Source of the DNA: a virus
Strand: one strand, 5' to 3'
Virus record (IMG/VR): IMGVR_UViG_3300035034_001869
Location: 1-64,000 of that record
DNA length: 64,000 nt
Shown here: in pieces, positions 1 to 64,000 of the stretch
Position numbering within the stretch: position 1 is the first letter of the stretch
Layout: each line of letters begins with the position of its first letter
Program-made: the position numbers and the translations under genes
Notes under the pieces: model-generated
The model's database searches: none
What the model saw: only the letters and a program-made list of their open reading frames with translations
What the model was told of the DNA's origin: nothing

Positions 1-46
1 TATTAAGGTGTGTTTCAAAGAATTTGGTAGTTATAGAATCAATCAT
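1..46 (-). CDS. Start of a leftward gene cut by the window edge
   Basis: Only the first 15 codons lie in the window, beginning MIDSITTKFF. The start ATG shares bases with the stop of the preceding gene in an ATGA overlap, and a GGAAAA ribosome-binding site lies just upstream. This is the same coupling used throughout the leftward block. No function can be assigned from so short a piece. Confidence 0.6.
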   Translation of the reverse strand, partial: MIDSITTKFFETHLN

Positions 47-348
47 AATTTTCCTGTGTATTTAAAATATTCCCGTTCATCCCAATCTTGATTGAGTTCA
101 GTAATACTTCGACTTGTTACGTCACGTTGCTTTTTTATCCACTCAAGCTTTGGATTTATTTCTTTTGCAATATCAATATCAATATTGTTTGGCACCACAA
201 GAATTTTATTTTTTGGGAATACTTCTCTCAGGGCAATACATGTGGAATCCAATGCTTCCTGAGATATTGTGGCATCATTATAAGTTACCACAATCACTTC
301 ATCAACTGATAACTTTACTTTTTTTAGATCTTCAATTTCAACCTTCAT
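43..348 (-). CDS. Hypothetical protein, 101 aa
   Basis: I do not recognise the family. The protein has two short hydrophobic beta-strand-like segments (IVVTY and ILVVPNN), a following charged helical stretch and an aromatic C-terminus. This would fit a small alpha/beta fold. An AGGAG site sits at good spacing before the ATG. The gene overlaps its upstream neighbour by a few bases and overlaps the next gene at its stop, so it belongs to the dCMP deaminase operon. Confidence 0.75.
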   Translation of the reverse strand: MKVEIEDLKKVKLSVDEVIVVTYNDATISQEALDSTCIALREVFPKNKILVVPNNIDIDIAKEINPKLEWIKKQRDVTSRSITELNQDWDEREYFKYTGKL

Positions 349-559
349 TTTTTATATCTCCTTCCTGATTAAACACTTTTACAAGTCTGTGTGATATTTT
401 TCCTTGTGGCTTTGGATCTCCGAAATCAACCTTTGTTCTTTGGGGAGTGTGTCCAACAACTATTCCTATTTTCACAATAATGCCACAAATATTATCCGCC
501 GCCGCAACTCTTGTCCCTATTGTTAATTCATTCCCGTCCATGTCTAATGGTATTTTCAT
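338..559 (-). CDS. Hypothetical small beta-rich protein, 73 aa
   Basis: It carries repeated valine/isoleucine strands separated by glycines (GTRVAAAD, CGIIVKIGIVVGH) and a late SHRLVKVF segment. This resembles a small SH3-like or KOW-like barrel, but that reading is inference only. The ATG overlaps the stop of the deaminase gene, so the two are translationally coupled. Function unknown. Confidence 0.75.
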   Translation of the reverse strand: MKIPLDMDGNELTIGTRVAAADNICGIIVKIGIVVGHTPQRTKVDFGDPKPQGKISHRLVKVFNQEGDIKNEG

Positions 560-1071
560 CCTAATTCGGCTCCTAATCTGTATTGTCTAAATCCCCAATG
601 ATGGACTTCTTTCCCATTAACTTTATGAAACATTATTCCGTAGTCAGCTACTTCCTCTAAAAGATCAATTGCGTTTTTATCAGGATATGTATTAAGGTAG
701 TATATGCTTCTTGGTTGTATACTGATAAGTTTTCTGGTACACATTATACAGGGTTGGTTAGTGCAGTAAATTTCACAACCTTTTAAACTGATACCGTGAA
801 CAGCCGCTTGCACAATTAGATTTTCTTCAGCATGAATTGCCATACACTTTTCTTGTTGGCTTCCAGAAGGTATATTTAATCGTTCTCTCAAACAACCTCC
901 ACGTTCAGCACAATGACGAATGCCGGTAGGAGCGCCGTTGTATCCTGTTGCCAAAATTCGTTTATCTCTGACGGCAATAGCGGCAATTTGCCTTCGTATA
1001 CAAGAACTACGTGTGGCAACAACTTCCAAAATACTAAAGAAATACTCATCCCATGATGGTCTTTTATGCAT
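556..1071 (-). CDS. Deoxycytidylate (dCMP) deaminase
   Basis: Converts dCMP to dUMP and so feeds thymidylate synthesis during phage replication. It acts in the cytoplasm and its relatives are normally allosteric (dCTP/dTTP). The zinc deaminase signature is clear: H80-A-E82 with the proton-shuttle glutamate, and PC108xxC111 supplying the other zinc ligands. The GYNGAPTG segment at residues 43-50 is typical of the dCMP branch. The length of 171 aa is normal for phage enzymes. It overlaps the genes on both sides by a few bases. No thymidylate synthase is visible in this window. The UDG domain on the phage polymerase at 17.4-20.0 kb is notable next to an enzyme that makes dUMP. Confidence 0.95.
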   Translation of the reverse strand: MHKRPSWDEYFFSILEVVATRSSCIRRQIAAIAVRDKRILATGYNGAPTGIRHCAERGGCLRERLNIPSGSQQEKCMAIHAEENLIVQAAVHGISLKGCEIYCTNQPCIMCTRKLISIQPRSIYYLNTYPDKNAIDLLEEVADYGIMFHKVNGKEVHHWGFRQYRLGAELG

Positions 1072-1456
1072 TTTTGCCCTTTGGAGTAATTACTTCCATT
1101 ATCATATTAGGAGCATTAACAATAAGTTTCCCTTCTATAATAGTTAATGCGCCATAATTTATATCTTTTGAATGGGATATTATGATTATTGCTCCTTCAG
1201 GTATTACGATCTTTCCCATTTCTTCAATTTTAATATCTTCCGGCTTGATTTTATCTGGTAACATTCCTGGCAAGGCGTTCAAAGATATAAGTTCTTCTAT
1301 ATCTTCTGCACCTAATTCAATAGGGACATAGTATATTGCATAGTCATCACTCTTTCCTGTTGATATCGTGTACCAGTCTATGTCCCAATCATCAATATCA
1401 TTTTCACTAACCCAAGTTCCGTCAGGCCAGAGAAAAATTTTTAATTTATCATCCAT
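1064..1456 (-). CDS. Hypothetical protein, 130 aa
   Basis: I choose the ATG at 1456 because GAGG lies 8 bases before it; a start four codons earlier would place that site inside the gene. The N-terminus (KIFLWPDGTWV) and C-terminus (GALTIIEGKLIVNAP) look beta-rich and the middle is acidic. I do not recognise the family. It overlaps the deaminase start by 8 bases, which suggests co-translation. Confidence 0.75.
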   Translation of the reverse strand: MDDKLKIFLWPDGTWVSENDIDDWDIDWYTISTGKSDDYAIYYVPIELGAEDIEELISLNALPGMLPDKIKPEDIKIEEMGKIVIPEGAIIIISHSKDINYGALTIIEGKLIVNAPNMIMEVITPKGKNA

Positions 1457-1457
1457 T

Positions 1458-1685
1458 TTATACCTCATAATTTTTTAATTCATTATAGGCACGTATCATT
1501 GCAACTGTATCCTGCTCAATTATAGCTTCTTGTGCTTTGGAAACATCAATTTCCATTAATGTCGAAGCAAGTCTTCCAGCACCTTTAAGAATGGGATCTT
1601 TGTAAATTTTGATTATTTTTTTTACCCTTTCAATTTCAAGGGGTAGTGCTTCAGCCAATGATAATGATCTTGTTTCTTCAGTCAT
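1458..1685 (-). CDS. Hypothetical helical protein, 75 aa
   Basis: Almost entirely predicted helix with alternating charged and hydrophobic residues (EIERVKKIIKIY, KAQEAIIEQD). There are no cysteines and no recognisable motif. An AAAGGA site precedes the ATG. It is packed between two other leftward small genes with one-base gaps. Function unknown. Confidence 0.7.
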   Translation of the reverse strand: MTEETRSLSLAEALPLEIERVKKIIKIYKDPILKGAGRLASTLMEIDVSKAQEAIIEQDTVAMIRAYNELKNYEV

Positions 1686-1877
1686 TTATATAAATCCTTT
1701 CTTTTCAGCCAACCATTTGGGAATTAAAAATCTAATTTCTTCATAATCTTCTGGCTCATCAATGTAATCAGCCAGGGAATCAGGTATCCATGCCTTAATG
1801 CCATCAACATCAATAAAACAGGCATTTGGACTAACTGTGCGCACTCTTCCAACAAACTCAAGCATTTTATTATCCAT
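1686..1877 (-). CDS. Hypothetical protein, 63 aa
   Basis: Begins with a strand-turn-strand pattern (FVGRVRTV, ACFIDVDGIKAWIP) that would fit a small OB- or Tudor-like barrel, followed by an acidic helix. The ATG follows an AGGAG site located inside the end of the upstream gene, so translation is probably coupled. No family recognised. Confidence 0.65.
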   Translation of the reverse strand: MDNKMLEFVGRVRTVSPNACFIDVDGIKAWIPDSLADYIDEPEDYEEIRFLIPKWLAEKKGFI

Positions 1878-2322
1878 TCATCATCGCTCCTATTATCTGC
1901 CAATTTAAATCAAACTCTTTTCCATTATAAATGTCTTTATAGGTCAAATTATCTTGTCGTTCATAGTAGTCCAGTATATCAGTAAGATATTCGAATAATT
2001 TTTTATCGTAGGTTGATTTTGATCTTTCAAGAAATGCAAGACAGAATGAAACAGCAGTGCCAATATGAGTTTCTCCTTCATGCCAATGAAGTGCATCTGA
2101 CAAAGTATCAAGCCATAATTTAATTTCTTCTTTGTTGTCTTCAAAGAAATGTTTATTCCTTCGTTTTATGATTGCTAATTCACCATCAACTATCATTTTA
2201 ACAAATTCAAATCTTGTTTTAAGTCTTCCTGGTTTTAATGGTACTAAAAGAAAACTTTCTAATGATCGTAGAATACCCAGTTCAGCCGCCCTTATAATTA
2301 ATGCTTTATTTGCTACACTCAT
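1870..2322 (-). CDS. Hypothetical helical protein, 150 aa
   Basis: The protein is mostly alpha-helical, with a basic region near residues 30-60 (GRLKTRFEFVK, IIKRRNKHF) and an aromatic, acidic C-terminal half. There is no metal site or nucleotide-binding loop. It overlaps the gene after it by 8 bases and the gene before it by 17. Unknown phage protein. Confidence 0.75.
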   Translation of the reverse strand: MSVANKALIIRAAELGILRSLESFLLVPLKPGRLKTRFEFVKMIVDGELAIIKRRNKHFFEDNKEEIKLWLDTLSDALHWHEGETHIGTAVSFCLAFLERSKSTYDKKLFEYLTDILDYYERQDNLTYKDIYNGKEFDLNWQIIGAMMNG

Positions 2323-2563
2323 TTTTAATCCATTCCTTTTGATCTTTCTTTGAAAGACCTTTGCATTTTACTTTTCTTATACCCGATAATCCAAGAGAAC
2401 AAAATTCAGGTTTGGTGCAACTTTCTTTTCCAGTTTCTTTTTCATGAAGTCGGCCATGAAGGCATTGTGTTAAGCAATGTTTAGATTTCTTTGGTACATT
2501 ACAAATAATCACTTCAGAGATATACTTTTCAAGTCTCTGTTTTTTTGTTGGGATTTTCTTCAT
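2306..2563 (-). CDS. Cysteine-rich small protein, 85 aa
   Basis: Seven cysteines and three histidines are spaced along the chain (C22, then CLTQC, C49, FC, C67, C83), which suggests a zinc- or cluster-binding fold, although the ligand spacing matches no family I know. Both ends are lysine-rich. It overlaps the preceding cysteine-rich gene at 2529-2747 by 35 bases, and the two may form a functional pair. Confidence 0.7.
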   Translation of the reverse strand: MKKIPTKKQRLEKYISEVIICNVPKKSKHCLTQCLHGRLHEKETGKESCTKPEFCSLGLSGIRKVKCKGLSKKDQKEWIKNECSK

Positions 2564-2747
2564 TTTTTATAATCCTGAAGTTGTTTTTCATTAACCAATG
2601 ATGAAATTCTTTTGCAGTAAAGGCGCACTCTCCTCCTTCTTCTGCACAGTTTTCATTTATAGGATGTAGCCAAGAACAACAAAGGGCCTTACAGAATTCG
2701 TTCTTTCCATAAGGCCGTTCACATGTTTTATCAGTTTTATTTTTCAT
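2529..2747 (-). CDS. Cysteine-rich small protein, 72 aa, probably leaderless
   Basis: Six cysteines (C9, C19, CC at 23-24, C34, C41) plus histidines suggest a compact metal-binding protein. The ATG lies exactly 6 bases after a TATTAT box with a TTGACA box 18 bases further up. The transcript would therefore start at or next to the initiation codon and carry no Shine-Dalgarno site. No later start would keep the N-terminal cysteines. It is the first gene of the leftmost operon. Confidence 0.65.
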   Translation of the reverse strand: MKNKTDKTCERPYGKNEFCKALCCSWLHPINENCAEEGGECAFTAKEFHHWLMKNNFRIIKNEENPNKKTET

Positions 2748-2753
2748 GTCAGA

Positions 2754-2783
2754 ATAATACTACACTTTTTGTGAGCTTGTCAA
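2754..2783 (-). promoter_or_regulatory. sigma70-like promoter for the leftmost operon
   Basis: On the leftward strand a perfect TTGACA box (2778-2783) is separated by 18 bases from TATTAT (2754-2759). The expected transcription start falls on the ATG at 2747. The promoter would drive the run of genes from 2747 down past the window edge. Confidence 0.65.
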
Positions 2784-2851
2784 TATATTAATGATAAATT
2801 AATAACTTTTTATATGTAAATTAATTATATTAATTACTTGAGTTTCAGTGC

Positions 2852-3046
2852 TTATATAAGAGCCATGAAATAGATTTTGTAAGTATCGTTGTCTTTAATT
2901 TCATCAATGATGCAATCCTGGTATTTTCCACTCCTTTCATAAGCTGGCCTGACGCTGATTTTATCACCAACAATAGGGGGTTTGCGCTTATATTTTACGT
3001 GGACCCTTTTCATTGGCATCGTGCCTATTTTCGCATTGATATCCAC
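2852..3046 (-). CDS. Hypothetical basic protein, 64 aa (GTG start)
   Basis: The initiation codon is GTG, with AAGGAG 6 bases upstream; no ATG fits that site. The sequence is basic in the first half (RVHVKYKRKPP) and then shows two short strands (GDKISVRP, TYKIYF), like a small beta-barrel nucleic-acid binder. That reading is inference. It is the last gene before the promoter at 2.75 kb. Confidence 0.65.
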   Translation of the reverse strand: MDINAKIGTMPMKRVHVKYKRKPPIVGDKISVRPAYERSGKYQDCIIDEIKDNDTYKIYFMALI

Positions 3047-3074
3047 AACACTCCTTGTAAACTTAATATATTAT

Positions 3075-3218
3075 TTACTTGACAGTCACGCTGACATTAT
3101 TCCATGTCCAAACTGCGATATCCCAGACTTTCCATAAACCAAGAGGGACAGAAATAACAATGGTTATGACCATAATCCAAAACAATCTGACCATTCCATC
3201 GCCCAGATCTCCGTACAT
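3075..3218 (-). CDS. Single-span membrane microprotein, 47 aa
   Basis: A short gene with an excellent AGGAGG site. Residues 9-30 form one hydrophobic segment (LFWIMVITIVISVPLGLW) flanked by an acidic N-terminus and a tryptophan-rich C-terminal tail. It is one of at least seven single-span microproteins in the leftward block. Role unknown. Superinfection exclusion or membrane signalling are possibilities, not conclusions. Confidence 0.65.
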   Translation of the reverse strand: MYGDLGDGMVRLFWIMVITIVISVPLGLWKVWDIAVWTWNNVSVTVK

Positions 3219-3245
3219 ATGCTCCTCCTAAACTTAATACATTAT

Positions 3246-3485
3246 TTAGTTGACTTTTAAATCTTTCATTTTGAATTGATATTCAAGGTCTTTAGGGTCA
3301 ATCCTGGTGCCTTCACCATTTCTTATAATACAGCCCCCATTACGCATATCTATTCGCAGATCAACATATTTACAGGTCCGGTTCTTCCCCCATTTCCACT
3401 GACCTTCTTTCATGAGCTTATAGACCTTTAAGAAGTCATCCAAATGATCCCAGGTGTTTGTTTTTATTTTAGTTGCTAAATCCAT
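3246..3485 (-). CDS. Hypothetical basic protein, 79 aa
   Basis: I place the start at 3485, where GAGAGG sits 4-9 bases upstream, rather than four codons earlier. The protein is basic and rich in aromatic residues (GQWKWGKNR, YVDLRIDMR) with a glycine-rich turn. No family recognised. Its stop lies inside a short repeated spacer (ACTTAATACATTATTTAG type) also present beside the neighbouring genes. Confidence 0.65.
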   Translation of the reverse strand: MDLATKIKTNTWDHLDDFLKVYKLMKEGQWKWGKNRTCKYVDLRIDMRNGGCIIRNGEGTRIDPKDLEYQFKMKDLKVN

Positions 3486-3506
3486 TTTCCCTCTCATCTT
3501 AATACA

Positions 3507-3758
3507 TTAAATAGTTGATTTTGGATCAGCTATTTTTTCACCACAAAATGGGCAGAAAGAGTGCATGATATTTGTTTCTATTTTTTTCTTTTGTCCGGTC
3601 AAAGTGATGATTGCTTTTGAATATGTTTTTGTTGTCATAACAGTACCATCCAGCACAAACGCCTGTTCAATTTCAACCGATTCATAGGGTTTCCTGAACT
3701 CTTGGGCCTTGCATCGTTCATCTAATCTTTTCTCAATTTTTTCAATACAGTCGCACAT
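3507..3758 (-). CDS. Small zinc-ribbon protein, 83 aa
   Basis: A C-terminal CPFCGEK knuckle near residues 69-75 pairs with an N-terminal CDC motif at residues 2-4 to give a plausible four-cysteine metal site. The middle forms strands (QAFVLDGTVMTTKTY, AIITLTGQ). It lies directly before the ligase gene with a 19-base gap. Function unknown. Confidence 0.7.
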   Translation of the reverse strand: MCDCIEKIEKRLDERCKAQEFRKPYESVEIEQAFVLDGTVMTTKTYSKAIITLTGQKKKIETNIMHSFCPFCGEKIADPKSTI

Positions 3759-3777
3759 ATCAGGCTCCTTAATTTAC

Positions 3778-5109
3778 TCATCTTGTTTTCATATCCTTTA
3801 ATGTTTGCGGATCATTTCTATCTGGCCTTAGTCCTTCAAATCTTGGAAGATATAAAGAATGTAATTTATTATATCTTTTATCTTTGATAATGGATTCACA
3901 AGAAACTTCTATTACTTTTCCTATTTCATTATCCCAATTAAGTTCTCGTTCTTTATCAGAAAATCCGGTTCCAACTGAAACTCGTAAATTACCACATGCA
4001 GATTCACAAATTAATGCACCCATACAATTTTCAAAACGAGTACCTTTTTGTCCTTTTTTCCAACCTACTAATTTTAAATCATAGTCTATCACGTTTTTTA
4101 ACTTTACGCAATCAGGGGAAGTGTGATCTTTCCACTTTGCATGAATGTTTTTTACAATGGCCCCCTCTTTCCCTTCTGACCGTAATTGTTTATAAAAAGA
4201 TTCTGCTTCTTTAAAAGAATAAAGTTTCTTGGAGTTTATTGTGCTGAATAATTTGTTCGGTTGAATGTTGCTCATTTTTCTGACAAGTTGAGATATTCTG
4301 GTTAATCTATGTTTGTATTCAATGTCACATGATCCAGACCAGAAATCTTTTTGCGGAACTGCATCCCATAGTTTTATGATTGCGTGTTCTGCTTTGTTAC
4401 TTGGTGCCGCATTTTGAAGACAGGAATTTAAGAATCCATTTCCTGTTTTTCTTGGAAGAATTTTTCCATCAATCATGATAAGCAATTCACCCATGTAAAC
4501 AGTATTCCAGTATTTCTTTGACATAAGTTTAAAAAATTCATGCAAATGTTCCATTTGATGAACAATGTTTCCGTTTCTTGATCTGATCAACGAACTTCCA
4601 TCATGATCAATAATGATATTGCAAAACATTCCATCGGCTTTCTCTTGTCCAATTGCACCTTGCTCATAATTAATATTGCCCATTTTCTTTTTAGCTGTAC
4701 GGCATCTCATGTACGGGTAAAGTTTTATTGTTCCTGGTTTTGCTTTGTTGATTGTTTTTCCGCTGAAACCACATTTTGCATCTTTATTTATGATACGTTT
4801 TACAACTTCAAATGTTTCTGTATCACAAGAACATAAATTGGATAATTCTTGTTTATCTGCATTAGACGCACCTTTTTGGTCTGCCAATTTATTTAATTTA
4901 CTAAATAAATCAGGTTTTGAAAAATTAATAGTTTTATCTGGTTTTGGAAGCTTTTGTATTTTGTAATGCCAATCTTCATTATACATTAACTTTATTACAT
5001 ATAAAAATGTTTTGTCTTCCAAAGATGTTTTTAAAAGTTCAATTTTACCGGTTGTACTGCTTTCTTTTTTAATTTTCTGTAAAGAATTAAATACGTTTTT
5101 TAAAGACAT
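3778..5109 (-). CDS. ATP-dependent DNA ligase
   Basis: Seals nicks in DNA using ATP, needed here to join Okazaki fragments and finish repair. The adenylation motif K157-A-D-G160 gives the lysine that forms the AMP intermediate. Further nucleotidyltransferase motifs follow: RSRNGN near 177, YMGELLI near 205, a GAIVKN segment, and VKLKN as the late lysine motif. A C-terminal OB-type domain with VGTGFSDKER follows, as in viral and T4-like ligases. At 443 aa it is close to the size of T4 gp30. It overlaps the next upstream gene by one base and lies outside the 9.7-27.6 kb replication core. Confidence 0.95.
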   Translation of the reverse strand: MSLKNVFNSLQKIKKESSTTGKIELLKTSLEDKTFLYVIKLMYNEDWHYKIQKLPKPDKTINFSKPDLFSKLNKLADQKGASNADKQELSNLCSCDTETFEVVKRIINKDAKCGFSGKTINKAKPGTIKLYPYMRCRTAKKKMGNINYEQGAIGQEKADGMFCNIIIDHDGSSLIRSRNGNIVHQMEHLHEFFKLMSKKYWNTVYMGELLIMIDGKILPRKTGNGFLNSCLQNAAPSNKAEHAIIKLWDAVPQKDFWSGSCDIEYKHRLTRISQLVRKMSNIQPNKLFSTINSKKLYSFKEAESFYKQLRSEGKEGAIVKNIHAKWKDHTSPDCVKLKNVIDYDLKLVGWKKGQKGTRFENCMGALICESACGNLRVSVGTGFSDKERELNWDNEIGKVIEVSCESIIKDKRYNKLHSLYLPRFEGLRPDRNDPQTLKDMKTR

Positions 5110-5375
5110 TACTCACCTTCCATGTATTGATCTATTATGTTTTTCTTTACGATCTCCAAAAGAGCAACCATTTCTGAAGCTGACATTCCGGCTTGATTAA
5201 ATGACCAACTATATTTATCACCAGTGTCATCCAATCCGATAACTATTAGCTTCTTGCCCTCTTTGAATCCACCACGTTTACCGATATCATTTTCAAGACA
5301 ATCATTCAGACATTCAGTGGGTGAAATTAATGTAGCATCATTCTTTATGTATCCCAAGCTTGTTATTTTTGACAT
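5109..5375 (-). CDS. Hypothetical protein, 88 aa, with a degraded paralogue nearby
   Basis: The start at 5375 follows GAGGAG at ideal spacing; an ATG 11 codons earlier has none. The second half (GLDDTGDKYSW, QAGMSASEM, LLEIVKK) is clearly related to the fragment encoded at 6062-6205, so this gene was partly duplicated. The C-terminus is an acidic helix. Function unknown. Confidence 0.75.
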   Translation of the reverse strand: MSKITSLGYIKNDATLISPTECLNDCLENDIGKRGGFKEGKKLIVIGLDDTGDKYSWSFNQAGMSASEMVALLEIVKKNIIDQYMEGE

Positions 5376-5410
5376 AATTTTCTCCTCACAATCACATGAG
5401 GGGCCCAACG

Positions 5411-5695
5411 TTACTCGCCCCTACCTCCACATTTATCACATGTATCTTTTTTGGGTTTTTGTGTGTGAATTTTTTGAAGTTTGTCTACCATCTTAAACGC
5501 ACTCATTTGAGCATTATTTTCCAGATTGCTGATTTCTTTATGAGTTAAGAACACGCCATCCCAAGGACCTCTGAATCTGAATTGTTTGGGCTTTCCATTC
5601 ACAAATGTATTTAACCATACATCTTTCCCTTGAAGCAATGCAATCAAGGATTCCTCAGTCAATTGTATAATTTCTGGATATTCTTTATCCGACAT
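5411..5695 (-). CDS. Hypothetical protein with C-terminal zinc knuckle, 94 aa
   Basis: The last residues form CDKCGGRG, the half-repeat typical of DnaJ-type zinc fingers. With only one CxxC pair present, metal binding would need a dimer or a partner. The N-terminal part (IIQLTEESLIALLQGKDVWL) looks like a phage beta/alpha module. It overlaps the next gene by 11 bases. Confidence 0.7.
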   Translation of the reverse strand: MSDKEYPEIIQLTEESLIALLQGKDVWLNTFVNGKPKQFRFRGPWDGVFLTHKEISNLENNAQMSAFKMVDKLQKIHTQKPKKDTCDKCGGRGE

Positions 5696-6059
5696 TTATA
5701 TCTCCTTTGCTTGTTTTCCAAGTGCCTGTTAAAAATGGTTGAGTTTTGTATTCTTGGTCTGGAATGGGTTCGACAATTATTTTTGGAGTTCTGCCTTGTC
5801 GTCCACTAATTTTCATAGTGTATCCACCTATACGATGAACCACACTCGCACAACGTTCAAGCAGTTCTTTCCTATTTTGTTCATTATCCATTCCGTGATT
5901 GGTAACATCAACACAAGTTCTGTAATTTATGGCATGTTGAACATATGCCAAAGCAAGAAGTTCTGTTCTACCTTGTCCTCTATGTCCCATAGGATCGGTT
6001 AACCATTTTATAGCTTCAAACTTTTCGCTTTGATCTGGTGTTAATTCAAATATTAGCAT
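5685..6059 (-). CDS. Hypothetical protein, 124 aa
   Basis: Contains a helix rich in aliphatic residues (LLALAYVQHAIN), a conserved-looking RCASVVHRIGGYTMKISG segment and a basic strand (RTPKIIVEPIP). The TELLALAYV region followed by asparagine and histidine might form a pocket, but I do not recognise the family. Its neighbours at the ends overlap or nearly touch it. Confidence 0.7.
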   Translation of the reverse strand: MLIFELTPDQSEKFEAIKWLTDPMGHRGQGRTELLALAYVQHAINYRTCVDVTNHGMDNEQNRKELLERCASVVHRIGGYTMKISGRQGRTPKIIVEPIPDQEYKTQPFLTGTWKTSKGDINVG

Positions 6060-6061
6060 AT

Positions 6062-6205
6062 TTAGAATCCCATTTGTTTTGTTATATAACTTTTCATTGT
6101 TTCCAATAAAGATACTATTTCACTGTATTTCATTCCAGCCTGTGTAAAATTAATATCATAATTATCTTCGGTATCATCCAATACAAGACATTTATTTTTT
6201 ATATT
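6062..6205 (-). pseudogene. Truncated paralogue of the gene at 5109-5375
   Basis: An open frame without its own start encodes LVLDDTEDNYD, then FTQAGM and VSLLETMKSYI. These align with LDDTGDKYSW, FNQAGM and VALLEIVKKNI in the 88-residue protein at 5109-5375. The N-terminal half is missing. A nearby ATG at the HD-gene stop lies in the other frame, so a +1 shift would be needed to read it. A decayed tandem duplicate is the simplest reading. A frameshifted live gene is the alternative. Confidence 0.6.
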
Positions 6206-6762
6206 TCAGGGAATTTTAGACAGTCTGCGGTGCTTAACATGTCGAGACAATGAATGAACATAACAATTGGGGGATAATTTTCAAATGCGAACTCCTCTCC
6301 TTTTGGAATGCTTTTGCTCCACTGTCCAGAATGATATCTAACTCCCATTATCATTGTTTCCATTTCAGAATCTGAAAAATGTTTCAACAAAACTTTTCTG
6401 TTCTTTTCAAGAAGATCTGCCATTGCCTTATCGTGGTGTGTGTAGGTATGTGGTGTGTTCCCCTTCTTCCCATATTTCATCATGTCGTGAAGGATTATTG
6501 CCATAAGATACACATCATTCTTTGTTGACTTTTCAGGGCCAGGAAACATGCGAATAATAGATACAGCCGCAAAAGCCATTTCATAGGTATGATGTGCATT
6601 TGTAGGAATTGATCCGTCCGCTTTTTGATGATATTTTCCAGATGATGATGTAGGTCTATCCCAAATATCTACCATCTTAGATTCTATCAACATCAACAAT
6701 TTGAAACCATCAGGTGTCATACTTTCTTCTGCCATTTCTATCAGTGCTTTTGTATAATCCAC
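6199..6762 (-). CDS. HD-domain phosphohydrolase
   Basis: A predicted metal-dependent phosphohydrolase. HD-domain metal ligands are visible: H57/H58, the HD pair H92-D93, H109/H110 and H144 in a YHSG context. The fold is all-helical, as in the family, and the length of 187 aa is typical for single-domain members. Phage HD proteins commonly act on nucleotides or cyclic oligonucleotides, but the substrate cannot be read from the sequence. It is followed by a decayed gene fragment and preceded by an HNH endonuclease gene sharing one base. Confidence 0.85.
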   Translation of the reverse strand: MDYTKALIEMAEESMTPDGFKLLMLIESKMVDIWDRPTSSSGKYHQKADGSIPTNAHHTYEMAFAAVSIIRMFPGPEKSTKNDVYLMAIILHDMMKYGKKGNTPHTYTHHDKAMADLLEKNRKVLLKHFSDSEMETMIMGVRYHSGQWSKSIPKGEEFAFENYPPIVMFIHCLDMLSTADCLKFPEI

Positions 6763-7301
6763 TACACTTCTCCTTTTTGAATGTTATTTTTTACGTATTG
6801 AAATGCAGGACTACAAGAATCACATCCTTCCCAATTCACACACTGTTCTCCTGCAAGTCTATGGCAAACAGCTTCATCAAAACTTTTGAATTGTCCTAAA
6901 ATCTTTGATTGTCTATTTACTTGCAGACTTGCTCTCCATTTATTGTTATTTTTGATCCAACAGACACCTTTCACACCTGATGTGTTATGAGAAAAATTAC
7001 CTATATTTCTCATATTACATTGTTGAGAGGCTTCCCTAAGATTATTTATCCAATTATTATGTTTAACTTGATTTTTATGTTCTACTATTTTTTCAGGTAA
7101 ATATCCGTAAACATATAGCCAAGCTAATCGGTGAGCTTTGTAAGGTTTTCCTTTAATTGTGATTATAATGTATCCGTAAGTATCAGAACAACCGGCTACA
7201 CAACCTATTTGTACACAGTTAGCAGTTTTTATTTTCCAATAAAAATCCCCAGTCCAAGGATTGTACATTAATATTTTATGTAATTCAGTATAGGTAATCA
7301 T
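6762..7301 (-). CDS. HNH homing endonuclease with AP2-like DNA-binding domain
   Basis: A free-standing selfish nuclease of the HNH/AP2 type. After an N-terminal recognition segment, the HNH core reads H-R-L-A-W, then VEHKNQVKHNNWINNLREAS, with E replacing the usual D before the histidine. The C-terminal AP2-like module starts at SGVKGVCW and contains NKWRASLQVNRQ and LGQFKSFDEA. Such genes insert between phage genes. Here it sits between the HD protein and endonuclease VII with start/stop overlaps, so it has adapted to the operon. Confidence 0.9.
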   Translation of the reverse strand: MITYTELHKILMYNPWTGDFYWKIKTANCVQIGCVAGCSDTYGYIIITIKGKPYKAHRLAWLYVYGYLPEKIVEHKNQVKHNNWINNLREASQQCNMRNIGNFSHNTSGVKGVCWIKNNNKWRASLQVNRQSKILGQFKSFDEAVCHRLAGEQCVNWEGCDSCSPAFQYVKNNIQKGEV

Positions 7302-7864
7302 TTTTTAAACTCTGGTTTAATTTTGAACTCACTGAACAACCTTTCCAATCCTGTTGTCAATCTCTTATCTTTGTCCTTAATCTTTCCCTTTTTGGTCTTT
7401 TTCTGCTTGTAGATCAAGACCTCAGGTAATTTCTTTCCTGGGTATTTCTTTTTAAATTCTTTGACAAGTTTATTGATACTTGTTTTTTTAAGATTTTTTG
7501 GTTTTTTCTTTTCTGAAGGGTGAACATAATTTAATTTTGTCATAGGAGGGTCCTCAATAAAGTCAGCAAGGCTACGTAAAAATTCAGGTAACGTGATATC
7601 AAATTTGTGCAGTCCAGTCCGTATAAATGAATTGGTTATTTTACCTTCAACAGCGTTTGCTCCTCTGTGAATTATTCCACGAATCAATCCAGCTTCTTCA
7701 GGTTTTCCAAGATTTCTGGCATTTGATGAATGGGCATGATCAACTACCATTACATCAGCGTTGCATTTCATTTTTAAAACAGGACAAATATCATTCTGCT
7801 TCTTATGAAAATGTTTACGTATCTGATATAATTCTTTGGGTTTTATTTGTCTTTTCTTTTTCAT
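7298..7864 (-). CDS. Endonuclease VII-like DNA junction nuclease
   Basis: Related to T4 endonuclease VII, which resolves branched DNA before packaging. The catalytic betabeta-alpha core is visible as VVDHAH, then GLIRGIIHRGANAVEGK, matching the family pattern of DHDH...GLLC..CN..EG. Only two cysteines remain at the usual zinc site (CPVLKMKC), and the downstream cysteines are replaced, so zinc binding may be lost. The C-terminal half is very lysine-rich. Its stop overlaps the HNH gene start. Confidence 0.8.
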   Translation of the reverse strand: MKKKRQIKPKELYQIRKHFHKKQNDICPVLKMKCNADVMVVDHAHSSNARNLGKPEEAGLIRGIIHRGANAVEGKITNSFIRTGLHKFDITLPEFLRSLADFIEDPPMTKLNYVHPSEKKKPKNLKKTSINKLVKEFKKKYPGKKLPEVLIYKQKKTKKGKIKDKDKRLTTGLERLFSEFKIKPEFKK

Positions 7865-7891
7865 GAAAATCCATTTTGTGTGTTTTTGTGA

Positions 7892-7955
7892 GGGGTGAGG
7901 CAGGAATGTAGAAAATTAAAAAAGACATTCCAATCGGCCTATCCGAACTCACCCC
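7892..7955 (-). ncRNA. Candidate structured RNA B (three-way junction)
   Basis: The gap between coding regions folds into a closing stem GGGGTGAG/CTCACCCC (7892-7899 with 7948-7955). It encloses two further hairpins: GGAATGT/ACATTCC (7903-7909 with 7925-7931) and a short TCGG/CCGA stem. The pairing would work on either strand; the leftward one is the transcribed strand. No T-run follows, so it is not a simple terminator. The GC content stands out from the AT-rich surroundings. Confidence 0.5.
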
Positions 7956-7970
7956 AAACTTTATTTTTAA

Positions 7971-8045
7971 TGGAACGGCATGAGGTTCACAGATAAAACC
8001 CTTTCAGGTATAAATTTCCTCTCCGGACAATCCGGTGCCGTTCCA
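7971..8045 (-). ncRNA. Candidate structured RNA A (three-way junction)
   Basis: A perfect 10-bp closing stem TGGAACGGCA/TGCCGTTCCA (7971-7980 with 8036-8045) abuts a tight hairpin CCGGA-CAA-TCCGG (8023-8035). It also encloses a third possible arm closed by GAGG/CCTC. The architecture repeats that of the neighbouring element 16 bases away. I do not recognise an Rfam family. It may be a processed untranslated RNA or a leader of the endonuclease VII gene. Confidence 0.5.
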
Positions 8046-8050
8046 AACTG

Positions 8051-8293
8051 TTACCCCATTGATTTAGTTTTAAAATTCATTTGATGAATTGCAAGCAAAA
8101 GTGCCAAAATTATTAAACCAATAATTTTAAATGTCCAAACGAAATTCAGCCCAAATTTTTCAATGAAATATGCCATTATCAGATTTGCTTCATACACATA
8201 CCCAGATCTTAGTCCGATAATTGTGTGCCATGCATCAAGCAGGCTGTATATTGCTATAATAGTAAATAATACCCATGTTATCCATACATCCAT
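8051..8293 (-). CDS. Membrane protein with three hydrophobic segments, 80 aa
   Basis: Hydrophobic stretches at about residues 4-22, 36-45 and 49-70 suggest two or three membrane spans, with an aspartate and histidine (LLDAWHTIIG) in the first. It resembles small DUF5658-like integral membrane proteins in pattern only. An AAGGAG site precedes the ATG at good distance. The structured RNA elements lie directly downstream. Confidence 0.75.
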   Translation of the reverse strand: MDVWITWVLFTIIAIYSLLDAWHTIIGLRSGYVYEANLIMAYFIEKFGLNFVWTFKIIGLIILALLLAIHQMNFKTKSMG

Positions 8294-8311
8294 TTTACTT
8301 TCTCCTTATTT

Positions 8312-8608
8312 TTATCTAAAGTTCTGCCCCCCAAAAATCGGTCCTGGGTATTTTTTGTTAAATTCATCTACTTGTTCTCGGAGTATCCTTTCTCCAAATC
8401 CAGCAGGACAATCCATTACTTCTTTTGCTTCTTTTTCAAAAGTGATATACCCTAATTTCTCAAGAGCAAGAATTACCACTTCAACATCCTCTTCATATTG
8501 TGGAAATTCATTGTTTTGGGTTTCTTTATAAACTTCTTTTAATTGATCAGAATCAATCTGCCAATCACCTTTTTGACCGAATGTATCCGCTTTCTTAAAT
8601 TTTTTCAT
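8312..8608 (-). CDS. Hypothetical protein, 98 aa
   Basis: An acidic, mostly helical protein with a lysine-rich start and a conserved-looking CPAGFGERILREQV segment near residue 67. No catalytic motif is recognisable. An AGGAGG-type site precedes the start. It is the first gene after a GC-rich non-coding stretch at 8.63-8.72 kb. Confidence 0.75.
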   Translation of the reverse strand: MKKFKKADTFGQKGDWQIDSDQLKEVYKETQNNEFPQYEEDVEVVILALEKLGYITFEKEAKEVMDCPAGFGERILREQVDEFNKKYPGPIFGGQNFR

Positions 8609-8634
8609 TTAGGGCCTCCTTCTGTTTTTTAATA

Positions 8635-8721
8635 CATGCTCAAACGCCCCGGGCACAACCAACACAACCAAGATTGAACATGCTACCTGGTAAATGTGGC
8701 CTATGCCCAGGAGGGCACGGC
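8635..8721 (-). ncRNA. Candidate structured intergenic RNA
   Basis: A GC-rich island folds on the leftward strand into a bulged hairpin GCC-TGCCC/GGGCA-GGC (8699-8721) and a longer-range 9-bp helix between TTGAACATG (8674-8682) and CATGCTCAA (8635-8643), with one wobble pair. There is no T-tract. It ends close to the start region of the 98-residue protein gene, so a leader function for that gene is also possible. Confidence 0.35.
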
Positions 8722-8764
8722 GAAATAAATATGTTTTGAACGTCATCGGCTCCACCCTACCTGC

Positions 8765-8863
8765 TTACTCACATTCATAACATTCAACTTTAGTATTTTC
8801 AGGTATTACAAATTCATTCTTTTTATTTTTCTTTTCTTCCAAAATCATTTTTAAGTTTTTCAT
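8765..8863 (-). CDS. Microprotein with C-terminal CxxC, 32 aa
   Basis: A short reading frame beginning MKNLKMILEEK and ending with a CYEC pair next to the stop. AGAGGATG lies about 9 bases before the ATG. The strong lysine/glutamate bias and the terminal cysteine pair suggest a small metal- or partner-binding peptide. Support is limited to the start signal and position. Confidence 0.45.
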   Translation of the reverse strand: MKNLKMILEEKKNKKNEFVIPENTKVECYECE

Positions 8864-8973
8864 ATTTTAAACATCCTCTTTTTAAAGTGTCTCAGTAGTC
8901 TATTTTATCGTGTTTGCTCTCTTTTGTATATCAGTGTATTAAAGTTTATCTAAAAAGCATTGTATAAGAGAAT

Positions 8974-9195
8974 TTAAGCTCTAAAATTTCTCTTTTTACT
9001 GTTCTGATATTGTTTAAGTGTTAGTTTAGCAACATTTTTTATTTCTTCTTTCAATGCCTTGATTAATTCATCTTTGGCAATATCAAATGCTTCTTGTTCA
9101 GATGGAAGCCTAAACCGTCCATTTATTTCTTTTACTCCTCCGAATACGTAACCATCAACTTTGAATGATATATTTGATACTTTGAATCTATCCAT
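8974..9195 (-). CDS. Hypothetical protein, 73 aa
   Basis: The ATG at 9195 is preferred over an upstream TTG because the protein then begins cleanly (MDRFKVSNISFKVDG) right after the stop of the preceding gene. The first half is beta-rich and the second is a long charged helix (AFDIAKDELIKALKEEI). It ends a small operon started by the bipartite promoter at 9.7 kb. Function unknown. Confidence 0.7.
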   Translation of the reverse strand: MDRFKVSNISFKVDGYVFGGVKEINGRFRLPSEQEAFDIAKDELIKALKEEIKNVAKLTLKQYQNSKKRNFRA

Positions 9196-9196
9196 T

Positions 9197-9577
9197 TTAT
9201 ATAAATACCTTTTTAATATTCTTTGCAAGAATTTTAATTTCCGGGCTTGATGGTGTCAGTCTAACCCTGACATATTTTATCATTTTAGATGCTTTGAAAT
9301 ATTTATAAGAGCCATCAACATTTGAATCTTGGTGAATTGATCCATCAAAACAAAACCCAAATCCCACAATCCATCCAACAGTATATCCTATTTTAGGTGA
9401 GAATTTATTTGATTTCCATCTGATAGGTGTTTCTTCAGAATGACCACTTCTGAAAGGATCATTTGTTGGTATTCCATTTACTCTTTTTTTCAGTCCTGTT
9501 CTTTGAAGCTCCCCACCAACGAATCTGCAAAGTTTCCCCATGTAAGGGAGCATCTCATGTTTTTTAGGATGTTTCAT
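9197..9577 (-). CDS. Hypothetical protein, 126 aa
   Basis: Basic N-terminus (KHPKKHEM), then a glycine- and aromatic-rich central region (IGYTVGWIVGFGFCFDGS) and a strand ending in KYVRVRLTP. The central motif looks like a barrel strand pair. No family recognised. It is the first gene below the bipartite promoter motif at 9705-9741. Confidence 0.75.
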   Translation of the reverse strand: MKHPKKHEMLPYMGKLCRFVGGELQRTGLKKRVNGIPTNDPFRSGHSEETPIRWKSNKFSPKIGYTVGWIVGFGFCFDGSIHQDSNVDGSYKYFKASKMIKYVRVRLTPSSPEIKILAKNIKKVFI

Positions 9578-9704
9578 TTGCTGTTTTCCTTTAATATTTT
9601 ATCATTAAATTAGAAATTTTCACATTTCTGAACATGTTCTCTTCTTTAATAATCATCTTTGTAACATCTAAATTCTTTGTTTGAGAGTGCTTTAAAAGCT
9701 TTTA

Positions 9705-9741
9705 ATAGTAGTGTATCACTTTTTAAAACATAGCTCTTAAA
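9705..9741 (-). promoter_or_regulatory. Bipartite phage promoter motif, copy 1
   Basis: On the leftward strand TTTAAGAGCTAT is followed at the conserved 25-base interval by TACTAT, with TGATAC just before it. The same spacing occurs at four other intergenic sites. The copy sits in the 175-base gap before the gene at 9197-9577, which otherwise holds no convincing gene. Confidence 0.6.
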
Positions 9742-9752
9742 TCAACACGTAT

Positions 9753-10088
9753 TCAATCTTGTTCTATAGATTCGATTTCTGTTGATTGTAGTTTTTCCAT
9801 TAAGTTTTTTGTTGATCCAATTCCACTACTAATTTTTTTAACATGTTTAGAAAGCTTCATATACCTATCTTCTAATCTTTCTAAAGTGTCTATATCCTCA
9901 GAAGCAAGTTCATCCATAATCATATTAGAAAATAGTTTTTTGAAAAGAAAGTCAAGATGAGGGTAATATTTATGGTTTGTTTCATATTTTTCACCTTTCT
10001 TCTTTCCTGTCAAAGATGTTTTTAAATCGAACATGTAAAATTGCTTATCATCCGCTGATAAATAAGTGTCTTTAAATAAATGTATCAT
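9753..10088 (-). CDS. Hypothetical protein, 111 aa
   Basis: An alpha-helical, charged protein with a long central helix (DIDTLERLEDRYMKLSKHVKKI) that may form a coiled coil. No cysteines or nucleotide motifs. It lies just downstream of the exonuclease gene with a 10-base gap and so is probably co-transcribed with it. Function unknown. Confidence 0.75.
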   Translation of the reverse strand: MIHLFKDTYLSADDKQFYMFDLKTSLTGKKKGEKYETNHKYYPHLDFLFKKLFSNMIMDELASEDIDTLERLEDRYMKLSKHVKKISSGIGSTKNLMEKLQSTEIESIEQD

Positions 10089-10098
10089 AATTTTTCCT

Positions 10099-10992
10099 TT
10101 ATTTTAATCTCAAAACTTGTTTCCATGGATGTATGTTTTCGATAATTGGCTGAAAATCAAATTCTATACAAAGCTTTATAAAATTACGCAAACTAAGATG
10201 ATCCGGACGAATTACATAATCAGGAGTGCCTTTCATAGGCAATATTACCAATGCTTTGTTTCTATTTATTACGTCTTTTCCGGCTCTGCTTTCTATTGCT
10301 TTGAAAGCTTTAGTTGTCGGCTTCATTTTTCCTTTAATATAATTCAATGCGCCTTTCTCAGCAACGTGCATTTGCTTTTTCGTAGGGTCTGGCTGAGGAA
10401 TTGGAACACCCTTTACATTATCTGAGGAACACCCACCAATCGCTTTAACTCTTTTCCACATTTTCGGTTCGATGTTAAATTCTCTATCAAAGTCCGTTAA
10501 GGTATAATAATTATTTGTTTTTGGATTCATAATGCACACATTGTTTGTAAGCAGTTGATACATATCATGATCAGTGGTGCATATCACTATTTGATCATCT
10601 TTATATTTTTTACATACTTGCCCAATTGAATCATCAGCTTCAAAGCCATCTCTTCCAAATAAATTTCTATACCCCATTGTTGGCAGAACATAGTCAATTA
10701 TCTTTTCAAATTGTGGTCTGGCTAAATTGTCTAATTCAATTTGTTTTTCGGTTCTGTTTTGTCCTCGTTTTTCTTTGTACTCAGGGTATAATTTTTTTCT
10801 TTTTGAAGATCTGCTATCAAGAGCAAAAACAATTTGGTTTGCTTTTGTTTTTTTAAGAAGAAAATTTAGTTTCATAAAAAATCCATAAATTACAAAAGTA
10901 TGTTTTTCATTTTTAGTAATTCTGTGCTTACCAATACTAAATTTAACTACGTGCAGAACGGAAAGTAAATCTATGCTGAGTATTCTATTCAT
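10099..10992 (-). CDS. 5'-3' exonuclease (FEN-like)
   Basis: A flap-type nuclease that removes RNA primers and trims 5' ends at the fork, like T5 D15 and T4 RNase H. The acidic metal ligands are in place: D8, D59, E118-x-D120-D121 (EADD), and D141-x-D143 in TTDHDMYQLL. The helix-hairpin-helix-like DNA clamp region follows as GCSSDNVKGVP. I place the start at 10992, where AGGAATT precedes ATG; an ATG 13 codons earlier lies inside a terminator stem. At 297 aa it has normal length. Confidence 0.92.
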   Translation of the reverse strand: MNRILSIDLLSVLHVVKFSIGKHRITKNEKHTFVIYGFFMKLNFLLKKTKANQIVFALDSRSSKRKKLYPEYKEKRGQNRTEKQIELDNLARPQFEKIIDYVLPTMGYRNLFGRDGFEADDSIGQVCKKYKDDQIVICTTDHDMYQLLTNNVCIMNPKTNNYYTLTDFDREFNIEPKMWKRVKAIGGCSSDNVKGVPIPQPDPTKKQMHVAEKGALNYIKGKMKPTTKAFKAIESRAGKDVINRNKALVILPMKGTPDYVIRPDHLSLRNFIKLCIEFDFQPIIENIHPWKQVLRLK

Positions 10993-11004
10993 GTTAATTC
11001 CTGT

Positions 11005-11036
11005 AAAAAAGGGGCGTACAAAATCGCACACCCCTT
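11005..11036 (-). terminator. Rho-independent terminator after the acidic SAP-like gene
   Basis: Read leftward, AAGGGG...CCCCTT arms (11031-11036 with 11009-11014) form a stem that extends through a GT/AC step and is followed by a run of six T. It separates the acidic protein gene from the exonuclease gene. Confidence 0.75.
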
Positions 11037-11078
11037 ATTTATTTATATAAAATCAAAAGATATTATCAGGGGTATATA

Positions 11079-11675
11079 TTAATCTTCCCACTCATCATCT
11101 TCCCACTCATCATCTCCATCTTCTTCCACATCACCGCCCTCTTCTTCACCATCTTCCTCTTCAAAAAGTTCGTCAATAACGGCAGTGCGGAGATCAGCAA
11201 TTTTCTTGTATTTTTTGGGCTGGACCTTCAGATCTTCATCTTCAATGAGTTCAATGAGTTCACCACGTTTCATCTTCAGGATTTCTTCTTCCGAAAGTTC
11301 CTCTTCCTCTTCTTCAGGCTCTTCCTCTTCTTCAGGCTCTTCCTCTTCTTCAGACTCTTCGGGAACTTCTTCATCTTCATCTCCATCTTCATCTGGAGCA
11401 GAGTTTTCGTCCTCCTCATCTTCGCCCTGAAGTTGGGAGAACAGTTCATCAAGTTTTACTTCAAGCAGACCATAAAGCTCATCGGCCAGTTCCATAGGAT
11501 CAGCGCCTTCTCTGACATTCTCAGAAAGTGATAAGCCAACTTTCTCTTTGGCATAATCAGAGGAAATGCCCACTGATACTGTCAATCTTCTTTCTCTCAT
11601 GAAGATAGCTTCCACAGTCTTTTTGATTGAATCTACTTCTGACTTTTTTACATTTGATTTTTTACGAATTGCCAT
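11079..11675 (-). CDS. Acidic protein with SAP/HeH-like C-terminal motif, 198 aa
   Basis: The N-terminal 75 residues form a small domain (RRLTVSVGISSDYAKEKVGLSLS). Then comes a long run of glutamate and aspartate (about residues 84-128), a helix-extension-helix segment (ILKMKRGELIELIEDEDL...YKKIADLRTAVIDEL) like SAP or HeH DNA-binding modules, and another acidic tail ending in DDEWEDDEWED. It sits between recombinase and exonuclease, so a role as an SSB- or recombinase-associated factor is plausible. A terminator lies downstream. Confidence 0.8.
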   Translation of the reverse strand: MAIRKKSNVKKSEVDSIKKTVEAIFMRERRLTVSVGISSDYAKEKVGLSLSENVREGADPMELADELYGLLEVKLDELFSQLQGEDEEDENSAPDEDGDEDEEVPEESEEEEEPEEEEEPEEEEEELSEEEILKMKRGELIELIEDEDLKVQPKKYKKIADLRTAVIDELFEEEDGEEEGGDVEEDGDDEWEDDEWED

Positions 11676-11751
11676 TTTTAATTCTCCATTTAAATGTTAA
11701 TATTTTCTCTTTCTTACAGGTGTATTTAATATTTTTTATCTGTTAAATCAA

Positions 11752-12846
11752 TCATTTGGAGTCATATTTCCTTTTCCGTTGTGGCTTCAGTTTGTCAATC
11801 ACATTATCATATGCTTCTTGGCAAAGACTGAATAATTCATTTTCAAGGTCGTTGTCCTCTATATGTTTTACCAATGCAGACAACTTCATCTTTTCTGCAA
11901 AACCTTTACTATTTATGGAAGCTTTTGTTCCTGTCCAATCTCCTTCAGAAACCATAAACGTTATGCATGAGGTTATATTATCAACTCCATAATCAAACAG
12001 AATCGGAAAATATGCTTCCCCATGTCTTCCAGTCAATTTGTTCTTTGTGATCTTAGCTTGAACATTCGTGATAAACGTTCTTTTTCCTTTTTTTTCTTTC
12101 TTCTGGCAAGCTAACCATATTTCATGAGCCGCATAAAATTTCAATGCTTTACCTCCTGATCTAACTTTGGGAGTAAACCTGGCACCGAATCCTATATTGT
12201 CTCTTGTTTGTGAAATTACGAGAAGCAATGATCCATGTTCGTGTAAGTCTTGGGTTCTTTGTGAAAACATAGCTGAAGCCATTTTTGCTTTCCCGTCCCC
12301 GTAACTTCCGGTTGTTTCATTTCCTTTCTCTCGTTTTTTTCTATTATCTGCATCTTTATCCATTGCCGCTTCAGAAGTTAATGCGTCAAATGAATCGAGA
12401 ACATAAATAAATGGTCTGTCGCCGTCTAATGCTCTGGCAAGATTATCGTTCAAATCTTCTATTGTTCTTGAACGGATATCCAATTCAATTCTATCATGAA
12501 CTTTTTTGCCAAAAAGATAAGCAATATCAAATTCATTTGCCACTTCAACATCATCAAAAATAAATCTGAAGTCATCAAATCTTTTTGCCAAACAACACTC
12601 AGCAAAAACAGTAAGCGCAAACAGGGTTTTTCCTGCGTGAGAATCACCGATCAAGTTTATCAATTTACCGAGTTTAAAAGCCCCCTCAATTCTGCCGGAA
12701 CATTCAAGATTGAATGTGGTTGAACCTGTGGGAACCAATTCATTCGGGTCAATTTTTGGCGAAGTTTGCTGAATCGGCTCATTTGTTGATTTTTTAAACT
12801 GATCGCCTATCTTTTTGATTTTGCTTATCTTTTTTATTTTAGACAT
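11752..12846 (-). CDS. RecA/UvsX-like recombinase
   Basis: A strand-exchange ATPase for recombination-dependent replication and repair. The Walker A loop GDSHAGKT is at residues 67-74, the Walker B strand (FIYVLDSFDAL) at about 143-153, and an ISQTRDNIG segment follows near the L1/L2 region. The N-terminal lysine-rich stretch and 364-residue length fit phage UvsX-type proteins. It is followed at 3 bases by the SSB gene in the same operon, matching the T4 pairing of UvsX and gp32 functions. Confidence 0.92.
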   Translation of the reverse strand: MSKIKKISKIKKIGDQFKKSTNEPIQQTSPKIDPNELVPTGSTTFNLECSGRIEGAFKLGKLINLIGDSHAGKTLFALTVFAECCLAKRFDDFRFIFDDVEVANEFDIAYLFGKKVHDRIELDIRSRTIEDLNDNLARALDGDRPFIYVLDSFDALTSEAAMDKDADNRKKREKGNETTGSYGDGKAKMASAMFSQRTQDLHEHGSLLLVISQTRDNIGFGARFTPKVRSGGKALKFYAAHEIWLACQKKEKKGKRTFITNVQAKITKNKLTGRHGEAYFPILFDYGVDNITSCITFMVSEGDWTGTKASINSKGFAEKMKLSALVKHIEDNDLENELFSLCQEAYDNVIDKLKPQRKRKYDSK

Positions 12847-12849
12847 AAT

Positions 12850-13779
12850 CTACCTTTTTCGAACTCTTTTTCTTTTTTTTGTGGTAGTTTTCCGATCAGC
12901 AGGGCGTTTTCTTTTCTTCTTTGGGGCATCAAACCCGCTATCATCAATATCCTCATCATCTTTCCAAGGATCATCTTTGTCATCAATTTCACCTGGACCG
13001 TCATCGTCAAGAAGTTTCATTTTCTTGAGAGTTCCCCGAAATTCTTTTTCAATTTCTTCATAGTCAGGGTGCATATTTATCACACTGTCGAGAGGAAAAG
13101 TCATGTCAAGGATTCTGTCTGGAATTGGTTCTTCTCTTTCAATCAATCTATGGCCAATATGATCAGTATTTGTCATGCCTGAGCCTTTCCTTTCCCAAGC
13201 AAGAGATTTTCCGGTATCTGGATCTGAGAATTTTACAAACCCGCCGCCCTTTGGAAGTTTAGCGATTGCTTCAATGTTTGCTTCCATGAAATAATGCGCC
13301 GCTTCATGAATCTGAATGCCTTTCTTTTCTTCTTCTCTGCTATCATGAACCCAGAAAAAATAAACAACCCGGTGTTTTGCAACCAGTTTTTTCCAGTCTT
13401 CTTTGTCGAGTTTTGTTGCTTTCATGAACTCACAGATTGGGCATGGTTTTCCAAAGTTTTCATAAGGACAAACATATGGTTTCAGCATATCACCAACGTT
13501 TGTATGAACAAACAGATCAAGCACATAATCCAATCTGCCCTCTTCGGTTACGGGCTGAAGACGTTCATCAAAAGGCATATCTGGACCAGCTTCAAACGGG
13601 ATGATATCAACAATATGTTCTCCTTCTTTACAGAACCAAAATTCTACACCTTCCGGAACTTTGTCTTTCAGGAATATTGTTGGAAATCTTCCCCCTCCAG
13701 TTGTTTTAGTGCCCGCCTGGTGTCTTCTTCCGAGACTTTTTGCACCTTTATTTTTCTTCATTCTATCACGAAATCCCAT
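12850..13779 (-). CDS. gp32-like single-stranded DNA-binding protein
   Basis: Covers single-stranded DNA at the fork and during recombination. The zinc site H92...C104...C113-x2-C116 (CPYENFGKPCPIC) is that of the T4 gp32 family. The N-terminus is basic, as needed for cooperative binding. An acidic region (about 258-280) resembles the protein-interaction tail, but here it is followed by an extra strongly basic end (KKKRKR, KKRKRVRKR), which is unusual because gp32 ends acidic. Neighbours are the recombinase and a helical protein that may be a mediator. Confidence 0.9.
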   Translation of the reverse strand: MGFRDRMKKNKGAKSLGRRHQAGTKTTGGGRFPTIFLKDKVPEGVEFWFCKEGEHIVDIIPFEAGPDMPFDERLQPVTEEGRLDYVLDLFVHTNVGDMLKPYVCPYENFGKPCPICEFMKATKLDKEDWKKLVAKHRVVYFFWVHDSREEEKKGIQIHEAAHYFMEANIEAIAKLPKGGGFVKFSDPDTGKSLAWERKGSGMTNTDHIGHRLIEREEPIPDRILDMTFPLDSVINMHPDYEEIEKEFRGTLKKMKLLDDDGPGEIDDKDDPWKDDEDIDDSGFDAPKKKRKRPADRKTTTKKRKRVRKR

Positions 13780-13814
13780 TTTCTTTCTCCTTTACCTTAA
13801 TTTGGGCGATGCCC

Positions 13815-14321
13815 TTAATCGGTATTTTTTGTTGACTTTCTTTTCCTGTTTTTGTTCAGTGCTTTTTTCTGTGCCAGATATGCTCCTTTCTCTTTTAGGT
13901 TATTGACATCTCTTTGTTTATTACGTGGCTCAGAATAGAATCCGCCAATTTTCAAAGATGTCAGGTTAGATAAAGCCAATTTTCTGTGATCAAATGCAGT
14001 TTTAACTCCGAGTAATAGATTGGAATCTTTTGATGCATCAATATATTTTCGTTCTGCTTGTTTGTATCTTTTTGATGAGGCTATATGCTCTTTTATTGCT
14101 GGTTCAGTTGGTTTTGAATCAAAGAACTTATCCCAATTTTTTTTAATGTCCGAATACATTTTAGCATAAACATAATCACACTGAGCCTTTCTCAAATCTC
14201 TGATATGCAATGCATTTGCGTGTTGTTCTGCATAATATAAAAAATGGGATGCTTGTGTGAGCCATTCATTTTCCAGATCATTTTCATTGATTTTGATATC
14301 TTCATTAAAGTCTCTGTCCAT
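13815..14321 (-). CDS. Hypothetical helical protein, 168 aa (possible recombination mediator)
   Basis: Almost all predicted helix, with many charged residues, a cluster reading FDHRKLALSNLTSLKIGGFYSEPR near residues 110-133 and a basic C-terminus. By size and position between SSB and clamp loader it could be a UvsY-like mediator, but I see no sequence signature that proves it. It abuts the clamp loader gene with a one-base overlap. Confidence 0.75.
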   Translation of the reverse strand: MDRDFNEDIKINENDLENEWLTQASHFLYYAEQHANALHIRDLRKAQCDYVYAKMYSDIKKNWDKFFDSKPTEPAIKEHIASSKRYKQAERKYIDASKDSNLLLGVKTAFDHRKLALSNLTSLKIGGFYSEPRNKQRDVNNLKEKGAYLAQKKALNKNRKRKSTKNTD

Positions 14322-15250
14322 TATTCACCTCCAAAAATAGCTTCGTAACAGGCCATTGTTAATCCAGCTCTCCCACTATCAAAGAAGTTTTTTGTGAATG
14401 GTTGCATAGTGAAAAATACATCGTCTCCGCCATTGTTAAGCAGTATTGAATTAAAATAACCGAGAATAGGTCTCCTGGCTGATTCGCCATCGCCTTTATA
14501 ATTTTTTAGAAGTGTTTTTACTTTTGCCCATTTTGTTTTTGTTGGCATATTGTAGGCAGTAAGTGTTCGGCAAATCTCAATAACTTCTGATTCTCCAGTT
14601 CCTGCTGAGGATAATGTACTCAAAGATCTTTCAGCATCATCCATGTCAATTACCATGTCAAGAAGCTTTAATGCTTGTCCGGCAGATCCGTCAGATAGTT
14701 CAATAATTTTTTCACGAACCTCTGTAGTAATACACTCTCTTTTTTCTCTTTTCAGAATCATTTTCATGAGCTTATGAAGATCAGAATCTTTTAAGGATTC
14801 TAATTCGTATGCGTGACATCTTCTCTTAAACGTCTGTTTAAGAGCTTCTGGGTTTGTTGTGCATACAACCCAATGCATGTATGAAGGGGGTTCTTCAAGA
14901 GCTTTTAAGAGCGATTCTTGAGCAGGTTTTGTCAGCATGTGAGCTTCATCAAGAAGGAAAACTTTCTTTTTCCCGTAAGGTGTGAACTTCATGTCAGAAA
15001 TAAGTTTTCGTATTCCATCAATACCCCTATCATCTGCCGCATTTAGTTCTTTCCAGTCAGTATCTTGACAGCCTAACGCTGTTTTGACTATTCTTGCAAG
15101 AGTCGTTTTGCCAGTTCCGCCTGGACCAGTAAATAGAAAAGCTTTTGGGGGATCATCTCTCTTTAGGACAACTTTTAGGCTGTCTAAAACATCTCTGTTT
15201 CCAACGAACGTTTTAAATGATTTAGGCCGGTACTCCTGTTGCAAACTCAT
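14321..15250 (-). CDS. Sliding clamp loader ATPase
   Basis: An AAA+ protein of the DnaX/RFC/gp44 type that opens the sliding clamp and loads it on primed DNA. Walker A GPGGTGKT is at 42-49, Walker B with DEAH at 101-104, sensor 1 as CTTNPEAL near 132, and the arginine-finger region as FKRRC near 145. The length of 309 aa fits a single-subunit phage loader like T4 gp44. Its partner clamp is encoded at 20033-21043. No separate gp62-like gene is obvious. Confidence 0.93.
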   Translation of the reverse strand: MSLQQEYRPKSFKTFVGNRDVLDSLKVVLKRDDPPKAFLFTGPGGTGKTTLARIVKTALGCQDTDWKELNAADDRGIDGIRKLISDMKFTPYGKKKVFLLDEAHMLTKPAQESLLKALEEPPSYMHWVVCTTNPEALKQTFKRRCHAYELESLKDSDLHKLMKMILKREKRECITTEVREKIIELSDGSAGQALKLLDMVIDMDDAERSLSTLSSAGTGESEVIEICRTLTAYNMPTKTKWAKVKTLLKNYKGDGESARRPILGYFNSILLNNGGDDVFFTMQPFTKNFFDSGRAGLTMACYEAIFGGE

Positions 15251-15252
15251 AT

Positions 15253-15510
15253 TTATATTTCCTCCTCATGAAAATAGCCCTCACAAGTTAAAGCTTCACT
15301 TTGTGGAACAGTGCAAGGAAATTGGAAGAAATCACACCATTTATTATTCTGATGATCGCATTTATTTGTAGGGGCATTTCTTTTCTCTTGCCAATCAAGA
15401 AGAATATTTCCTATAAATCTTGAACGGGAAATGCCAACTTCGTCTGCTTCTGCTTGCAGATTTTTGACTAATTTATCTGGAATGGTGATGCTGATCGTCT
15501 TTGAAATCAT
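15253..15510 (-). CDS. Ribbon-helix-helix DNA-binding protein with cysteine-rich tail, 85 aa
   Basis: Residues 1-45 form an Arc/MetJ-like ribbon-helix-helix (KTISITIPDKLVKNLQAEADEVGISRSRFIGNIL). The C-terminal half holds four cysteines (C52, C59, C66, C76), unlike ordinary small repressors, and might sense metal or redox state. It is the first gene after a near-perfect sigma70 promoter, so autoregulation of the clamp loader/SSB/recombinase operon is likely but inferred. Confidence 0.8.
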   Translation of the reverse strand: MISKTISITIPDKLVKNLQAEADEVGISRSRFIGNILLDWQEKRNAPTNKCDHQNNKWCDFFQFPCTVPQSEALTCEGYFHEEEI

Positions 15511-15558
15511 AATACATTATCCTTTTATCACCTATTTAATATTTATTTTATGTATTTC

Positions 15559-15587
15559 ATTATAATCAATAATAAGCATAATGTCAA
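15559..15587 (-). promoter_or_regulatory. Consensus sigma70 promoter of the clamp-loader operon
   Basis: Leftward TTGACA (15582-15587), 17 bases, TATAAT (15559-15564). Both boxes match consensus perfectly, making it the strongest-looking promoter in the window. It would drive the RHH gene, clamp loader, helical protein, SSB and recombinase. Confidence 0.85.
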
Positions 15588-15632
15588 TGAAAATAATTAA
15601 GATATTAATGATTTATTAATACTAATCTCATG

Positions 15633-15672
15633 AAACAAAAACGACACCACGGGATAGCCTTCCCGTGATGTC
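15633..15672 (-). terminator. Strong terminator after the tRNA island
   Basis: Read leftward, an 11-bp stem (15662-15672 paired with 15643-15653, CCCGTG core, one wobble) is followed by TTTTTGTTT. A T-rich tract also follows on the other strand, so it may work in both directions. It insulates the tRNA transcripts from the clamp-loader promoter. Confidence 0.85.
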
Positions 15673-15677
15673 TTAGT

Positions 15678-15750
15678 TTTTGATACTCGGAATTGAACCG
15701 AGGACAAATCGCTTTATAGGCGATAGCTCTACCATCTGAGCTATATCAAT
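15678..15750 (-). tRNA. tRNA with formal anticodon AUA
   Basis: A complete cloverleaf: T8-A9, D-arm GCTC/GAGC with loop AGATGGTA, anticodon arm ATCGC/GCGAT with loop CTATAAA, five-base variable loop, and T-arm CTCGG/CCGAG with TTCAATT. The acceptor stem has six pairs (TTGATA/TATCAA) and an A-A mismatch at position 1-72. Position 34 is A, giving anticodon AUA (Tyr UAU if read literally), which is very rare in bacteria; the short variable loop argues against a normal tyrosine tRNA. CCA is not encoded. Identity is uncertain. Confidence 0.8.
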
Positions 15751-15789
15751 TTGTGCCATCGTTAAGTAAATTTCCGTTAGAATAAAATC

Positions 15790-15885
15790 TCATGTTAAAG
15801 ATATCATGTATTACCATTATACGATCCGGACATATGGTTTTTGTTGGCGTCCGGAGAGAGACTTGAACTCCCATTCTGAAAAATT
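15790..15885 (-). tRNA. Two tRNA halves in circularly permuted order (candidate permuted tRNA)
   Basis: On the leftward strand the 3' half comes first: T-arm GGGAG-TTCAAGT-CTCTC, acceptor TCCGGAC, discriminator G and an encoded CCA (15872 down to 15845). After 13 bases comes a 5' half: acceptor GTCCGGA, then TCGTAT-AATGG-TAATAC like the T4 tRNA-Gly D-arm (15831 down to about 15807). The two acceptor strands pair perfectly over 7 bp. Flanks TGATA and TTTCA could form an anticodon stem with one mismatch. No normally ordered partner for either half is visible nearby. The alternative is two decayed tRNAs. Confidence 0.45.
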
Positions 15886-16020
15886 TTAGGATTTTAAACA
15901 ATTTACTATTTACCTTTTTGGCTTAAACTGTAGGTCAAAAAACTTAATCTCATTGATTTTCTTCCTCAGGAAGAGAACCTTATTACACTAAACTAACACT
16001 AAGACTGGACCTAATTTGTA

Positions 16021-16088
16021 TGGCAAGCGTTCCCCAAGTTCCCAAAATCCCCATGAGTAGAATTTAATTTTAAAGAGAACACCTGCCA
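16021..16088 (-). ncRNA. Long stem-loop directly after the 261-residue protein gene
   Basis: TGGCAGGTGTTCTC pairs with GGGGAACGCTTGCCA over 14 positions with three wobbles, closing a 39-base internal region. It starts a few bases after the stop codon at 16093. There is no following T-run, so it is not a standard terminator. It may be a processing site or part of a larger RNA running into the tRNA-like halves. The remaining stretch 15.89-16.02 kb holds no gene I can see. Confidence 0.5.
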
Positions 16089-16092
16089 AGTA

Positions 16093-16878
16093 TTATTCTT
16101 CTATTTTAAAATCATTGCCGGAATTCCCGTTGATATATTTGAACAAGTTCGTACCAATCTTACCCGTAACGACTTCAGTTGTGTTTGCTCTTTGTCTGGC
16201 TTTTTTAAATGCACGAATCAGCTTGTCAATTCTGCCAAGCAATTCTGATTTTTCAGCAGGGGTGATCATACCTGACCAGGCTGTCAAAGAATACTTTCCA
16301 ACATTTTTCACATTGGAAACTTCCTTTATCTGAGCTGGATGTTCTTTTGTAGCTTCATATAAAACAACCGCTTCAATTACGGATTCTGTCTTCAGCTTTT
16401 CCTGTGGTTTGGTTGTTTTATAAATGTTTTCACCTTGGGAAGCATCTTTCTCCCACTCAATGCCAGGAGCCAATGTGGGAATACTCTCATATGCAACACG
16501 GAGGTGTTTCATTCTGGTTTCCATTCCCAATAGAAACGTGGCCGGAAGATTCTCGCCAATTATAAGACCGTCAACGATCAGATTTGCCGTAGCATCTTGG
16601 TTCGTTGCTTCTTTCTGGAGCAGAGCATCGAAATATCTGATTTCTGTTTTCTGCATGTGGTCCAGTTTCGCCTGAACAGTTGTATCAATTTTTTTGAACT
16701 CTTCAGGATATGAAATTCCATCTTCAACAAACATTTCAAATTTCCTGTGCTGACCCATAAAATGATCCGCCTTCTTTGTAAAAGTAGTTCTGGTTTCGTC
16801 CAGAATCTTTTTATGGGCTCCGTCAAGATCTGCTTCAACTGCAAGTAATTCGTGTAATACTGCTTTCTTTTTAGCCAT
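16093..16878 (-). CDS. Conserved-looking phage protein, 261 aa, probably abundant
   Basis: I do not recognise a function. The first 100 residues are helical and charged, and the middle includes LIVDGLIIGENLPATFLLGMETRMKHLR. The C-terminal part has a KARQRANTTEVVTGKIG motif before a disordered end. The base composition is less AT-rich than neighbouring genes. It also has its own promoter and a strong ribosome-binding site, so high expression is likely. The gene stands alone between the promoter at 16.97 kb and the RNA island. Confidence 0.8.
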   Translation of the reverse strand: MAKKKAVLHELLAVEADLDGAHKKILDETRTTFTKKADHFMGQHRKFEMFVEDGISYPEEFKKIDTTVQAKLDHMQKTEIRYFDALLQKEATNQDATANLIVDGLIIGENLPATFLLGMETRMKHLRVAYESIPTLAPGIEWEKDASQGENIYKTTKPQEKLKTESVIEAVVLYEATKEHPAQIKEVSNVKNVGKYSLTAWSGMITPAEKSELLGRIDKLIRAFKKARQRANTTEVVTGKIGTNLFKYINGNSGNDFKIEE

Positions 16879-16953
16879 CGTTTTTACTCCTTTTCTTCTG
16901 AGATTTTATTGATCTCGCTTTACTAAATTAAACTATTTTCTTTCAACAAATGC

Positions 16954-16982
16954 AGAATACTAAATTAAAAATGTTCTGTCAA
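16954..16982 (-). promoter_or_regulatory. sigma70-like promoter for the 261-residue protein gene
   Basis: Leftward TTGACA (16977-16982), 17 bases, TATTCT (16954-16959). About 70 bases of leader lie before the ATG at 16878. Confidence 0.75.
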
Positions 16983-17038
16983 CAATTATTATTAACTTTT
17001 TAATGAAACATTAATAACATATTAATTGTAGTACGGAA

Positions 17039-17326
17039 TTACTTACTCAACACTACCCATCGTTCATTGTTAGAGCATAGGTCCGGATTTTCATGATATC
17101 CATACCAGCATAATATCCATCTTCCATCTCTTAGTTTTCGTTTCCACATTTTTCCGGCATAAACTCCAGAAGGTTTTGAATGGCTATACTCTGCGAGTTT
17201 ATTTAAATCATCTTCTGACATGGTTGCATTATCATCATCAATTATGATTCCTTTATAATCTGGCTGATTCCATGCTTTTCCAAGAGGATCAATAATCATT
17301 GGTATTACGTTTGGTGTGATTTTCAT
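17039..17326 (-). CDS. Hypothetical protein, 95 aa
   Basis: Contains an acidic middle (IIIDDDNATMSEDDLNKLAEY) and a tryptophan-rich C-terminal part (MWKRKLRDGRWILCWYGYHENPDLC). No domain recognised. It lies 34 bases below the polymerase gene and is the last gene of the polymerase-clamp operon. Confidence 0.7.
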   Translation of the reverse strand: MKITPNVIPMIIDPLGKAWNQPDYKGIIIDDDNATMSEDDLNKLAEYSHSKPSGVYAGKMWKRKLRDGRWILCWYGYHENPDLCSNNERWVVLSK

Positions 17327-17360
17327 TTTATTATCCCATTGTTACCGACACATTATCATG

Positions 17361-20030
17361 TCAAATTATTTCATTATTTTTAATTTGTTTAAGACTATAT
17401 TCTGTCATCTGGGCAAATGATCCTCCATCTTCACGTAATGCAGAAAGTTCATGCTCTATTTCCATGGGAACAATTAACCATTTGAATCTGTTCTGTAAGT
17501 CTGCTACTATATTGGAAACTCCCTCCATATAAAAGGCAGTTTCATCCTTATGTATATCCGAAAGTATAGAATCATGAATTTGCCCAATTAATTTGGTTCT
17601 CAGTTTATTTTTTCGAATGAATTTTGCAATTTCGTTTAAGGTATAAACCAGAAGGTGAAAAGAAGTTCCTTGAATAGGATAGTTGGTGCATTGTTTTCTA
17701 TCCATATATCCTTGAAATCTAAAACCAAGATAAGTTTCAATGAATCCATATCTTTGATAAAATTCAACGATATCTTTCTTCCATTGAGTGTACTCCGGAA
17801 ATCTTTCATTCCACATCTTATCTTCAACATGTTTACAATGTTCAAGGAATGAACCTTCTGTTGCTTCGTAATTATCTATTGTGCCAAGTTCATAAATACC
17901 TTTACTTTCAAGATGATCTCTGACAGTGATGCCGTTTGGCAATTCAAGTCCTGCTTCAACAACATTTTCCCATAAAGCTTTCCCGCATGACCCGAACCAA
18001 TCCCCATAGAACTGAGCAAAGGTCCAATCACTCTTAGCAAAGAATCTGATCATTTTTACAAGTTTCTTTTGTTCTTTGGAATAATCTTTTCTTTCTAACA
18101 TGTCATTAGGCAACATCCATAAATCAGTCGCATTATCTCTATGCATATCGGTTGTCGGGTCTACGAGATAATTATAAAAGTTCTTGTCTTGATGATAACA
18201 TACACTCGTTATTACCTCTGCCCCAGAGAAATCTTGCTCCCCAATTCTGCATTCAGGAGAAGGCACAATTCCCATTCTTATCAATGCTTTGATGATCGCA
18301 TCTCTATTTGGAAGATTCTGAAAATTAGGCATTGAGGATGAAGATCTATAACTGACAGGGATATGAAGATCAAAAAAGGGATGAATTTTTCCCATGACTT
18401 CTTCTCTGGTGAACTGAGCAAGATATGTTCCTCTTGCTTTTTCAAGCTTTTTTACTTCAATAAGTTTATCGACAAAAGGTAGATTTAAACCTTCAAGAGT
18501 TACTTTGTCCGTTTTATAATTTCCATTTGCCGTGTAAACAGGAGGTTTACCAAGAACATCATAAAACAGCTTTCCCAAATCTTGATTCGATGTTAAGCTT
18601 ATTTCTTTACCAAATGTCTCTTTGAATTTTGTTGCTTCTCTGCCTTCAGACAAATATTTATTCATTTCTTTCATCTGGACTTCTAAATCTTTTTCGGCTT
18701 GTTCATAATAAGACACATCAACAGGTATTCCATTGTTTTGAATGGTTCCCATTGTATGTAATCCACGCATAAATAATTTATATGCGCTGAACATTTCTTT
18801 CATTCTTGGAAGAGTTATGGATTGATCTCTGTATCTCATCATTGTGTAAATACAATCAAGGCCGTTATATATCAATAATTCTCTGAAAGGAGCTTTTTCA
18901 ATTGTATTGAATTCGCCATTCTTTGATTTTAAAAATGGTTTGATTGCGGTATCATAAGGACGAACTCCATAATGAACAAATGTCTGAAATTTTAATCCTG
19001 TGGAAGCTTTTCTGTTATCAAGGATATGTTCTGCCATCATAGTATCCCAATGCCAAGACGTAGCTCTTGTTCCGACATGAACTTTAGACCAAGAATCTTC
19101 AAACTTCCAATTCTGCACAACTTTTTTTATTTTTTTATCTCTGAGTATTTTTCCCCATAAATTTAAAAGTATTTTAAATTCAGATTCGGTCCAAAAAGAT
19201 TTATAATTAAAGGGAAATGCATACGCTTTTTTGGTAGACACAGCAATACCTATGGTACAAATTTTGTGTCCCTTTCTATAGGGCTTTAATCCGGTAGTTT
19301 CGTAATCAAATGCAATGGTTGGTTTTCTGTTTATTATTCGTTTTAAGAGCGATTTAACAGCTTTAAAGTCTGTCAGTATAGAAACGTACTGCTCATAGTC
19401 TGTAAATGCTTCATATGTCAGTTTAAGACAGTGAGCAACACGTTTTAAATCTTTTGTGAACGTGCATTTTCTATTTTTATCAGTTTCTTTGTCTAAAACA
19501 AAGTTTGGATGATACAATGGCACTATATAACAGCCAAATTTTTGATCGGGAATTTCGTATGCTCTCCATCTCTCAACTTGACGATTTGAAAAGTCTTCCC
19601 CAAACAACGATGTATTTGAAATACTTCCAAGAGATAGTATTAATTTTGGCTTTAATGTTCTGATTGCTTTTTCTACGTTAGGATAACAACATTTTATTTC
19701 TTTGTGGGATGGTGCCCTGCCTGATGGGGGTTTACAACTTACTGCATTCATTACCCAACAATCTTTTCTTAATGATATTCCGTGTTCTCTAAGACCATCA
19801 GCAAGAAGTTTCCCTGAACTTCCTAAGAGGGCTGTGCCATATTGATCTTCTTCCTCGCTCGGGTATTCGGATATGATAAGAATACCCTTTCTGCCTTCCC
19901 CGGAAACTTTAATTTTAGAAGTTACACAGGTAGTATATAATTTACACTGCATACAGTTTGGTTCAAGTTGATCCACATCTATCTTTATTGTCGTGATTTT
20001 ATTAAGCTCTGAACTTGTGAAGAATCCCAT
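17361..20030 (-). CDS. Uracil-DNA glycosylase fused to family A DNA polymerase
   Basis: The replicative polymerase. Residues 20-200 form a family 4 (iron-sulfur) uracil-DNA glycosylase with cysteines C26, C29, C99 (NAVSCKPP) and C114/C115, and the HP motif at 174-175. A 3'-5' proofreading exonuclease follows, with D242-x-E244 (FDYETTGL) and NGLDCIYTM near 389. The polymerase domain has motif A at D600 (QDFSGAE), motif B with KSDWTFAQFYG near 666-676, and motif C at H819-D820 (IGQIHDS). The fusion would couple uracil removal or sensing to synthesis. The clamp gene lies 2 bases upstream. Confidence 0.95.
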   Translation of the reverse strand: MGFFTSSELNKITTIKIDVDQLEPNCMQCKLYTTCVTSKIKVSGEGRKGILIISEYPSEEEDQYGTALLGSSGKLLADGLREHGISLRKDCWVMNAVSCKPPSGRAPSHKEIKCCYPNVEKAIRTLKPKLILSLGSISNTSLFGEDFSNRQVERWRAYEIPDQKFGCYIVPLYHPNFVLDKETDKNRKCTFTKDLKRVAHCLKLTYEAFTDYEQYVSILTDFKAVKSLLKRIINRKPTIAFDYETTGLKPYRKGHKICTIGIAVSTKKAYAFPFNYKSFWTESEFKILLNLWGKILRDKKIKKVVQNWKFEDSWSKVHVGTRATSWHWDTMMAEHILDNRKASTGLKFQTFVHYGVRPYDTAIKPFLKSKNGEFNTIEKAPFRELLIYNGLDCIYTMMRYRDQSITLPRMKEMFSAYKLFMRGLHTMGTIQNNGIPVDVSYYEQAEKDLEVQMKEMNKYLSEGREATKFKETFGKEISLTSNQDLGKLFYDVLGKPPVYTANGNYKTDKVTLEGLNLPFVDKLIEVKKLEKARGTYLAQFTREEVMGKIHPFFDLHIPVSYRSSSSMPNFQNLPNRDAIIKALIRMGIVPSPECRIGEQDFSGAEVITSVCYHQDKNFYNYLVDPTTDMHRDNATDLWMLPNDMLERKDYSKEQKKLVKMIRFFAKSDWTFAQFYGDWFGSCGKALWENVVEAGLELPNGITVRDHLESKGIYELGTIDNYEATEGSFLEHCKHVEDKMWNERFPEYTQWKKDIVEFYQRYGFIETYLGFRFQGYMDRKQCTNYPIQGTSFHLLVYTLNEIAKFIRKNKLRTKLIGQIHDSILSDIHKDETAFYMEGVSNIVADLQNRFKWLIVPMEIEHELSALREDGGSFAQMTEYSLKQIKNNEII

Positions 20031-20032
20031 AA

Positions 20033-21043
20033 TTATTCTCCAAATAATGCTGTTACAATCGTAAAATCTCCGTTCGTAATACTTATTCGTTTTTCGTCAT
20101 GTCTCAAAGTTGAGGAGTGTCGTAACATTTCTTTTAAAAACGATGGACTGACAGAGAATGAAAAGTCGGCTCCATCATACTCAGTTTTTGTTCTATACTG
20201 CATACTGCCTGAATCAGATTTTGCCTGAATCAAACATATGTTTTTCTTTATGGTGATAGTTACGGATGAGGTAAACTCATCGGTGAATACTTCAGACATA
20301 TCAAGTCCGTCAAGCATCCCCTTTTCCAACTCTACAGATTCGCCGTTAAGCTTATCGACCACACTGGAAAAATCGGGGTAGTTTCCGGAAGTTCTTCTAA
20401 CTGACAACACATACGCATCATTCTCTTCTTTGAAATGAATCCATGATTTTGTGACATCATACGTTGACAGATCAAGACTGATGATGGTCGGAATGTGTCT
20501 GGACTGCAACAGCATGGTTTTCATCTTTTTGGCTAAGATCGCTTTTGCCACTCTGTTATTGTCTGATGCAATCATGATTGTATCTTTGATCGACAAACAT
20601 GCTAAGGTATTATCTGATTCTTTCTTTGATGCGGCAAATTGACAGAGTTTAGCAGAATCAAAGAAGTTCTCTGGTATTGAATACCATTTACACGTTTCAA
20701 TTGATTTCGCTATCTCTTTTGTTCGTAAAGGAATTTCTTCATCCGTTATTGTCTTCAGCTTCAATTTTACATCTTTTGCTTTGATGATGAAATCTGTTTC
20801 TTCCATAGAAATATCAATCAAATCGCCTTTAATCTTACTTACGGTCTTCATCAGATTATCAGCGTGAACGAAACATTCAAAATCAGTTTCAAATTTATAG
20901 GTTATAAGTATCTCATTATTGTAGGCCATTATATTTTCACCAGTAAACTGAAAATATAACATACTCTCTAATGATTTGCTTTTTGATAATCCAATTTTGA
21001 CTGTACTCAGAACGTCATAAAAGTTGGCCTTGTTTATTTTCAT
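20033..21043 (-). CDS. Sliding clamp (beta-clamp-like)
   Basis: Processivity ring for the polymerase. The 336-residue chain has the repeated strand-helix-strand pattern of DnaN, including a VRRTSGNYPDFSSVVDKL segment, which is the typical YPD..R/V loop before the third domain, and an ending FTIVTALFG in the place of the usual MPMR-type C-terminus. It is flanked by its polymerase and the ABC/GNAT fusion, whose last 29 bases overlap its start, so translation is likely coupled. Confidence 0.85.
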   Translation of the reverse strand: MKINKANFYDVLSTVKIGLSKSKSLESMLYFQFTGENIMAYNNEILITYKFETDFECFVHADNLMKTVSKIKGDLIDISMEETDFIIKAKDVKLKLKTITDEEIPLRTKEIAKSIETCKWYSIPENFFDSAKLCQFAASKKESDNTLACLSIKDTIMIASDNNRVAKAILAKKMKTMLLQSRHIPTIISLDLSTYDVTKSWIHFKEENDAYVLSVRRTSGNYPDFSSVVDKLNGESVELEKGMLDGLDMSEVFTDEFTSSVTITIKKNICLIQAKSDSGSMQYRTKTEYDGADFSFSVSPSFLKEMLRHSSTLRHDEKRISITNGDFTIVTALFGE

Positions 21044-22118
21044 TTCTTATTTTCCTATTATAAATAAATTCATGAGAAAAACATAATCGTCCTTCTGAAG
21101 TATTCCAATGTTTAAAGAATTTGTTGGGTGCGGACTTAGTGGACATGTTCGTTGATGTTGCCGCCCACTTGTCTGATTCATTTCTTACTACTCCTAATTT
21201 TCTATGAGATGTTTTAGCAAAATATCTATTACCTTTGCTTGTGTAGAACTCTGCAATAGTTTCAGATAATCTCATTCCTATACCAAAACCTTGATAATCA
21301 GGAAGAACAACTATTCGATGTTCTCTCCACGCATGAAATACTGTGCCAGAAGGTAATGAACAAGTGGCTATTAAACCAACCAAGACACCATCCATAAAAG
21401 CAAGAAATACTTTAGAAGACTTTAAAATATCCCCACTTAAATAGTGATGATTTTTAAACATCTTCCACGAGGAATGATCTCCTTCGTATATTCTGATCTC
21501 GATTTTAGGTCGTTGAAGCCACCTCCCAGAATACAATTCATTTGTATCCATATCATATACCCAACTTGGTCTAAGCCATTCGATAATATCGTAATGACAA
21601 GTGGCGAAAACTATTCTTCCTATATTGTTTCTGGAAATGTATTTGTTAATTGAATTACAGGCAGACTTTGCAACAACTCTATCAACAACGGATGTAAATT
21701 CATCTATGGTTGCGTTGGTTCTCAATTGTCTTGCCATTGATACTCTAAATTTTTCTCCGTTAGATAAAACGTGAAATGGCTTCAACCATGTTTTTACAGA
21801 ACTAAGACCAACTGCAAATAATTTGGCCTCTGCATCAGACTTTGAATTAAAATGTGAAATTATCGCTTTGTCTCTTTCCCACTTTAGTTTTTTGGTTTTA
21901 CCGAAGAATTTTTTTAGAACTGAACTTTTGCCACTGCCGGAGGACCCGACAATTAAGCCGATCTTAAATTTTTTTGGAAATGATGGGATATTTTTGACAT
22001 GAAATATATTGTTTCCATCAAATTTAATGTCATAATCAGCAGAAATCTCCTCAGTTATATTGTCACATACAACTGAGGAGATTTTTTTTATTTCATGTCT
22101 ATTTATGATGCCAGACAT
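21015..22118 (-). CDS. ABC-type ATPase fused to GNAT acetyltransferase domain
   Basis: Residues 40-200 form a soluble ABC ATPase: Walker A GSSGSGKS 58-65, signature LSNGEKF 118-124, Walker B with TIDEFTS 137-143, and H-loop histidine H175 in ATCHYD. There are no membrane segments. Residues 205-355 form a GNAT fold with the acetyl-CoA loop QGFGIG at 276-281. A FKNHHYL motif at 221-227 recalls the Mu Mom DNA-modification branch. Location inside the polymerase-clamp operon with a 29-base overlap suggests action on DNA or on the replisome. The substrate is unknown. Confidence 0.85.
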   Translation of the reverse strand: MSGIINRHEIKKISSVVCDNITEEISADYDIKFDGNNIFHVKNIPSFPKKFKIGLIVGSSGSGKSSVLKKFFGKTKKLKWERDKAIISHFNSKSDAEAKLFAVGLSSVKTWLKPFHVLSNGEKFRVSMARQLRTNATIDEFTSVVDRVVAKSACNSINKYISRNNIGRIVFATCHYDIIEWLRPSWVYDMDTNELYSGRWLQRPKIEIRIYEGDHSSWKMFKNHHYLSGDILKSSKVFLAFMDGVLVGLIATCSLPSGTVFHAWREHRIVVLPDYQGFGIGMRLSETIAEFYTSKGNRYFAKTSHRKLGVVRNESDKWAATSTNMSTKSAPNKFFKHWNTSEGRLCFSHEFIYNRKIRNENKQGQLL

Positions 22119-22124
22119 TACTGC

Positions 22125-22637
22125 CTATTTTTTGGTAGCAGTGTACTGAAAGTAATTTTTCATTACTCCACATACATGACCAACGGTGGTTTTCATGCCG
22201 GATTTTTCACGATCAGGAAATATCTTTGCCACTGCGTTCAGAATCAGTTCACGATCAACACTGTTGTCATTTTCAACGATGGCACGAATGATTTCATAGC
22301 CGACTTTGGGACCGGCAGATTTTTTCTCTTTGCGAGCTTTTTTCTCTTTCTTGGGTTTTTTCTCTTTCCCTTTCTTGGGTTTTTCTTCATCTGCATCATC
22401 CGTATCATCCGCATCATCAATTACAATAAATTTATTGTAGAAATCAATCGTTTCGTCCGGAAGATCTGCCGCTTTGTCTTTCTCAATGAAATCAAGAATT
22501 TTGTTCGTAAATTCTTCGACAACAACCTCTTTTTTGATTCCAACAACCTTGATTGTGTCTTCTCCGGCAGTTTTCAAAACTTCATTAAGAGCTTTTAATG
22601 CCTCTTTGAATTCTTTGCCTGGGATGTTTTTCGCCAT
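22125..22637 (-). CDS. Hypothetical protein with lysine-rich linker, 170 aa
   Basis: An N-terminal helical domain (about 1-70) is followed by an acidic patch (DDADDTDDADEE), a lysine/glutamate linker (EKKPKKEKKARKEKK) and a C-terminal 60-residue domain (YEIIRAIVENDNSVDRELILNAVAKIFP...GHVCGVMKNYF) that looks like a winged helix. DNA binding is therefore likely but not proven. It is the first gene after the promoter at 22.7 kb and leads into the ABC/GNAT, clamp and polymerase genes. Confidence 0.75.
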   Translation of the reverse strand: MAKNIPGKEFKEALKALNEVLKTAGEDTIKVVGIKKEVVVEEFTNKILDFIEKDKAADLPDETIDFYNKFIVIDDADDTDDADEEKPKKGKEKKPKKEKKARKEKKSAGPKVGYEIIRAIVENDNSVDRELILNAVAKIFPDREKSGMKTTVGHVCGVMKNYFQYTATKK

Positions 22638-22712
22638 TTTTACTTCTCCTTCTTTTTTGTACGTTTAAATTAACTCATTTAGCGTTATTGCTAAGAAAAA
22701 CTATGTAATAAG

Positions 22713-22741
22713 ATTCTAATGATTACTTAATGAAAAGTCAA
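22713..22741 (-). promoter_or_regulatory. sigma70-like promoter of the polymerase-clamp operon
   Basis: Leftward TTGACT (22736-22741), 17 bases, TAGAAT (22713-22718). A small TTAGC/GCTAA hairpin lies in the leader before an AAGGAG site and the ATG at 22637. Confidence 0.65.
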
Positions 22742-22783
22742 CAAAAAATATTAACTTTCTTAATTATTTTCTAACTATTTATT

Positions 22784-22958
22784 TTAATTGCTTTTTATGT
22801 CCATCAAAGAATCATATAAAATTTCAATAGCGTTAATCTCAGCTTTTGAAAACCACTTTTCTTGTCTAAAACAAACTTCTAAGGCAGATACCAAGTTTCT
22901 AACATTTTTCACAGTTCCCTTGATAACAGTTTCTTCTACATTAATTTCTTCAGCCATT
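22784..22958 (-). pseudogene. Small gene interrupted by an apparent +1 frameshift
   Basis: A good start (AAGGAAG site, ATG at 22958) reads MAEEINVEETVIKG and then stops within six codons. One base further on, the next frame stays open (VKNVRNLVSALEVCF..., ending at 22786) and gives a coherent helical product of about 57 residues if one base in ATCAAAGGG is skipped. Options are a decayed gene, a sequencing indel, programmed +1 shifting, or independent initiation at a GTG preceded by AAAGGGA. Confidence 0.5.
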
Positions 22959-23073
22959 TAAATCTTCCTTTCTTAATAATTTTCGATTTGTCGTTAATTG
23001 TGACTTTCAGTATCTAAAATAATAGTTTTAACTGCTCATAGACTATCGTGAGCTTTGTTTTATGCTTTTTGAT

Positions 23074-23110
23074 ATAGTCTCGTATCAATAAATTATAAAA
23101 CTCTCTTAAA
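23074..23110 (-). promoter_or_regulatory. Bipartite phage promoter motif, copy 2
   Basis: Leftward TTTAAGAG (first hexamer 23105-23110), 25 bases, GACTAT (23074-23079), with TGATAC just before the second box. It precedes the small frameshifted gene at 22.96 kb and follows the helicase stop. Confidence 0.55.
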
Positions 23111-23122
23111 CAGAGCTTAAAA

Positions 23123-24643
23123 CTAATGCCCGCTGTAATAACTATCCAAATATACCTGTCCTGCTTTTATATCCTGTAAAACAGTGCATTGAACCCCAGG
23201 AATAAACGGCTGAGATCTTGCTTCAGTTATTCCATAATTTAAAACACCTTCTGCCTTTTGTAAAGGTGTTTGATTCAATCCACACATCATATTAACATGC
23301 TGATTCTTTCCATAAAATCCTGCTTGATGACTTGAATCAAGAACCCCTGCTTTGTGTCCTTCTTTGTTCGCTTGAGTCGCAGTAATTACCAGAGCGTTGA
23401 ACTCTCCTGCCATTCGTGCCATTAATTTCCAAGCTTCATCAACTGCTCGGTAATCATCGAATCTTGAACCTATGTCGAGAATATCCACGTAGTCGATAAT
23501 AAATATATCCGGTATAAATCCTTCTTTGTTATTCCAAACCTCTATATCTCGCATCATTTTATCGTAGGTAAGTGTGTATTTTGGGTGAACAGACAATCTT
23601 GCATATTTGTTGAATGTTGAAGCCATTCCTTCGTTTCTTAATCTTCCCTCAAGCAAATCTCTTACGGCAAATATATCATCTGCTGGTCGAAATATATTTT
23701 CAAAATAAACAGTCACATCAAAATCATGAGGACCCCTTCCTGATTTACACATAGTGCAAGGATTGTGAGTAGGATCATCTATCAATTCATCTCCATCTCG
23801 AATTATTACGGTTGATAATCTATCAACACATTCCCCGGTCTGATTCTTTTTACAATCAAACACAGGATAGGGATATTCCCCTTCTTCATCAACCATAGGT
23901 TGAAATGCTTTCATAATACGTGGGGTGATTTCTGTCTTTGTCATCTCAACTGACCAGAATATTGACTTTCTTTTTTGTAGAACAGCATGTTTGAAATGAT
24001 CGACCAAAGTAAAGGACTTACCTCGTTTTGCGGGGGCGTAGTAACCAACAACATCACCACGTTTAAAATTTCCAAGATATCTTCCAAGATCTCCAGGTAA
24101 TTGAAAGAAGTTTTTATCCTCTTCGTCTCGTTGCCTATATATTTCTGTGATTTGATTTACATCACCGAGATTTATTAGAGTTCCGGCATCAATGTCAAGA
24201 GTTACTTTCTGGAATCTTTTGATTTCATCTTCTGCTTCCTCGTATTCACCTTTCTCTTTCAGAACAGAAACATTATTGACCATTATTTCTAATTCACGTT
24301 TTCTGAAATAATCAGTGGCAGAATCAGCAAGATAACCAACATTGATTGATTCTTCGTCATATTGTTCTGAAAGTAATTTTAAAAGATCTCCGATTAATTC
24401 AGAATCCGATTCTTTTAAAGTCGGTACTTCAGATTCATAGATGTCTTGAATATGTTTATATGGAGCTTTTTCATGTTCCTCATAAAATGAGATACACCAA
24501 GTTGCAATAGTTTTTAAATAAGAGTTCAGAAAATAATCAAGTTGAAATATAGGGTGGATAGTTTTTATAAAATCACTTGATATGATCAGACCGGTTACAA
24601 TTCTTTTTTCTTCCGTGACAGAAACAGTACGTTCAGTGATCAT
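23123..24643 (-). CDS. DnaB-like replicative helicase with cysteine insertion
   Basis: Unwinds DNA at the fork as a RecA-type hexameric ring. An N-terminal helical domain (1-150) is followed by the motor, with Walker A APAKRGKS at 203-210, SVEMTK as H1a-like segment near 231, Walker B DIFIIDYVDIL near 380 and a QANKEG sensor region. Unusual are four cysteines, C264, C272, C296 and C299, inserted after Walker A, which could bind zinc. Its start overlaps the preceding gene by 4 bases (ATGA), tying it to the probable loader. Confidence 0.92.
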   Translation of the reverse strand: MITERTVSVTEEKRIVTGLIISSDFIKTIHPIFQLDYFLNSYLKTIATWCISFYEEHEKAPYKHIQDIYESEVPTLKESDSELIGDLLKLLSEQYDEESINVGYLADSATDYFRKRELEIMVNNVSVLKEKGEYEEAEDEIKRFQKVTLDIDAGTLINLGDVNQITEIYRQRDEEDKNFFQLPGDLGRYLGNFKRGDVVGYYAPAKRGKSFTLVDHFKHAVLQKRKSIFWSVEMTKTEITPRIMKAFQPMVDEEGEYPYPVFDCKKNQTGECVDRLSTVIIRDGDELIDDPTHNPCTMCKSGRGPHDFDVTVYFENIFRPADDIFAVRDLLEGRLRNEGMASTFNKYARLSVHPKYTLTYDKMMRDIEVWNNKEGFIPDIFIIDYVDILDIGSRFDDYRAVDEAWKLMARMAGEFNALVITATQANKEGHKAGVLDSSHQAGFYGKNQHVNMMCGLNQTPLQKAEGVLNYGITEARSQPFIPGVQCTVLQDIKAGQVYLDSYYSGH

Positions 24644-26013
24644 GCTTTAACCTTTCTTGCAAAGTTTATGTTAGGCATACTGGATTTCTTTTTCATGATA
24701 TTATATTTTAGGACATGTTCTAATAATTCATCAGCAAATTTATCATTTGTTATCCATCGCCATTTAAAATCAATCTTATTTTGTAAGCCCTTGATATATT
24801 CTGAGGCTACGGAAATAATACCGAGGGCATATCCGTCTATAGAAGATTTCCCATTCATGAATACGTATTTATTTTCAATTGGCAGAATAATTTTTACCAT
24901 GTTGTTGATAGCTGTAGCCTGAAGGTTGTCAACATCAACACATCCTCTTTGCTTCAGAGATTTAAACAATAATTCACCTTTTTCATCTAATTTTCCGGTT
25001 ATTCCTTTTTTCATTGCAGTATGCCATTTGATCAACGGTGAGTATGCATTTCCATTAAATCCCTCTGAGAAGATAAATTGTCCTATTGATCTAATAAGCT
25101 TTTTTGGATTTTTTTCATGTTCAAGTTGAAATTTGAATGCATAAAGAACTTCTTCAATGTTCCATTTATAATCAATGTATTCTTTTGGAATAATGCTGAG
25201 ATAATACGGAGGTTTACATCTTGGGTTTTTAGAAAACAGTTTATGAATTTTATCAATGGATGTCGCATATGCTTTTGTTTCAATTTTATGTTTGATCGCA
25301 TTATCTAAATCAACTAACCATTTAAAATATTTTAAATCTGTATCTGTGCAATGTTTTGGGAAATATTTCTTTTTGGGTTTTTTAGCAGAGGCTTTATTGA
25401 CCTGTCTATCAGAGATGTCTTTCTTAGCTTTAACAATTGGAACAATCTTTCTTGTAATATTTGAACGAAAGTCCTTTGTAGGCGATTCGTTAGAATCGCT
25501 GTCTTTAAATTTATTTAAAGAGTTTTTTGAATCATCTGTAGTATCATCTGTTATTGCTTGTCGATTTATCGAGTACGAGAGTCGATTTTCAGAGTATGCA
25601 TCACTAAAAACTTTCAGGGGTTTTTCATCAAAAAGATAAAAGTTTGTCTTGTCAAATTTATATTTAGTATTCGGGTTTTTATGTTTTGTTAAAATTCCAC
25701 GATCCATAAGAAGTTTTATAGATTGAATCACCTTGTCTTTCTTATAAAGATTTAATATACCATCAACTATTTCTTTCAAAGTATGAAATTGAAGCAGAGA
25801 GATATCTTGCTCTCCTTTATACCCATTAAGTTCTGCAATTTCATTCATTTTCTTATTTTTTGGCTTCATTTTCATTTTTGTGTCATGCCAAGTTCCAAAG
25901 AAAGATATTAATGATGCCCCACATATATCCCCATCACAAAAAGCTATCTGCCATTTTCTTATTGTGATGAATCTATCTTTTGAAACTTCAGGCAAGCAGG
26001 AAGTTCTTGACAT
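24640..26013 (-). CDS. Probable replication initiator or helicase loader, 457 aa
   Basis: The N-terminal 130 residues look like a replication-initiator winged helix (FHTLKEIVDGILNLYKKDKVIQSIKLLMDRGIL followed by a beta wing). The centre (140-215) is polar and lysine-rich, and the C-terminal half is helical and aromatic with a HALF-free, P-loop-free sequence. ATGA overlap with the helicase gene is the usual arrangement for phage initiator/loader and helicase pairs. I cannot assign a named family, so the role is inferred from the fold pattern and context. Confidence 0.7.
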   Translation of the reverse strand: MSRTSCLPEVSKDRFITIRKWQIAFCDGDICGASLISFFGTWHDTKMKMKPKNKKMNEIAELNGYKGEQDISLLQFHTLKEIVDGILNLYKKDKVIQSIKLLMDRGILTKHKNPNTKYKFDKTNFYLFDEKPLKVFSDAYSENRLSYSINRQAITDDTTDDSKNSLNKFKDSDSNESPTKDFRSNITRKIVPIVKAKKDISDRQVNKASAKKPKKKYFPKHCTDTDLKYFKWLVDLDNAIKHKIETKAYATSIDKIHKLFSKNPRCKPPYYLSIIPKEYIDYKWNIEEVLYAFKFQLEHEKNPKKLIRSIGQFIFSEGFNGNAYSPLIKWHTAMKKGITGKLDEKGELLFKSLKQRGCVDVDNLQATAINNMVKIILPIENKYVFMNGKSSIDGYALGIISVASEYIKGLQNKIDFKWRWITNDKFADELLEHVLKYNIMKKKSSMPNINFARKVKA

Positions 26014-26024
26014 GATTATATCCT

Positions 26025-26468
26025 CTACTTAAAATGATTGATTGAGTTAAGATTTATAAATTTTAAATACTTCAGATTATCCTCTTTTTCCAGAATAAAA
26101 TCTATAATTTTTTCTACTGATTCTGTATTAATCTTTCTGTGGTCAATATTAACAATTTTTGCAAGAGTTTGATCACCATCGAAATAAGAAAGAAATACTT
26201 GATGCCACCAAGATTGTCCATGGATACATGCGTGATCACAAGTTCCTTGACCTTCTTGATCTTCATCACATCTATCACATCCTTGATCAATGAAATAAAA
26301 TTCCTCTTCACCAGTTAATGATTTTTTTAGATAGTTATATTCGGCAGGATGCCATTTTTTGATATTTTTCTTGAATTTTTCTTTTGCTTGTTCTTCATTT
26401 TTGGCTTGAACAATACAAATTATTTCGTTTTCACTTTCTACTACTTCTACTACTAAGAATTGTGGCAT
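26025..26468 (-). CDS. Hypothetical protein with cysteine/histidine cluster, 147 aa
   Basis: The start at 26468 follows AAGGAG exactly; earlier in-frame ATGs have no such site. The first 40 residues form a small alpha/beta unit (FLVVEVVESENEIICIVQAKNEEQAKEKF). A CDRCDEDQEGQGTCDHACIHGQ cluster near residues 67-87 could hold zinc. The gene lies between initiator and primase and has its own leader with a 12-bp inverted repeat. Confidence 0.75.
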   Translation of the reverse strand: MPQFLVVEVVESENEIICIVQAKNEEQAKEKFKKNIKKWHPAEYNYLKKSLTGEEEFYFIDQGCDRCDEDQEGQGTCDHACIHGQSWWHQVFLSYFDGDQTLAKIVNIDHRKINTESVEKIIDFILEKEDNLKYLKFINLNSINHFK

Positions 26469-26478
26469 AAAAAACTCC

Positions 26479-26573
26479 TTTTTAATGGTCCCGATCTTGA
26501 CAGGCGAATAACTGATAAGGAAATTCATGGAGACAATCAAGACCATTAAAAAAGAGTCTTTATTTCCTGTCAA
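26479..26573 (-). promoter_or_regulatory. Promoter with 12-bp inverted repeat reaching the ribosome-binding site
   Basis: Leftward TTGACA (26568-26573), 17 bases, TTTAAT (26545-26550). The inverted repeat GACCATTAAAAA / TTTTTAATGGTC (26541-26552 and 26479-26490) overlaps the -10 box on one side and touches the AAGGAG site on the other. It could be a DNA operator or, for longer transcripts, an RNA stem that masks translation. Confidence 0.5.
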
Positions 26574-26698
26574 TATTAAGTCTCTGATTTCCATCACTTG
26601 CTCAGTGATTTATCAAGTCACTGCAATACTCTAAAACATGATGAAAGTTAAAATATACTATAATCTGATTAATAAGTAAACAGAAATTTTATATTAAG

Positions 26699-27622
26699 TC
26701 AAGAACTTTTTATTTTCTTGATATCTTCAGCGGATAATTGATCTGGATCAGTGTCTTCTGGAAGATCAAATATCTTACAATCGCAAAAAGGAGCCAAATC
26801 ATTCGCTAATTTTTCTCCTGCTACTTTGCCAGCTTTATCCCCGTCAAAAACAATTTTAACAGTGGAAAATTTGGATAATAATCTTTTCTGTTCTGAGGTT
26901 GTTTTGGTTCCGAAGGTGCAAACGCATCCGTCACCCATTCTCATCATGTCAAAAAGTCCTTCAACCACACAACAACTATTTCCATCAGTGAATTCTAACC
27001 CGAACAGGTAATCTTTGATTGGGATTACTGATTTTTCTTCTTCCAAATGACGATATCGTAAATTCGTATTTTCAGATATCGCAATGGATGTAAAAGTGAT
27101 CATTCGGTATTGTCTGATTACAGGAACTATTATTCTGTTTTTCCATTTTCCAGTTGGTCCACAGAAATGAAATTTATATTTTTCAGTAAGTTCCTTGTAA
27201 TCAAACCCTCTGCCTCGTAGATACTCCGCATGATGTGGTGTAATAAGTTTACTTGCATTGCTCGGCAGTTCTACTTTAATTGATCTTTCTTTTTCTGATT
27301 GTCCAAAAGATTTCAACTCTCTCGGAACAGCATCACCAAGAACCTCAATGGCTTTATTAAAAGATCCTAATTCTTCCGTAAGATATTTTATTACTGTCCC
27401 AGAAGTACCACATTTAAAACAGGAGATTGTTTTGCTTTCAAGATTGATACCCATGTGATTTGAATCATCCCCACAAAATGGGCAAGGAGTTCCAATCCAA
27501 CCAGAGGAAACATTTTTTCCTGACTCAGTGTAGTAAATATTTAATTCGTCAAGAACTTCTCGAATGTCAATATTTTCAATGTGGACTTTATCATGTTTTT
27601 TACCTTTTTGTATTCGTCTCAT
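26699..27622 (-). CDS. DnaG-like primase
   Basis: Synthesises RNA primers for lagging-strand synthesis. The zinc-binding domain at the N-terminus has CPFC and CFKC pairs (residues 47-50 and 68-71), the CHC2-type ribbon. The TOPRIM catalytic fold follows: glutamate in VVEGLFDMM near 211, then VFDGDKAG near 252 with the DxD metal site. At 307 aa it lacks a helicase domain; the helicase is separate at 23-24.6 kb. I use ATG at 27622 rather than the TTG one codon earlier. Confidence 0.92.
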   Translation of the reverse strand: MRRIQKGKKHDKVHIENIDIREVLDELNIYYTESGKNVSSGWIGTPCPFCGDDSNHMGINLESKTISCFKCGTSGTVIKYLTEELGSFNKAIEVLGDAVPRELKSFGQSEKERSIKVELPSNASKLITPHHAEYLRGRGFDYKELTEKYKFHFCGPTGKWKNRIIVPVIRQYRMITFTSIAISENTNLRYRHLEEEKSVIPIKDYLFGLEFTDGNSCCVVEGLFDMMRMGDGCVCTFGTKTTSEQKRLLSKFSTVKIVFDGDKAGKVAGEKLANDLAPFCDCKIFDLPEDTDPDQLSAEDIKKIKSS

Positions 27623-27714
27623 CAATAATCTCTTTTGCTGTTCTGATTTAATGTAAATTGCATCATAATATCATCTTGTGATACTGAATCAAGCTGTTTT
27701 AAAATAAAATGATG

Positions 27715-27831
27715 CTATGATACTGCTAAACGTTTTAAACGTCTTAGATTAAAGAATTTTCTTCTTCTTGTTCTATTTTTCTGATCGTTTTTCTGGTGAA
27801 TTTTTTTAATTTCTATGATACTCTTTTGCAT
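27715..27831 (-). CDS. Very basic microprotein, 38 aa
   Basis: A short frame starting MQKSIIEIKK and ending in an arginine/lysine-rich tail (RTRRRKFF, LRRLKRL). The ribosome-binding site is weak (GGAATG). Extreme basicity could mean nucleic-acid binding, but an AT-rich spacer can also give such a frame by chance. Confidence 0.35.
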   Translation of the reverse strand: MQKSIIEIKKIHQKNDQKNRTRRRKFFNLRRLKRLAVS

Positions 27832-27843
27832 AACATTCCATTC

Positions 27844-27987
27844 TTAACCTCCATATATGACTATAATGGCGTTACAAATAATTCCTGTCATTATTACATC
27901 TAATAAAAGTGTGAATATTAGTCCAATAATTAGCATGGACTCCATTTTGTTTTTAAAACACATCCAAATTAAGAATATAGTGGTCAT
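27844..27987 (-). CDS. Single-span membrane microprotein, 47 aa
   Basis: An AGGGAG site precedes the ATG. The chain has a long hydrophobic run from about residue 18 to 45 (LIIGLIFTLLLDVIM, IICNAIIVIY) broken by one aspartate, so one or two membrane passes are possible. The start overlaps the end of the frameshifted small gene upstream. Role unknown. Confidence 0.6.
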   Translation of the reverse strand: MTTIFLIWMCFKNKMESMLIIGLIFTLLLDVIMTGIICNAIIVIYGG

Positions 27988-28095
27988 TTTCTACTCCCTA
28001 AAATAAGTTCTTGAACAATTCTCTTTGCCTGATCGAATCGTTCAGAATAAGAATCAGATATGATGGTGAATTCTATGCCCTGATTTGTCAGTCAT
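27984..28095 (-). pseudogene. Small gene with apparent +1 frameshift
   Basis: AAAGGAG and ATG at 28095 begin MTDKSGH and run to an early stop. The +1 frame is open from before this point and reads IEFTIISDSYSERFDQAKRIVQELILGSRK, ending with an ATGA overlap to the next gene. Removing one base in AAATCAGGG joins them into a product of about 36 residues. It parallels the case at 22784-22958. Confidence 0.45.
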
Positions 28096-28111
28096 TTCTT
28101 TCTCCTTTCTA

Positions 28112-28192
28112 CTACATCATATACACGTACATTGAACCCATTCCTATAATTATACCGATCATAAGCCCTTCTAAAAATAGTAAGACGTACAT
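28112..28192 (-). CDS. Membrane microprotein, 26 aa
   Basis: Only 26 residues, nearly all hydrophobic (LLFLEGLMIGIIIGMGSM), with AAGGAG at proper distance from the ATG. The start base abuts the stop of the zinc-finger gene before it. It could be a minimal membrane-span peptide of the same kind as the others in this phage. Confidence 0.5.
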   Translation of the reverse strand: MYVLLFLEGLMIGIIIGMGSMYVYMM

Positions 28193-28395
28193 TATTTTTT
28201 TCTCCTTATACACCCACAAGATTTTGTGTTCCCACTTCTCAAGCTGTCCTGTCGTATTTCACAAATATTTCCACATTCACATTGACAAATCCATTTTTTA
28301 GTGGTTTGTAGAGTTTTTACACTGATGTAAAGTTCCCCTTCTCTGAGAACAGTCAACTTTCCCCATTTTGATCCAGGCATGTTGTATAGTGTCAT
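28192..28395 (-). CDS. Zinc-ribbon protein, 67 aa, paralogue of 28753-28998
   Basis: The pattern GKLTVL...KWICQCECGN...SLRSGNTKSCGC forms a compact four-cysteine ribbon also seen at the N-terminus of AP2/HNH homing endonucleases. Here it stands alone without a nuclease. A second copy of the same design is encoded 360 bases away. Both overlap the gene that lies between them. DNA binding is likely but not shown. Confidence 0.8.
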   Translation of the reverse strand: MTLYNMPGSKWGKLTVLREGELYISVKTLQTTKKWICQCECGNICEIRQDSLRSGNTKSCGCIRRKK

Positions 28396-28784
28396 AATTT
28401 AGAACACCTTTCTATTTTAATTTTTAGAATTGATTCTTCCTCTATACAAGTATGCCACCATTTTTTATGTTTTCCATACCATCTGTAAATGATCATATTT
28501 TCTCCATAAATATTTGGAACAATATGATCAATATGGATTTTATATGGTTTTCCTGGGCCGATTTGTATATGATAGGTATTCCCTACTATAATGAATTTAC
28601 TTTGTTTGATAACTTCTCTCCAGTTATCAGCTATGAATTGAACAATTCCCTCAGTGAAATTATAAGAGTGTTTCAGTATTCCATTTTGTATATCTTTTGC
28701 AAGAATGGTACAAGGAACACATACGTTTCCACAGAATCCGCCTTCATGTGATTTATTTGTGCATGATTTTACGAAACATTCCAT
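28392..28784 (-). CDS. Hypothetical protein with N-terminal cysteine cluster, 130 aa
   Basis: Starts with a zinc-like cluster (CFVKSC, then GGFCGNVCVPC). The C-terminal half is beta-rich (FIIVGNTYHIQIGPG, HIDHIVPN, IIYRWYG). The HIDHIVP segment resembles the first part of an HNH site, but the remaining elements are missing. AAAGGAGG precedes the start. It lies between two paralogous zinc-ribbon genes and overlaps both. Confidence 0.75.
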   Translation of the reverse strand: MECFVKSCTNKSHEGGFCGNVCVPCTILAKDIQNGILKHSYNFTEGIVQFIADNWREVIKQSKFIIVGNTYHIQIGPGKPYKIHIDHIVPNIYGENMIIYRWYGKHKKWWHTCIEEESILKIKIERCSKL

Positions 28785-28998
28785 TTCTGTTCCTCCTTTG
28801 TAAACACCCGCATGATCTTGTTTTCCCTGATCGTAATGAGCTTTGTTTTACTGAAACATATTCTCCACAAGAACAAACACATTTCCATTTACGTTCACTT
28901 CTTCCAGTTGATAGACAAATATAAGGTTCATCCTCTCCCAAGACAATCAGCTTGCCGAAGTTTTGGCCTTTTAAATCTATTGTTCTTTTTCGTGCCAT
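28753..28998 (-). CDS. Zinc-ribbon protein, 81 aa, paralogue of 28192-28395
   Basis: Shares GKLIVLGED, KWKCVCSCGE, and SLRSGKTRSCGC with the 67-residue copy downstream, so one arose by duplication. The N- and C-termini are basic (ARKRTIDLKG, QRRNRNGMFRK), which supports nucleic-acid binding. The start overlaps the preceding gene by one base. Confidence 0.8.
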   Translation of the reverse strand: MARKRTIDLKGQNFGKLIVLGEDEPYICLSTGRSERKWKCVCSCGEYVSVKQSSLRSGKTRSCGCLQRRNRNGMFRKIMHK

Positions 28999-29231
28999 TA
29001 TTTTCTTTCCTTTAAATCAAATCTAAGTAGAAAATCTTGAATTGTGCTGTAAGTATTTTCCCAAGGAGTGATTGTATTCTTTTTCCAATAAGAATAAAAC
29101 ACAAGTCTTAGTCCCTGATAGCAATCATCTTTATAAGATTCATACGTATTTTCTTCAAGGACACCGTGAATCTTGATACTGTAGTGTATGGTATCAATAG
29201 TTTCTTCTGCTTGGATCTTGACGGTTTGCAT
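28998..29231 (-). CDS. Hypothetical protein, 77 aa
   Basis: The ATG at 29231 follows AAGGAAC at usable distance. The protein is beta-rich and aromatic (HYSIKIHGVLEENTYESY, LRLVFYSYWKKN). No family recognised. It overlaps the upstream gene by 38 bases in another frame. Confidence 0.7.
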   Translation of the reverse strand: MQTVKIQAEETIDTIHYSIKIHGVLEENTYESYKDDCYQGLRLVFYSYWKKNTITPWENTYSTIQDFLLRFDLKERK

Positions 29232-29391
29232 TGTCTCTTTGTTCCTTATATAAAGCTTCAATTTGTGCCCGTAGCAAAACACATTCTAATTGAAGTGATC
29301 TATTCATTGTGAACCCCTTTGCCGCTTCTTTCCTTGCTAAAAGACTTACGATCATAGCCTTTAATACCTCATTATAAATTTTTGATCTCAT
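29194..29391 (-). CDS. Hypothetical helical protein, 65 aa
   Basis: A helical, amphipathic chain (VLKAMIVSLLARKEAAKG, LECVLLRAQIEALYKEQRDN) that probably forms a coiled coil or dimer. No motif recognised. It begins one base after the stop of the previous gene. Confidence 0.65.
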   Translation of the reverse strand: MRSKIYNEVLKAMIVSLLARKEAAKGFTMNRSLQLECVLLRAQIEALYKEQRDNANRQDPSRRNY

Positions 29392-29392
29392 A

Positions 29393-29728
29393 TTATTTTC
29401 TCCTCATCGGTGGGTCCATATCTCTAAGATCCTCATGATTAGCGATTGCTTCTTTCACCTTATCCCATTCTCCTTTTTTCCATTCAAGAAATTCAGGAGC
29501 CCTTTTGCAATTTACACAATTGGGCGTGTTTCGAACAATTGTTGATTTCCCGTCTTTGAATACTCTTGCTATCGGTTGGGTCTTGTTGTGTGAACACTCA
29601 ATTGGAAAAGGAAGTCTTCCCTCATAATATTCACACCATCTTCCTTGTTTCTTTTTGATTTTAGGAAGAATTTTGCGAATGATTTTTGGGAGTTTCTTTT
29701 TCCTGAATTTCTTTTTTAAAATTTTCAT
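29393..29728 (-). CDS. Basic protein with two CxxC-like sites, 111 aa
   Basis: The first 27 residues are extremely lysine-rich (KKKFRKKKLPKIIRKILPKIKKK). The rest carries C32, C45, C71 and C74 (NCVNC), which could bind one zinc. A DNA- or RNA-binding role fits but is inferred. It overlaps the next gene by 4 bases. Confidence 0.75.
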   Translation of the reverse strand: MKILKKKFRKKKLPKIIRKILPKIKKKQGRWCEYYEGRLPFPIECSHNKTQPIARVFKDGKSTIVRNTPNCVNCKRAPEFLEWKKGEWDKVKEAIANHEDLRDMDPPMRRK

Positions 29729-29967
29729 TTAAGATCTCTACTTGCGACCATTTCCTTCAGCATCTCCATGGCTTCTGTGATTGTAATATCTCTTTCTGAA
29801 GTTATTCCTTCAATTCCATTTTGGATATTTTCTTTTATTTCTTGCATTATTTCATCAGAAACATTTTCTTTAGAATCTAAATCCGTCAGCTTGTTCATTA
29901 TTGGTGCAAATTTTTTCATCATTTCGTAAATTGCGTGAAATACAGTTAGGCTTTTTGGATTTGCCAT
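29725..29967 (-). CDS. Hypothetical helical protein, 80 aa
   Basis: AAGGAG precedes the ATG at 29967, inside the end of the preceding frame. The chain is helical and acidic (AIYEMMKKFAPIMNKLTDLDSKENVSDEIMQEIKE). No metal site or known fold. Neighbours overlap or abut at both ends. Confidence 0.7.
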   Translation of the reverse strand: MANPKSLTVFHAIYEMMKKFAPIMNKLTDLDSKENVSDEIMQEIKENIQNGIEGITSERDITITEAMEMLKEMVASRDLK

Positions 29968-29968
29968 T

Positions 29969-30166
29969 TTAATTTTCTCCTTTATTTTGAAAATCTTGTT
30001 TAGCAATACACAACGCCCTTCTCCAACTTTTGTGTATCCCGTGAGCTTCTCTTTCACCATTATCTACATGAACCAAATAATTTAATTTCAATAGATTGGG
30101 GGGGAAGATTTTAATTGCACATTTTTTATCCAAAAGGAATTCTAATGCTTCAGCGTATTTTTGCAT
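29969..30166 (-). CDS. Hypothetical protein, 65 aa
   Basis: Contains a double-strand pattern (KCAIKIFPP, LNYLVHVDNG) followed by a helix with an SWRRALCIAKQDF segment. This beta-beta-alpha order recalls small RNA- or DNA-binding folds, but no family is recognised. It starts one base from the stop of the gene before it. Confidence 0.65.
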   Translation of the reverse strand: MQKYAEALEFLLDKKCAIKIFPPNLLKLNYLVHVDNGEREAHGIHKSWRRALCIAKQDFQNKGEN

Positions 30167-30167
30167 T

Positions 30168-30689
30168 TTATTCTCCTTTTAAATTTCTGATTGCTTTTTG
30201 TAATCCCTCTGGACGTATGCATTCATTATCCAATTCATTTAAAGCCTTTTCTATTTTTTCTTTGGCTTCAATCAATTCAACCATCATCCAGTATGCAAGT
30301 CCGTCTCCTGTTAAATCTCTCCAAGGTTCCCCGTGTCTAAGAGCTTTCATTCCCCCTGTGTGAGCTTGGTACACTGAGTATTTTCCGTCATTTACATCCA
30401 CAAAATAATTGCTTCGCTTTTTGATTGTGTCTTTTAAAGACGGCATGAAATATTCCTTTTTATTTAGAGATGATCTTGCCATATTTCTTTGCTTTGTGCG
30501 CATCCAGGAAATATCACCAGGAGTTACTTTTTCAAGATCCTTTATTTTTTGTGTCATATTTTCGACTTCCTCAAGGCAATGAACCCTATGATCATGGTGT
30601 TCATTGCAATACGGGCATAAGGGGTGCCTTTTCTTTTTCATCTGCATTTTTAAATTTCTACAGGTTTCACAATCACAGAAGGTAGTCAT
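30168..30689 (-). CDS. Hypothetical protein with N-terminal zinc cluster, 173 aa
   Basis: Cysteines C5, C7, C10 (CDCETC), then CPYCNEHHDHRVHC near residues 25-38, form a likely two-zinc module. The C-terminal portion (80-170) holds KYSVYQAHTGGMKALRHGEPWRDLTGD and a helical end. This last segment looks like a conserved phage domain, but I cannot name it. Overlaps the preceding gene by 4 bases. Confidence 0.75.
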   Translation of the reverse strand: MTTFCDCETCRNLKMQMKKKRHPLCPYCNEHHDHRVHCLEEVENMTQKIKDLEKVTPGDISWMRTKQRNMARSSLNKKEYFMPSLKDTIKKRSNYFVDVNDGKYSVYQAHTGGMKALRHGEPWRDLTGDGLAYWMMVELIEAKEKIEKALNELDNECIRPEGLQKAIRNLKGE

Positions 30690-30868
30690 GCGTATAAATC
30701 CTTATATTTATTTCCCTCTTTGCAGGCACACACGGCTATAAAACAACCATTTCCACCACAAGTTCGACAAGTTGATTCATCATATGAACCTTCACCAGAT
30801 CCATTGCAAGAAATACAATTCATTCTGATAAGACCATCTTCACATTCATCACAAATTTCATCAGACAT
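30686..30868 (-). CDS. DnaJ-type zinc-finger protein, 60 aa
   Basis: Repeats of CxxC with glycines (CDECEDG, CISCNGSG, CRTCGGNG, then CAC) match the cysteine-rich domain of DnaJ, here free-standing. Two zincs could be held. The start at 30868 has an AGAGG site and abuts the stop of the upstream gene. Such solitary zinc-finger proteins are common in phage early regions and have unknown targets. Confidence 0.75.
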   Translation of the reverse strand: MSDEICDECEDGLIRMNCISCNGSGEGSYDESTCRTCGGNGCFIAVCACKEGNKYKDLYA

Positions 30869-30870
30869 AA

Positions 30871-31059
30871 TTACCTCTTCTTTTTGTTCCATTTATTACG
30901 CCAGATTTCCTTTTGGCTTTTATCCTCAAGTTGTTTCTGCTTCTTTGCCAGCTTTTTCCATTCTCTTTTTGAAATAAGGCCGTTTTCACTATAGAAAGGA
31001 AGGTGCGTTTCTTTTTTTAAAAATGCTATAAATTCTTCAGGTGTTTTTTGATCTTCCAT
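30871..31059 (-). CDS. Hypothetical basic helical protein, 62 aa
   Basis: Two charged helices joined by an aromatic turn, ending in a lysine/tryptophan-rich tail (KKLAKKQKQLEDKSQKEIWRNKWNKKKR in pieces). No recognised family. It overlaps the next gene upstream by one base. Confidence 0.6.
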   Translation of the reverse strand: MEDQKTPEEFIAFLKKETHLPFYSENGLISKREWKKLAKKQKQLEDKSQKEIWRNKWNKKKR

Positions 31060-31256
31060 TATTCAATCTCCACATAGTCAAATGTTGTTTGTAAAAGATG
31101 GTCATAATCATGGGATGTTGCTTCTTCCTGATATTTTTTGATATATTCTTCATCTGCCCCTGCTTTTCTTAAAGCTTTTGAAGCAACACCAATTATCAGA
31201 AAGGCATTCCCATTGATATCTGCATCAATCGTTGGTTTGTAGTCTGGTTCAATCAT
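31059..31256 (-). CDS. Hypothetical protein, 65 aa
   Basis: Acidic and mostly helical with a central aliphatic segment (NAFLIIGVASKALRKAG), like a small helix-turn-helix-sized domain but without a clear recognition helix. Function unknown. Confidence 0.65.
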   Translation of the reverse strand: MIEPDYKPTIDADINGNAFLIIGVASKALRKAGADEEYIKKYQEEATSHDYDHLLQTTFDYVEIE

Positions 31257-31267
31257 TTTTATTTACC

Positions 31268-31567
31268 TTATAAATTATTGTAAAAGTGTTTATAATCTTC
31301 GTCCGTCCAAGAATCCTCAAATGGAGTTTCCTCAGTATAATTCAATTGTCTTTTAAGTCCGTTTGGGTCTGATAAAACTGCCCATAGTTCTTCGTTTTCG
31401 AATAACCATCCTTCATTGCGTAATTCTATTTCTAAAATATCCCATTCAAGACCGTTTTTTGAGAATAAGCATTGGGCGGAAATCGGCAGATTTGATATTT
31501 CTCCTTTATATTTTTTCCAAGGGGAACATTTGATTTTTTGTTTTCGCAATCTACCACGTAAATTCAT
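31268..31567 (-). CDS. Hypothetical protein, 99 aa
   Basis: A basic start (LRGRLRKQKIK) is followed by an acidic, tryptophan-containing C-terminal half (NEELWAVLSDPNGL, EDSWTDEDYKHFY). No domain recognised. It is placed between the mini zinc protein at 31.6 kb and small unknown genes. Confidence 0.65.
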   Translation of the reverse strand: MNLRGRLRKQKIKCSPWKKYKGEISNLPISAQCLFSKNGLEWDILEIELRNEGWLFENEELWAVLSDPNGLKRQLNYTEETPFEDSWTDEDYKHFYNNL

Positions 31568-31602
31568 TTTTTAATTTTTCCTGTGTTTTAGATTGTGTAA
31601 TT

Positions 31603-31893
31603 TTATATAATTATTTCTTGCCGTAACTGCCTCCATTTGTTAGAAAACCATAATTTGATTTTTTGCCATTTAGTTTTGGGTTTTAGCATTTCACAGATAG
31701 GACAAATACCTTCTGGATTACATTCAACATTAAATGTATTTTTTGGGTATTTATGATTGAAATGAAAATGATCTATTGGAGTTCCTTTCTTTGGGATTTT
31801 AAATTGTCTCAGAGGCAGAAACTCCAAAGTTCCTTTCCCTATGAAATACTTTTCATAAGGTTTTAGATTTGTGTTTTTATCGGGCGTTGCCAT
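31603..31893 (-). CDS. Small protein with gp32-like zinc site, 96 aa
   Basis: The order H47-x10-C58-x5-C64-x2-C67 (CNPEGICPIC) closely mirrors the zinc site of the full SSB at 12850-13779 (H92, C104, C113, C116). The flanking DNA-binding domain is reduced to short basic segments. The start at 31893 follows GGGGGAAT and lies 2 bases after the helicase stop. It may be a shortened SSB paralogue or a partner of the UvsW-like helicase. Confidence 0.75.
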   Translation of the reverse strand: MATPDKNTNLKPYEKYFIGKGTLEFLPLRQFKIPKKGTPIDHFHFNHKYPKNTFNVECNPEGICPICEMLKPKTKWQKIKLWFSNKWRQLRQEIII

Positions 31894-31894
31894 T

Positions 31895-33292
31895 TTAATT
31901 CCCCCATTGTTTGGAATAGACCCTATCCCGATGAAATCCAGAATAGAGTAACATGCGAACATTTGTATCTCTAAAATCATAAACTCGTGGAACCTTGTTT
32001 TTCTTAGGTCTAAGAATTCTGCCAACTACCTGAATTATTCTTCCGCTAAATTTGACTGGTGTAGTAAGAAATAAAGCAGAGAGATTCGGGGCATCAAATC
32101 CTTCTCCGATTAATGAGATGGTAGCAATCAAAACTTTACATCTTCCAGCTTTAACATCAGCCACAATATTAACTCGTTCTTTATTGCCTGTTTTTCCGGA
32201 TAATACATGACACTTAATTTTTTTATCACGCAGTTTTTGTGCTATTGCTTCGCAGTGTTTGACTCGATCAGACGTTACTATCACATTCTGTTTAAAACGT
32301 CTTAAATCATGCTCTATGCTCGTTACAATCAAGTTATTTCGTGTTTCATCTTCTGTCAATTTCTTGATTATGCTTGCATAATTCATTCTTTCTTCATCGG
32401 CAAAACATTCATTGGCACGAAAGTCAGTTTCCACCCGAATGATTTTTGGTTTCAGAACTGCTCCGGTATCATGTAATACTTTTTTATCCACTTTGTGAAT
32501 CTTGTGTCCGATGTGAGCAAATATAGCATTTCCAAGACCATCATTTCTGAAAGCAGTTGCAGTCAATCCAAGATAGTGTTTTGCTGGAAATTGCTGAATT
32601 GTATCTGACCAGGAAGTAGCGGCAGATCTATGAACTTCGTCCATTATTATTTGCCCGAATCTTGGAGTTAATAAATCAAGCCTGTTTTTAACAGTATTGA
32701 TTATTCCCACTGAAATGTCTTTGATATCACATTTCCCATCTCCAATTAATCCGCAATCATAATGCAAGAAGGTTTTGATTGCGTCTTGCCATTGAAACAA
32801 TAATTCTTTTGAATGAACAATGATCAGTGTTGGTTGTTTTCGTCTTGCAATAATTCCGGTTGCCATTACAGTCTTTCCAGATCCGGTTGCCGCTTCAAGG
32901 ACACCCACCGGATATCTCGTGACCATATCATTTACGGCTAAATATTGGTATGGTCTTAGTTCCCCGTGAAATTCTATATCCATTTTCGGGAACAGTAAAG
33001 TTTTGTCTTTTATCTTTACGGAATAATTATTTTCATGTAGCCATTTTTTCAGATACCATACATAACCTCTTGGAATCCATGTTGTTTTCTTATCCTCAGA
33101 CACTTCAAAGAAGTAAAGGTACTTCATGACATCAACCCCAACATATGTGCCGTGTTTTTCGGCATTCTTATATACTGGGTTTTCAAAGGTTAAGTCCTGA
33201 AGTATTTTGTCCTTTGCACCTCTTGGGAGATTTCTACAAACAACACCTCTTCCAATTTCGAGTGTTACTTTTTTACCATCCGGGTCCATCAT
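31895..33292 (-). CDS. UvsW-like superfamily 2 DNA helicase
   Basis: A DNA translocase of the UvsW/RAD25 type that remodels branched DNA and R-loops. An N-terminal small domain precedes motif I ATGSGKT (near 139-145), motif II DEVH (near 222-225), motif III GLTATAF, motif V LIGEGFDAPNL and motif VI QVVGRILR. Several ATGs lie together at the start; I use the one 6 bases after GAGG, but starts up to four codons earlier are possible. Context with endonuclease VII, recombinase and SSB fits recombination-dependent replication. Confidence 0.92.
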   Translation of the reverse strand: MMDPDGKKVTLEIGRGVVCRNLPRGAKDKILQDLTFENPVYKNAEKHGTYVGVDVMKYLYFFEVSEDKKTTWIPRGYVWYLKKWLHENNYSVKIKDKTLLFPKMDIEFHGELRPYQYLAVNDMVTRYPVGVLEAATGSGKTVMATGIIARRKQPTLIIVHSKELLFQWQDAIKTFLHYDCGLIGDGKCDIKDISVGIINTVKNRLDLLTPRFGQIIMDEVHRSAATSWSDTIQQFPAKHYLGLTATAFRNDGLGNAIFAHIGHKIHKVDKKVLHDTGAVLKPKIIRVETDFRANECFADEERMNYASIIKKLTEDETRNNLIVTSIEHDLRRFKQNVIVTSDRVKHCEAIAQKLRDKKIKCHVLSGKTGNKERVNIVADVKAGRCKVLIATISLIGEGFDAPNLSALFLTTPVKFSGRIIQVVGRILRPKKNKVPRVYDFRDTNVRMLLYSGFHRDRVYSKQWGN

Positions 33293-33488
33293 CATAGTCC
33301 TCATTTAGAAAGGGATCACTGTTATCAGTATCTTCAAAGGTTTTTGGACTTCCTTTGTCTCTGATTAGGCTATCCGCTATTAACAAACTACTTGTGTCGT
33401 ATGTATGGCTTGATTGTCTTTTTCTTCCTCGTGGTTTTTCAGGAAAGAAAAGATTTACAAACCATAATAAAAATATATCAATGAACAT
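33273..33488 (-). CDS. Small membrane-anchored protein, 71 aa
   Basis: Residues 2-16 are hydrophobic and aromatic (FIDIFLLWFVNLFF) and are followed by a basic patch (RGRKRQ) and a soluble acidic tail. This suggests a single N-terminal anchor with the C-terminus in the cytoplasm by the positive-inside rule. It overlaps the helicase start. It is not clearly a spanin or holin. Confidence 0.65.
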   Translation of the reverse strand: MFIDIFLLWFVNLFFPEKPRGRKRQSSHTYDTSSLLIADSLIRDKGSPKTFEDTDNSDPFLNEDYDDGPGW

Positions 33489-33490
33489 AA

Positions 33491-33874
33491 TTATTTCCAG
33501 CTATATTTAATGGTAGGGTCCAGAGGCTTTCTCCACGTAGCTATAGTGGATTCAGGGACAAGTTTTTTGAGTGGTGTAATTTGAACTTTGATTGTTTCAG
33601 AAAATCTTGCTTGCATTTTCATCTTTTTAAGATATGCCATAACCTTCTTTGGTTCAATATCTGTAAATTTTTCAGCGGAGGAAATAACCAAGGAGTCCCC
33701 AGCTTCATTTTTATATGTTCCATCTTTGTTTAGATCAATTTCAGCTTTGATCTCTTTGATTCTTTTTTCCGCCGCTTTTTTCTGTTTGTCAAGTTTACAA
33801 GCTTCCGCAATCAATAATGCTTTTTTGCCTTTCATCAGTTTTACTACTGGCGCTTCTTTTTTAATTTTTTCCAT
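33491..33874 (-). CDS. Hypothetical protein, 127 aa
   Basis: A lysine-rich coiled-coil-like N-terminal half (LDKQKKAAEKRIKEIKAEID) is followed by a beta segment (DGTYKNEAGDSLVIS) and a C-terminal domain with ETIKVQITPLKKLVPESTI. The layout resembles Gp157-type or similar phage helper proteins in broad shape only. Function unknown. Confidence 0.75.
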   Translation of the reverse strand: MEKIKKEAPVVKLMKGKKALLIAEACKLDKQKKAAEKRIKEIKAEIDLNKDGTYKNEAGDSLVISSAEKFTDIEPKKVMAYLKKMKMQARFSETIKVQITPLKKLVPESTIATWRKPLDPTIKYSWK

Positions 33875-33924
33875 TTTAATACTCCCTTTTGAATTTGAAT
33901 CGTTTGTTCCAATTTTGAAAATTC

Positions 33925-33990
33925 TTATGCCTCAGCAAACTTGATAATCTCCTTGAGATATAATTTTTTTTGAGATATGGAAAGTACCAT
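33925..33990 (-). CDS. Possible 21-residue peptide
   Basis: A short amphipathic frame (MVLSISQKKLYLKEIIKF...) lies just after the ribbon-helix-helix gene. Its ATG is 2 bases after that gene's stop. An overlapping ATGA frame of 39 very basic residues competes with it. Neither has independent support beyond position. Confidence 0.25.
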   Translation of the reverse strand: MVLSISQKKLYLKEIIKFAEA

Positions 33991-33991
33991 T

Positions 33992-34210
33992 TCATCGTTT
34001 GACTTTTCGTTTGACTTTCTTTTTAACCGGTTTTGGAATATCTTTAACAGTAACCTTTTTAAAGGTTATTTTGGATTCGTTTTCTTCAATATGGTCCGTG
34101 ATAAGCTTCTGTACATAGGATGATAACGTTCTGCTGTCGTTTGCGGCTAATTCCAAAAGTTGTTCTTTTAATTCGATAGGATAGCTGAAGGATAATCTTG
34201 TTGCGGCCAT
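33992..34210 (-). CDS. Ribbon-helix-helix repressor, 72 aa
   Basis: The Arc/CopG pattern is clear: strand TRLSFSYP, helix ELKEQLLELAANDS, turn, then helix LSSYVQKLITDHIEEN. A basic tail (KPVKKKVKRKVKR) adds nonspecific DNA affinity. Directly upstream lies a promoter whose -35 and -10 boxes are framed by 13-bp inverted arms, so autorepression is a strong inference. It is one of three regulators in this part of the genome. Confidence 0.85.
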   Translation of the reverse strand: MAATRLSFSYPIELKEQLLELAANDSRTLSSYVQKLITDHIEENESKITFKKVTVKDIPKPVKKKVKRKVKR

Positions 34211-34220
34211 GGTAATCTCC

Positions 34221-34293
34221 TTGTTTTGTGTTATTTTTTATTAATTTATTGACACAAAACAAAATAACAATTAATTCATCTTGTGTCAATAAA
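34221..34293 (-). promoter_or_regulatory. Operator-rich promoter of the ribbon-helix-helix gene
   Basis: Leftward TTGACA (34284-34289), 17 bases, TATTTT (34261-34266). Perfect 13-bp inverted arms TTTATTGACACAA (34245-34257) and TTGTGTCAATAAA (34281-34293) cover the promoter. A further TTGTTTTGTGT half-site (34221-34231) mirrors ACACAAAACAA (34252-34262). The other strand also has TTGACA at 34249-34254. Confidence 0.75.
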
Positions 34294-34310
34294 AATTAAT
34301 TTTTTTTAAT

Positions 34311-34826
34311 CTATATTAATGAGTTCGGGGATACAAATTTTTCGGCAAATTCCTTAATGACTGGGTTTTGTTTTATCATCGGGATCAGCCGATAAGCTTT
34401 CCGGATCATTGTCGCTTGCATGGCAACGGATCGCTGAGTTCTGTCCATTTTGATACCGATTTCCACATCAGTCAGTTCTTCCAGTTTTAAAGAACAGAGT
34501 TGAACATAATCAGCCTCACTCCAAGGCTTTCCGTGTTTTGTGGGTAGTAGTGTTTTTCTTTGCTCTTTGATCTCTTTGATCGTGGCGATGTTAGCAATCA
34601 CTGACCCATCGGTATATATGACAAGCACTCTATTTTTTGTCATAAATTTTAACAGATCAGAAACAAGATGCAAACTGATATTATTTAATCCCGTGAATTC
34701 TTCTATCTCTTTGACGGTTGTACTCCCACTTTTGTCAAGGAGAAAATTCGTGATACAAAGATTAACAAGATTGATTCCTCTTTCTGCTTGTGGATGTAAT
34801 CCCCGAACCATTGGTGAATTTATCAT
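34311..34826 (-). CDS. DNA-binding regulator with winged-helix and Myb-like parts, 171 aa
   Basis: The first 90 residues look like a winged helix (VKEIEEFTGLNNISLHLVSDLLKFMTKNRVLVIYTDGSVI), and residues 97-145 resemble a SANT/Myb unit (KPWSEADYVQLCSLKLEELTDVEIGIKMDRTQRSVAMQA). It overlaps the regulator gene upstream by 4 bases, forming a two-gene regulatory operon. It may control the switch between early and late transcription, which is inferred from position only. Confidence 0.8.
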   Translation of the reverse strand: MINSPMVRGLHPQAERGINLVNLCITNFLLDKSGSTTVKEIEEFTGLNNISLHLVSDLLKFMTKNRVLVIYTDGSVIANIATIKEIKEQRKTLLPTKHGKPWSEADYVQLCSLKLEELTDVEIGIKMDRTQRSVAMQATMIRKAYRLIPMIKQNPVIKEFAEKFVSPNSLI

Positions 34827-35350
34827 ATCAATATCCTATGTAAAACTTCGATTAACATCTCTTTATGACGGACAGAGATACCAGCACTATCTCCTTTTGC
34901 TTCCATATCCGACATATCACTTAACAGGTTCATTAACTCATTTCCCCCTTCCTTTTTCACACTCTCTACCTCCTTTTCTTCTTGTTTTGGGTTATTATTT
35001 CCTTCATGTTTCTTCGAATTTCTCGGTATTACTTTTTCATGTCTAATTAACCGATGAATTATAGAGTTTATCTGGGATGGAGTAAGTTCATACCTATCCG
35101 CTATTTCTCTATATTTAAGCCCATCATTGTAATCTTGTATAATCTGGCCATCTAATTCAGTAATTGGTTTAAAATTTTTAGTAGTCCTTCTTTCAATAAG
35201 CCCGTCATTTTGTAATTTAAGAATCCTGGTAGAGATAGTTGACAATGGAGTATCAAACATGTCTGCCGTCTCTTGAAATGTCAGCCCTTCCTTCAGGCAT
35301 TCAATTATTTCTTCATTAGTTGGTTTCTTCTTTGTCTTTATTACTGTCAT
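34823..35350 (-). CDS. Transcriptional regulator with two helix-turn-helix units, 175 aa
   Basis: Residues 10-55 (NEEIIECLKEGLTFQETADMFDTPLSTISTRI) and 66-110 (DGQIIQDYNDGLKYREIADRYELTPSQINSII) are tandem helix-turn-helix domains with recognition helices. The rest is a charged linker and a short helical end. A bipartite promoter motif embedded in a 16-bp inverted repeat lies directly upstream, so the protein may act on its own promoter. Confidence 0.82.
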   Translation of the reverse strand: MTVIKTKKKPTNEEIIECLKEGLTFQETADMFDTPLSTISTRILKLQNDGLIERRTTKNFKPITELDGQIIQDYNDGLKYREIADRYELTPSQINSIIHRLIRHEKVIPRNSKKHEGNNNPKQEEKEVESVKKEGGNELMNLLSDMSDMEAKGDSAGISVRHKEMLIEVLHRILI

Positions 35351-35483
35351 TTTGGTCTCCTTTTAATGGTTAAAAGAACAGATAACGACTATACAGAGCG
35401 TAGGAGGCAAGTATAAAACTTTTTTTTAAAGTCTTGTGTTATCTGTTCTCTTAAACATTAAAAATAAGAGCGTTTTTGTTCTG

Positions 35484-35546
35484 TTTAAGCTTGTTTTAGT
35501 GTTCAACATATAGCAGTATATATCTTTATTCTAAAACAAGCTTAAA
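35484..35546 (-). promoter_or_regulatory. Bipartite promoter motif copy 3 inside a 16-bp inverted repeat
   Basis: Arms TTTAAGCTTGTTTTAG (35484-35499) and CTAAAACAAGCTTAAA (35531-35546) are perfect inverted copies 31 bases apart. Read leftward, the TTTAAG of the right arm is followed at 25 bases by TGCTAT (35510-35515), matching the phage motif. It precedes the two-HTH regulator gene. A 208-base gap here has no gene. Confidence 0.65.
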
Positions 35547-35558
35547 TAGAGTATTTTG

Positions 35559-35783
35559 TTATTCAAAAACCACTTCCGATAATGAGTGTCCCTGAAACAT
35601 ACCAAAATCATGTTCATCATCGTATGCGGTTAAATCTTGAACCCAGAACAGATCCAATTCATAATCATTTGATTGGAGATTTGATATGATATCCTCTTCC
35701 GTGACAATGACAGTTATTCCATCAATATCACCAACCTTTTCCTCTCGTTCACACAAAATTTCCAAGGCTTCCTTTTCAGTCAT
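35559..35783 (-). CDS. Hypothetical acidic protein, 74 aa
   Basis: A small alpha/beta, acidic protein (ALEILCEREEKVGDIDGITVIVTEEDI, LDLFWVQDLTAYDDEHDFGMF). The second of two nearby ATGs is preferred because AAGGA is then 9 bases away. No family recognised. Overlaps or abuts the gene before it. Confidence 0.65.
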   Translation of the reverse strand: MTEKEALEILCEREEKVGDIDGITVIVTEEDIISNLQSNDYELDLFWVQDLTAYDDEHDFGMFQGHSLSEVVFE

Positions 35784-35785
35784 TT

Positions 35786-36058
35786 TCATATTTCCTTTAT
35801 TGTTCTTTGATTAAACCATTCTTGTTCTACGTATTCGGTGGTTATTAGTTCTAAACTATGCTTAATGGCATTAATTCTCTTGTACTCTTCTGGTATTACC
35901 CATTTTCCTCTATCTTTAAAACGATAAATTGATATGTAGTACCAATTATTGTAAAGTTCAGATTTTGCTGGTTCTACGGAGGTTATGACAAATTTTAATT
36001 CTTTTCCGAGAGAATCTTTTGAATGGAATCTTTGTCCTATAACATAAGGCGTAATCAT
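35786..36058 (-). CDS. Hypothetical protein, 90 aa
   Basis: Beta-rich in the first 60 residues (FVITSVEPA, WYYISIYRFKDRGKWVIP), then helical. It may be a small barrel with a C-terminal helix. No family recognised. Tightly packed with both neighbours. Confidence 0.65.
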   Translation of the reverse strand: MITPYVIGQRFHSKDSLGKELKFVITSVEPAKSELYNNWYYISIYRFKDRGKWVIPEEYKRINAIKHSLELITTEYVEQEWFNQRTIKEI

Positions 36059-36060
36059 TT

Positions 36061-36468
36061 TTAATATCCTAAATCATTATTGTCAGCAACAAACACAAGA
36101 CCACCAAATTCGTAAATCACCCCTTCTTCTGGATGAATTTCCAAATATTCATTGGCTCTGTGAACCCTGGTAAAAATAGCAGTGATAGCAATCATTTTTC
36201 CATCAACTGCTGATTTGATATAAATTCTTTGTTCTGGTTCTGGTCTTACAATTTCAAGATTAGTTACAGTATCTCCCATTGGCTCACATCCAAATGAATC
36301 ACCAAAGAAAAGCAGATTGTCTTCATTTATTTTTTCCAGCACTTTTAATTCTGTGGTATTATAATCAAATAGAATATCAACTGAGCCATATCTACTTTTT
36401 GATAATAAAGATTTAAAAACTGGTCTGTTCCACGAATCAATCCCTTCAAATTTAACTTTTACTGTCAT
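36061..36468 (-). CDS. Hypothetical protein, 135 aa
   Basis: Starts with a strand-rich domain (TVKVKFEGIDSWNRPVFKS) and ends with YEFGGLVFVADNND. An FGDSFGCEPMGD loop lies near residue 55. Unknown family. Its AAGGAG site lies across the stop of the short gene at 36471-36596, which ties the two together. Confidence 0.7.
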   Translation of the reverse strand: MTVKVKFEGIDSWNRPVFKSLLSKSRYGSVDILFDYNTTELKVLEKINEDNLLFFGDSFGCEPMGDTVTNLEIVRPEPEQRIYIKSAVDGKMIAITAIFTRVHRANEYLEIHPEEGVIYEFGGLVFVADNNDLGY

Positions 36469-36470
36469 TT

Positions 36471-36596
36471 TTATCTCCTTATGGTTATAACTCTTTCTCC
36501 ATCTACAATTTTTACATTTGGCAATTTAGATATTACCAATTCAAAAGCAATTATTAATTCGTTGTGTTTTGTCTCCTGGGAGAGAGAGCTTAACAC
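36471..36596 (-). CDS. Microprotein, 41 aa (GTG start)
   Basis: Begins at GTG after a GGGAGGGG purine run. The helical chain ends in two clear strands (LPNVKIVDGERVITIRR). Stop and next start are coupled through AGGAGATAA. The GGGAG/CTCCC stem at its start could hide the initiation site. Coding character and coupling support it, but it is short. Confidence 0.55.
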   Translation of the reverse strand: MLSSLSQETKHNELIIAFELVISKLPNVKIVDGERVITIRR

Positions 36597-36615
36597 TCCC
36601 CCTCCCTATGAAATG

Positions 36616-37011
36616 TTATTCTACAATCAGTTTTTCCAATTCTTCGATGGACAGGTTTTTGCGAACCTCATTCTTTTTCTCCGCAATAAGCTGGCGAATC
36701 TGAATATTGTTCTGACCATCTTTCTTTGCCTGCAAGAGAAGAGCGTTTTCACCTTTTCTGACCTCAATCACACGCTTAACAATATCAAACTTTGCCTCAA
36801 GATCCTTGCTGACAGAACTTTTTTCCTCAACAAAGCTTTCCTCTTCAGCTTCTTTGATTTCTTTGTTGAGTGTTTTTGCCACTTCATCAAGAGATATCAG
36901 ACCGGATTTGCTTGACAAGGGAAGATCCCACAAATCTTCAGTGGTGATATTTCCTTTACGTGAAGGATACCTGAATTTACTCTTTGTTGCTGTTTCAAAT
37001 AAATCTGCCAT
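36616..37011 (-). CDS. Conserved-type phage protein with TTEDLWDLPL motif, 131 aa
   Basis: The N-terminal segment FETATKSKFRYPSRKGNITTEDLWDLPLSS (in parts) is a pattern I recognise from many unrelated phages without an assigned function. The remainder is a coiled-coil-like charged helix and ends with a SAP-like IRQLIAEKKNEVRKNLSIEELEKLIVE. It follows the 666-residue protein gene and probably shares its transcript. Confidence 0.8.
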   Translation of the reverse strand: MADLFETATKSKFRYPSRKGNITTEDLWDLPLSSKSGLISLDEVAKTLNKEIKEAEEESFVEEKSSVSKDLEAKFDIVKRVIEVRKGENALLLQAKKDGQNNIQIRQLIAEKKNEVRKNLSIEELEKLIVE

Positions 37012-37041
37012 TTTTGTTCTCCCTGTTATAATGTTATTGTT

Positions 37042-39042
37042 TTAGAAGTTTATTTTTATGGTTCTTTCAAAACTTCCTTTCACTCTACAGATCAGACTTG
37101 CTCTCTTGGTAGATGAAAATCCAAGTCCGCTTAACTGATCTTCTTTCTGGTCGGTTTTCATCTTTGATCCAAGAACTTCAAAAACTTTTCTGTGTTCTGT
37201 CATGCTTTCTTTCAGGAACTCATTGAAAAATCCCCTGACAGGTTCCCCACTATCACAATTTTCCAGAATGAAGAAATAATGCTTGTTACCAGTTTCTTCC
37301 CCGTCCCAATGATTGGGTGAGTTCATGATCATATTCACTTTATGGAATTTTTGAGTTCCAAGCTCCCATGTAACTCTGGGGGATTCCTCAGATTCCAGTG
37401 ATCTCACAATGGTAATGCCTGTTTTTCTGTCAAAATTGAATATGACGACATCAATATTGGCACTGGTTCTCATAGGTTTTTGATAGTTATAAGTCCAGAT
37501 CTTTCCTTCATATTCCATTTCAAGAGTGAACCCGTAATTCTCCGTGTTTCTTTTGGTAAATTGATTGATGAAAACTCTGTACTCGCCTTCGGGCATTTTG
37601 TTTTTGTTTGTCCAGGCAATATTTTCAACCGGGCTTGTTGATTGCGCATCACCGGCATTCATATCAACATCTAACATTCCAGAAGAAGGATGAACTTGCC
37701 TTTTGTTTCCAAAATAGATATGACTTCCAGCACCGGGTTCCTTCACATGAATATCAAGATCATCTCCGTTAAACCAGGCAAGTGAGCATCTTAAAACAGC
37801 ATCAATATTTCCGCCTGCTCTTTTTACTCTCTCTTTAATGGAATCCGCAACTTCCCCATTGTATGACCAGGAAAAGTTATTTCTCCATTTAAACATTCCG
37901 GGAGCATCGAAATTGCTCGGGGCAACCAGGCTCATCAAATTGTTTTCATGTTTGTTTTCAAACATGGCTTCAATTGATTCTGCTTTCGGTAGGATCTCAT
38001 TTACGAAGGTATCAATACTGACTTCTTCCACTTTTTTAAGGTTCTTTATATTTGTGGAAGATTCATTTGACATCTCATCAAATACATTCATTGCCTGTTT
38101 TGCTTTTCGATCTGCAAACAAAACATTGTTAATGGTAAGATCATCCATTTTTGCATTTCTTCTTGGCAGTGAATCAATGAACCCAAGCTGTTCGATTTTT
38201 TCCTGAGCTTTCTTTATCATTCTTTGAGTAATAACGGCAGTTGGTCTTTTGTAATTTTCCGGGGCAACCTTTGACTCAAACATTCCCACAGCTTTGTCCA
38301 AGTTCATACCAATCGAGATATCAATCAGCAAAGTTCCAATTGCCGTATTTCGTATTCTTGCGCCGGATTCGTTGCAGAATTTCCAGGCAAAAGTATTAAG
38401 ATAGGGAAGTCCAAAATTATCAGCAATAAAACACAATTTTTGAAAGTCCATAACAGCTTGTTTGTGTTCATCCCCACGATAGATGGAATCTTGACTGATC
38501 AGTTCCAAAACGGTTTCAATTGATTCATTTGTGATTTCGTCCAACCCTCTGAGAAAAACATCCTTGTTTGCTCTTGTTTTGGAAAGGACAGTTCCTGGGT
38601 CAGTATTGATAAATTTTCTCGGCAGTTTGAAATAGAAATGATCCCACCGCATATCTTCAATTTTTGCATCGAAATTTGACTTAGTTCCAATATTCTGTTC
38701 CCAATGAAGGAATTGATCAGATATCTTTTCATCCTTTACCAAACGAGACATGTTATCTGCCACTTCTTGGTAATACTTTCCTTTGATTTTGATATCCCAT
38801 ATTGATGTCAGTGTCAAATCCTTGTTAATACTTACAACATCACCACAAGCACGAATGAACTGTTTACAACATTGACAATCATGGAGTGTTCTCTCCCTGA
38901 ATACTGGGTTTGATCCGTCCGGAAAACTATTCAGATATGTTTCCCACAGAATATCTTTATCAATTCCAGTTCGGAACAATTTACCCTTTGCCATTTTTGA
39001 AAATTGATGATTTACAGCATCTCTAAATTCCACGAAATCCAT
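37042..39042 (-). CDS. Large protein with DUF2135-like beta-sandwich domain, 666 aa
   Basis: Residues 1-75 include a cysteine site (CQCCKQFIRACG). The middle 300 residues are helical and resemble a ligand- or RNA-binding repeat. Near 395-500 a beta-sandwich with LRCSLAWFNGDDLDIHV, HIYFGNK, LDVDMNAGD and GEYRVFINQF matches the DUF2135/YfaP pattern. The C-terminal 120 residues form another beta domain. One of the largest leftward genes outside replication. Function unknown. Its abundance of charged acid residues near DDLDIHV suggests a metal site. Confidence 0.8.
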   Translation of the reverse strand: MDFVEFRDAVNHQFSKMAKGKLFRTGIDKDILWETYLNSFPDGSNPVFRERTLHDCQCCKQFIRACGDVVSINKDLTLTSIWDIKIKGKYYQEVADNMSRLVKDEKISDQFLHWEQNIGTKSNFDAKIEDMRWDHFYFKLPRKFINTDPGTVLSKTRANKDVFLRGLDEITNESIETVLELISQDSIYRGDEHKQAVMDFQKLCFIADNFGLPYLNTFAWKFCNESGARIRNTAIGTLLIDISIGMNLDKAVGMFESKVAPENYKRPTAVITQRMIKKAQEKIEQLGFIDSLPRRNAKMDDLTINNVLFADRKAKQAMNVFDEMSNESSTNIKNLKKVEEVSIDTFVNEILPKAESIEAMFENKHENNLMSLVAPSNFDAPGMFKWRNNFSWSYNGEVADSIKERVKRAGGNIDAVLRCSLAWFNGDDLDIHVKEPGAGSHIYFGNKRQVHPSSGMLDVDMNAGDAQSTSPVENIAWTNKNKMPEGEYRVFINQFTKRNTENYGFTLEMEYEGKIWTYNYQKPMRTSANIDVVIFNFDRKTGITIVRSLESEESPRVTWELGTQKFHKVNMIMNSPNHWDGEETGNKHYFFILENCDSGEPVRGFFNEFLKESMTEHRKVFEVLGSKMKTDQKEDQLSGLGFSSTKRASLICRVKGSFERTIKINF

Positions 39043-39090
39043 TTACTTCTCCTTTTATATTACATTGCCCTGGTTTATCCCAGGTGGGTT

Positions 39091-39357
39091 TTACCAATCA
39101 AGATGTTTCTCTATTTCATCTGCAATTCCGTCCCAGTATCCCAGATTTTTCTTTGGGTTTGTTACGGAATCAGTTAAAATGGTTATTTTAATATCCTCCC
39201 CAAAAGACTCTCCGTATTGAACTTCTTTTACCTCATTTCTTTTTTTGAGTTTTTGTCGTAATGCTTTGTATCCACGTTTGTCAGCCTTCATTATCTTATC
39301 AATGATCTGAGAGGATAATTTAATTGCGTAGGTGATACTGATAATGGTTATATTCAT
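39091..39357 (-). CDS. Hypothetical protein, 88 aa
   Basis: The start at 39357 follows AAGGAG; codons upstream lack a site. The first half is hydrophobic then basic (ISITYAIKLSSQIIDKIMKADKRGYKALRQKLKKR), and the second is acidic and ends in tryptophan. Unknown family. Located between a DUF7659-like gene and the 666-residue protein gene. Confidence 0.65.
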   Translation of the reverse strand: MNITIISITYAIKLSSQIIDKIMKADKRGYKALRQKLKKRNEVKEVQYGESFGEDIKITILTDSVTNPKKNLGYWDGIADEIEKHLDW

Positions 39358-39365
39358 TTTTCTCC

Positions 39366-39800
39366 TTACCAATTACTGTTGTCGTATTGGATTTCTTTTG
39401 CCCGCATTAATCCTTGTCTCAGATTTACATTTTCTTCCAGATCTTTCTCCGAGATACCGCAGGCTTCCAAAGTATCGGTTTCATCATACGTGACGCAGTA
39501 TTCATGGTTTGCCAATTCATAATCAAACATTTGAAAAATAAATCCCTTTCCGTCAACGTCTGCTTTTATGGCATCTTTCATTTCTTGGTTATGGGTTGCA
39601 AGCAAATCTTTTAATTTTGGAGCATCTGATTTTTTATAAATTGCCCCACCGTACCCCTGATAAACTTTTTCGGTATCTGTTAGATCAAGTCCCAGTTTTT
39701 CCATGCCTTCTGCAAATTGTTCTTTATTGAAAGCAAAAAACATTGGAAAGTTTCCAAATTCTTTCTGGTGTCTGTTCTTCATTTCAAAGTAAGCATTCAT
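39366..39800 (-). CDS. DUF7659-like protein, 144 aa
   Basis: The pattern FEMKNRHQKEFGNFPMFFAFNKEQFAEGMEKLGL (in parts) followed by GYGGAIYKKSDAPKL and a C-terminal NHEYCVTYDETDTLEACG resembles a conserved phage and plasmid family annotated as DUF7659 from memory. No catalytic role is known. Overlaps the preceding gene by one base. Confidence 0.72.
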   Translation of the reverse strand: MNAYFEMKNRHQKEFGNFPMFFAFNKEQFAEGMEKLGLDLTDTEKVYQGYGGAIYKKSDAPKLKDLLATHNQEMKDAIKADVDGKGFIFQMFDYELANHEYCVTYDETDTLEACGISEKDLEENVNLRQGLMRAKEIQYDNSNW

Positions 39801-40090
39801 TATTCTAAATCCTTTAATGATATGTTATAGTGAGTCCAATCTTGTGACGGACCGTTGGAACAATATTCATAGTCCTTAAAAGTATCTCTTTCGCCAATGA
39901 TCATGGATTTGGTTTTTACTTTCAATTTGTGATATTTGGCAAGATAGTTTTTCAGGGGCACCTTTTGTTTTCCAGCCTCAAACTTAGTTTTAAAACCAAC
40001 CCCTTCTTTCTCAGATAACAGAACCCGGTGATTTTTTCCATACAAATCATCAGCTACATACCAATCAAATGTTAATACTAAATCTGCCAT
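39800..40090 (-). CDS. Hypothetical protein, 96 aa
   Basis: Beta-rich and basic in the middle (RVLLSEKEGVGF, KLKVKTKSMIIGERDTF), with a conserved-looking DYEYCSNGPSQDWTHYNISL ending. Unknown family. It forms a run of small co-directional genes with one- to four-base spacing. Confidence 0.65.
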   Translation of the reverse strand: MADLVLTFDWYVADDLYGKNHRVLLSEKEGVGFKTKFEAGKQKVPLKNYLAKYHKLKVKTKSMIIGERDTFKDYEYCSNGPSQDWTHYNISLKDLE

Positions 40091-40094
40091 TCTT

Positions 40095-40331
40095 TTATTC
40101 CCCTTTTTTTATCAGTTTTTTATCAATCCATATCCATCTATTAACCGGATAATCATTTTTGTATTTTACAAGAGCTACCATTTTTCCTTTTGCCAAGAAT
40201 CGGTTAAATTCATCATTGATTTTATCCCAAGCCCAGTTTGAGTCTTGTTTGTTCATAAACTTGGCAAACTCATGATCAGTCATTTCTGTTTGAACCATAC
40301 CGAAAAGTTCTTTGGTTTTAATCTCTGCCAT
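40095..40331 (-). CDS. Hypothetical protein, 78 aa
   Basis: The start at 40331 follows AGAGGGAGAG; the earlier ATG in the same frame lies inside another gene. The chain is mixed helix and strand (WDKINDEFNRFLAKGKMVALVKYKNDYPVNRWIWIDKK). Function unknown. It overlaps the upstream 55-residue gene by 14 bases. Confidence 0.65.
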   Translation of the reverse strand: MAEIKTKELFGMVQTEMTDHEFAKFMNKQDSNWAWDKINDEFNRFLAKGKMVALVKYKNDYPVNRWIWIDKKLIKKGE

Positions 40332-40485
40332 TTTTATTTTCTCTCCCTCTATTGGGTTGTTTGATATGAATTGATGGCTTGCTGTTTTCAATAAATTTTT
40401 TAGGGATAATATTCATGGACATTATCGTATAAGATGGCGGTTGTTGAAATGTATGAATCCATCTTAGAAATTTATTCCAGTCCAT
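40318..40485 (-). CDS. Microprotein, 55 aa
   Basis: A very strong GAGGAGGTGG site precedes the ATG. The product begins MDWNKFLRWIHTF and is basic and polar towards the end. No hydrophobic segment. It lies between a membrane microprotein and a 78-residue protein and overlaps the latter. Confidence 0.6.
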   Translation of the reverse strand: MDWNKFLRWIHTFQQPPSYTIMSMNIIPKKFIENSKPSIHIKQPNRGRENKNGRD

Positions 40486-40503
40486 ATTTAATTTCCACCT
40501 CCT

Positions 40504-40611
40504 CTAAAGATCGTAATTGATATCAGATTGGAACAAACTTATAACCCAAATAACCAAAATCACAACAGCTATTAAAGCACATATACCTGTTATAATTATT
40601 CCGATTTTCAT
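40504..40611 (-). CDS. Single-span membrane microprotein, 35 aa
   Basis: CAGGGAG precedes the ATG, and the start overlaps the stop of the gene above (ATGA). Residues 3-25 are continuous hydrophobic (GIIITGICALIAVVILVIWV), followed by a polar tail. A classic one-pass peptide. Confidence 0.65.
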   Translation of the reverse strand: MKIGIIITGICALIAVVILVIWVISLFQSDINYDL

Positions 40612-41027
40612 TTTCTCCCTGTTCCTTTTGAAGGGCAATTCCCAAAGGGCCTGAATTGCTTTAGATTTTTAATTTTGTCAGGGTTCCAAAAATGATTCCC
40701 GTTGAAATTTCCATTGTCTTTGATATACTCAGGAAGATGTTGCCATTTTCTGACATGAACTACTCTTCCATTTTTGTTTGTATAGTACAAGAACCACTCA
40801 ACCCAATCAGATTGTAAGATGCGGAACAAGGTTTGTTGGATTCCTGATAATTTTCCCACGTAATATTGAGTCAGTTTTTTCATGTGTGGATGATTTCTGA
40901 ATTTCTTTTGGTTTTCCTGAAATTGATCGAAGTTAGGACGGTAGATTTTGGCTTGCCTGTATACGTCCCAAATTATTTGTTCCACTTTATCTGCTTTGTT
41001 ATATTGAACTTGATGGTGATCTGACAT
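40608..41027 (-). CDS. Hypothetical protein, 139 aa
   Basis: The start at 41027 follows GTAGGAGG. Rich in lysine, glutamine and aromatics (YNKADKVEQIIWDVYRQAK, WVEWFLYYTNKNGRVVHVRKW). The WFLYYTNKNGRVVHV stretch may be a strand pair. Unknown family. A terminator-like hairpin lies upstream, so it begins a new segment. Confidence 0.7.
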   Translation of the reverse strand: MSDHHQVQYNKADKVEQIIWDVYRQAKIYRPNFDQFQENQKKFRNHPHMKKLTQYYVGKLSGIQQTLFRILQSDWVEWFLYYTNKNGRVVHVRKWQHLPEYIKDNGNFNGNHFWNPDKIKNLKQFRPFGNCPSKGTGRK

Positions 41028-41054
41028 TTGTTTACCTCCTACGGTATGATTTAA

Positions 41055-41091
41055 AATCACCAGGGATCAAAATTGATAACCCCTGGTGATT
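41055..41091 (-). terminator. Terminator-like hairpin after the 241-residue protein gene
   Basis: Arms AATCACCAGGG and CCCTGGTGATT (41055-41065 and 41081-41091) form a perfect 11-bp stem. The leftward continuation is TTTAAATC, a weak T-tract. The palindrome would also act on the other strand. Confidence 0.65.
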
Positions 41092-41112
41092 ACCCAATGT
41101 CTTGTTCTTACT

Positions 41113-41838
41113 TTACTTCTTTTTGGCAGTCTTTTTCTTGGTAATTTTTTCAGTTCCGGTTTTGATTCCGGACATGGCTTTTGTAATAATACCTTCAATC
41201 AAAACCTGAATGAAATCAAGTTTGGAAGAGATCTGCACAGCACCAACAAATGATGCAGAATCGGAAGCCTTTTTAATGGTTTCAGATTCAATAAAGGTAT
41301 CGGATGCCAATTTCAGGATATTTCCGATAATGAAATCAGAATATCCATCGGTATTCATTATGGTCTTTACGTTTTCAGGAACTGTATCCGATTCCAGGAT
41401 TGCAGTTCTGATTCCGTTGATGATTGCTCCGCCGTATTGCATTTTAATGGCGATATCTTTTGTTTCTACGATAATATCTTTGGCAGAGTTTGTCAGTTTT
41501 TGGGCTTTATCCATTTTTTCAGTATCCTCTTTTTTAGAGATGGGTTTTTTCTTGTCCAGTCTTTCCGTAACTTCCAGGAATCTGGATGCTTTGTCGTTTG
41601 TGTCTAAGGAATATCCTTGAATTGTAAGTGTATCCCCTCTGGCAATTTTTACCATTTCTCCTTTTTTAAAATCTTTTGTTTCTGTAAAGTAATGATAGTT
41701 TTTCATGGAGCCTGGATAACGCACCACCACTACAAGTTCATCTTCATTTTCAAACCAATCATCCATATCATCGCCATTGTCGTCAACTGCTCCTTCCATG
41801 GATTCGTAATCTTCAAAAATCTGGTGTTTTCTCATCAC
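41113..41838 (-). CDS. Hypothetical protein, 241 aa
   Basis: An acidic N-terminus (VDDNGDDMDDWFENEDE) leads into a strand-rich segment (LVVVVRYPGS, KKGEMVKIARGDTLTIQG). A long, mostly helical C-terminal region (110-225) follows, and the end is KKKTAKKK. The helical part might oligomerise. The start is GTG or the adjacent ATG after AAAGGAG, and an overlapping ATG-TGA minimal frame lies on the same bases. It has its own sigma70-like promoter and terminator. Confidence 0.75.
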   Translation of the reverse strand: MMRKHQIFEDYESMEGAVDDNGDDMDDWFENEDELVVVVRYPGSMKNYHYFTETKDFKKGEMVKIARGDTLTIQGYSLDTNDKASRFLEVTERLDKKKPISKKEDTEKMDKAQKLTNSAKDIIVETKDIAIKMQYGGAIINGIRTAILESDTVPENVKTIMNTDGYSDFIIGNILKLASDTFIESETIKKASDSASFVGAVQISSKLDFIQVLIEGIITKAMSGIKTGTEKITKKKTAKKK

Positions 41839-41883
41839 ATTGTTTTCTCCTTTAATAGTGTATTAATAGTTTACTACATACAT

Positions 41884-41912
41884 AAAATAAAACACTTTAA
41901 AACATTTGTCAA
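41884..41912 (-). promoter_or_regulatory. sigma70-like promoter for the 241-residue protein gene
   Basis: Leftward TTGACA (41907-41912), 17 bases, TATTTT (41884-41889). The same box pair and spacing recur at 34.28 and 46.78 kb. The leader carries AAAGGAG. Confidence 0.75.
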
Positions 41913-41923
41913 CATGTTTTATT

Positions 41924-42157
41924 TTACTCCTTTTTTTCGTTTATATCCCCCTTTTCAAGACGGGAGAAAGGTGGCATCCAACCGGCATTTATATAAATCT
42001 CTGCCTGTTGTTCCAATGCCAAATTTATTATATCATTATTCAATTTCTTATAGGTTAAATGTATATCCCAGTAAAAAATGGAAGTAATAAGAAGCATTAT
42101 CCATAGTGCCGTAATTGACTGATGGTATTTTTTTTTATAATCAATTTCCTTTTTCAT
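41924..42157 (-). CDS. Membrane protein, 77 aa
   Basis: Residues 14-33 form one hydrophobic span (ITALWIMLLITSIFYWDI), preceded by a lysine-rich start, so the N-terminus is probably cytoplasmic. The rest is amphipathic and ends in a charged tail. Unknown role. AAGGAG precedes the ATG. Confidence 0.7.
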   Translation of the reverse strand: MKKEIDYKKKYHQSITALWIMLLITSIFYWDIHLTYKKLNNDIINLALEQQAEIYINAGWMPPFSRLEKGDINEKKE

Positions 42158-42164
42158 TTTCTCC

Positions 42165-42482
42165 TTATGAAAATCTTTTATTTACTTTATCCTGCAATTC
42201 TTCAATTAACAGTTCAAGTCTGGAAATAACATCAGGCAATCCAGATTCACACGGACAATTATCATCTTTAGTTGGAAATTTCTCATGGCAAACGGGACAA
42301 AATATATTAACCCTATTGCTCGCACCAATACTTATTGAAGAATGATCTTTTTTTAGCCCATCTTCACAAATCATTCTTGGACAAGTTTTAGGGGAGTAAG
42401 AACATTTCCCATTAAGCCTATCTCTTACTTCGGTATACAGGTCTAACTGTACTTTAGTACATACCCAATTTTTCATTTTCAT
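42165..42482 (-). CDS. Zinc-ribbon protein, 105 aa
   Basis: Cysteines C8, C27, C34, C39 and a later CPVCHEKF...CPC group (about residues 62-77) indicate one or two zinc ribbons. The C-terminal part is a coiled-coil-like helix (ISRLELLIEELQDKV). DNA or protein binding is likely. Overlaps the upstream gene by 4 bases. Confidence 0.72.
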   Translation of the reverse strand: MKMKNWVCTKVQLDLYTEVRDRLNGKCSYSPKTCPRMICEDGLKKDHSSISIGASNRVNIFCPVCHEKFPTKDDNCPCESGLPDVISRLELLIEELQDKVNKRFS

Positions 42483-42685
42483 TTTTCCTCTGCTATTTGT
42501 AAACCTATTTCGATTCCTTTCAATACCAGATATGCTTCACGGGTACTCAATCCGCATTCGTAGCATTCATTCCCTTTTGCATTATCAATTGCCCAGTAAT
42601 TATTTCTATTATCAACCCGGACAATTTTTTTACCCTTGTTTAATCTTTGGGATTTGAAGTCTATCATTTTTCCGGTTATTCTCAT
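42479..42685 (-). CDS. Hypothetical protein, 68 aa
   Basis: A basic first half (FKSQRLNKGKKIVRVDNRNN) and a CYECGLS pair near residue 41, followed by a helix. AAAGGAA precedes the ATG inside the end of the upstream gene, so the two overlap by 56 bases in different frames. Unknown role. Confidence 0.65.
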   Translation of the reverse strand: MRITGKMIDFKSQRLNKGKKIVRVDNRNNYWAIDNAKGNECYECGLSTREAYLVLKGIEIGLQIAEEK

Positions 42686-42890
42686 GACTAATTCCTTTTA
42701 TTTTATCATTCAGGTTATGGATTATTCTGATTGCCTTGAAGAACTCTGGAGCGGTTTCCTGAATATGCAGGAATTGAGCAATTAATGCACGTGATCTTAT
42801 ATAAGTTAATTTTTCTTCAATGGTTAAATTGGTATCAATCAGTTTGTGTTCTATTTTTGGAAGTTTTAAATCAAAATCATGAATTACCAT
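42630..42890 (-). CDS. Hypothetical helical protein, 86 aa
   Basis: Helical throughout (NLTIEEKLTYIRSRALIAQFLHIQETAPEFFKAIRIIH), with a basic tail. The 56-base overlap with the next gene is longer than most here, but both frames have good start signals. Function unknown. Confidence 0.6.
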   Translation of the reverse strand: MVIHDFDLKLPKIEHKLIDTNLTIEEKLTYIRSRALIAQFLHIQETAPEFFKAIRIIHNLNDKIKGISHENNRKNDRLQIPKIKQG

Positions 42891-43218
42891 TAAAATCTCC
42901 TTTAATTAAATGATCAAAATACCCTTTCCTGATTTTTCCATAAATCCAATTCAAATGAGTTTTTGGTAAGTGTGAATCCATTCCAATGACTTGAACATGA
43001 AATCCGGTAATTGGATTTATTGCACCATCTTTGAACAATTGAATATTGTGACCGTAAATACAGCCATGATTTGAAAACCAATTACCAACAATTGAGATAT
43101 GTCCATTCTTGTCAATTGTGATTAAAGTATTCCCAAATTTCCTTTGGCAATATTCTCTTTCTATAGGTTTAGGTTCTGTCATTGCTCGTAATTGTGAAAG
43201 GCATTTTTCCACATCCAT
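42877..43218 (-). CDS. Hypothetical protein, 113 aa
   Basis: Start at 43218 after AAAGGAGG. A helical beginning (MDVEKCLSQLRAM) is followed by a beta-rich body (NTLITIDKNGHISIVGNWFSNHGCIYGHNIQLF). The many histidines and the G-x-I repeats suggest a beta-sheet domain, but no family is recognised. Confidence 0.68.
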   Translation of the reverse strand: MDVEKCLSQLRAMTEPKPIEREYCQRKFGNTLITIDKNGHISIVGNWFSNHGCIYGHNIQLFKDGAINPITGFHVQVIGMDSHLPKTHLNWIYGKIRKGYFDHLIKGDFNGNS

Positions 43219-43390
43219 TTTTATCCTCCTTTTGAATTGACATAAACATTTGATCCGTTGTAAAAACTCTTCCACAATATTCACATTCCCAACTATATAT
43301 GATATATGGATTAGTATTGATTCTTTTCAATTGTTCCTTTTTAATCAATTCTCCAGGACAAATGATTTTGGATATTTCAGAACATTTCAT
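43169..43390 (-). CDS. Zinc-ribbon protein, 73 aa
   Basis: Starts at 43390 after AAGGAAA. CxxC pair WECEYCGRVF near residue 33 with C3/C11 upstream and C59 downstream would hold one zinc. It overlaps the next gene by 50 bases. Small DNA-binding protein by pattern only. Confidence 0.65.
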   Translation of the reverse strand: MKCSEISKIICPGELIKKEQLKRINTNPYIIYSWECEYCGRVFTTDQMFMSIQKEDKNGCGKMPFTITSNDRT

Positions 43391-43392
43391 TT

Positions 43393-43509
43393 TTAATTTT
43401 CCTTTAATTGTCGTATTTCTTCCTCGATTGCTTTTAGAACCCAATTTCTGGTTTCATTTTCCAAAACAATTTCAAGGGCCTTTATTTGATCCCTTTTTTT
43501 ATGGCTCAT
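43393..43509 (-). CDS. Helical microprotein, 38 aa
   Basis: GGGGGT precedes the ATG. The product is a single charged amphipathic helix (KRDQIKALEIVLENETRNWVLKAIEEEI), suitable for coiled-coil pairing. Stop and next start share AAGGAAA. Confidence 0.55.
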   Translation of the reverse strand: MSHKKRDQIKALEIVLENETRNWVLKAIEEEIRQLKEN

Positions 43510-43524
43510 TTTTACCCCCTAAAT

Positions 43525-43731
43525 TTAATATAGTGTACTACAGGAAAGGTGTCTGTATAAGGCCCGTGTCCATCCGGTATCTTTAACAGATATCCATAAG
43601 TGTCCATATCCATTACACAATAGGCATGGAGCATCATCACCATGAATTGCACCAAATCCTCTACAATTTGGGCATTTACCTTTTTTTGCTTTCTCAACTA
43701 ATTCTTTGGATTTATTATAAACTTTTGTCAT
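43525..43731 (-). CDS. DnaJ-type zinc-knuckle protein, 68 aa
   Basis: Start at 43731 after GGAGG. The core CPNCRGFGAIHGDDAPCLLCNGYGHLW is a two-CxxC half-finger of the DnaJ type. The remainder is basic and aromatic. This frame is chosen over a 61-residue frame on the same strand because it has the cysteine motif and the ribosome-binding site. Confidence 0.72.
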   Translation of the reverse strand: MTKVYNKSKELVEKAKKGKCPNCRGFGAIHGDDAPCLLCNGYGHLWISVKDTGWTRALYRHLSCSTLY

Positions 43732-43773
43732 ATTATTTTTCCTCCAGAATTTCACAATTTTCCCGGATTTATT

Positions 43774-44136
43774 TTATTTTTCCCATATAAATGCAGGTTT
43801 GAATCTTGCAAAAGAAACACCGTTGACATATATCCAAACTCTTCCATCATCGGCAATTTGAATACCAAAATCACAATCACTTGTAAGTTTAGGGAGATTG
43901 TCAATTATCAATGACCCTCTTACATGTGTTTCTGGCATCTCAGACATCCCAGTTTTTTTCTTCCCGACAAATTGTTTTAGGCACTCAGGCATTTCTAATT
44001 TGTGAGCTATAAATAATTCAACTAGATCTTCAGGCGAAGCATCAGAACAGGATGGTTCCCCATTAGCAATTGATTCCACCTCGTACATCATTTTAACATC
44101 ATATAACAGGTCGAATTCGTATGGTAATTCTCTCAT
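43774..44136 (-). CDS. Hypothetical protein, 120 aa
   Basis: The N-terminal half is helical and acidic (LYDVKMMYEVESIANGEPSCSDASPEDLVELFIAHKL), and the C-terminal half is beta-rich (GSLIIDNLP, GIQIADDGRVWIYVNGVSFARF), like a small sheet domain. Unknown family. Confidence 0.7.
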   Translation of the reverse strand: MRELPYEFDLLYDVKMMYEVESIANGEPSCSDASPEDLVELFIAHKLEMPECLKQFVGKKKTGMSEMPETHVRGSLIIDNLPKLTSDCDFGIQIADDGRVWIYVNGVSFARFKPAFIWEK

Positions 44137-44197
44137 TTTACTTATCTCCCTTTTTTATATTATGTAAAATTCTCTAGTTGATGCCATTTTAAATCTC

Positions 44198-44287
44198 CTA
44201 CGTAAAAAGTTTTACGAATTGATCCAATATCAACATAACAAATATTGTTCCCCACAACACTATTATCATAAAAATAAGGTATTTCAT
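44198..44287 (-). CDS. Single-span membrane microprotein, 29 aa
   Basis: AAAGGAG precedes the second of two close ATGs. The chain is one hydrophobic helix (LIFMIIVLWGTIFVMLIL) with a short tail. It lies between a structured non-coding element and the 120-residue gene. The bases 44137-44197 hold only a possible 10-residue frame. Confidence 0.55.
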   Translation of the reverse strand: MKYLIFMIIVLWGTIFVMLILDQFVKLFT

Positions 44288-44343
44288 TTCATTCTCCTTT
44301 ATAAATTTAATCCAGCAGACTTGATAAATGCCATTATTCCCCG

Positions 44344-44439
44344 CTTAGACTTGTTATTGCTAAGGTGGCCAGTCCTCTTTATCCGGTCAAGTCCTTTATT
44401 TCCGCTGGCTGTACAAAGTCTATTTTGCGGCAGGACTGG
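44344..44439 (-). ncRNA. Candidate structured RNA near 44.4 kb
   Basis: CCAGTCCT and AGGACTGG (44369-44376 with 44432-44439) close a domain that contains CCGC/GCGG (44402-44405 with 44427-44430). A CTTAG/CTAAG hairpin (44344-44364) follows. Three copies of CAAGTC/GACTTG could form alternative pairs. On the rightward strand the outer stem is followed by a T-rich tract, so a terminator for antisense transcription is the competing reading. Confidence 0.45.
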
Positions 44440-44448
44440 ATTTATTTT

Positions 44449-44874
44449 TTATCTGTTATTTGTCAAGGTGGGTGGATCATAATCAGGAATGATTTCCTCA
44501 TAAGATAACCCTTCCCAATAAGACTCACCGAACACCTTTGAAGGGCCATAGTAATTGTATATATCAAATATTCTTTGTGGCAGGGTTGATTCCATGATAT
44601 CGCATCCAAGAAAGTTTTTCATATCTATCCAATTAACCCAACCATACCTCTCTTTGAAATTAATATCTTTTTGAATGGAACAAAAATCAAATTTGGTATA
44701 ATAGGATATTCCAGAATCAATTTCATCCTTTTCATCTGATCCACTGTGAAAACCATAATAAAACAGGAATTCATCCTCTGTTTCAATCCAGGCCATCCCA
44801 TATTCCTTCAGAGATATTTCAATATCATCATCAGTTCCTTCCAGTTTTGCATGGTCGTATTCTTGTCTTTTCAT
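44449..44874 (-). CDS. Hypothetical acidic protein, 141 aa
   Basis: Acidic and rich in aromatic residues (FLFYYGFHSGSDEKDEID, FKERYGWVNWIDMKNFLGCDIM). The pattern suggests a compact alpha/beta protein but no family is recognised. It is the first gene after the bipartite promoter motif at 45.0 kb and is followed by the structured element at 44.4 kb. Confidence 0.72.
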   Translation of the reverse strand: MKRQEYDHAKLEGTDDDIEISLKEYGMAWIETEDEFLFYYGFHSGSDEKDEIDSGISYYTKFDFCSIQKDINFKERYGWVNWIDMKNFLGCDIMESTLPQRIFDIYNYYGPSKVFGESYWEGLSYEEIIPDYDPPTLTNNR

Positions 44875-44986
44875 CTTTACCTCCTACAGTAAATTAAATT
44901 TTGTGCAAAATATCATTCTAAAAGCAATCAATATTTCAAAATACGCTTGTTTTTGCGCTGTTTTAACGCTGTTTTAATGTTTGTAA

Positions 44987-45023
44987 GTAGTACGATATCA
45001 TTTTTTAGTTTATAGCTCTTAAA
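44987..45023 (-). promoter_or_regulatory. Bipartite phage promoter motif, copy 4
   Basis: Leftward TTTAAGAGCTAT (first hexamer 45018-45023), 25 bases, TACTAC (44987-44992), with TGATAT before it. It lies in the 159-base gap before the gene at 44449-44874. Two tandem CGCTGTTTTAA repeats follow downstream. Confidence 0.6.
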
Positions 45024-45033
45024 TAAGCAATTT

Positions 45034-45369
45034 TTAAAGTCTCTGGTTTGATACTTCGTCCAGAACATCCAGCACCAATTTTTTAAATTTATTTTTTCCC
45101 ATTTCATAATAGGAAGCACCACTGGCCCCGCCATCTCCGAGTAACCTGTTCCAGACATATCCTTCCCAATCTTCTGGAGTATTTTCCAGGATCATTTCCT
45201 TAATTTCTGCTTTTACCTCAGCAATATTTACCTGTGGTTTTATCATGACAACCATCATTGTGGTAGGATTATTAAATAAAGCCTCAGCACCTTTGTCGAA
45301 TGCTTCCCAATATTCCAGATCACCCTTTGCCACAATTCTTGCACCGTCATCCATAATCAATTCATACAT
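45034..45369 (-). CDS. Hypothetical protein, 111 aa
   Basis: A mixed alpha/beta protein with PTTMMVVMIKPQ as a buried strand and a glycine-rich turn (GDGGASGAS). AGGAG precedes the ATG. A 9-bp hairpin with loop GGAG lies 50 bases upstream. Function unknown. Confidence 0.7.
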   Translation of the reverse strand: MYELIMDDGARIVAKGDLEYWEAFDKGAEALFNNPTTMMVVMIKPQVNIAEVKAEIKEMILENTPEDWEGYVWNRLLGDGGASGASYYEMGKNKFKKLVLDVLDEVSNQRL

Positions 45370-45453
45370 TTTTGGATCTCCTATTTTGAGTTATAAAATT
45401 AAAACCTTATTCGGGGGCACCATTCTCCAATGATGCCAAACCCTGATAATGAA

Positions 45454-45747
45454 TTAATAATATTCTACTCTGGAATAATCCACTCCTTCAAATCGTTCCG
45501 GCATTTCCAACATTTCCCCGTTTTCATCCACATTAATTCCGTAAGTGGTACCCTCTTTGCTGTTTTCCATATCATGCGGATAAAGGGGACGGAATCCATT
45601 ATAATTATTTGTATCCATTAGGATACTTTCCAGGAAAGTACCCATTATTAATCGTTCCTCTTTTTGGAAGTCCTGACTATTTAGGAGAAAATCATTTACT
45701 CTTTTTTTCACATTATTTATTTGAATGGTTTTTCGTTTTCTGGACAT
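45454..45747 (-). CDS. Hypothetical protein, 97 aa
   Basis: The start at 45747 directly follows the 51-base hairpin cassette that supplies its AAAAAGGAG site. Basic N-terminus (SRKRKTIQINNVKKR), then helical, then an acidic end. No family recognised. A longer frame reading through the cassette is rejected because it would translate the hairpin. Confidence 0.68.
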   Translation of the reverse strand: MSRKRKTIQINNVKKRVNDFLLNSQDFQKEERLIMGTFLESILMDTNNYNGFRPLYPHDMENSKEGTTYGINVDENGEMLEMPERFEGVDYSRVEYY

Positions 45748-45795
45748 TTTTGACTCCTTTTTGGGGGTTGTTTCCAACCCCCTTTTTTCAGTTTT
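45745..45795 (-). repeat. 51-bp hairpin translation-start cassette, copy 1
   Basis: Identical over 51 bases to 47377-47427. It contains a perfect GGGGGTTG/CAACCCCC hairpin, then AAAAAGGAG and an ATG on the leftward strand. On the rightward strand the hairpin is followed by T6 and could terminate antisense RNA. Degenerate relatives lie near 46.82 and 48.20 kb. Confidence 0.85.
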
Positions 45796-45796
45796 G

Positions 45797-46708
45797 TTAA
45801 GCGGCAATGGAAAGGAAATCGTCAAAGGTCTGGGTCAATTTTGCGCCCTTGTCAATTTTTACGGATTCCAGGGAATCCGAATCGGTTAGTCTTTGAGAAA
45901 AGGCACTATACATATTCCAGGCATTCAATTTATTTCCTTGGAGTAGTGTTTGGACGGAGGTGTTTTCTCCTCTTAAAGTCAACCCCAATATTTCATCCTG
46001 TACTCTGGGACCACTTTCCAGCATTGTGAACACCTTTTCAAGGTCTGGAACAGCCATTTTCTTTTCGGCATATTTTGACCACATTCCAATGGCCTTCAAA
46101 TTTTCTTCCATATTATCAAAGAATACGTTAACCTGGTCGCTTAGGTTCAAAGTCCCTTTATGGAGTTTTCTGATATTGATTTGATCAAACCTGGAATCCG
46201 GGGCCATCATGCCATTGGTACATATTTGCCGCATCACCTGGGAAAGCATTCTGTATACTTTGGAAGTATCGGCACTATTTTGTAGGGTTGCCATGAAAGT
46301 CAATTTATCACCTGGCAATATTTCAATATCCTTTTCAGAATGAAATTTGGCCCATATTCTTCCACCGTCTGGACTGGTATTGATATCCACTTTATTTAAT
46401 CCAAATTCGGCAGGGATATGATCCAAGGTGGTGTTTATAGCATCCAGGTGCTGGACAAGATTATATTGACTGGAAACGGTCCGCAACCCTTCAACCCGGC
46501 CATCAGGGAAAATAGCAATATTATGAATGCCGTTTCCCTGGAATAGATCATTTTCATCCTGACATAATGCTTTTAAGGTATCTTTATCCACTCCCACGAG
46601 ATCAAACAAGGGCCTGCCCTGCACAATATAAGGAACCTCTTCCAGCCCCGTTATTTTAGCACCCATTTTCTCCGCTTTTGTCTTAATTTCAGTTCTTACA
46701 TTTTCCAT
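45797..46708 (-). CDS. DUF932-like protein, 303 aa
   Basis: Matches the phage/plasmid DUF932 pattern: an N-terminal QYNLVQHLDAINTTL segment, a middle GRIWAKFH strand, NSADTSKVYRMLSQVMRQICTNGM, and a C-terminal WNMYSAFSQRLTD. Members are common early genes in phages and are often placed with recombination functions, but no activity is proven. TAGGAGG precedes the start, and a sigma70-like promoter lies upstream. Confidence 0.88.
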   Translation of the reverse strand: MENVRTEIKTKAEKMGAKITGLEEVPYIVQGRPLFDLVGVDKDTLKALCQDENDLFQGNGIHNIAIFPDGRVEGLRTVSSQYNLVQHLDAINTTLDHIPAEFGLNKVDINTSPDGGRIWAKFHSEKDIEILPGDKLTFMATLQNSADTSKVYRMLSQVMRQICTNGMMAPDSRFDQINIRKLHKGTLNLSDQVNVFFDNMEENLKAIGMWSKYAEKKMAVPDLEKVFTMLESGPRVQDEILGLTLRGENTSVQTLLQGNKLNAWNMYSAFSQRLTDSDSLESVKIDKGAKLTQTFDDFLSIAA

Positions 46709-46749
46709 GGTAACCTCCTACGGTCATTTAGATTAATACTGCATAAAAT

Positions 46750-46778
46750 AAAATACTAATTAATTTTCATTATGTCAA
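46750..46778 (-). promoter_or_regulatory. sigma70-like promoter of the DUF932 gene
   Basis: Leftward TTGACA (46773-46778), 17 bases, TATTTT (46750-46755), in a 121-base gap. The leader carries CGTAGGAGG, a motif also found before other genes of this segment. Confidence 0.75.
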
Positions 46779-46829
46779 TTTAATTTTTTATTAATTTTTA
46801 GGAGTATTTTTCAACCCCCTTTTCCTAAT

Positions 46830-46934
46830 TTAATCGGCTATTCTTTTAATGGATTTTTCCAGCCTGGCAAAAAAGACAACTCTTTCCTCTGGACTCATTT
46901 TCTTGGCTATTTTTATAATTTCTTTTAAAGTCAT
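46830..46934 (-). CDS. Helical microprotein, 34 aa
   Basis: AAAGGGGGG precedes the ATG. The chain is two amphipathic helices (LKEIIKIAKKMSPEERVVFFARLEKSI). No further support. Confidence 0.55.
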   Translation of the reverse strand: MTLKEIIKIAKKMSPEERVVFFARLEKSIKRIAD

Positions 46935-46958
46935 TTTTGGACCCCCCTTTTTTTCATT

Positions 46959-47126
46959 TTACCAACCCATTAACCAAACCCGGATTTGAATTTCAATATA
47001 TTTCAGGCAAAATTCCCAAAACCCCATATCCTGATATATCATATTGGAGGATGTTTCATCCACGTAAATGGAACCCATTGTTCCAACCATTATTATCAGA
47101 CAACAAACAAAAAATAATATTGCCAT
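46959..47126 (-). CDS. Membrane protein, 55 aa
   Basis: Start at 47126 after AAAGGGGGG. Residues 2-21 are hydrophobic (ILFFVCCLIIMVGTMGSIY), which could be an anchor or a signal sequence. The C-terminal half is amphipathic with several tryptophans. Role unknown. Confidence 0.65.
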   Translation of the reverse strand: MAILFFVCCLIIMVGTMGSIYVDETSSNMIYQDMGFWEFCLKYIEIQIRVWLMGW

Positions 47127-47139
47127 TTTTAACCCCCCT

Positions 47140-47379
47140 TTATAACCATTTATTAACTTCCGCCCAGGCGGATACAATATAAGACCCACCACTTTTCGGA
47201 TAGGTAATAAATGTGGAATACCTGACTTTGCTATAATCAAGACCGGATCTTTCCACAAAGTTATTCAGCCAGGCTTGCGGAAGGGCTGTATCAAAAGCAC
47301 AGTCAATTCCTATTTTTTCAGCCAGTTTATCTTTTTGCAGATCTATTGCCAAAATCTCTTCCCATGTATATTTATCCAT
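47140..47379 (-). CDS. Hypothetical protein, 79 aa
   Basis: Start at 47379, supplied by the second hairpin cassette. Contains WEEILAIDLQKDKLAEKIGIDCAFD and a beta-like C-terminus (YSTFITYPKSGGSYIVSAWAEV). No family recognised. Confidence 0.68.
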   Translation of the reverse strand: MDKYTWEEILAIDLQKDKLAEKIGIDCAFDTALPQAWLNNFVERSGLDYSKVRYSTFITYPKSGGSYIVSAWAEVNKWL

Positions 47380-47427
47380 TTTTGACTCCTTTTTGGGGGT
47401 TGTTTCCAACCCCCTTTTTTCAGTTTT
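47377..47427 (-). repeat. 51-bp hairpin translation-start cassette, copy 2
   Basis: Same 51 bases as 45745-45795, ending within the stop region of the upstream DUF2786-like gene. The hairpin arms are at 47395-47402 and 47407-47414. Confidence 0.85.
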
Positions 47428-48115
47428 ATTCCCCGATTGCAAAATTCAATGGAGCCGTTTCCCCTGCCCGGATACCGGCGTTTCTGGTTTTGGAATCTTT
47501 GGGCATATTCCTTTTACTTGCCCGTCTGGATGTAAGGTTTGGATACATTTCCGCAACCGCTTCTTGAATTTCTTTTTCCTTTTGAATAACCAATGCTGTA
47601 CAACCAGAATCTTCATGGATTGTGGTATCCATTTGGGCCTTCAATTCGAATGCCCGGTTCCATACTACGCTGGCCGCCACATTGCCTAATTGTTCTCGTT
47701 TCCCGGAATAGGTTTTTTGGGGCCAGGTTCCCAAGGATTCTTTTTCTATATGGTGGCAAACTACCTCGATAAAATACAAGGTGGTTTCTACGTCTGAAAA
47801 AGTCCCGATAATATCCCACTGTTTTCCATCCACCGTATGGCGTGTAATTCCTTGACAGTCAAAGGTGTGGCAAAAAATTCCCACAATTTGATCAACCCAT
47901 TGGGGTACTTTCCCACGGTCCGCCGAAAATTCAAATTGATCCAAAATAAAATTATCGGTTTCAAGATCCACTTCCGACTCTTTGATCCTATATTTTGCCA
48001 TCATCCTGGCGGCATGTTTTTTGAAAGTATCCCCTTCCGGGGTTCCTTCCTGGTCTTTGGCCTGGATCAAAATTTTGGCAATTTTGTCAATTATTTTTTG
48101 TTTGTCTTCCTTCAT
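47426..48115 (-). CDS. DUF2786-like protein, 229 aa
   Basis: The N-terminal 45 residues (IIDKIAKILIQAKDQEGTPEGDTFKKHAARMMAKYRI in parts) match DUF2786. The remainder (FCHTFDCQGI, WDIIGTFSDVETTLYFIEVVCHHI, and a TSRRASKR end) matches the accompanying DUF7168-type domain from memory. These proteins are frequent in phages and their role is unknown. Neighbours are the DUF932 gene and small unknowns. CGTAGGAGG precedes the start. Confidence 0.85.
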   Translation of the reverse strand: MKEDKQKIIDKIAKILIQAKDQEGTPEGDTFKKHAARMMAKYRIKESEVDLETDNFILDQFEFSADRGKVPQWVDQIVGIFCHTFDCQGITRHTVDGKQWDIIGTFSDVETTLYFIEVVCHHIEKESLGTWPQKTYSGKREQLGNVAASVVWNRAFELKAQMDTTIHEDSGCTALVIQKEKEIQEAVAEMYPNLTSRRASKRNMPKDSKTRNAGIRAGETAPLNFAIGE

Positions 48116-48197
48116 GGATAAACCTCCTACGGTTTTTAGGGTTCCAATTTCATCCTTATGGAATCATCAGTCCTGGAAAAATACCAGAATATTGGAT

Positions 48198-48215
48198 GGG
48201 GGTTTTTCAACCCCC
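48198..48215 (-). repeat. G5/C5 hairpin related to the 51-bp cassettes
   Basis: GGGGGTT (48198-48204) and AACCCCC (48209-48215) form a tight stem followed by a T-run on the rightward strand. It lacks the rest of the cassette. Confidence 0.7.
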
Positions 48216-48221
48216 TTTTTT

Positions 48222-48458
48222 TCATTTTGGATTATTCCAGGCCCTTTCTGAAAAAAGTCCAGAATGGATCTTTTCAATATCGACTTGTTTTATTTCCAAA
48301 TCGGATTCTCCACCGTACAATTTTTGGGTATGTTTCCGGAATGCCACATTGGCTTTTTCCGATGCCATATCCTCATTTTTTGCCGGAAAAATAAATACAG
48401 TGATTATTCCATACCCATTCGGGTCCACCCATTTTATTTGAATTGAATATCTATCCAT
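48222..48458 (-). CDS. Hypothetical protein, 78 aa
   Basis: A small alpha/beta protein: strand (YSIQIKWVDPNGYGIITVFIFPA), helix (EDMASEKANVAFRKHTQK) and further strand. AAGGGGG precedes the start. No family recognised. Confidence 0.7.
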   Translation of the reverse strand: MDRYSIQIKWVDPNGYGIITVFIFPAKNEDMASEKANVAFRKHTQKLYGGESDLEIKQVDIEKIHSGLFSERAWNNPK

Positions 48459-48460
48459 TT

Positions 48461-48655
48461 TTACCCCCTTTTACAAAATTGTTTAAATTGCCCGTTTGGC
48501 AATTTCAATCTGATTATTTCCTTCCTGCCCACCTGATATAATCCGGCAGGAAATAAATTATTATCAGCTTTATATTTTATCCATTCTTCCATAGTTCCAA
48601 TAAATTCCCACCCGAATGCCCCAAGTGGATCTTTTTTAATTCTTGTTAATTTCAT
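48461..48655 (-). CDS. Hypothetical protein, 64 aa
   Basis: Start at 48655 after GGAGGAG. Basic and compact, with FGWEFIGTMEEWIKYK and a beta-like end (KEIIRLKLPNGQF). Unknown role. Confidence 0.68.
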   Translation of the reverse strand: MKLTRIKKDPLGAFGWEFIGTMEEWIKYKADNNLFPAGLYQVGRKEIIRLKLPNGQFKQFCKRG

Positions 48656-48737
48656 AACTCCTCCAAATAAGCATTTTTGCACTTTTAAAGCATTTTAAAA
48701 ACAATCTGATACTGTGCATCTAAAATGTTTTAAAAGT

Positions 48738-48773
48738 AAGTCAATCCCGTCAAAAACAGCCCAGGATTGACTT
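48738..48773 (-). terminator. Terminator-like hairpin after the 194-residue protein gene
   Basis: AAGTCAATCC (48738-48747) and GGATTGACTT (48764-48773) pair perfectly. The leftward continuation ACTTTTAAAA is only a partial T-tract. TTTTAAA-rich inverted sequences at 48.68-48.73 kb follow and may be regulatory. Confidence 0.55.
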
Positions 48774-48787
48774 ATTTTCTATTTCAT

Positions 48788-49372
48788 CTATGAAATTTTG
48801 TTCATTGCCTGATATGCAGTAAAAACATATTGGACGGATCTTCCCACCAAAGTCTCCGTTTTATTTTCAACGTCGGCTACGTATTTTTTCAATTCTTTAA
48901 AGGTGACGATACCAGATCCAATTCCTTGGGCGGCATGATGATAGGCCCCTTTTCCTGTACCAGAACCATTCAAATTTTTAATTGCCAGGCTAATACCACC
49001 CACCAAAGTCTTCCAACCACCTTCACCTCTTGCCGAACCCTCTGCCATTTTTTCAATTACTGCCTTTCTGGAAAGTAAAGGATTTTCAAGGATGAAATAA
49101 ACACAATCCTCCATATCATTATTTTTCACCCGTTTGGTTGCATTTTTTGCTTTTTCCTTTTGTTCAATCTTGCCGTTTTTTGCTTCGGTCAATGCAACAC
49201 AAACTGAATGCAATTTTACAGAATTTTTCTGGCATTTTTTACAATTTTCAGAACCGTCAAGAAATTCCGATACACAAGTTTTTTTAGTATTTACGGAAAT
49301 TTCTTCGCCTTCAATTTTAGCAGAATAATTTTTTGTCGGTTTTGTGGTTTTTCTTGTAATTTTTTTTGTCAT
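48788..49372 (-). CDS. Hypothetical lysine-rich protein, 194 aa
   Basis: The start at 49372 has GGGAG 9 bases upstream. A very basic N-terminus (TKKITRKTTKPTKN) precedes a cysteine region (CVSEFLDGSENCKKCQKN), another basic stretch and a C-terminal glycine-rich domain (GGWKTLVGGISLAIKNLNGSG, GIGSGIVTFKELKKYV). DNA binding is likely from charge. No family recognised. Confidence 0.72.
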   Translation of the reverse strand: MTKKITRKTTKPTKNYSAKIEGEEISVNTKKTCVSEFLDGSENCKKCQKNSVKLHSVCVALTEAKNGKIEQKEKAKNATKRVKNNDMEDCVYFILENPLLSRKAVIEKMAEGSARGEGGWKTLVGGISLAIKNLNGSGTGKGAYHHAAQGIGSGIVTFKELKKYVADVENKTETLVGRSVQYVFTAYQAMNKIS

Positions 49373-49437
49373 GACAATTTCTCCCATTTAATTGTTTTTA
49401 ATCTGATTTATTTCAGATTATTTTAATTTTGCTTTTT

Positions 49438-49665
49438 TTACTTTATTGCCTTTTTAATTGTTTCGATTAAATTTTCTATCTTACAAAATTTTATTTTATA
49501 AATTTCATAATCTGCATTTTCAAATTCAACCCATATTTTATCATTCATTGAAATAACCCAGCAATTTTTTTTGTCATAACATGAAATTGCTAAAATTTCA
49601 GAATCATTTGTAATTTCAAAATTAATCCCTGATTTTTTTATTGCCTTTTTAATTTTATTTTTCAT
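49438..49665 (-). CDS. Hypothetical protein, 75 aa
   Basis: Start at 49665 overlapping the end of the membrane microprotein gene. Lysine-rich helix (NKIKKAIKKSG), then a beta core (EILAISCYDKKNCWVISMNDKIWVEF). Unknown family. Confidence 0.65.
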   Translation of the reverse strand: MKNKIKKAIKKSGINFEITNDSEILAISCYDKKNCWVISMNDKIWVEFENADYEIYKIKFCKIENLIETIKKAIK

Positions 49666-49666
49666 T

Positions 49667-49750
49667 TTATAATCCCAAAGTATTGAACCATTGAATTGCA
49701 TAAAACCCAAACATGCCCCAGACTGCTACAATAAAAAATATTTTACTCAT
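49667..49750 (-). CDS. Single-span membrane microprotein, 27 aa; first leftward gene
   Basis: AAAGGAG precedes the ATG. One hydrophobic helix (KIFFIVAVWGMFGFYAI). It is the first gene of the leftward block and borders the long non-coding control region. Confidence 0.6.
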   Translation of the reverse strand: MSKIFFIVAVWGMFGFYAIQWFNTLGL

Positions 49751-50367
49751 TTTTTACTCCTTTAAATTAATAAAAATTAAATTTCTTATTTTTGGACTTA
49801 TTCAAAAATTTACCCTTTCAAATAAGCCCAAAATAAAAAATCTATTTTTTTCAAGATAAACAATCTTTTCAATTTTAAAATTTTATAGTAAAAAACTTTA
49901 TCGTTTCAATTTTTTACCCCTTACAATAAAATTTCTACCCTCTGGCAAAATGCTTAATTCTATCGACTTGATAATTTAAACTTGCCTATAAAAACTGTAT
50001 CAAGATTTTACTTTTTTTACTCGTGTAGAAAATTTGTCAAAACGTTTTATATTTTGTCGGTTCGTTTTAGTCTTTCGATTGATACTTTTAAAAACTATGC
50101 TATTTTCAAAGGAAAAGGACTTAGTTGTTTTTGGCTTGCCCTTTTAACGCAATAGCTTAGCGTATTTTACAAACTTTCAAAATTTATATTCTGCATATTT
50201 TGACCGCTACTTTTTTACATTTTCAAAAAAACAAATTTTCAAAGATCGTCTTAATTGGAGCGGGTTTCAGCATTTTTGGCGCTTGTGCTTGCCTTGCATT
50301 TTTGGCAAATTGTTCTTGCCCCCGTTCGCTTATATTAAGAATGAAAAAGATCATTTACTTCAGGTAA

Positions 50368-50396
50368 ACAATAAAGGTTTAAAACAAGTCTGTCAA
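50368..50396 (-). promoter_or_regulatory. sigma70-like promoter facing the leftward block
   Basis: Leftward TTGACA (50391-50396), 17 bases, TATTGT (50368-50373). It is about 620 bases before the first leftward gene, so a long leader would result. Confidence 0.5.
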
Positions 50397-50700
50397 CAAT
50401 TATTTTTGCTTGTAACTATCTGATTTTATTAAACATTTTTAATGAATATCATTCATTTAAGTAACATATTGATTTTATTGCATAATTTAACATAAATAAA
50501 ATTAAAATAAATTAAAATAATTTACGTTTATTAATTGAATGTAATTTTTATTAATTTGTAAAAACATAAGACGATAATAAAAATTAATTAAAAATATACT
50601 GAAGGCACGCCCGCACGTATTGCAAAAACTATGCCCAGCCTGACCAACAAATTAAAATAAATTAATCAAAAAAAGGACCTAAAAAACCGACCTAAAAAAT

Positions 50701-50810
50701 GAACCATATTTATTTATAGAATTAAAATTAATTAATAAAAATTAATTCATTAAATGAACCATATTTATTTATAGAATTAAAATTAATTAATAAAAATTAA
50801 TTCAGTAAAT
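50701..50810. repeat. Two 55-bp direct repeats
   Basis: Units 50701-50755 and 50756-50810 differ at very few positions; each begins GAACCATATTTATT and includes TTAATTAATAAAAATTAATT. A diverged partial copy occurs near 51.33-51.38 kb and a short GAACCATATTTA copy at about 50.93 kb. Confidence 0.9.
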
Positions 50811-51018
50811 GAATTGAATTCAGCAAAATGGTTTGGCAATTACGCCCTATAAATTTTAGTGTTTGGTGACCTAACGCAATGCGTCATCTCTTTGGTAACC
50901 AAAGAAAAATGAATGACCAAAAGAAAATGAACCATATTTAGTAAAATGAATACAAACTATAAAATACGTAACCTATTGATTTTATTACAAGTAGTGTTTA
51001 AAAGCGTTTTTTGTGCGT

Positions 51019-51055
51019 TTTAAGAGCTATAGGACAAGGGTGTTTATACTGCTAT
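51019..51055 (+). promoter_or_regulatory. Bipartite phage promoter motif, copy 5, facing the late genes
   Basis: Rightward TTTAAGAGCTAT (first hexamer 51019-51024), 25 bases, TGCTAT (51050-51055). It is the only copy on the rightward strand and lies about 740 bases before the first late gene. Confidence 0.55.
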
Positions 51056-51530
51056 GTAAAAAGTCTGTATCTTAAAATTCGCTTTTTATTGAATAAAATC
51101 AAGTACTTACAAGCACTAAAAAAAGCAATATGAACACGTATAATTAAATGAATACGGTTCATTTTATATTGAACAAAAACACTAAATACAATTCATTATA
51201 TAAAGTATATTCATTCAGTGAATAAGGTTCATTATTATTTTCTGTGCCACGAATGAATTCAATTCATTTACTGTATGACAAATTTTGTCCTAATGACAAT
51301 TATTGGTTGTGCACCACCACATAATATGAATTAAAATTAATTAATAAAGATTAATTATATAATGAACCATAATTATTATATAAATATAATTTATTAACTG
51401 AATGAGGTTCAGTGGATGAATATCATATATTAAATGAATGCGCTTCATTGAATAAATTTGGATTATTAAATTAATGCCATTTATTTTCTGAACCCCCTTT
51501 TTTAAATGAACGGGGTGCACCTTTTCCACC

Positions 51531-51631
51531 ACATTCATTTTTCTGAAAAAGCGGTATTACCTGTATTATCTATCAAACTATTAACATTCATTTTTCTGAA
51601 AAAGCGGTATTAATCGGTATTAATCGGTATT
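51531..51631. repeat. Iteron cluster with CGGTATTA core before the late promoter
   Basis: A 29-bp sequence (51531-51559) is repeated at 51584-51612, followed by two 10-bp units AATCGGTATT at helical-turn spacing. The related CCGTATTA lies inside the spacer of the late promoter at 51762-51770. The arrangement looks like binding sites for a regulator or initiator. Confidence 0.7.
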
Positions 51632-51755
51632 ATCTTATAAATCTATCTTATATAAAATCAAAACAAAACATCAAAATCCACAGAAAACCGAATACTCAAA
51701 TATTTTTTAAAAACTTATATCGTATTATTTTCGTACTATTATTTCACTTACACTA

Positions 51756-51784
51756 TTGACAACCGTATTACAATTTCTTATTAT
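51756..51784 (+). promoter_or_regulatory. sigma70-like promoter of the packaging/head operon
   Basis: Rightward TTGACA (51756-51761), 17 bases, TATTAT (51779-51784). The ATG of the first gene begins 6 bases after the -10 box, so the transcript should start on or beside it. Confidence 0.75.
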
Positions 51785-51790
51785 CATTAA

Positions 51791-52087
51791 ATGGAAACTT
51801 TAACCAAAACTAATTTGACAGGCTCTTTAAGAATCTCAATCAGGATTTCTTCTACTGTTACATCATTATCAATCAAGAAGAATCTTATAGCATTATGGAT
51901 TCTGTTATCTGAGGAAGACCCCAAACAAACAAAAGATTTAATAACAGAGTTTGTTTATACTTGTTTAGATAAATGGGACAAAGAGACGGCAAAGGGTTTT
52001 TCTGATTTTGTTTCTGAGAAGTTAATTCAGAACATGTTAGAGAAAGAGGATTACCGAGATTACAGACGGATCTTGAAAACGATATGA
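51791..52087 (+). CDS. Hypothetical protein, 98 aa, probably leaderless
   Basis: A mostly helical protein (NLIALWILLSEEDPKQTKDLITEFVYTC, DKETAKGFSDFVSEKLIQNMLEKEDYRDYRR). There is no Shine-Dalgarno site because the -10 box lies 6 bases before the ATG. It could be a small regulator, by analogy with leaderless lambda cI, but no DNA-binding motif is evident. It is the first rightward gene. Confidence 0.65.
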   Translation: METLTKTNLTGSLRISIRISSTVTSLSIKKNLIALWILLSEEDPKQTKDLITEFVYTCLDKWDKETAKGFSDFVSEKLIQNMLEKEDYRDYRRILKTI

Positions 52088-52151
52088 AAGCTGTTAAAGA
52101 CAGATTTAAGACGATTTAAGACACGTTTAGACAAAACAAATAGAGACACTT

Positions 52152-52868
52152 ATGAGAAAGCTTAAAAGACGCAAAAAAGAGACTGTAAGAGAGCTAAGAG
52201 AGCAGAAAGACGAAAAGAAAGACAGAATTGTTCTTGTTAAGAGCAGAAACAGTCAAAAAAAGAAATCAGACAAAGAAAAACTGCCAATAATTGTTAAAAG
52301 AAAGATAAAGAAAAAATACAAAAAACAAAGGTGCAGTTTTGTTGGAATGACCAGTAGAGAATCAACAGAAATATCACAATGCAAGAATTTAGCAGTAGGA
52401 AAAGGAACATTGTGTAAAAAACATGGTGGAGATCCAGTTATAAAAGAGAATTTAATATCCACGACCATGGCAAAGTATCTTGATTTTCCGAATGCTAAAT
52501 TTGAAGCTTCTGTTCATCCAATTCAATATATTCAAATGAGCAGAGAGGGTTCGAGTGAAGTAGAGATAGCGGCTCAGTTTGAAGTATCAGTGGACACCCT
52601 GAGAAAATGGGCAGAAAAATATGAATCTTTTAATACTGCTTATGAAGTTGGACAAGCGATGCATGAAGCATGGTGGATACGAGAAGGAAAGAGTAATTTG
52701 AATGAGAGATCATTTAATACATCGTTATTTAAGTTTTTGACCATGAACAAAGTAGGATATTCTGATAAAATAGAGCAAAAGAGTATGAATATGAATGTTC
52801 ATGGTGTATTGGTGATTCCTGATAAAGTAACTGCTGAAGAATGGGAAGAAGAGGTGGTAGATGTTTAA
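52152..52868 (+). CDS. Terminase small subunit (probable)
   Basis: Recognises phage DNA for packaging. A lysine/arginine-rich first 60 residues and a cysteine/histidine site (C57, C72, C83, H86: CKNLAVGKGTLCKKH) precede a helix-turn-helix (SSEVEIAAQFEVSVDTLRKWAEKY, about 132-155). The C-terminal half (HEAWWIREGKSNLNERSFNTSLFKFLTMNKVGYSDK) is the pattern of small terminases. The extra zinc-like module is unusual. The large subunit follows after four small genes. Confidence 0.8.
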   Translation: MRKLKRRKKETVRELREQKDEKKDRIVLVKSRNSQKKKSDKEKLPIIVKRKIKKKYKKQRCSFVGMTSRESTEISQCKNLAVGKGTLCKKHGGDPVIKENLISTTMAKYLDFPNAKFEASVHPIQYIQMSREGSSEVEIAAQFEVSVDTLRKWAEKYESFNTAYEVGQAMHEAWWIREGKSNLNERSFNTSLFKFLTMNKVGYSDKIEQKSMNMNVHGVLVIPDKVTAEEWEEEVVDV

Positions 52869-53325
52869 TATGTTAATTCCTAATATGTTGTTTGAGTGCA
52901 TTATAAATGAAAGAGAGATGAAGTGCAAAAGAATTAATATAGGGCATTTAAATTTTGCTCGATTTAACAAAAATAAGACTGAAGAACAAATAGAAGCAGG
53001 CAGAATAAAAAGGTCTGCAAGACTTAAAAAGTATTGGGCTAATATGGGAAAGGCAAAAAAGGAAGCCCTATGTAAGAAAAGAGCAAAATCTCTGAAAAAA
53101 TATTTAGCTGGATTATCAGAGGAAGAAATGAAAGCAAGAGTAAAGCCAGCAAATATAAAATTAACTGAAAATTGGAGAAATCCAAAGACAAGACCGAAGA
53201 AAGTAGAGCAAAATAGAAAAAATTTTAAAATGATACATACTGCCCCTTCAATAGAGGTGGATGAAGTTCCAAGAATTAATGATTATTCTGGGGTAATCAG
53301 CATGAAAGATTTGGAGAGCTTATGA
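52861..53325 (+). CDS. Basic DNA-binding-like protein, 154 aa
   Basis: After a hydrophobic start, residues 35-125 are strongly basic with repeats of KRSARLKKYWANMGKAKKEALCKKRAKSLKKYL type, which recall NUMOD-like modules of homing endonucleases. No nuclease core is present. It overlaps the small terminase gene by 8 bases. AGAGG precedes the ATG. Function unknown. Confidence 0.65.
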   Translation: MFNMLIPNMLFECIINEREMKCKRINIGHLNFARFNKNKTEEQIEAGRIKRSARLKKYWANMGKAKKEALCKKRAKSLKKYLAGLSEEEMKARVKPANIKLTENWRNPKTRPKKVEQNRKNFKMIHTAPSIEVDEVPRINDYSGVISMKDLESL

Positions 53326-53498
53326 GTGCAATACAAAAAAGAACATTCTCAGCTAAAACCAGGGAAGATCTTCAGATACAAGTTGATAATTTTGAAGATC
53401 TATTGAAACCGGGACAGATAATAAGTATAAGTCCCCTGGAATATATAAATTCAGGATGGTATTTTATAACTATTGAATTTGTGGGGAATTATAGATGA
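53322..53498 (+). CDS. Hypothetical protein, 58 aa
   Basis: Linked by ATGA overlaps at both ends. Beta-rich C-terminus (QIISISPLEYINSGWYFITIEFV) after a charged helix. No family recognised. Confidence 0.65.
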   Translation: MSAIQKRTFSAKTREDLQIQVDNFEDLLKPGQIISISPLEYINSGWYFITIEFVGNYR

Positions 53499-53764
53499 GA
53501 CTTCCAAAAAAGGGAAAAGGAATTAAAGCTTTGGGTAAGATGAGTGGATTATCCGTAAGTGCCATTAAAGATATTTGGGAAGATGTTAAAAAGAACCATT
53601 CTTTATTAGATAGTTGTTCTTATCATATATTTGTTAATCATCCTTCTCCCAATATGAGCCGGAAATATATATGCAATAATTGTAAAGGGATTGTTGATAC
53701 AACACAGAAAGTTTGGTACGAGAAAGGAATTGATCATAGTCAACCAAGGGAGGAAGTAAAATGA
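53495..53764 (+). CDS. Small zinc-finger/HTH protein, 89 aa
   Basis: The first 30 residues look like a helix-turn-helix (GIKALGKMSGLSVSAIKDIWEDVKK). A metal site follows: C41, H44, H49, then YICNNC (about 59-62). Possibly an accessory factor for packaging or gene regulation. Overlaps the neighbours by 4 bases. Confidence 0.65.
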   Translation: MRLPKKGKGIKALGKMSGLSVSAIKDIWEDVKKNHSLLDSCSYHIFVNHPSPNMSRKYICNNCKGIVDTTQKVWYEKGIDHSQPREEVK

Positions 53765-53994
53765 AAGTTTATTTTTACGGAGCTACTGAAAAAGCGGCAA
53801 AGAAAAAGTGTAAAACGTTCATCACCCAGTTAGAGAAAATGCAACATCCTGATGGTAAGAGGTATGAAGGAAAGTCTCTGAACGCATCAATGTCGGCAGT
53901 TGTATTGCCGAAATTTGTTGGAAGTCCTTTATTTCCAATTCCGTCTGCTTACCGATGTCAATTTTATGTTGAATATAATTTTTCGGTAGAGTAA
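53761..53994 (+). CDS. Hypothetical protein, 77 aa
   Basis: An alpha/beta chain with AEKAAKKKCKTFITQLEKM-type helix and a C-terminal strand pair (AYRCQFYVEYNFSVE). Its stop TAA directly abuts the terminase ATG, so expression is coupled to packaging. No family recognised. Confidence 0.65.
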   Translation: MKVYFYGATEKAAKKKCKTFITQLEKMQHPDGKRYEGKSLNASMSAVVLPKFVGSPLFPIPSAYRCQFYVEYNFSVE

Positions 53995-55458
53995 ATGAGA
54001 AAGAAACCGACAGTAATATGGGAACCGTGGCCTGGTTCTCAGCAAAGATTCTTGACTTGCCCTGCATGGGAATGTCTTTTGCATGGGAACAGGGGTGGTG
54101 GTAAAACTGATGTTCTAATAATGGATTTTTTGCAAGATGTAGGGAAAGGATTTGGATCTGATTACAAAGGTTTACTTTTGAGAGAAGCAACAACAGAGCT
54201 TGGTGATGTTATATCAAAGACCAGAAAATGGATTCCTCGAATCTTCCCGCTTGCAAAATATAATGGATCTCGAAAAATATGGACATTTCCTGAAGGTGAA
54301 ACACTCTGGTTGAATTATGCACGTACCGAAACTGATTATGAGCAGTATCATGGTCATGAATATCCTTGGATTGGATGGGAAGAGCTTACCAATCATGCAT
54401 TTGATAAAGTTTATCTGAAATTAATGTCTTGTAGTCGATCATCTAACAAAAAAATCACCCCAAAATACAGAGCAACATGTAATCCAAGTGGTCCAGGCCA
54501 TCAATGGGTGAAACAACGTTTTATTGATACTGTGCCAGTTGGTAAAATTCATAAAGAAACCATAGAAGTTGAATTTCCTAACCCAAAAGGAATAATGGTT
54601 AAACAGGAATTGACTGTAACCAGAACACATGTTCAAAGTTTTCAATCAGAGAATAAATCTCTTGCGGAAGCTGATCCATTATACATGGCTAAGATCTTTT
54701 CTTTGACAAAAGACAACGAAATGTTAAGAAAAGCCTGGATTGATGGTTCTTGGGATCTTTTGATAGGTGGTTTTTTTACAGATGTATGGGATAAAAATAT
54801 TCATGTACTCCCCACATTTAAAGCTCCATCTTCTTGGACACTTACCCGAAGTTTTGACTGGGGTTCAAGCAAACCTTGGGCTGTCACTTATGCATTCATT
54901 ACAAATGGAGAACAACCTGAACCAGGGGGACTTGATGATGTTCTTCCTTATATCCCTAAAAACTCAGTAATTGTACCAACAGAGATATATGGGTGGAATG
55001 GGAATGTTAATGAAGGGGATCAAGCTATATCCTCAGAAATAGCTGAGCGTGTTTTGAATGTTGACAGATCCTTACTTACTGAATATAATATCAAATGTAT
55101 TCCAGGACCGGCAGATACATCTATTTATGAAGTTAGAGACGGAACCTCAATTGGAACAAATTTAGCAACTCATGGATGTCGTTGGACAAGGGCTTATAAA
55201 GGAGCAGGGTCAAGAATTGCAGGATGGTCATTGATCAGACAGATGTTGGGAGCCGCAAAAAGAGGGGATATAGAAAGTCCTCATTTATATTTTTTTGATC
55301 AAGCTCAGCACCATATAAGAACATTGCCTGTAATGCAAAGAGATAAAAAGAAGCCAGAAGATATTGATACGGAGCTTGAAGACCATTTAATGGATTCCTT
55401 ACGTTATTTAATCGCAAGAAAGTTGATTACATTGCAACGTAGGGCTGTAGCAAACTAA
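53995..55458 (+). CDS. terL: Terminase large subunit
   Basis: The DNA-packaging motor: an ATPase that pumps DNA into the prohead and a nuclease that cuts it. Walker A GNRGGGKT is at 31-38, Walker B with acidic pair IGWEE at about 126-130, and coupling motif CNPSGPGH near 162. The RNase H-like nuclease starts at FDWGSSKPWAV near 290 and continues to the LEDHLMDSLRYLIARK ending, with acidic D and E residues placed as usual. At 487 aa it has normal length. It is preceded by the small subunit group and followed by the portal. Confidence 0.96.
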   Translation: MRKKPTVIWEPWPGSQQRFLTCPAWECLLHGNRGGGKTDVLIMDFLQDVGKGFGSDYKGLLLREATTELGDVISKTRKWIPRIFPLAKYNGSRKIWTFPEGETLWLNYARTETDYEQYHGHEYPWIGWEELTNHAFDKVYLKLMSCSRSSNKKITPKYRATCNPSGPGHQWVKQRFIDTVPVGKIHKETIEVEFPNPKGIMVKQELTVTRTHVQSFQSENKSLAEADPLYMAKIFSLTKDNEMLRKAWIDGSWDLLIGGFFTDVWDKNIHVLPTFKAPSSWTLTRSFDWGSSKPWAVTYAFITNGEQPEPGGLDDVLPYIPKNSVIVPTEIYGWNGNVNEGDQAISSEIAERVLNVDRSLLTEYNIKCIPGPADTSIYEVRDGTSIGTNLATHGCRWTRAYKGAGSRIAGWSLIRQMLGAAKRGDIESPHLYFFDQAQHHIRTLPVMQRDKKKPEDIDTELEDHLMDSLRYLIARKLITLQRRAVAN

Positions 55459-55473
55459 AAAGGAGCAATTATT

Positions 55474-56970
55474 ATGGCAGACACAGAAAAACAGCAAGTT
55501 TCGTATGCATCGGTTGATACTATTCATCCCGATTATGAAAAAAATCGAGATGCCTGGGAAAGAGTTCGTGATTGTATGGATGGGGAAGATGTTGTTAAAT
55601 CCAAGGCAGAAAAATATCTACCACGTCCTTCTGGAATGAAAAATGAATACAAAGATGCGTACATTGGCTATAAAGAACGTGCCCATTTCCCACTTATCAC
55701 TGCATATGCTCTTTCCGGAGCTTTAGGAATTGTAATTACAAAACTTCCTGAATTTAATGTGCCAAAACAACTTGAATATATCTTGAAAACGGCTACCAAA
55801 GACGGAAGAAATCTTGATCAGTTGTTTATGGATATGATAATTGAAGTATTCCAAACTGGCAGATGCCCATTGTTGGTAGATGTTATTTCCAGTAAAAATG
55901 AATTTCGATTTGTTGATTATAAGGCAGAGGAATTTATTAATTGGAAAACTTCAATCGTTTCTGAAGAAAAAAGTTTATCTTTAGGGGTTTTAAAAGAAGC
56001 TGTTCCTGATTCTGATGATATTTTTTCACATGACACCAAAGACGTTTACAGAGTTTTGCGGATTGAAGACGGTGCGTATACCACGGCTTTGTATGAGTCG
56101 GACGGTCAGAAAATTGTTGATACTGAAGTATCCCCTACTTTACGAGGTAAAAGTTTAGATAGAATACCATTATTTCTTTCTGGATCAATAAACAATTCGT
56201 TTGATCTTCAGCCGATTCCTTTAATCTCAGTTGCCAATTGTTCTGTTCAGATTTATAGAAAAGAAGCGGATCTTGCAAATTCAGAATATCTTTCATGTAA
56301 TCCTACTTTATGTATTGTTGGTGCCGCCAATGATTTAAATCTTCCGAATGTTGTTGGATCTTCTGTCATGATTGTTCTTGAAAATGAACAAGCCCGTGTT
56401 TTTTATACAGAAACTGATACGGCGGCACTCACTCATGTAAAATCACATATTACTGATCTGTATGAAGAAGCAATCAGACACGGTGTAGCTATCTTAGACG
56501 CACGTAAAGGAGTTGAAGCGGCTGAATCACTCAGAATACGTCAATCAACGCAGAGCGCATCAATATACTCGATATTTCTTGCGGCAATCAATGCTGTCAA
56601 GCAGGGTCTTGAAGCTATGTGTGATTGGGGTGGATATAACAAAGATGAAGTTATGGTTGATGCTCCATCCACACTTACCCAGGGTATTCCTGATTCAGCC
56701 ATTCTTGCGAAGATTGTTGAAGGACATTCTTCTGGTGTTATTCCGTTGGAAGTAATCCATAGATATCTTGTTTATTCAGGACTTCTTGATCAAACTGTTG
56801 GTTATGAAGAATATGTAACAATGCTGGAAAATGATCCTATTAATTTGGAATCAGAAGAGGAAGAACCCATTTCCATTACAGATAAGGACGGAAATGTTAT
56901 TGGTGCAAAAAAGCAAGAGACGAAAAATGATTTGGATCTTGCTGATGATGGTGAAATAACGGACAATTAA
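55474..56970 (+). CDS. Portal protein (DUF4055-like)
   Basis: The dodecameric channel at the capsid vertex through which DNA enters and leaves. The 498-residue chain has YLPRPSGMKNEYKDAYIGYKERAHFP near residue 47 and RSGRCPLLVDV-type segments. A later part with EAIRHGVAILDARKGVEAAESLRIRQSTQSASI is typical of the crown/stem region in the DUF4055 portal group. AAAGGAG precedes the start, 15 bases after the terminase stop. Confidence 0.9.
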   Translation: MADTEKQQVSYASVDTIHPDYEKNRDAWERVRDCMDGEDVVKSKAEKYLPRPSGMKNEYKDAYIGYKERAHFPLITAYALSGALGIVITKLPEFNVPKQLEYILKTATKDGRNLDQLFMDMIIEVFQTGRCPLLVDVISSKNEFRFVDYKAEEFINWKTSIVSEEKSLSLGVLKEAVPDSDDIFSHDTKDVYRVLRIEDGAYTTALYESDGQKIVDTEVSPTLRGKSLDRIPLFLSGSINNSFDLQPIPLISVANCSVQIYRKEADLANSEYLSCNPTLCIVGAANDLNLPNVVGSSVMIVLENEQARVFYTETDTAALTHVKSHITDLYEEAIRHGVAILDARKGVEAAESLRIRQSTQSASIYSIFLAAINAVKQGLEAMCDWGGYNKDEVMVDAPSTLTQGIPDSAILAKIVEGHSSGVIPLEVIHRYLVYSGLLDQTVGYEEYVTMLENDPINLESEEEEPISITDKDGNVIGAKKQETKNDLDLADDGEITDN

Positions 56971-57030
56971 CGGGGATCTGAGATCCCCAAACTGGAATCT
57001 TGAGGATTCCGAAATTTAAGGAGAACAAAA

Positions 57031-57798
57031 ATGCCAGATTTTAAATTTATTGAAGATGCAGACATGAGAGAAAAAGTGGAAAATGCTCACAAGATCGAAG
57101 TTGATCAACTTACGATTGATTTAACCAATTCTGCAAAAGAGCAGGTGGACAATGCCGTCACTGGTTTGAAGACAAAAAACCAAGAACTTTTGGATGAGAA
57201 GAAAAATCTTGCCACAACTCTTAAAAAGTTTGAAGGGTATGATCCAGTCAAAGTCAAAGAGGCATCTGATTTTTATGAAAAGAACAAGGATGCTGAATTT
57301 CTGAAAGACGGCACAGTCGAGGAACTTATTGAGAAGAAAACTTCCCAATTAACTTCTGATTTTGAAGCACAGTTGAATGAATTGAATACGGAACTGGGTT
57401 CCACAAAAACTGCCGCAAGCACATACAAATCCTTGTTTGAATCAAAAGTTATTGATGACGGAATAAGAGATGAAGCCATTAAAGCAGGAATGTTGCCCAC
57501 AGCCGTTGAGGATGCTGTAATGCGTGGACGTAGCGTTTTCTCTTTGGACGAAAAGAGACAAATTGAAGCCCGTGATTCCGAAGGAAAACTGGCACTTACT
57601 GAAGACAAAAAGGTTCTTAATACAAAGAACTGGATTGAGGGATTGAAGGAAACTTCACCTCATTATTGGCCTCAGTCAAAAGGTGCCGGGGCATTCGGTG
57701 GACGTGGCGGTTCTGAGTCCGATGCAATGGCAAAAAGGATTGCCGCCGCTGAATCCGGAGATGCAAATGCATATAGAAAGCTTATGCGTGGAAAATAA
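57031..57798 (+). CDS. Capsid scaffold protein
   Basis: A charged, coiled-coil-rich protein placed between portal and coat genes, as scaffolds are. Residues 30-130 are helical heptad-like (DNAVTGLKTKNQELLDEKKNLATTLKKF, QLTSDFEAQLNELNTELGS). The C-terminal end has a glycine-rich GAGAFGGRGGSESDAMAKRIAAAESGD tail. AAGGAG precedes the start. No protease motif is visible, so the scaffold probably exits intact. Confidence 0.85.
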   Translation: MPDFKFIEDADMREKVENAHKIEVDQLTIDLTNSAKEQVDNAVTGLKTKNQELLDEKKNLATTLKKFEGYDPVKVKEASDFYEKNKDAEFLKDGTVEELIEKKTSQLTSDFEAQLNELNTELGSTKTAASTYKSLFESKVIDDGIRDEAIKAGMLPTAVEDAVMRGRSVFSLDEKRQIEARDSEGKLALTEDKKVLNTKNWIEGLKETSPHYWPQSKGAGAFGGRGGSESDAMAKRIAAAESGDANAYRKLMRGK

Positions 57799-57822
57799 TC
57801 CGTTTAAGTTGATATTTAATAC

Positions 57823-57971
57823 TTGACATCCAGCTTTTTATTATTTAAAGTGGACTATAGATTATAAAAGTGTTCTTGAGGAACGCTGTTTTGACGACCT
57901 TGGGGGTCGGAAAACATTATTAAGAGTTTTTTTAGTAAGGTTTCACCGGCCCCTTTTCACATCCGGTGAAA
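57823..57971 (+). promoter_or_regulatory. Coat gene leader with promoter and hairpins
   Basis: TTGACA (57823-57828) with a weak TAAAGT 17 bases on is a possible promoter. The leader then holds CGACC-TTGGG-GGTCG (57895-57909) and a 9-bp stem TTTCACCGG/CCGGTGAAA (57941-57949 with 57963-57971) just before AGGAGG. The pair could raise or stabilise coat mRNA. No T-tract follows the second stem. Confidence 0.5.
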
Positions 57972-58001
57972 ATATAATATTAATTATAGGAGGAAGTAAA
58001 A

Positions 58002-59174
58002 ATGGCAAATATTTGGGAACATCCCTCAGTGATCGCAATGGAAGCTTTGACACATCTGGAGGATGCGCTTGTAATTGCTCCTCTTTGCGCCAAGGACAAA
58101 ACAAGTGATTTCACCAACAAATCCAATGGATGGAAAGTCGGTGACACTGTTTCTTTTAGAACCCACGGTGAATATGAAGTTGATGAATTTTCCTCTGCAA
58201 TTTCGACCCAGTCTATCAGCACATCTACACGGCCCATGCAGATTGAAAAACACTTTGACATTTCAGTTGAAGTTACTGCCCGTGAGATGACCCTTGAGCT
58301 TGATTCTTTTATTGATCAGGTTATTCGTCCCGCAACCTACAAACTGGCAGAAAAAGTTGATACCTATGTTGGTACCAAAATTCTCCAGGCCGCAGGCGCA
58401 TATTACAGTACAGCCCTTTTTGAAACTGCCGCTGATATCGCTCTTGCCCGTAAAGCCGCAATTCTGCAACAGTTGTCCATGAATCGTTTCTGTCTGGTTG
58501 ATCTGGACCTTGAAGCGACTCTCCTGGGCCAGACCTGGTTTAACCAGTCTAATTCTCGTGGCGGTGACGGTGAGTTGACTCTCCGTAATGCTGACATGGG
58601 TCGTGTAATGGGGATGGATTTTTTCACCAGTATCGCCTTCCCGACTGAAACAGCCGCCTATACCGCAGGAACAATCGTTTCCACTACTAACAATACTGGT
58701 GGAACCACGAACTTGATCGGAGATTCCACTCTTGTTATTGATGCCGCCGATGCCACTGATGCCGCCAATCTTACCGTTAAAGCTGGTGATAGACTTGCAA
58801 TTGCGGGTGTTCGTAGACCATTGGTTGTAGAAACTGCAATTGTTGATGCTGATACAAGCGTTGCAATTGTTCTTGTTGATCCTATTACCGAAGTCATTCC
58901 TGATGGTGCCGCTGTTACAGTTGTCGGTTCCGGTAAAGATATTCAGCATCACGGAGCTATTTTTGATGACAGATCTCTTGCAGTTGCCTTCCCCATGCTT
59001 GATCTTCCGGAAGACAAAACTGCCGCAGTTGTTTCCAACAATGGCGTAAGTATTCGTCTTGTTAAAGGATACACACAGAGTTCCAAGAAAACCACAATGT
59101 CTCTTGACTTGCTGGTTGGCGCTTTTTGTCTTGATCCCAGACACATTACATTGGTCGGGGACAAAACCGCCTAA
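58002..59174 (+). CDS. Major capsid protein (P22 coat-like)
   Basis: The HK97-fold shell protein. The pattern near the start (IWEHPSVIAMEALTHLEDALV), a glycine- and threonine-rich E-loop region, and MQIEKHFDISVEVTAREMTLELDSFIDQVIRPATYKLAEKVD at about 77-120 match the P22 gp5 group. A beta-rich insertion (about 215-320, GDSTLVIDAADATDAANLTVKAGDRLAI) fits the I-domain position. AGGAGGAAG precedes the ATG. The codon use is less AT-rich than neighbours, as expected for the most abundant protein. Confidence 0.93.
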   Translation: MANIWEHPSVIAMEALTHLEDALVIAPLCAKDKTSDFTNKSNGWKVGDTVSFRTHGEYEVDEFSSAISTQSISTSTRPMQIEKHFDISVEVTAREMTLELDSFIDQVIRPATYKLAEKVDTYVGTKILQAAGAYYSTALFETAADIALARKAAILQQLSMNRFCLVDLDLEATLLGQTWFNQSNSRGGDGELTLRNADMGRVMGMDFFTSIAFPTETAAYTAGTIVSTTNNTGGTTNLIGDSTLVIDAADATDAANLTVKAGDRLAIAGVRRPLVVETAIVDADTSVAIVLVDPITEVIPDGAAVTVVGSGKDIQHHGAIFDDRSLAVAFPMLDLPEDKTAAVVSNNGVSIRLVKGYTQSSKKTTMSLDLLVGAFCLDPRHITLVGDKTA

Positions 59175-59212
59175 TAGTCCTTTGGGCTAATTTTCAAGGA
59201 AGGAGATAAGTT

Positions 59213-59452
59213 ATGAAGCTTTATAGAGATGGCAAATGTATGCAAATGGTTGATAAAGATCAATTACAGATTTGCCTTGATGCCGGATGGAGCAGAACAG
59301 ATGAAGTTGCAGAAGCACAGGCTTTGGAAGATGCTGAATTGGAGGAATTGCAAGCAATAGAAGATGCAAAGAAATTGCTGGATTCAGTTGAAGACGAAGA
59401 TTCTGCCCCGAAGAAAAAAATCGTTAAAAAAACCTCCAGAAAGAAAAAATAA
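59213..59452 (+). CDS. Small head-region protein, 79 aa
   Basis: An N-terminal beta-hairpin (MKLYRDGKCMQMVDKDQLQICLDAGWSR) followed by a glutamate-rich helix and a lysine-rich tail (KKKIVKKTSRKKK). Similar small genes often follow coat genes and have an HeH-like fold. Role unknown. AAGGAGA precedes the start. Confidence 0.75.
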   Translation: MKLYRDGKCMQMVDKDQLQICLDAGWSRTDEVAEAQALEDAELEELQAIEDAKKLLDSVEDEDSAPKKKIVKKTSRKKK

Positions 59453-59462
59453 GGGGGAATAA

Positions 59463-59969
59463 ATGGCCTTAAACGAAACATTAGGTGCCATAGATGCCAA
59501 CTCCTATGTTACCCTTGCTGAGGCGGAGGCATACTTTGAAGATCGTATGCACTCCTCAGCCTGGGAAGCATTAACTGATGAGGTGAAATCTAATTTATTG
59601 GTTTCATCTTCTCAAATGTTAGATTGGTACATTAAGTGGAAGGGCTATAAAAGCTCAGAAACACAATCTATGAAATGGCCCCGTTCTGGTGTTGTTCGTC
59701 CCAGTGGGATTGAAGTTGATGATGATGTTCTTCCTGCTGAGGTCAAAACTGCTGTCTATGAACAAGCCTTTGTTAATATATCGGCTGATCGTAATGAGGA
59801 TAATGCTTTGGCTGGAATCAGTCAATTGAAAGCTGGATCTCTTATGATTAAGGCAGGTCCAGAAAAGCCAAATCAAACCAACGCAAAACCGGTGCCCGAA
59901 CATGTAAGCAGAATTTTATCTGATCTGACTACTGGCGGCAACGGAACCGTATGGTTATTGAGAGCATAA
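59463..59969 (+). CDS. Head-tail connector (DnaT-like/gp6-like)
   Basis: Adaptor that extends the portal channel. The DANSYVTLAEAEAYFEDRMHSSAWEAL start and WPRSGVVRPSG segment are typical of phage head-tail connectors that databases often label DnaT-like ssDNA-binding. The AAVYEQAFVNIS-type helix follows. The length of 168 aa is normal. Confidence 0.85.
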   Translation: MALNETLGAIDANSYVTLAEAEAYFEDRMHSSAWEALTDEVKSNLLVSSSQMLDWYIKWKGYKSSETQSMKWPRSGVVRPSGIEVDDDVLPAEVKTAVYEQAFVNISADRNEDNALAGISQLKAGSLMIKAGPEKPNQTNAKPVPEHVSRILSDLTTGGNGTVWLLRA

Positions 59970-59970
59970 A

Positions 59971-60333
59971 ATGGCAAGTATCAGAAATATATTTTTAAAG
60001 GGTGTAGAAACTGTTTTTAACGTGTTCAATGAAGCCGTTAAGAGTGGGACCTATAATGTGGATATAGACGATGGTTTTGTTACTGCAACCACATCCACAG
60101 ACACTATCCGATGTATTTTTGAAACTTTTGAGGAAAAGGATGTGGCAGTTTTATCATTCTCTGAATTGATTCAGCCCCAGGATATTAAAGGGTTGATGCC
60201 GTCTGTTGATTTGGTCAATTGTGAAATGACAACTCAGGGTTATTGCATATTTGGAACGGAAAAATATGCAGTTGAAGCCTTTGAACTTGACCCAATGGAT
60301 GTTATTTATACGCTTCTTTTGAGGAGGGTTTAA
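59971..60333 (+). CDS. Probable head-tail completion protein, 120 aa
   Basis: Placed between connector and gp10-like genes, where head completion (stopper) proteins are encoded. Beta-rich sequence (GTYNVDIDDGFVTATTSTDTIRCIFETFEEKDVAVLSFSE) and a C-terminal YTLLLRRV strand fit that fold. The assignment rests on order and length. Confidence 0.72.
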   Translation: MASIRNIFLKGVETVFNVFNEAVKSGTYNVDIDDGFVTATTSTDTIRCIFETFEEKDVAVLSFSELIQPQDIKGLMPSVDLVNCEMTTQGYCIFGTEKYAVEAFELDPMDVIYTLLLRRV

Positions 60334-60335
60334 AT

Positions 60336-60797
60336 ATGAAAATTGAAGCTTTTATAGCAAGCTTACGACTTGGATTAAGGTCTGGTATTGAGAAAGGTTC
60401 CCGTTCAATTTTATATAGCAAGAATAACACAATTCTTGCTTTATTGAGAGCGCATTCTCCGAAAGACTCAGGGGAGTTTAGTTCTAATTGGAGAGTTGCC
60501 AGAAGCAGATATGGAAAACGTAATATATTAGCTGGATTGGTAGTTGTGAATGATACTCCGAATTATGGACAATTTGTAGCTTTTGGGGCAGAACCAAGAA
60601 AAGCCCCGTGGTATTTTCCTCATGGGAAAAGTACAGGTACTGGAAAACTTATACAGTATCAAGGAAAGATTTGGGCCGGAGGATTAAATCCCGGACACGT
60701 TGATACTGTAGGTGGTCCTATTGTTCAGGTTATGGATAGTTTTGCAAATAAATTTACTCAGGAATTTGCTGATAAAATCACCGGGCATATTGTATAA
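60336..60797 (+). CDS. HK97 gp10-like tail-completion protein, 153 aa
   Basis: Features a helix followed by LRAHSPKDSGEFSSNWRV, a common HK97 gp10 pattern, then VVVNDTPNYGQFVAFG and a long loop ending in a helical tail (DSFANKFTQEFADKI). It joins head and tail. AGGAGG precedes the start. Confidence 0.85.
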   Translation: MKIEAFIASLRLGLRSGIEKGSRSILYSKNNTILALLRAHSPKDSGEFSSNWRVARSRYGKRNILAGLVVVNDTPNYGQFVAFGAEPRKAPWYFPHGKSTGTGKLIQYQGKIWAGGLNPGHVDTVGGPIVQVMDSFANKFTQEFADKITGHIV

Positions 60798-61249
60798 TGA
60801 ATAACAGAGAAGACAGCCTACAGGAAATATACGAACGGATAAAGGCAAATCGAACTGATTTGGGTCTTACTTCTTTTAAGTGGAACCCTACAGAACCAAT
60901 TGCCGATAAAGATATGCCTTGTTGCATTCTATTAGAAGGCATTGATAATGTTGTTGCTCATGGAAGTAAGAACAGTTCCGGGTATCCTCTTAGACGGGCT
61001 TTAGAAGTTAAGTTGGAGCTTATAACAACATCAGTTGTTGATATTAAGTCTCTGTTAAGAGATTTAAGAAGGATTGTTTTTACGGAGAGAGGTACTGATC
61101 CTCCTGTTTATAATGCCAGGCTCCTTCCGAATAATCGAACTGGGTTTATAAATGAAAATAGAACTGAAGGCCCTACCGGTTACGGTTTACCAGATGTTCT
61201 GGGAATGAGCTTGGTTTTGGATTTAGTATATACGGATGAAATGTTATGA
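60797..61249 (+). CDS. Tail terminator protein (probable), 150 aa
   Basis: Position between gp10-like and tail tube genes and an alpha/beta pattern (YPLRRALEVKLELITTS, KSLLRDLRRIVFTERG, VLGMSLVLDLVYTD) are those of tail terminators that cap the tube. It overlaps the previous gene by one base. The family is inferred from order. Confidence 0.8.
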   Translation: MNNREDSLQEIYERIKANRTDLGLTSFKWNPTEPIADKDMPCCILLEGIDNVVAHGSKNSSGYPLRRALEVKLELITTSVVDIKSLLRDLRRIVFTERGTDPPVYNARLLPNNRTGFINENRTEGPTGYGLPDVLGMSLVLDLVYTDEML

Positions 61250-61309
61250 TATTTGTGATTCCAGAAGACTATATATAAATTAACACAAACTTTTTAGGAG
61301 GATTTAAAA

Positions 61310-62095
61310 ATGGCCACAAGCCCTAACACAGATAATTATACCTTAGGAAAAGGCGTAGTATTCTTCGATCAACTTGTCTCTGGTGTATATCAGGGAGAAC
61401 GAGATCTTGGGAATGCTCCTGCCTTTACGTTTAACATCGCTCTTGAGACTCTTGAGCATTTCAGTTCCAGAGGCGGATTGAAAGCAAAGGATAAAGAAAT
61501 CATTTCCCAGATTACTCCGGGTCTTGCTTTTACTCTTGATGAAGTAAACAAAGAAAATCTGGCATTGCTCACTTTGGGCGATACCACAACCGTTACACAA
61601 ATTGCCGGAACAGTTGCGGAGGAGGAGGTTGTTGCCCATCTTGATTTGCGTTTTGATCTTGAATATCGCCAGATATCCTCAGTTGTTATCATGGATGAGA
61701 CTGATACGGATACCTATATTGCCGGAACTGATTATGTTATTGATACGACCCTCAGTGATGATAAGATTGGCAGGGTCAAAGTTTTGTCAACCGGCTCCAT
61801 CACTGAAGGTGAGACACTTCACGTTGCCTACAGTTATGCTGGAATTACCTATACGAACATTGCCGCTTTTGCCAATACTCAGATTCAAGGGAAGCTCAGA
61901 TTTGTTTCTGATAACCCTGCTGGACAACAGCAAGAATTGGAAGTTTGGAGCGTATCACTTGTTCCCGCTGGTGACACGGCACTGATTGGTGATGACTGGT
62001 CCACACTCGGCTTTACCGGAGAAATCCTGAAAGACGAAACCAACCACGCACTGTCTCCGTATATGAATATTATCATGGATCAGGCCACAACCTAA
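61310..62095 (+). CDS. Major tail tube protein
   Basis: Forms the tail tube. The TLGKGVVFFDQL start, GNAPAFTFNIALETLEHFSSRGG and repeated beta strands are typical of siphophage tube proteins. The C-terminal half (ALIGDDWSTLGFTGEILKD) completes the sandwich. The presence of a separate tape-measure and chaperone genes downstream fits. AGGAGG precedes the ATG. Confidence 0.9.
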   Translation: MATSPNTDNYTLGKGVVFFDQLVSGVYQGERDLGNAPAFTFNIALETLEHFSSRGGLKAKDKEIISQITPGLAFTLDEVNKENLALLTLGDTTTVTQIAGTVAEEEVVAHLDLRFDLEYRQISSVVIMDETDTDTYIAGTDYVIDTTLSDDKIGRVKVLSTGSITEGETLHVAYSYAGITYTNIAAFANTQIQGKLRFVSDNPAGQQQELEVWSVSLVPAGDTALIGDDWSTLGFTGEILKDETNHALSPYMNIIMDQATT

Positions 62096-62118
62096 TATTA
62101 ATCTTTAGTGTTTTTGCC

Positions 62119-62163
62119 AAAAGTCTGGTGGGCAAATAAAAGAAAAAAGTCCACCAGACTTTT
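62119..62163 (+). terminator. 13-bp hairpin between tail tube and chaperone genes
   Basis: AAAAGTCTGGTGG (62119-62131) and CCACCAGACTTTT (62151-62163) pair perfectly, ending in TTTT. It could be a partial terminator that keeps tube protein in excess over tail assembly proteins. Confidence 0.75.
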
Positions 62164-62195
62164 AAAACATTACTCAAAAAAGAAGGAAAGATAAG

Positions 62196-62642
62196 ATGAA
62201 AGAACGACAGACACTATCCCTCGATTTAGACTCCTTGTTTCCTGGTTCAACCGTTACCATTGGAAACCAATCCATTATTATCAAGCCATTGACCATTGAG
62301 CAACTTGCCATTTTATCCAAGAAATTAACTGGATTTGGTGATGTTCTTGCTGAAAAAGGAGTTACTTGGGAAAACTATAATTCCCCGGAAAATCTATTTA
62401 AACTCGCAATCGTCATATTGGAGAATGTTCCAGATGTTTTGGAAGAGGCATCGAATGTTCGTATTGAAGATTTGAGAGTATTGCCAATTGAGTTGGTTGT
62501 TGAAATTATTGAGACAATCATCTCTGAAAACTTGAAGTCCAAGGAATCATTGGAAAAAAACTTCAAGAGCTTGACCAAGAAATTTCTCCCGGAGGAAGAA
62601 GTAAAGGCGAAAAAGACTCCGTTGAAAAAGATTCGAACATAA
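62196..62642 (+). CDS. Tail assembly chaperone G
   Basis: Short product of the tail chaperone pair that folds around the tape measure. The 148-residue protein begins with a beta-rich head (SLDLDSLFPGSTVTIGNQSIIIKPLTIEQLAIL) and ends in a charged helix. A canonical A-AAA-AAC slippery heptamer lies in frame at 62555-62561. Ribosomes that do not slip give this protein. Confidence 0.88.
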   Translation: MKERQTLSLDLDSLFPGSTVTIGNQSIIIKPLTIEQLAILSKKLTGFGDVLAEKGVTWENYNSPENLFKLAIVILENVPDVLEEASNVRIEDLRVLPIELVVEIIETIISENLKSKESLEKNFKSLTKKFLPEEEVKAKKTPLKKIRT

Positions 62643-62932
62643 CCTTTGCCATTCAAACGTTAGTGGCAAATGGTCATCATTGGTCGAGCATTAAAACATA
62701 TACGTTATCTGAGATAGGAACGTTCTTTAAGACAGTCGTTCTACTTGAGAGGGATAAGAAAGCTCAAAAGATCTCAGACATTTGGCAAGGTACAAATTTG
62801 ACTTTAGATGGACTGAAACAAGTTTTAAAGGATTTGGGCATGAATCTTGATAAGAAGCCAGAAGAAAAATCAATTGAAGAGGTGAACAGCGATTGGAAAC
62901 GACTGGCTGAATTTATGTCAAAGCAAAGGTAA
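62561..62932 (+). CDS. Tail assembly chaperone T extension (made by -1 frameshift)
   Basis: The -1 frame is open from the slippery site A-AAA-AAC to 62932 and encodes about 123 residues (LQELDQEISPGG..., TFAIQTLVANGHHW, KRLAEFMSKQR). Joined to the first 122 residues of G it gives a GT fusion of about 245 residues. A GTG at 62663 could start a separate product but lacks a good site. The arrangement upstream of the tape measure is standard for siphophages. Confidence 0.85.
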   Translation, partial: LQELDQEISPGGRSKGEKDSVEKDSNITFAIQTLVANGHHWSSIKTYTLSEIGTFFKTVVLLERDKKAQKISDIWQGTNLTLDGLKQVLKDLGMNLDKKPEEKSIEEVNSDWKRLAEFMSKQR

Positions 62933-62994
62933 TTCCTTAGCAGAAGAAAAGACAGCGTAAAAAGAATCAATTATGTCTAAGCAAGGAAAATGAT

Positions 62995-64000
62995 ATGGCT
63001 GATGTTAAAAAAACGGTAGAAATTGCATTAAATATTGTCGGGGCAGATACGAAGTCTACCCAAAAAGTAATTACTGCATTTGAAAAAATAACAAAGGCCG
63101 TGGATATTTCCACTACCTCTTTGAATAATTTTCAGAAAGCCTTAAACTCAATTAAGGTACCCGCCTCCTTTGATACAATAGTTACATCGTTAAAACAGTT
63201 AGGCGGAATTAAAGCCCCAAATCTTGATAATATTGCAAATGGTTTTAGAAAGTTGGGGGAGATGGGCACTCCCCCTGATTTGGCCCCGTTTGCTACACAA
63301 TTAAAAAAACTTCAGGGTATTACTCTTCCAAATCTTGGTCAGATTGGAACCGGATTAAAAAATATCATGGAAACTCCTTTGAGTGGGTTTGCCCTGAAAG
63401 TAGGAACTCTTGAAAGTCAATTAAAAAGATTACAAGGAATAACACTTCCAAATCTGTCCCAAGTCGGGACTGGTCTTCGATCTTTAATAAATACTCCGTT
63501 AAGTGGCCTTGCCCTGAAAATCGGAACTCTTGATAAAAATTTAAGAAGATTACAAGGTATTACTCTTCCTAATCTTGGTCAGATTGGAACAGGTCTTAGG
63601 GCTATAATGAATACCCCTTTGTCTGGTTTCAATATGAAAATTACCACCCTTGAAACTGGATTAAAAAGATTATCAGGAATAAATTTAGATAGTCTTGCAT
63701 CAACTCTTCAAAATATTACAAAAATCAATTTGGGCAAAGCAGGACTTCAGCTTAAAAAGATTGAGAAAAGTATTCAGGACGTTGGTACCACGGCACAATC
63801 TTCTGGATTACGTGTCAGAACCTTTGCCGATAAAGTAAGAACAGTTCTTCAATTTAGGGTTATTTCTGGAGTTATTCAGAATTTAAACCAAGCTTTCATG
63901 GCAGGAATAGATGCCATAGTCAGTTATGATCAAGCATTAAAAGATCTTCAAGCAATTACTGGAGCAACATCTCTTGAAGTTGCTCAGATGGGGATAAAGA
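62995..64000 (+). CDS. Tape measure protein (partial)
   Basis: Sets tail length and is ejected with the DNA. The frame stays open to the window edge (335 codons) and begins MADVKKTVEIALNIVG. Three 40-residue repeats containing LQGITLPNL recur at 120-base spacing from about 63.31 kb. A TP901-like region (VISGVIQNLNQAFMAGIDAIVSYDQALKDLQAITGA) starts near 63.86 kb. AAGGAA precedes the start. Confidence 0.93.
   Translation, partial: MADVKKTVEIALNIVGADTKSTQKVITAFEKITKAVDISTTSLNNFQKALNSIKVPASFDTIVTSLKQLGGIKAPNLDNIANGFRKLGEMGTPPDLAPFATQLKKLQGITLPNLGQIGTGLKNIMETPLSGFALKVGTLESQLKRLQGITLPNLSQVGTGLRSLINTPLSGLALKIGTLDKNLRRLQGITLPNLGQIGTGLRAIMNTPLSGFNMKITTLETGLKRLSGINLDSLASTLQNITKINLGKAGLQLKKIEKSIQDVGTTAQSSGLRVRTFADKVRTVLQFRVISGVIQNLNQAFMAGIDAIVSYDQALKDLQAITGATSLEVAQMGIK

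Follow-up and report, generated by a model that had tools for sequence, protein, structure and literature searches.

A circularly permuted tRNA-like RNA is encoded in the genome of an uncultured tailed phage, and its permuted architecture, the covariation of its helices and its near-constant association with the gene for a DUF7873 protein recur across diverse phages. We propose that this noncoding phage RNA is Y-RNA-like (YrlA-type), a permuted tRNA mimic that would work together with DUF7873, and give this reading a probability of roughly 60%. The window that was analysed is a stretch of 64,000 nucleotides comprising most of a 71.9-kb uncultured virus record (IMG/VR IMGVR_UViG_3300035034_001869), with tailed-phage genes for a P22-like coat protein, terminase, a family A polymerase and a clamp loader. 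The RNA lies on the minus strand between a normally ordered tRNA gene and the 261-aa DUF7873 gene, which is just upstream on the same strand (Table 1). A second metagenome contig (L002) carries the same locus with 99.96% identity over 5592 bases, with 2 differences in 5.6 kb. The nearest polA and clamp-loader relatives lack the tRNA insert at the corresponding site. As a separate observation, polA is interrupted in several relatives (L005, L007, L008, L009 and L013), and the insert in L013 reads as an intein in a single frame.

The core of the RNA is enclosed by the two strands of the anticodon stem: the 3′ strand comes first, then the T-arm, the acceptor 3′ strand, CCA and the spacer, next the acceptor 5′ strand with the D-arm, and last the 5′ strand of the anticodon stem. 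The original prediction, made from the letters of the window, had placed a tRNA 3′ half with an encoded CCA 13 bases ahead of a 5′ half and had noted perfect pairing of the acceptor strands. All three claims stand: the permuted order is present at the site and is conserved with covariation in dozens of phages, TCCGGAC pairs throughout with GTCCGGA when both are read on the minus strand, and CCA is encoded here as in 52/68 related units, in which it often precedes an A-rich spacer that closes with TAT. The D-arm is complete. A strict structural scan, demanding a 5/5 T stem, CCA, a 7/7 Watson-Crick acceptor within 60 nt, T8 and a D-arm with GG, gave one match in the window and none in 40 Markov-resampled windows. 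ARAGORN and Rfam reported the normal neighbouring tRNA at this site and not the permuted RNA, and BLAST of the tRNA halves against phages returned matches at chance level only.

Table 1. Features of the permuted RNA locus (window positions; parts of the two halves are numbered in the direction of the minus strand).
Feature	Position	Strand	Basis or remark
DUF7873 (PF25283) gene, 261 aa	16093..16878	-	Pfam E 1.3e-70; synteny; AlphaFold2 model
Upstream hairpin closed by AGGTC/GACCT	15932..16012	-	Putative part of the element; by eye, relatives show a GGGTCA...TGACCC counterpart
Outer helix P2, upstream strand TAAAATC	15890..15896	-	Pairs with GATTTTA
Circularly permuted tRNA-like core, anticodon-stem 3′ strand to anticodon-stem 5′ strand	15802..15882	-	Sequence; R1 67.6 bits, the window being one of the 40 building sequences of R1
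Anticodon-stem 3′ strand TTTCA (39-43)	15877..15881	-	Pairs 4/5 with 15802-15806
3′ half: T-arm, acceptor 3′ strand, discriminator, encoded CCA	15845..15872	-	Read from sequence
T-arm GGGAG-TTCAAGT-CTCTC	15872..15856	-	
Acceptor 3′ strand TCCGGAC	15855..15849	-	
Discriminator G73	15848	-	
Encoded CCA	15847..15845	-	
13-nt spacer ACAAAAACCATAT, CCA to 5′ half	15832..15844	-	TAT end shared with many relatives; possible leader for RNase P
5′ half: acceptor 5′ strand, T8 C9, D-arm	15808..15831	-	Read from sequence
Acceptor 5′ strand GTCCGGA	15831..15825	-	Followed by T8 C9
D-arm GTAT-AATGGTA-ATAC	15822..15808	-	Followed by A26
Anticodon-stem 5′ strand TGATA (27-31)	15802..15806	-	Partner of TTTCA
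Outer helix P2, downstream strand GATTTTA	15783..15789	-	Pairs with TAAAATC
tRNA-Tyr(AUA)-like gene, ordinary order	15678..15750	-	Just downstream of the permuted RNA; probably on the same transcript
Terminator-like hairpin	15643..15672	-	Consensus scan only; could end the DUF7873-RNA-tRNA unit

The pairing of DUF7873 with a permuted unit recurs across phage genomes. A tblastn search placed DUF7873 in 81 phage records, whose names span ten host genera, and at least one permuted unit lies directly downstream of the gene at all 12 non-Lak DUF7873 loci fetched from INPHARED. A profile search yielded 80 IMG/VR loci, 79 of them with downstream DNA, and 77 of these 79 carry a permuted unit on the DUF7873 strand, counted as an R1 match that scores 39.9 bits or more and lies no further than about 870 nt past the DUF7873 stop. 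R1 is a covariance model built from 40 units partly taken from these same loci. Every R1 match listed at the IMG/VR loci is on the DUF7873 strand, and two loci (L136 and L146) show no clear unit of this kind in the first 1 kb or so downstream. Because R1 was partly built from IMG/VR loci, independent support comes from the loci that the first scan had missed, most of which R1 recovered, from the INPHARED genomes, which are not among its building sequences, and from a control. In this control, 955 kb of phage loci selected by their clamp loader, R1 matched only at L080 and L089, both of which are DUF7873 loci. Both had come from widening the clamp-loader search to 80 loci, and their permuted units lie downstream of a homologue of the 261-aa gene.

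R1 matches also occur away from DUF7873. Whole-genome searches list weaker matches of roughly 20-39 bits, many in tRNA arrays, and matches above 40 bits occur in the tRNA arrays of a few IMG/VR loci (L171, L172, L122, L133 and L159). Strong matches away from DUF7873 are found in the Ro60 array of Rhizobium phage RHph_TM21B and at one site per Lak phage. The Lak units (L190 2503-2594 and L191 2205-2290, both on the minus strand; 57 and 47 bits) are far from the DUF7873-like gene, and the nearest larger gene, on the opposite strand, resembles a phage lysozyme. Some loci carry two units, the first of which (L080 2310-2430, L089 2720-2850 and the first units of L096 and L181) has a Leu-type D-arm. 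Several of these first units are closed by a paired variable arm, with a capped hairpin (GAAA, UACG or other loops) replacing the anticodon arm. By eye the hairpin is present in L080, L089, L170 and L181; as a conserved substitute for the anticodon arm it was dropped after an overall count of 8 compared with 7.75 in shuffles.

Covariation is seen in the acceptor, T, D and anticodon stems and in the outer helix, and so extends to helices beyond those used to find the units. Among 58 distinct units the acceptor strands pair at 100% of positions compared with 55% when partners are shuffled, and the D stem is 97% paired. Pairing of the T-arm and acceptor was a requirement of the scan, so helices outside that requirement give the fair tests. 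The anticodon stem is 88% paired compared with 40% after shuffling, in a test where the register was optimised for the true pairs and not for the shuffle. With equal optimisation for both, the anticodon stem pairs at 5/5 positions in 37/68 units compared with 9.5% of swapped pairs, and the alignment-wide covariation score is 0.777 compared with 0.228 for shuffled sequences. In the window itself, TGATA and TTTCA pair at 4/5 positions, in agreement with the one-mismatch stem first suggested for them. The flanks were also predicted to pair further out and hold the ends together; such a pairing exists and is conserved in the family, in a register slightly different from the proposed one: 15896..15890 pairs with 15789..15783 through seven Watson-Crick pairs. 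The window sequence by itself is weak, suggestive evidence for the outer helix, which is matched or beaten by 19% of swapped flanks and about 5% of shuffles. Evidence at the family level is strong, with a mean energy of -21.2 kcal/mol compared with -12.1 for swapped partners.

The closest known relatives of the DUF7873-linked RNA are the bacterial Y RNAs, for which we rely on two publications and the Rfam model of YrlA. YrlA is a tRNA mimic whose tRNA-like domain sits on a long stem; Rsr/Ro60 binds it, and PNPase occupies the tRNA-like end (PMC8394870). Structurally, YrlA can be superposed on tRNA if a circular permutation is allowed for (PMC11472068). Like YrlA (RF02553), the phage RNA carries its T-arm, acceptor and D-arm in circularly permuted order on the end of a long helix in which the RNA ends pair; this basal helix of 5′ and 3′ parts is evident for the family and only suggestive in the window alone. 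The phage element probably works like a Y RNA and is probably related to one. The two differ in their neighbours, with Ro60 beside the known Y RNA and DUF7873 beside the phage unit, and in the acceptor loop, where the Rfam YrlA consensus has no encoded CCA whereas the phage units usually do. Sub-threshold RF02553 matches of 32-41 bits occur at L080, L089, L156, L162, L126, L099, L092 and L181, with one unit each of L080 and L089 matching below the curated cut-off; no permuted unit reaches the gathering score of 69 bits, and the window gives no match. Weak RF02553 matches also appear in ordinary genomes and tRNA arrays used as controls, so a low score alone proves little. Ro60 (TROVE domain) is absent from the window genome (G000), from 13/14 INPHARED genomes and, at E 0.01, from 28/31 IMG/VR records, many of which are fragments.

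Rhizobium phage RHph_TM21B links the two kinds of RNA. Its Ro60 gene follows an array of Y-RNA-like permuted units, and R1, built from DUF7873 units only, scores Ro60-adjacent units at 64.8, 51.1 and 34.4 bits. At least one unit of the array has TCCA-TCTAT in its acceptor loop, with a spacer ending in TAT, and the genome also has a separate DUF7873 gene with its own permuted unit. About eight copies of TTGCGA in the array (L188 100-1250) suggest about eight Y-RNA-like units. The TTGCGA/ATCTC motif of the Ro60 array is essentially missing from DUF7873 units, where its two parts occur in 1 and 2 of 44, as would follow if the basal helix were read by a different protein.

The processing, binding and target of the RNA are inferred as follows. 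The T-arm, acceptor arm and D-arm would form a tRNA elbow, and pairing of the flanks would give an anticodon-like stem that continues into a longer basal helix, leaving no anticodon loop. With an encoded N-CCA and a short spacer in the acceptor loop, host RNase P and 3′ processing could open that loop to leave a mature-looking tRNA end, and the opened RNA would consist of two pieces joined by the basal helix. The encoded CCA and spacer would point either to the making of a real 3′ end or to an enzyme that reads CCA, for example RNase P, recognising the RNA. Judging from synteny, the RNA and the adjacent DUF7873 protein may form a ribonucleoprotein in which DUF7873 probably binds the basal helix, the position of Ro60/Rsr in bacterial Y RNPs. 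In the least certain step, the tRNA-like end might, in the infected cell, engage or titrate a factor that handles tRNA, for instance PNPase, RNase P or a nuclease acting on tRNA.

The original prediction had favoured a possible circularly permuted tRNA gene from which circular RNA processing could release a linear tRNA. In the form of this rival considered here, the precursor would be cut in the internal loop between anticodon stem and outer helix and closed into a circle by ligation; removal of the spacer by RNase P and 3′ nucleases would then leave a linear tRNA that is charged, and DUF7873 would be a splicing or guiding factor. The encoded N-CCA in 52/68 units with a spacer often ending in TAT, a canonical variable loop and position 26, the covarying anticodon stem and an outer helix resembling that of archaeal and algal permuted pre-tRNAs (PMC3978253) all agree with such a gene. 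The permuted tRNA genes known from Thermofilum pendens and from unicellular algae share the 3′ half before the 5′ half, the spacer and the paired ends, and the archaeal genes also encode CCA (PMC3978253); the present RNA differs in that its joining would yield no canonical anticodon loop, in that no splicing machinery is seen and in that it occurs in bacteriophages. In the window the two candidate positions for U33 carry C or A, in keeping with the lack of a convincing loop noted at the outset, and among 26 units with a perfect anticodon stem U occupies the two possible positions in 10/26 and 8/26, against a background of about 0.34. The discriminator base drifts freely (T22 G20 A17 C9), RtcB is missing from 11/12 genomes, and no splicing endonuclease is present among the window proteins searched. 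As to a BHB motif, an internal loop is present between the two helices. With no conserved U33, a free discriminator and RtcB in only 1/12 genomes, a working spliced tRNA is unlikely, and the proposed release of a linear tRNA finds no support. Of the checks suggested for it, ARAGORN on rotated sequence is uninformative because almost any junction gives a tRNA call with a changing anticodon, and Rfam shows no group I/II intron family among window matches up to E 10, nor does any intron family appear in relatives, searched up to E 5 and 0.5. A Y-RNA-type tRNA mimic fits better than a spliced linear tRNA. It is improbable that phages have genuine permuted tRNA genes whose product matures by way of a circle and that DUF7873 is a novel protein for splicing or guiding; if real, these would be the first such genes outside archaea and algae, and splicing would represent a new bacterial route of tRNA maturation.

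Less probable still is an RNA that acts without a protein partner as a decoy for enzymes that cleave or process tRNA, with the DUF7873 linkage incidental. A tRNA shape without a decoding loop and the frequent position of the unit inside tRNA arrays would suit a decoy, but the linkage to DUF7873 is near-constant across very diverse phages. We consider it very improbable that the RNA is a two-piece tmRNA-like molecule, opened at the CCA, charged and used on the ribosome like permuted tmRNAs. The order of the halves is that of permuted tmRNA, whose acceptor ends are likewise opposed across a removable spacer, and L181 gives weak beta_tmRNA matches; unlike tmRNA, the phage RNA has a full D-arm and carries the alanine pair G3-U70 in just 1/58 units, no tag reading frame was identified and the window has no tmRNA family match. 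Finally, the fallback that two tandem tRNAs with identical acceptor stems left these halves after their outer halves decayed accords with the 13-nt, array-like spacing and the tRNA gene directly after the unit, but is rejected, and refuted at the family level, by differing acceptors that all still pair at dozens of loci and outer flanks that covary with each other.

We propose the DUF7873 protein as the partner of the Y-RNA-like element, with RNA binding predicted from synteny. An AlphaFold2 model built with 57 sequences (pLDDT 92.9, pTM 0.81) contains two long strands plus long helices. The PDB has no match to DUF7873 by sequence, nor by fold at E<0.001, and a fold search of BFVD gave nothing with E<0.001, its match A0A7M1RW91 having probability 1.00 but a TM score of 0.43. 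NCBIfam, PADLOC and PHROGs contain no match. No earlier report of a DUF7873-type permuted RNA turned up in the open-access literature searched, and the pair looks like an undescribed phage RNA-protein system. An uncharacterised protein family with no detectable structural relative thereby gains a concrete candidate RNA partner, in phages of Rhizobium, Vibrio, Klebsiella, Pseudanabaena, Arthrobacter and Gordonia and in many uncultured phages. If it is a Y RNP with a new protein, the Y RNA design would be independent of Ro60, and one could ask how tRNA mimics benefit phages. The system can be tested in cultured phages, Gordonia phage GodonK among them.

Several observations concern the neighbourhood and annotation of these RNAs. 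The tRNA-Tyr next to the RNA in the window is unusual for a bacterial tRNA-Tyr: its anticodon is AUA, its variable loop is short, its CCA is not encoded and it has a mismatch, A1-A72. A reading involving a TAA suppressor was dropped, as window genes use all of TAA, TGA and TAG as stops. Directly past the terminator-like hairpin and before an 85-aa gene is a perfect consensus sigma-70-like promoter, TTGACA-17-TATAAT (15559-15587, minus strand). Permuted RNAs escape gene finders, and in Klebsiella phage Centimanus (L095 4010-4093) an annotated tRNA-Stop(tta), seemingly a suppressor tRNA, overlaps the second permuted unit and therefore looks like a misannotation. In Gordonia phage GodonK (L099 378-906), a tmRNA (RF00023, 90 bits) is found where the record annotates tRNA-His.

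Follow-up and report, generated by a model that had tools for sequence, protein, structure and literature searches.

Phage Mu Mom (PF25680; PDB 8bv8) is a GNAT-superfamily protein with a His-Tyr (HY) pair at the end of its first helix, and is associated with a modified DNA base and resistance to restriction (PMC6483171). A second group of GNATs is coupled with an ABC ATPase (ABC-GNAT), shares the superfamily and the helix-end motif with Mom, and was predicted by Iyer and Aravind (2013) to acyl-modify a DNA base, with Tenacibaculum phage pT24 as a named example (PMC7824862); for this group, an outcome like that of Mom is a proposal. The prediction has been outstanding since 2013, and we found no biochemistry on any ABC-GNAT family member in the literature. 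The family is common in phages and prophages: relatives of the protein described here are encoded in 75 INPHARED phage records, 250 stretches of IMG/VR viral contigs and 384 GTDB genome stretches, the latter mostly from Planctomycetota among the 80 stretches kept. Database names for these proteins are often misleading, as in L087, L296 and L297. Enterococcus phage 9184 (L087) has its GNAT half labelled 'DNA polymerase', records of Streptococcus and Oenococcus phages list the ABC half as an 'iron siderophore transporter', and 'methylase' or 'methyltransferase' is given for the ParB-like partner. PADLOC returned only weak ATPase matches for the ABC-GNAT, and it thus represents no known defence system.

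We analysed a stretch of 64,000 bases (the window) from a 71,928-base IMG/VR virus record. Its ORF at 21015–22118 (minus strand) begins with ATG and encodes, in one uninterrupted CDS of 367 aa, a soluble ABC ATPase and a GNAT, as judged by Pfam, PHROGs, motifs and reading of the DNA. Pfam assigned the N-terminal half to ABC_tran (25.9 bits) and the C-terminal half to Acetyltransf_1 (28.9 bits), both above cut-off, and the single full-length PHROGs match was phrog_11143 (358 bits), which has no assigned function. All parts of the gene given below lie on the minus strand. The ABC domain, delimited by AlphaFold2 and VIA-align, covers approximately residues 8–199 (21522–22097) and includes a Walker A motif (GSSGSGKS, residues 58–65, 21924–21947), an ABC signature (LSNGE, residues 118–122, 21753–21767), a Walker B motif with the catalytic Glu (ATIDE, residues 136–140, 21699–21713) and an H-loop histidine (residue 175, 21594–21596). 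The GNAT domain (approximately residues 205–353, 21060–21506; Pfam Acetyltransf_1/_7, AlphaFold2 and VIA) contains an HHYL motif (residues 224–227, 21438–21449) and an acyl-CoA binding loop (QGFGIG, residues 276–281, 21276–21293).

Conservation was assessed in an alignment of 112 sequences, namely the window protein and 111 relatives. The ATPase hallmarks K64, S119, G121, D139, E140 and H175 are invariant (112/112), with E122 present in 109, and the same holds for Y226, R268, P273, Q276, G277 and W318 of the GNAT domain. The other residues of the two GNAT motifs are nearly invariant (L227 in 110 sequences, H225 in 109, H224 in 104, G279 in 108 and G281 in 110). The motifs of the window protein are therefore not chance occurrences, and at the level of sequence both halves keep the residues needed for activity as an ABC ATPase and as a GNAT that uses acyl-CoA. 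These results bear out the original prediction, made for this gene from the DNA letters, that a fusion with Walker A, signature, Walker B, H-loop and HHY motifs is encoded here and overlaps a sliding clamp gene by 29 bases (21015–21043).

The window protein and pT24 are homologous, with 38.9% identity over residues 80–352 (E 3e-52). Coupling of ABC ATPase and GNAT, homology to pT24 and intact ATPase and acyl-CoA motifs are the features by which the Iyer and Aravind family is recognized, and the window protein is a further member of this already predicted family, not a new family. The window carries both domains in a single CDS within a clamp-polymerase operon, whereas pT24 and several Gram-positive phages encode them as separate ORFs.

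AlphaFold2 modelled the whole window protein with a pLDDT of 80.8 and the GNAT domain alone, a canonical GNAT, with a pLDDT of 87.2. The N-terminal half is an ABC domain, and VIA-align of residues 5–204 of the model gave ABC nucleotide-binding domains (NBDs) as best matches (Z 14.0 to 8s7v and 13.5 to MJ0796). The GNAT-domain model matched 1y9k (Z 12.8) and RimI (Z 12.2), and its nearest folds are protein and small-molecule acetyltransferases, including RimI, Naa50 and Ard1. The original prediction had named best structural matches to ordinary acetyltransferases only, combined with normal nucleosides in virion DNA, as counting against it; the former is what was found for the fold, but the fold does not decide the substrate. 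Mom (8bv8) was absent from the best 50 PDB fold matches listed for the GNAT model, which we count neither for nor against a relationship. Models of phage Mom-family proteins matched the GNAT model with E values of 3.4e-4 to 3.7e-4, and other viral GNATs matched at least as well.

A relationship to Mom had been part of the original prediction, based on the HHY motif. Pfam gave no match of PF25680 to the window protein at E<1, and the family is absent among the best 25 of the 59 Pfam families matched by 31 relatives, whereas in the positive comparison PF25680 matched Mu Mom with 253 bits and the Mom of phage Sonny with 207 bits. A Mom HMM built here likewise found no match in the window. Profile comparison of the ABC-GNAT with Mom, proposed along with the original prediction, detected no significant similarity (hhalign probability 0.8%, E 0.068), and the best BLAST piece against Mom had an E value of 0.80, with the HY-containing piece weaker. 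Both BLAST and hhalign placed the HHY of the window GNAT on the HY of Mom (H58-Y59), neither in a significant alignment. Mom has no ATPase domain and lacks the QxxGxG acyl-CoA loop, which the ABC-GNAT has in canonical form. Membership in the Mom family was rejected on the Pfam and profile results. Given the non-significant alignments, the lack of a PF25680 match and the loop absent from Mom, we place the ABC-GNAT in a GNAT branch other than that of Mom, the two having one feature in common.

Genome context supports a Mom-like function better than sequence does. In Arthrobacter phage EastWest, a ParB-like gene (gene 74) is followed by an ABC-GNAT (gene 75) and, on the opposite strand, a clamp gene (gene 79), while Wyborn, Sicarius2 and Sonny each have a Mom-family gene after the ParB-like gene and before the clamp gene. 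DNA homology ends at positions 5595–5627 of the EastWest locus and restarts at 7317 in all three comparisons, and the flanking EastWest proteins are 54–88% identical to those of Wyborn (ParB 60%, clamp 54%), except for gene 80 (41%). No match to the Sonny Mom was found in the complete EastWest genome and none to the ABC-GNAT in Sonny and Wyborn. The EastWest ABC-GNAT thus fills the slot that collinear relatives give to Mom, behind the same ParB-like gene. This exchange represents a single event within one phage group, and the gene involved is related to the window gene but is not that gene itself.

Mom and ABC-GNAT genes also occur together. A 4-base overlap links the ABC-GNAT stop to a Mom-family gene in five viral contigs (L025:10173-11096, L031:3124-4047, L037:6892-7815, L038:5124-6047 and L047:11041-11964), and the Mom-family protein of L025 matches PF25680 with 47 bits. 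HEWLG replaces HYS in the three of these coupled genes that were read. In L073 and L074, a clear Mom is encoded about 3 kb downstream of the ABC-GNAT. Aeromonas phage PX29 (L083, L286) encodes both a Mom-family protein and, at a distance of about 16 kb, an ABC-GNAT, showing that the two are not always alternatives. What is supported of the earlier link to Mom is a Mom-like role on DNA bases, through locus exchange, coupled Mom genes and the ParB linkage described below, together with the placement of HHY on the Mom HY; descent from the Mom group was not upheld.

A ParB-like gene is located immediately upstream of the ABC-GNAT in 63 of the 74 genome loci with enough sequence. The prophage module reads ParB, ABC-GNAT, TerS, TerL, and terminase and portal genes are commonly next. 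Packaging genes are present in the Streptococcus relative Javan53 with no ABC-GNAT annotated at that place, which suggests that the module is dispensable. Phage DNA methyltransferases carry the same ParB domain at their N-terminus (phrog_498; MTase_II; phage matches annotated as methylases). The domain also precedes Mom in Antuna, Sonny and Wyborn, and a ParB HMM built here matches the ParBs that adjoin Mom. With the ABC-GNATs as with the ParB-fused DNA adenine methyltransferases of phrog_498, a ParB-like domain adjoins the putative or known modifier or is fused to it, but DNA methyltransferases transfer methyl from SAM and have a catalytic fold unrelated to GNAT. In the clade of the window gene itself, none of 80 viral loci has a ParB neighbour, and HMMs built here for the ParB, TerL, TerS and portal proteins of the prophage module found no homologues in the window.

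Other relatives are accompanied by acyl- or formyl-handling enzymes. A Formyl_trans_N gene follows the ABC-GNAT in Komp_PAO1_1, Gordonia phages and the loci L204 (L204:3129-3818), L182, L184, L167 and L180, and formyltransferases (PF00551) adjoining it include L092:4897-5514 and L300:1823-2473. In Gordonia phage Yago84, the genes for ParB, ABC-GNAT, formyltransferase and terminase follow one another with overlaps of 4–17 bases, and in an Oscillospiraceae contig the formyltransferase is fused to the ABC-GNAT C-terminus (L152:1245-2849, plus strand, 534 aa). The nearest solved relative of the L092 formyltransferase is 10-formyl-THF dehydrogenase. By position, the formyltransferase lies beside the ABC-GNAT in 13 of the 28 phage records that carry it. 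In Jace and L187, the ABC-GNAT gene is followed by genes for aspartate decarboxylase and a short CoA-transferase III-like protein, and matching pieces occur near it in L186, L172 and L176; the pair was located at L089:4879-5990, L187:1508-2576 and L186:7118-8092. In the aspartate decarboxylase, a Gly-Ser pair coincides with the known site of self-cleavage. These genes suggest amine capping by the formyltransferase in some relatives and possible supply of beta-alanyl-CoA by the decarboxylase and the CoA-transferase III-like gene in others. We found no such extra partner in the window and no ParB, N6/N4-methyltransferase or formyltransferase in the 71.9-kb record; a Mom search of the record also gave no match, but the Mom control genomes gave none either.

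In the window, the ABC-GNAT gene overlaps an ORF on the same strand (20033–21043) that matches the DNA polymerase processivity factor phrog_947 (106 bits) and the DnaN model TIGR00663 (E 3.7e-15, below the curated cut-off of the model). Two bases past this clamp ORF begins the next gene of the operon (17361–20030, minus strand), which encodes a family A DNA polymerase (DNA_pol_A, 114 bits) with N-terminal UDG-like (PF03167, 62.6 bits) and 3'-5' exonuclease (42.7 bits) domains according to Pfam. Upstream are a lysine-rich ORF of 170 aa (22125–22637, minus strand) with no Pfam match above cut-off and only weak PHROG matches, and a DnaB-like replicative helicase gene (23123–24643, minus strand; phrog_19, E 8.5e-32).

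The 29-base clamp overlap recurs in one close relative (L002, 73% identity) and, among the viral relatives compared, is common to this relative and the window only. In 8 of the 28 viral clusters that have 3 kb of flanking sequence at both ends, a polymerase gene lies within 5 kb of the ABC-GNAT, which makes the replication module a common home of the ABC-GNAT; the 408 neighbour genes in 31 viral clusters are otherwise little conserved. In Microbacterium phage BarnCat (L292:2537-5123), the layout resembles that of the window, with a Mom-family gene that overlaps the gene for DNA polymerase I. The original prediction had inferred function from the clamp operon. We rejected the operon as functional evidence, since a layout found in just one close relative, among poorly conserved neighbours and with the gene beside terminase in prophages, is weak evidence. 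Modification of replisome proteins, which had been suggested on the same basis, is conceivable but favoured by none of the results.

We consider it probable that the window ABC-GNAT is an ATP-dependent DNA-base acyltransferase of the phage that does the job of Mom by a different enzyme. The idea of DNA-base modification in the original prediction is thereby retained, on the strength of locus exchange, coupled Mom genes and ParB linkage, and not of the clamp operon from which it had been drawn. Further points in favour are the acyl and formyl partners, the invariant residues and the 2013 prediction. Against it count the lack of ParB near the window clade, a GNAT fold nearest to protein and small-molecule acetyltransferases, the non-conserved clamp layout, the single occurrence of the Mom exchange, the presence of both genes in PX29, and the record with no other modification gene, where the Mom search had no positive control. 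In the mechanism that we propose, two ABC-GNAT copies would enclose ATP in a head-to-tail arrangement on phage DNA, forming an ATP-gated clamp that would hold, scan or open the duplex. Binding of the ABC dimer would expose a base, the GNAT would move the acyl group from acyl-CoA to an exocyclic base amine, probably of adenine by analogy with Mom, and ATP hydrolysis would release the DNA. DNA modified in this way would be expected to resist host restriction nucleases. Co-transcription with the clamp and polymerase genes is probable in the window, so the enzyme should be present during DNA replication; in temperate relatives, the ParB-like partner probably recruits it to DNA.

The main competitor among the substrates is a protein. 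The GNAT might acetylate a host or replisome protein that the ABC half recruits or remodels, which we regard as unlikely. The protein N-acetyltransferases RimI, Naa50 and Ard1 among the closest folds and the overlap with the clamp gene would fit such an activity, and PMC7824862 cites a precedent in phage Rac, which acetylates RNA polymerase. Protein acetylation would, however, leave the Mom exchange, the ParB linkage, the coupled Mom genes and the partners for unusual acyl groups unexplained, and only one close relative shares the clamp adjacency. TmcA/NAT10 likewise combines a GNAT with an ATPase, in this case of helicase type, and acetylates cytidine in RNA. ABC-GNATs share this architecture in outline as well as the presumed action on nucleic acid, and the GNAT alignment has a weak match to RNA cytidine acetyltransferase (E 0.21) that is confined to the CoA loop. 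Modification of tRNA, rRNA or mRNA in this manner nevertheless appears even less probable than protein acetylation, as the ATPase is an ABC ATPase, not a helicase, and the ParB-like, DNA methyltransferase, Mom and terminase neighbours favour DNA.

Names given in many records ('iron siderophore transporter', 'hemin importer', 'oligopeptide transport') would instead make the protein the ATP-binding subunit of an ABC transporter, a reading to which we attach hardly any credence. It agrees with the canonical ABC motifs and with transporter NBDs as best N-terminal fold matches, but the names are based on the ABC domain only and disregard the fused GNAT with its invariant residues. Moreover, the genes that recur next to it serve replication, packaging or DNA modification, and no recurrent permease was found beside the ABC-GNAT among the neighbour families identified.

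If the DNA-base acyltransferase reading is correct, a class of ATP-driven enzymes would join the anti-restriction repertoire of phages, and the formyltransferase and aspartate decarboxylase cassettes would point to the chemistry of the adduct. We put forward, as a tentative extension, that a modular pathway with the ABC-GNAT at its core adds amino-acid-like groups to DNA bases, which would constitute a new ABC-driven chemical class of DNA hypermodification. Jace-type loci would produce beta-alanine with aspartate decarboxylase, activate it with the CoA-transferase-like protein and attach it to the base with the ABC-GNAT. The formyltransferase of Gordonia phages, Komp_PAO1_1 and several bacterial loci, once as a fusion, would cap the free amine, while in other phages a Mom-family enzyme would act in tandem with the ABC-GNAT. 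The window would represent the bare ABC-GNAT core with host acyl-CoA as donor.

The collinear pair of EastWest (ABC-GNAT) and Wyborn/Sicarius2 (Mom) makes the 2013 prediction testable. As far as we know, the Mom exchange, the coupled Mom genes, the linkage to the packaging module and the formyltransferase fusion are apparently unreported; Iyer 2013, Krishnan 2020 and Karambelkar 2020 may include some of them. Apart from the genes discussed above, the window encodes on its minus strand (37042–39042) a 666-aa protein of unassigned function that belongs to the well-conserved phage family phrog_1735 (887 bits).
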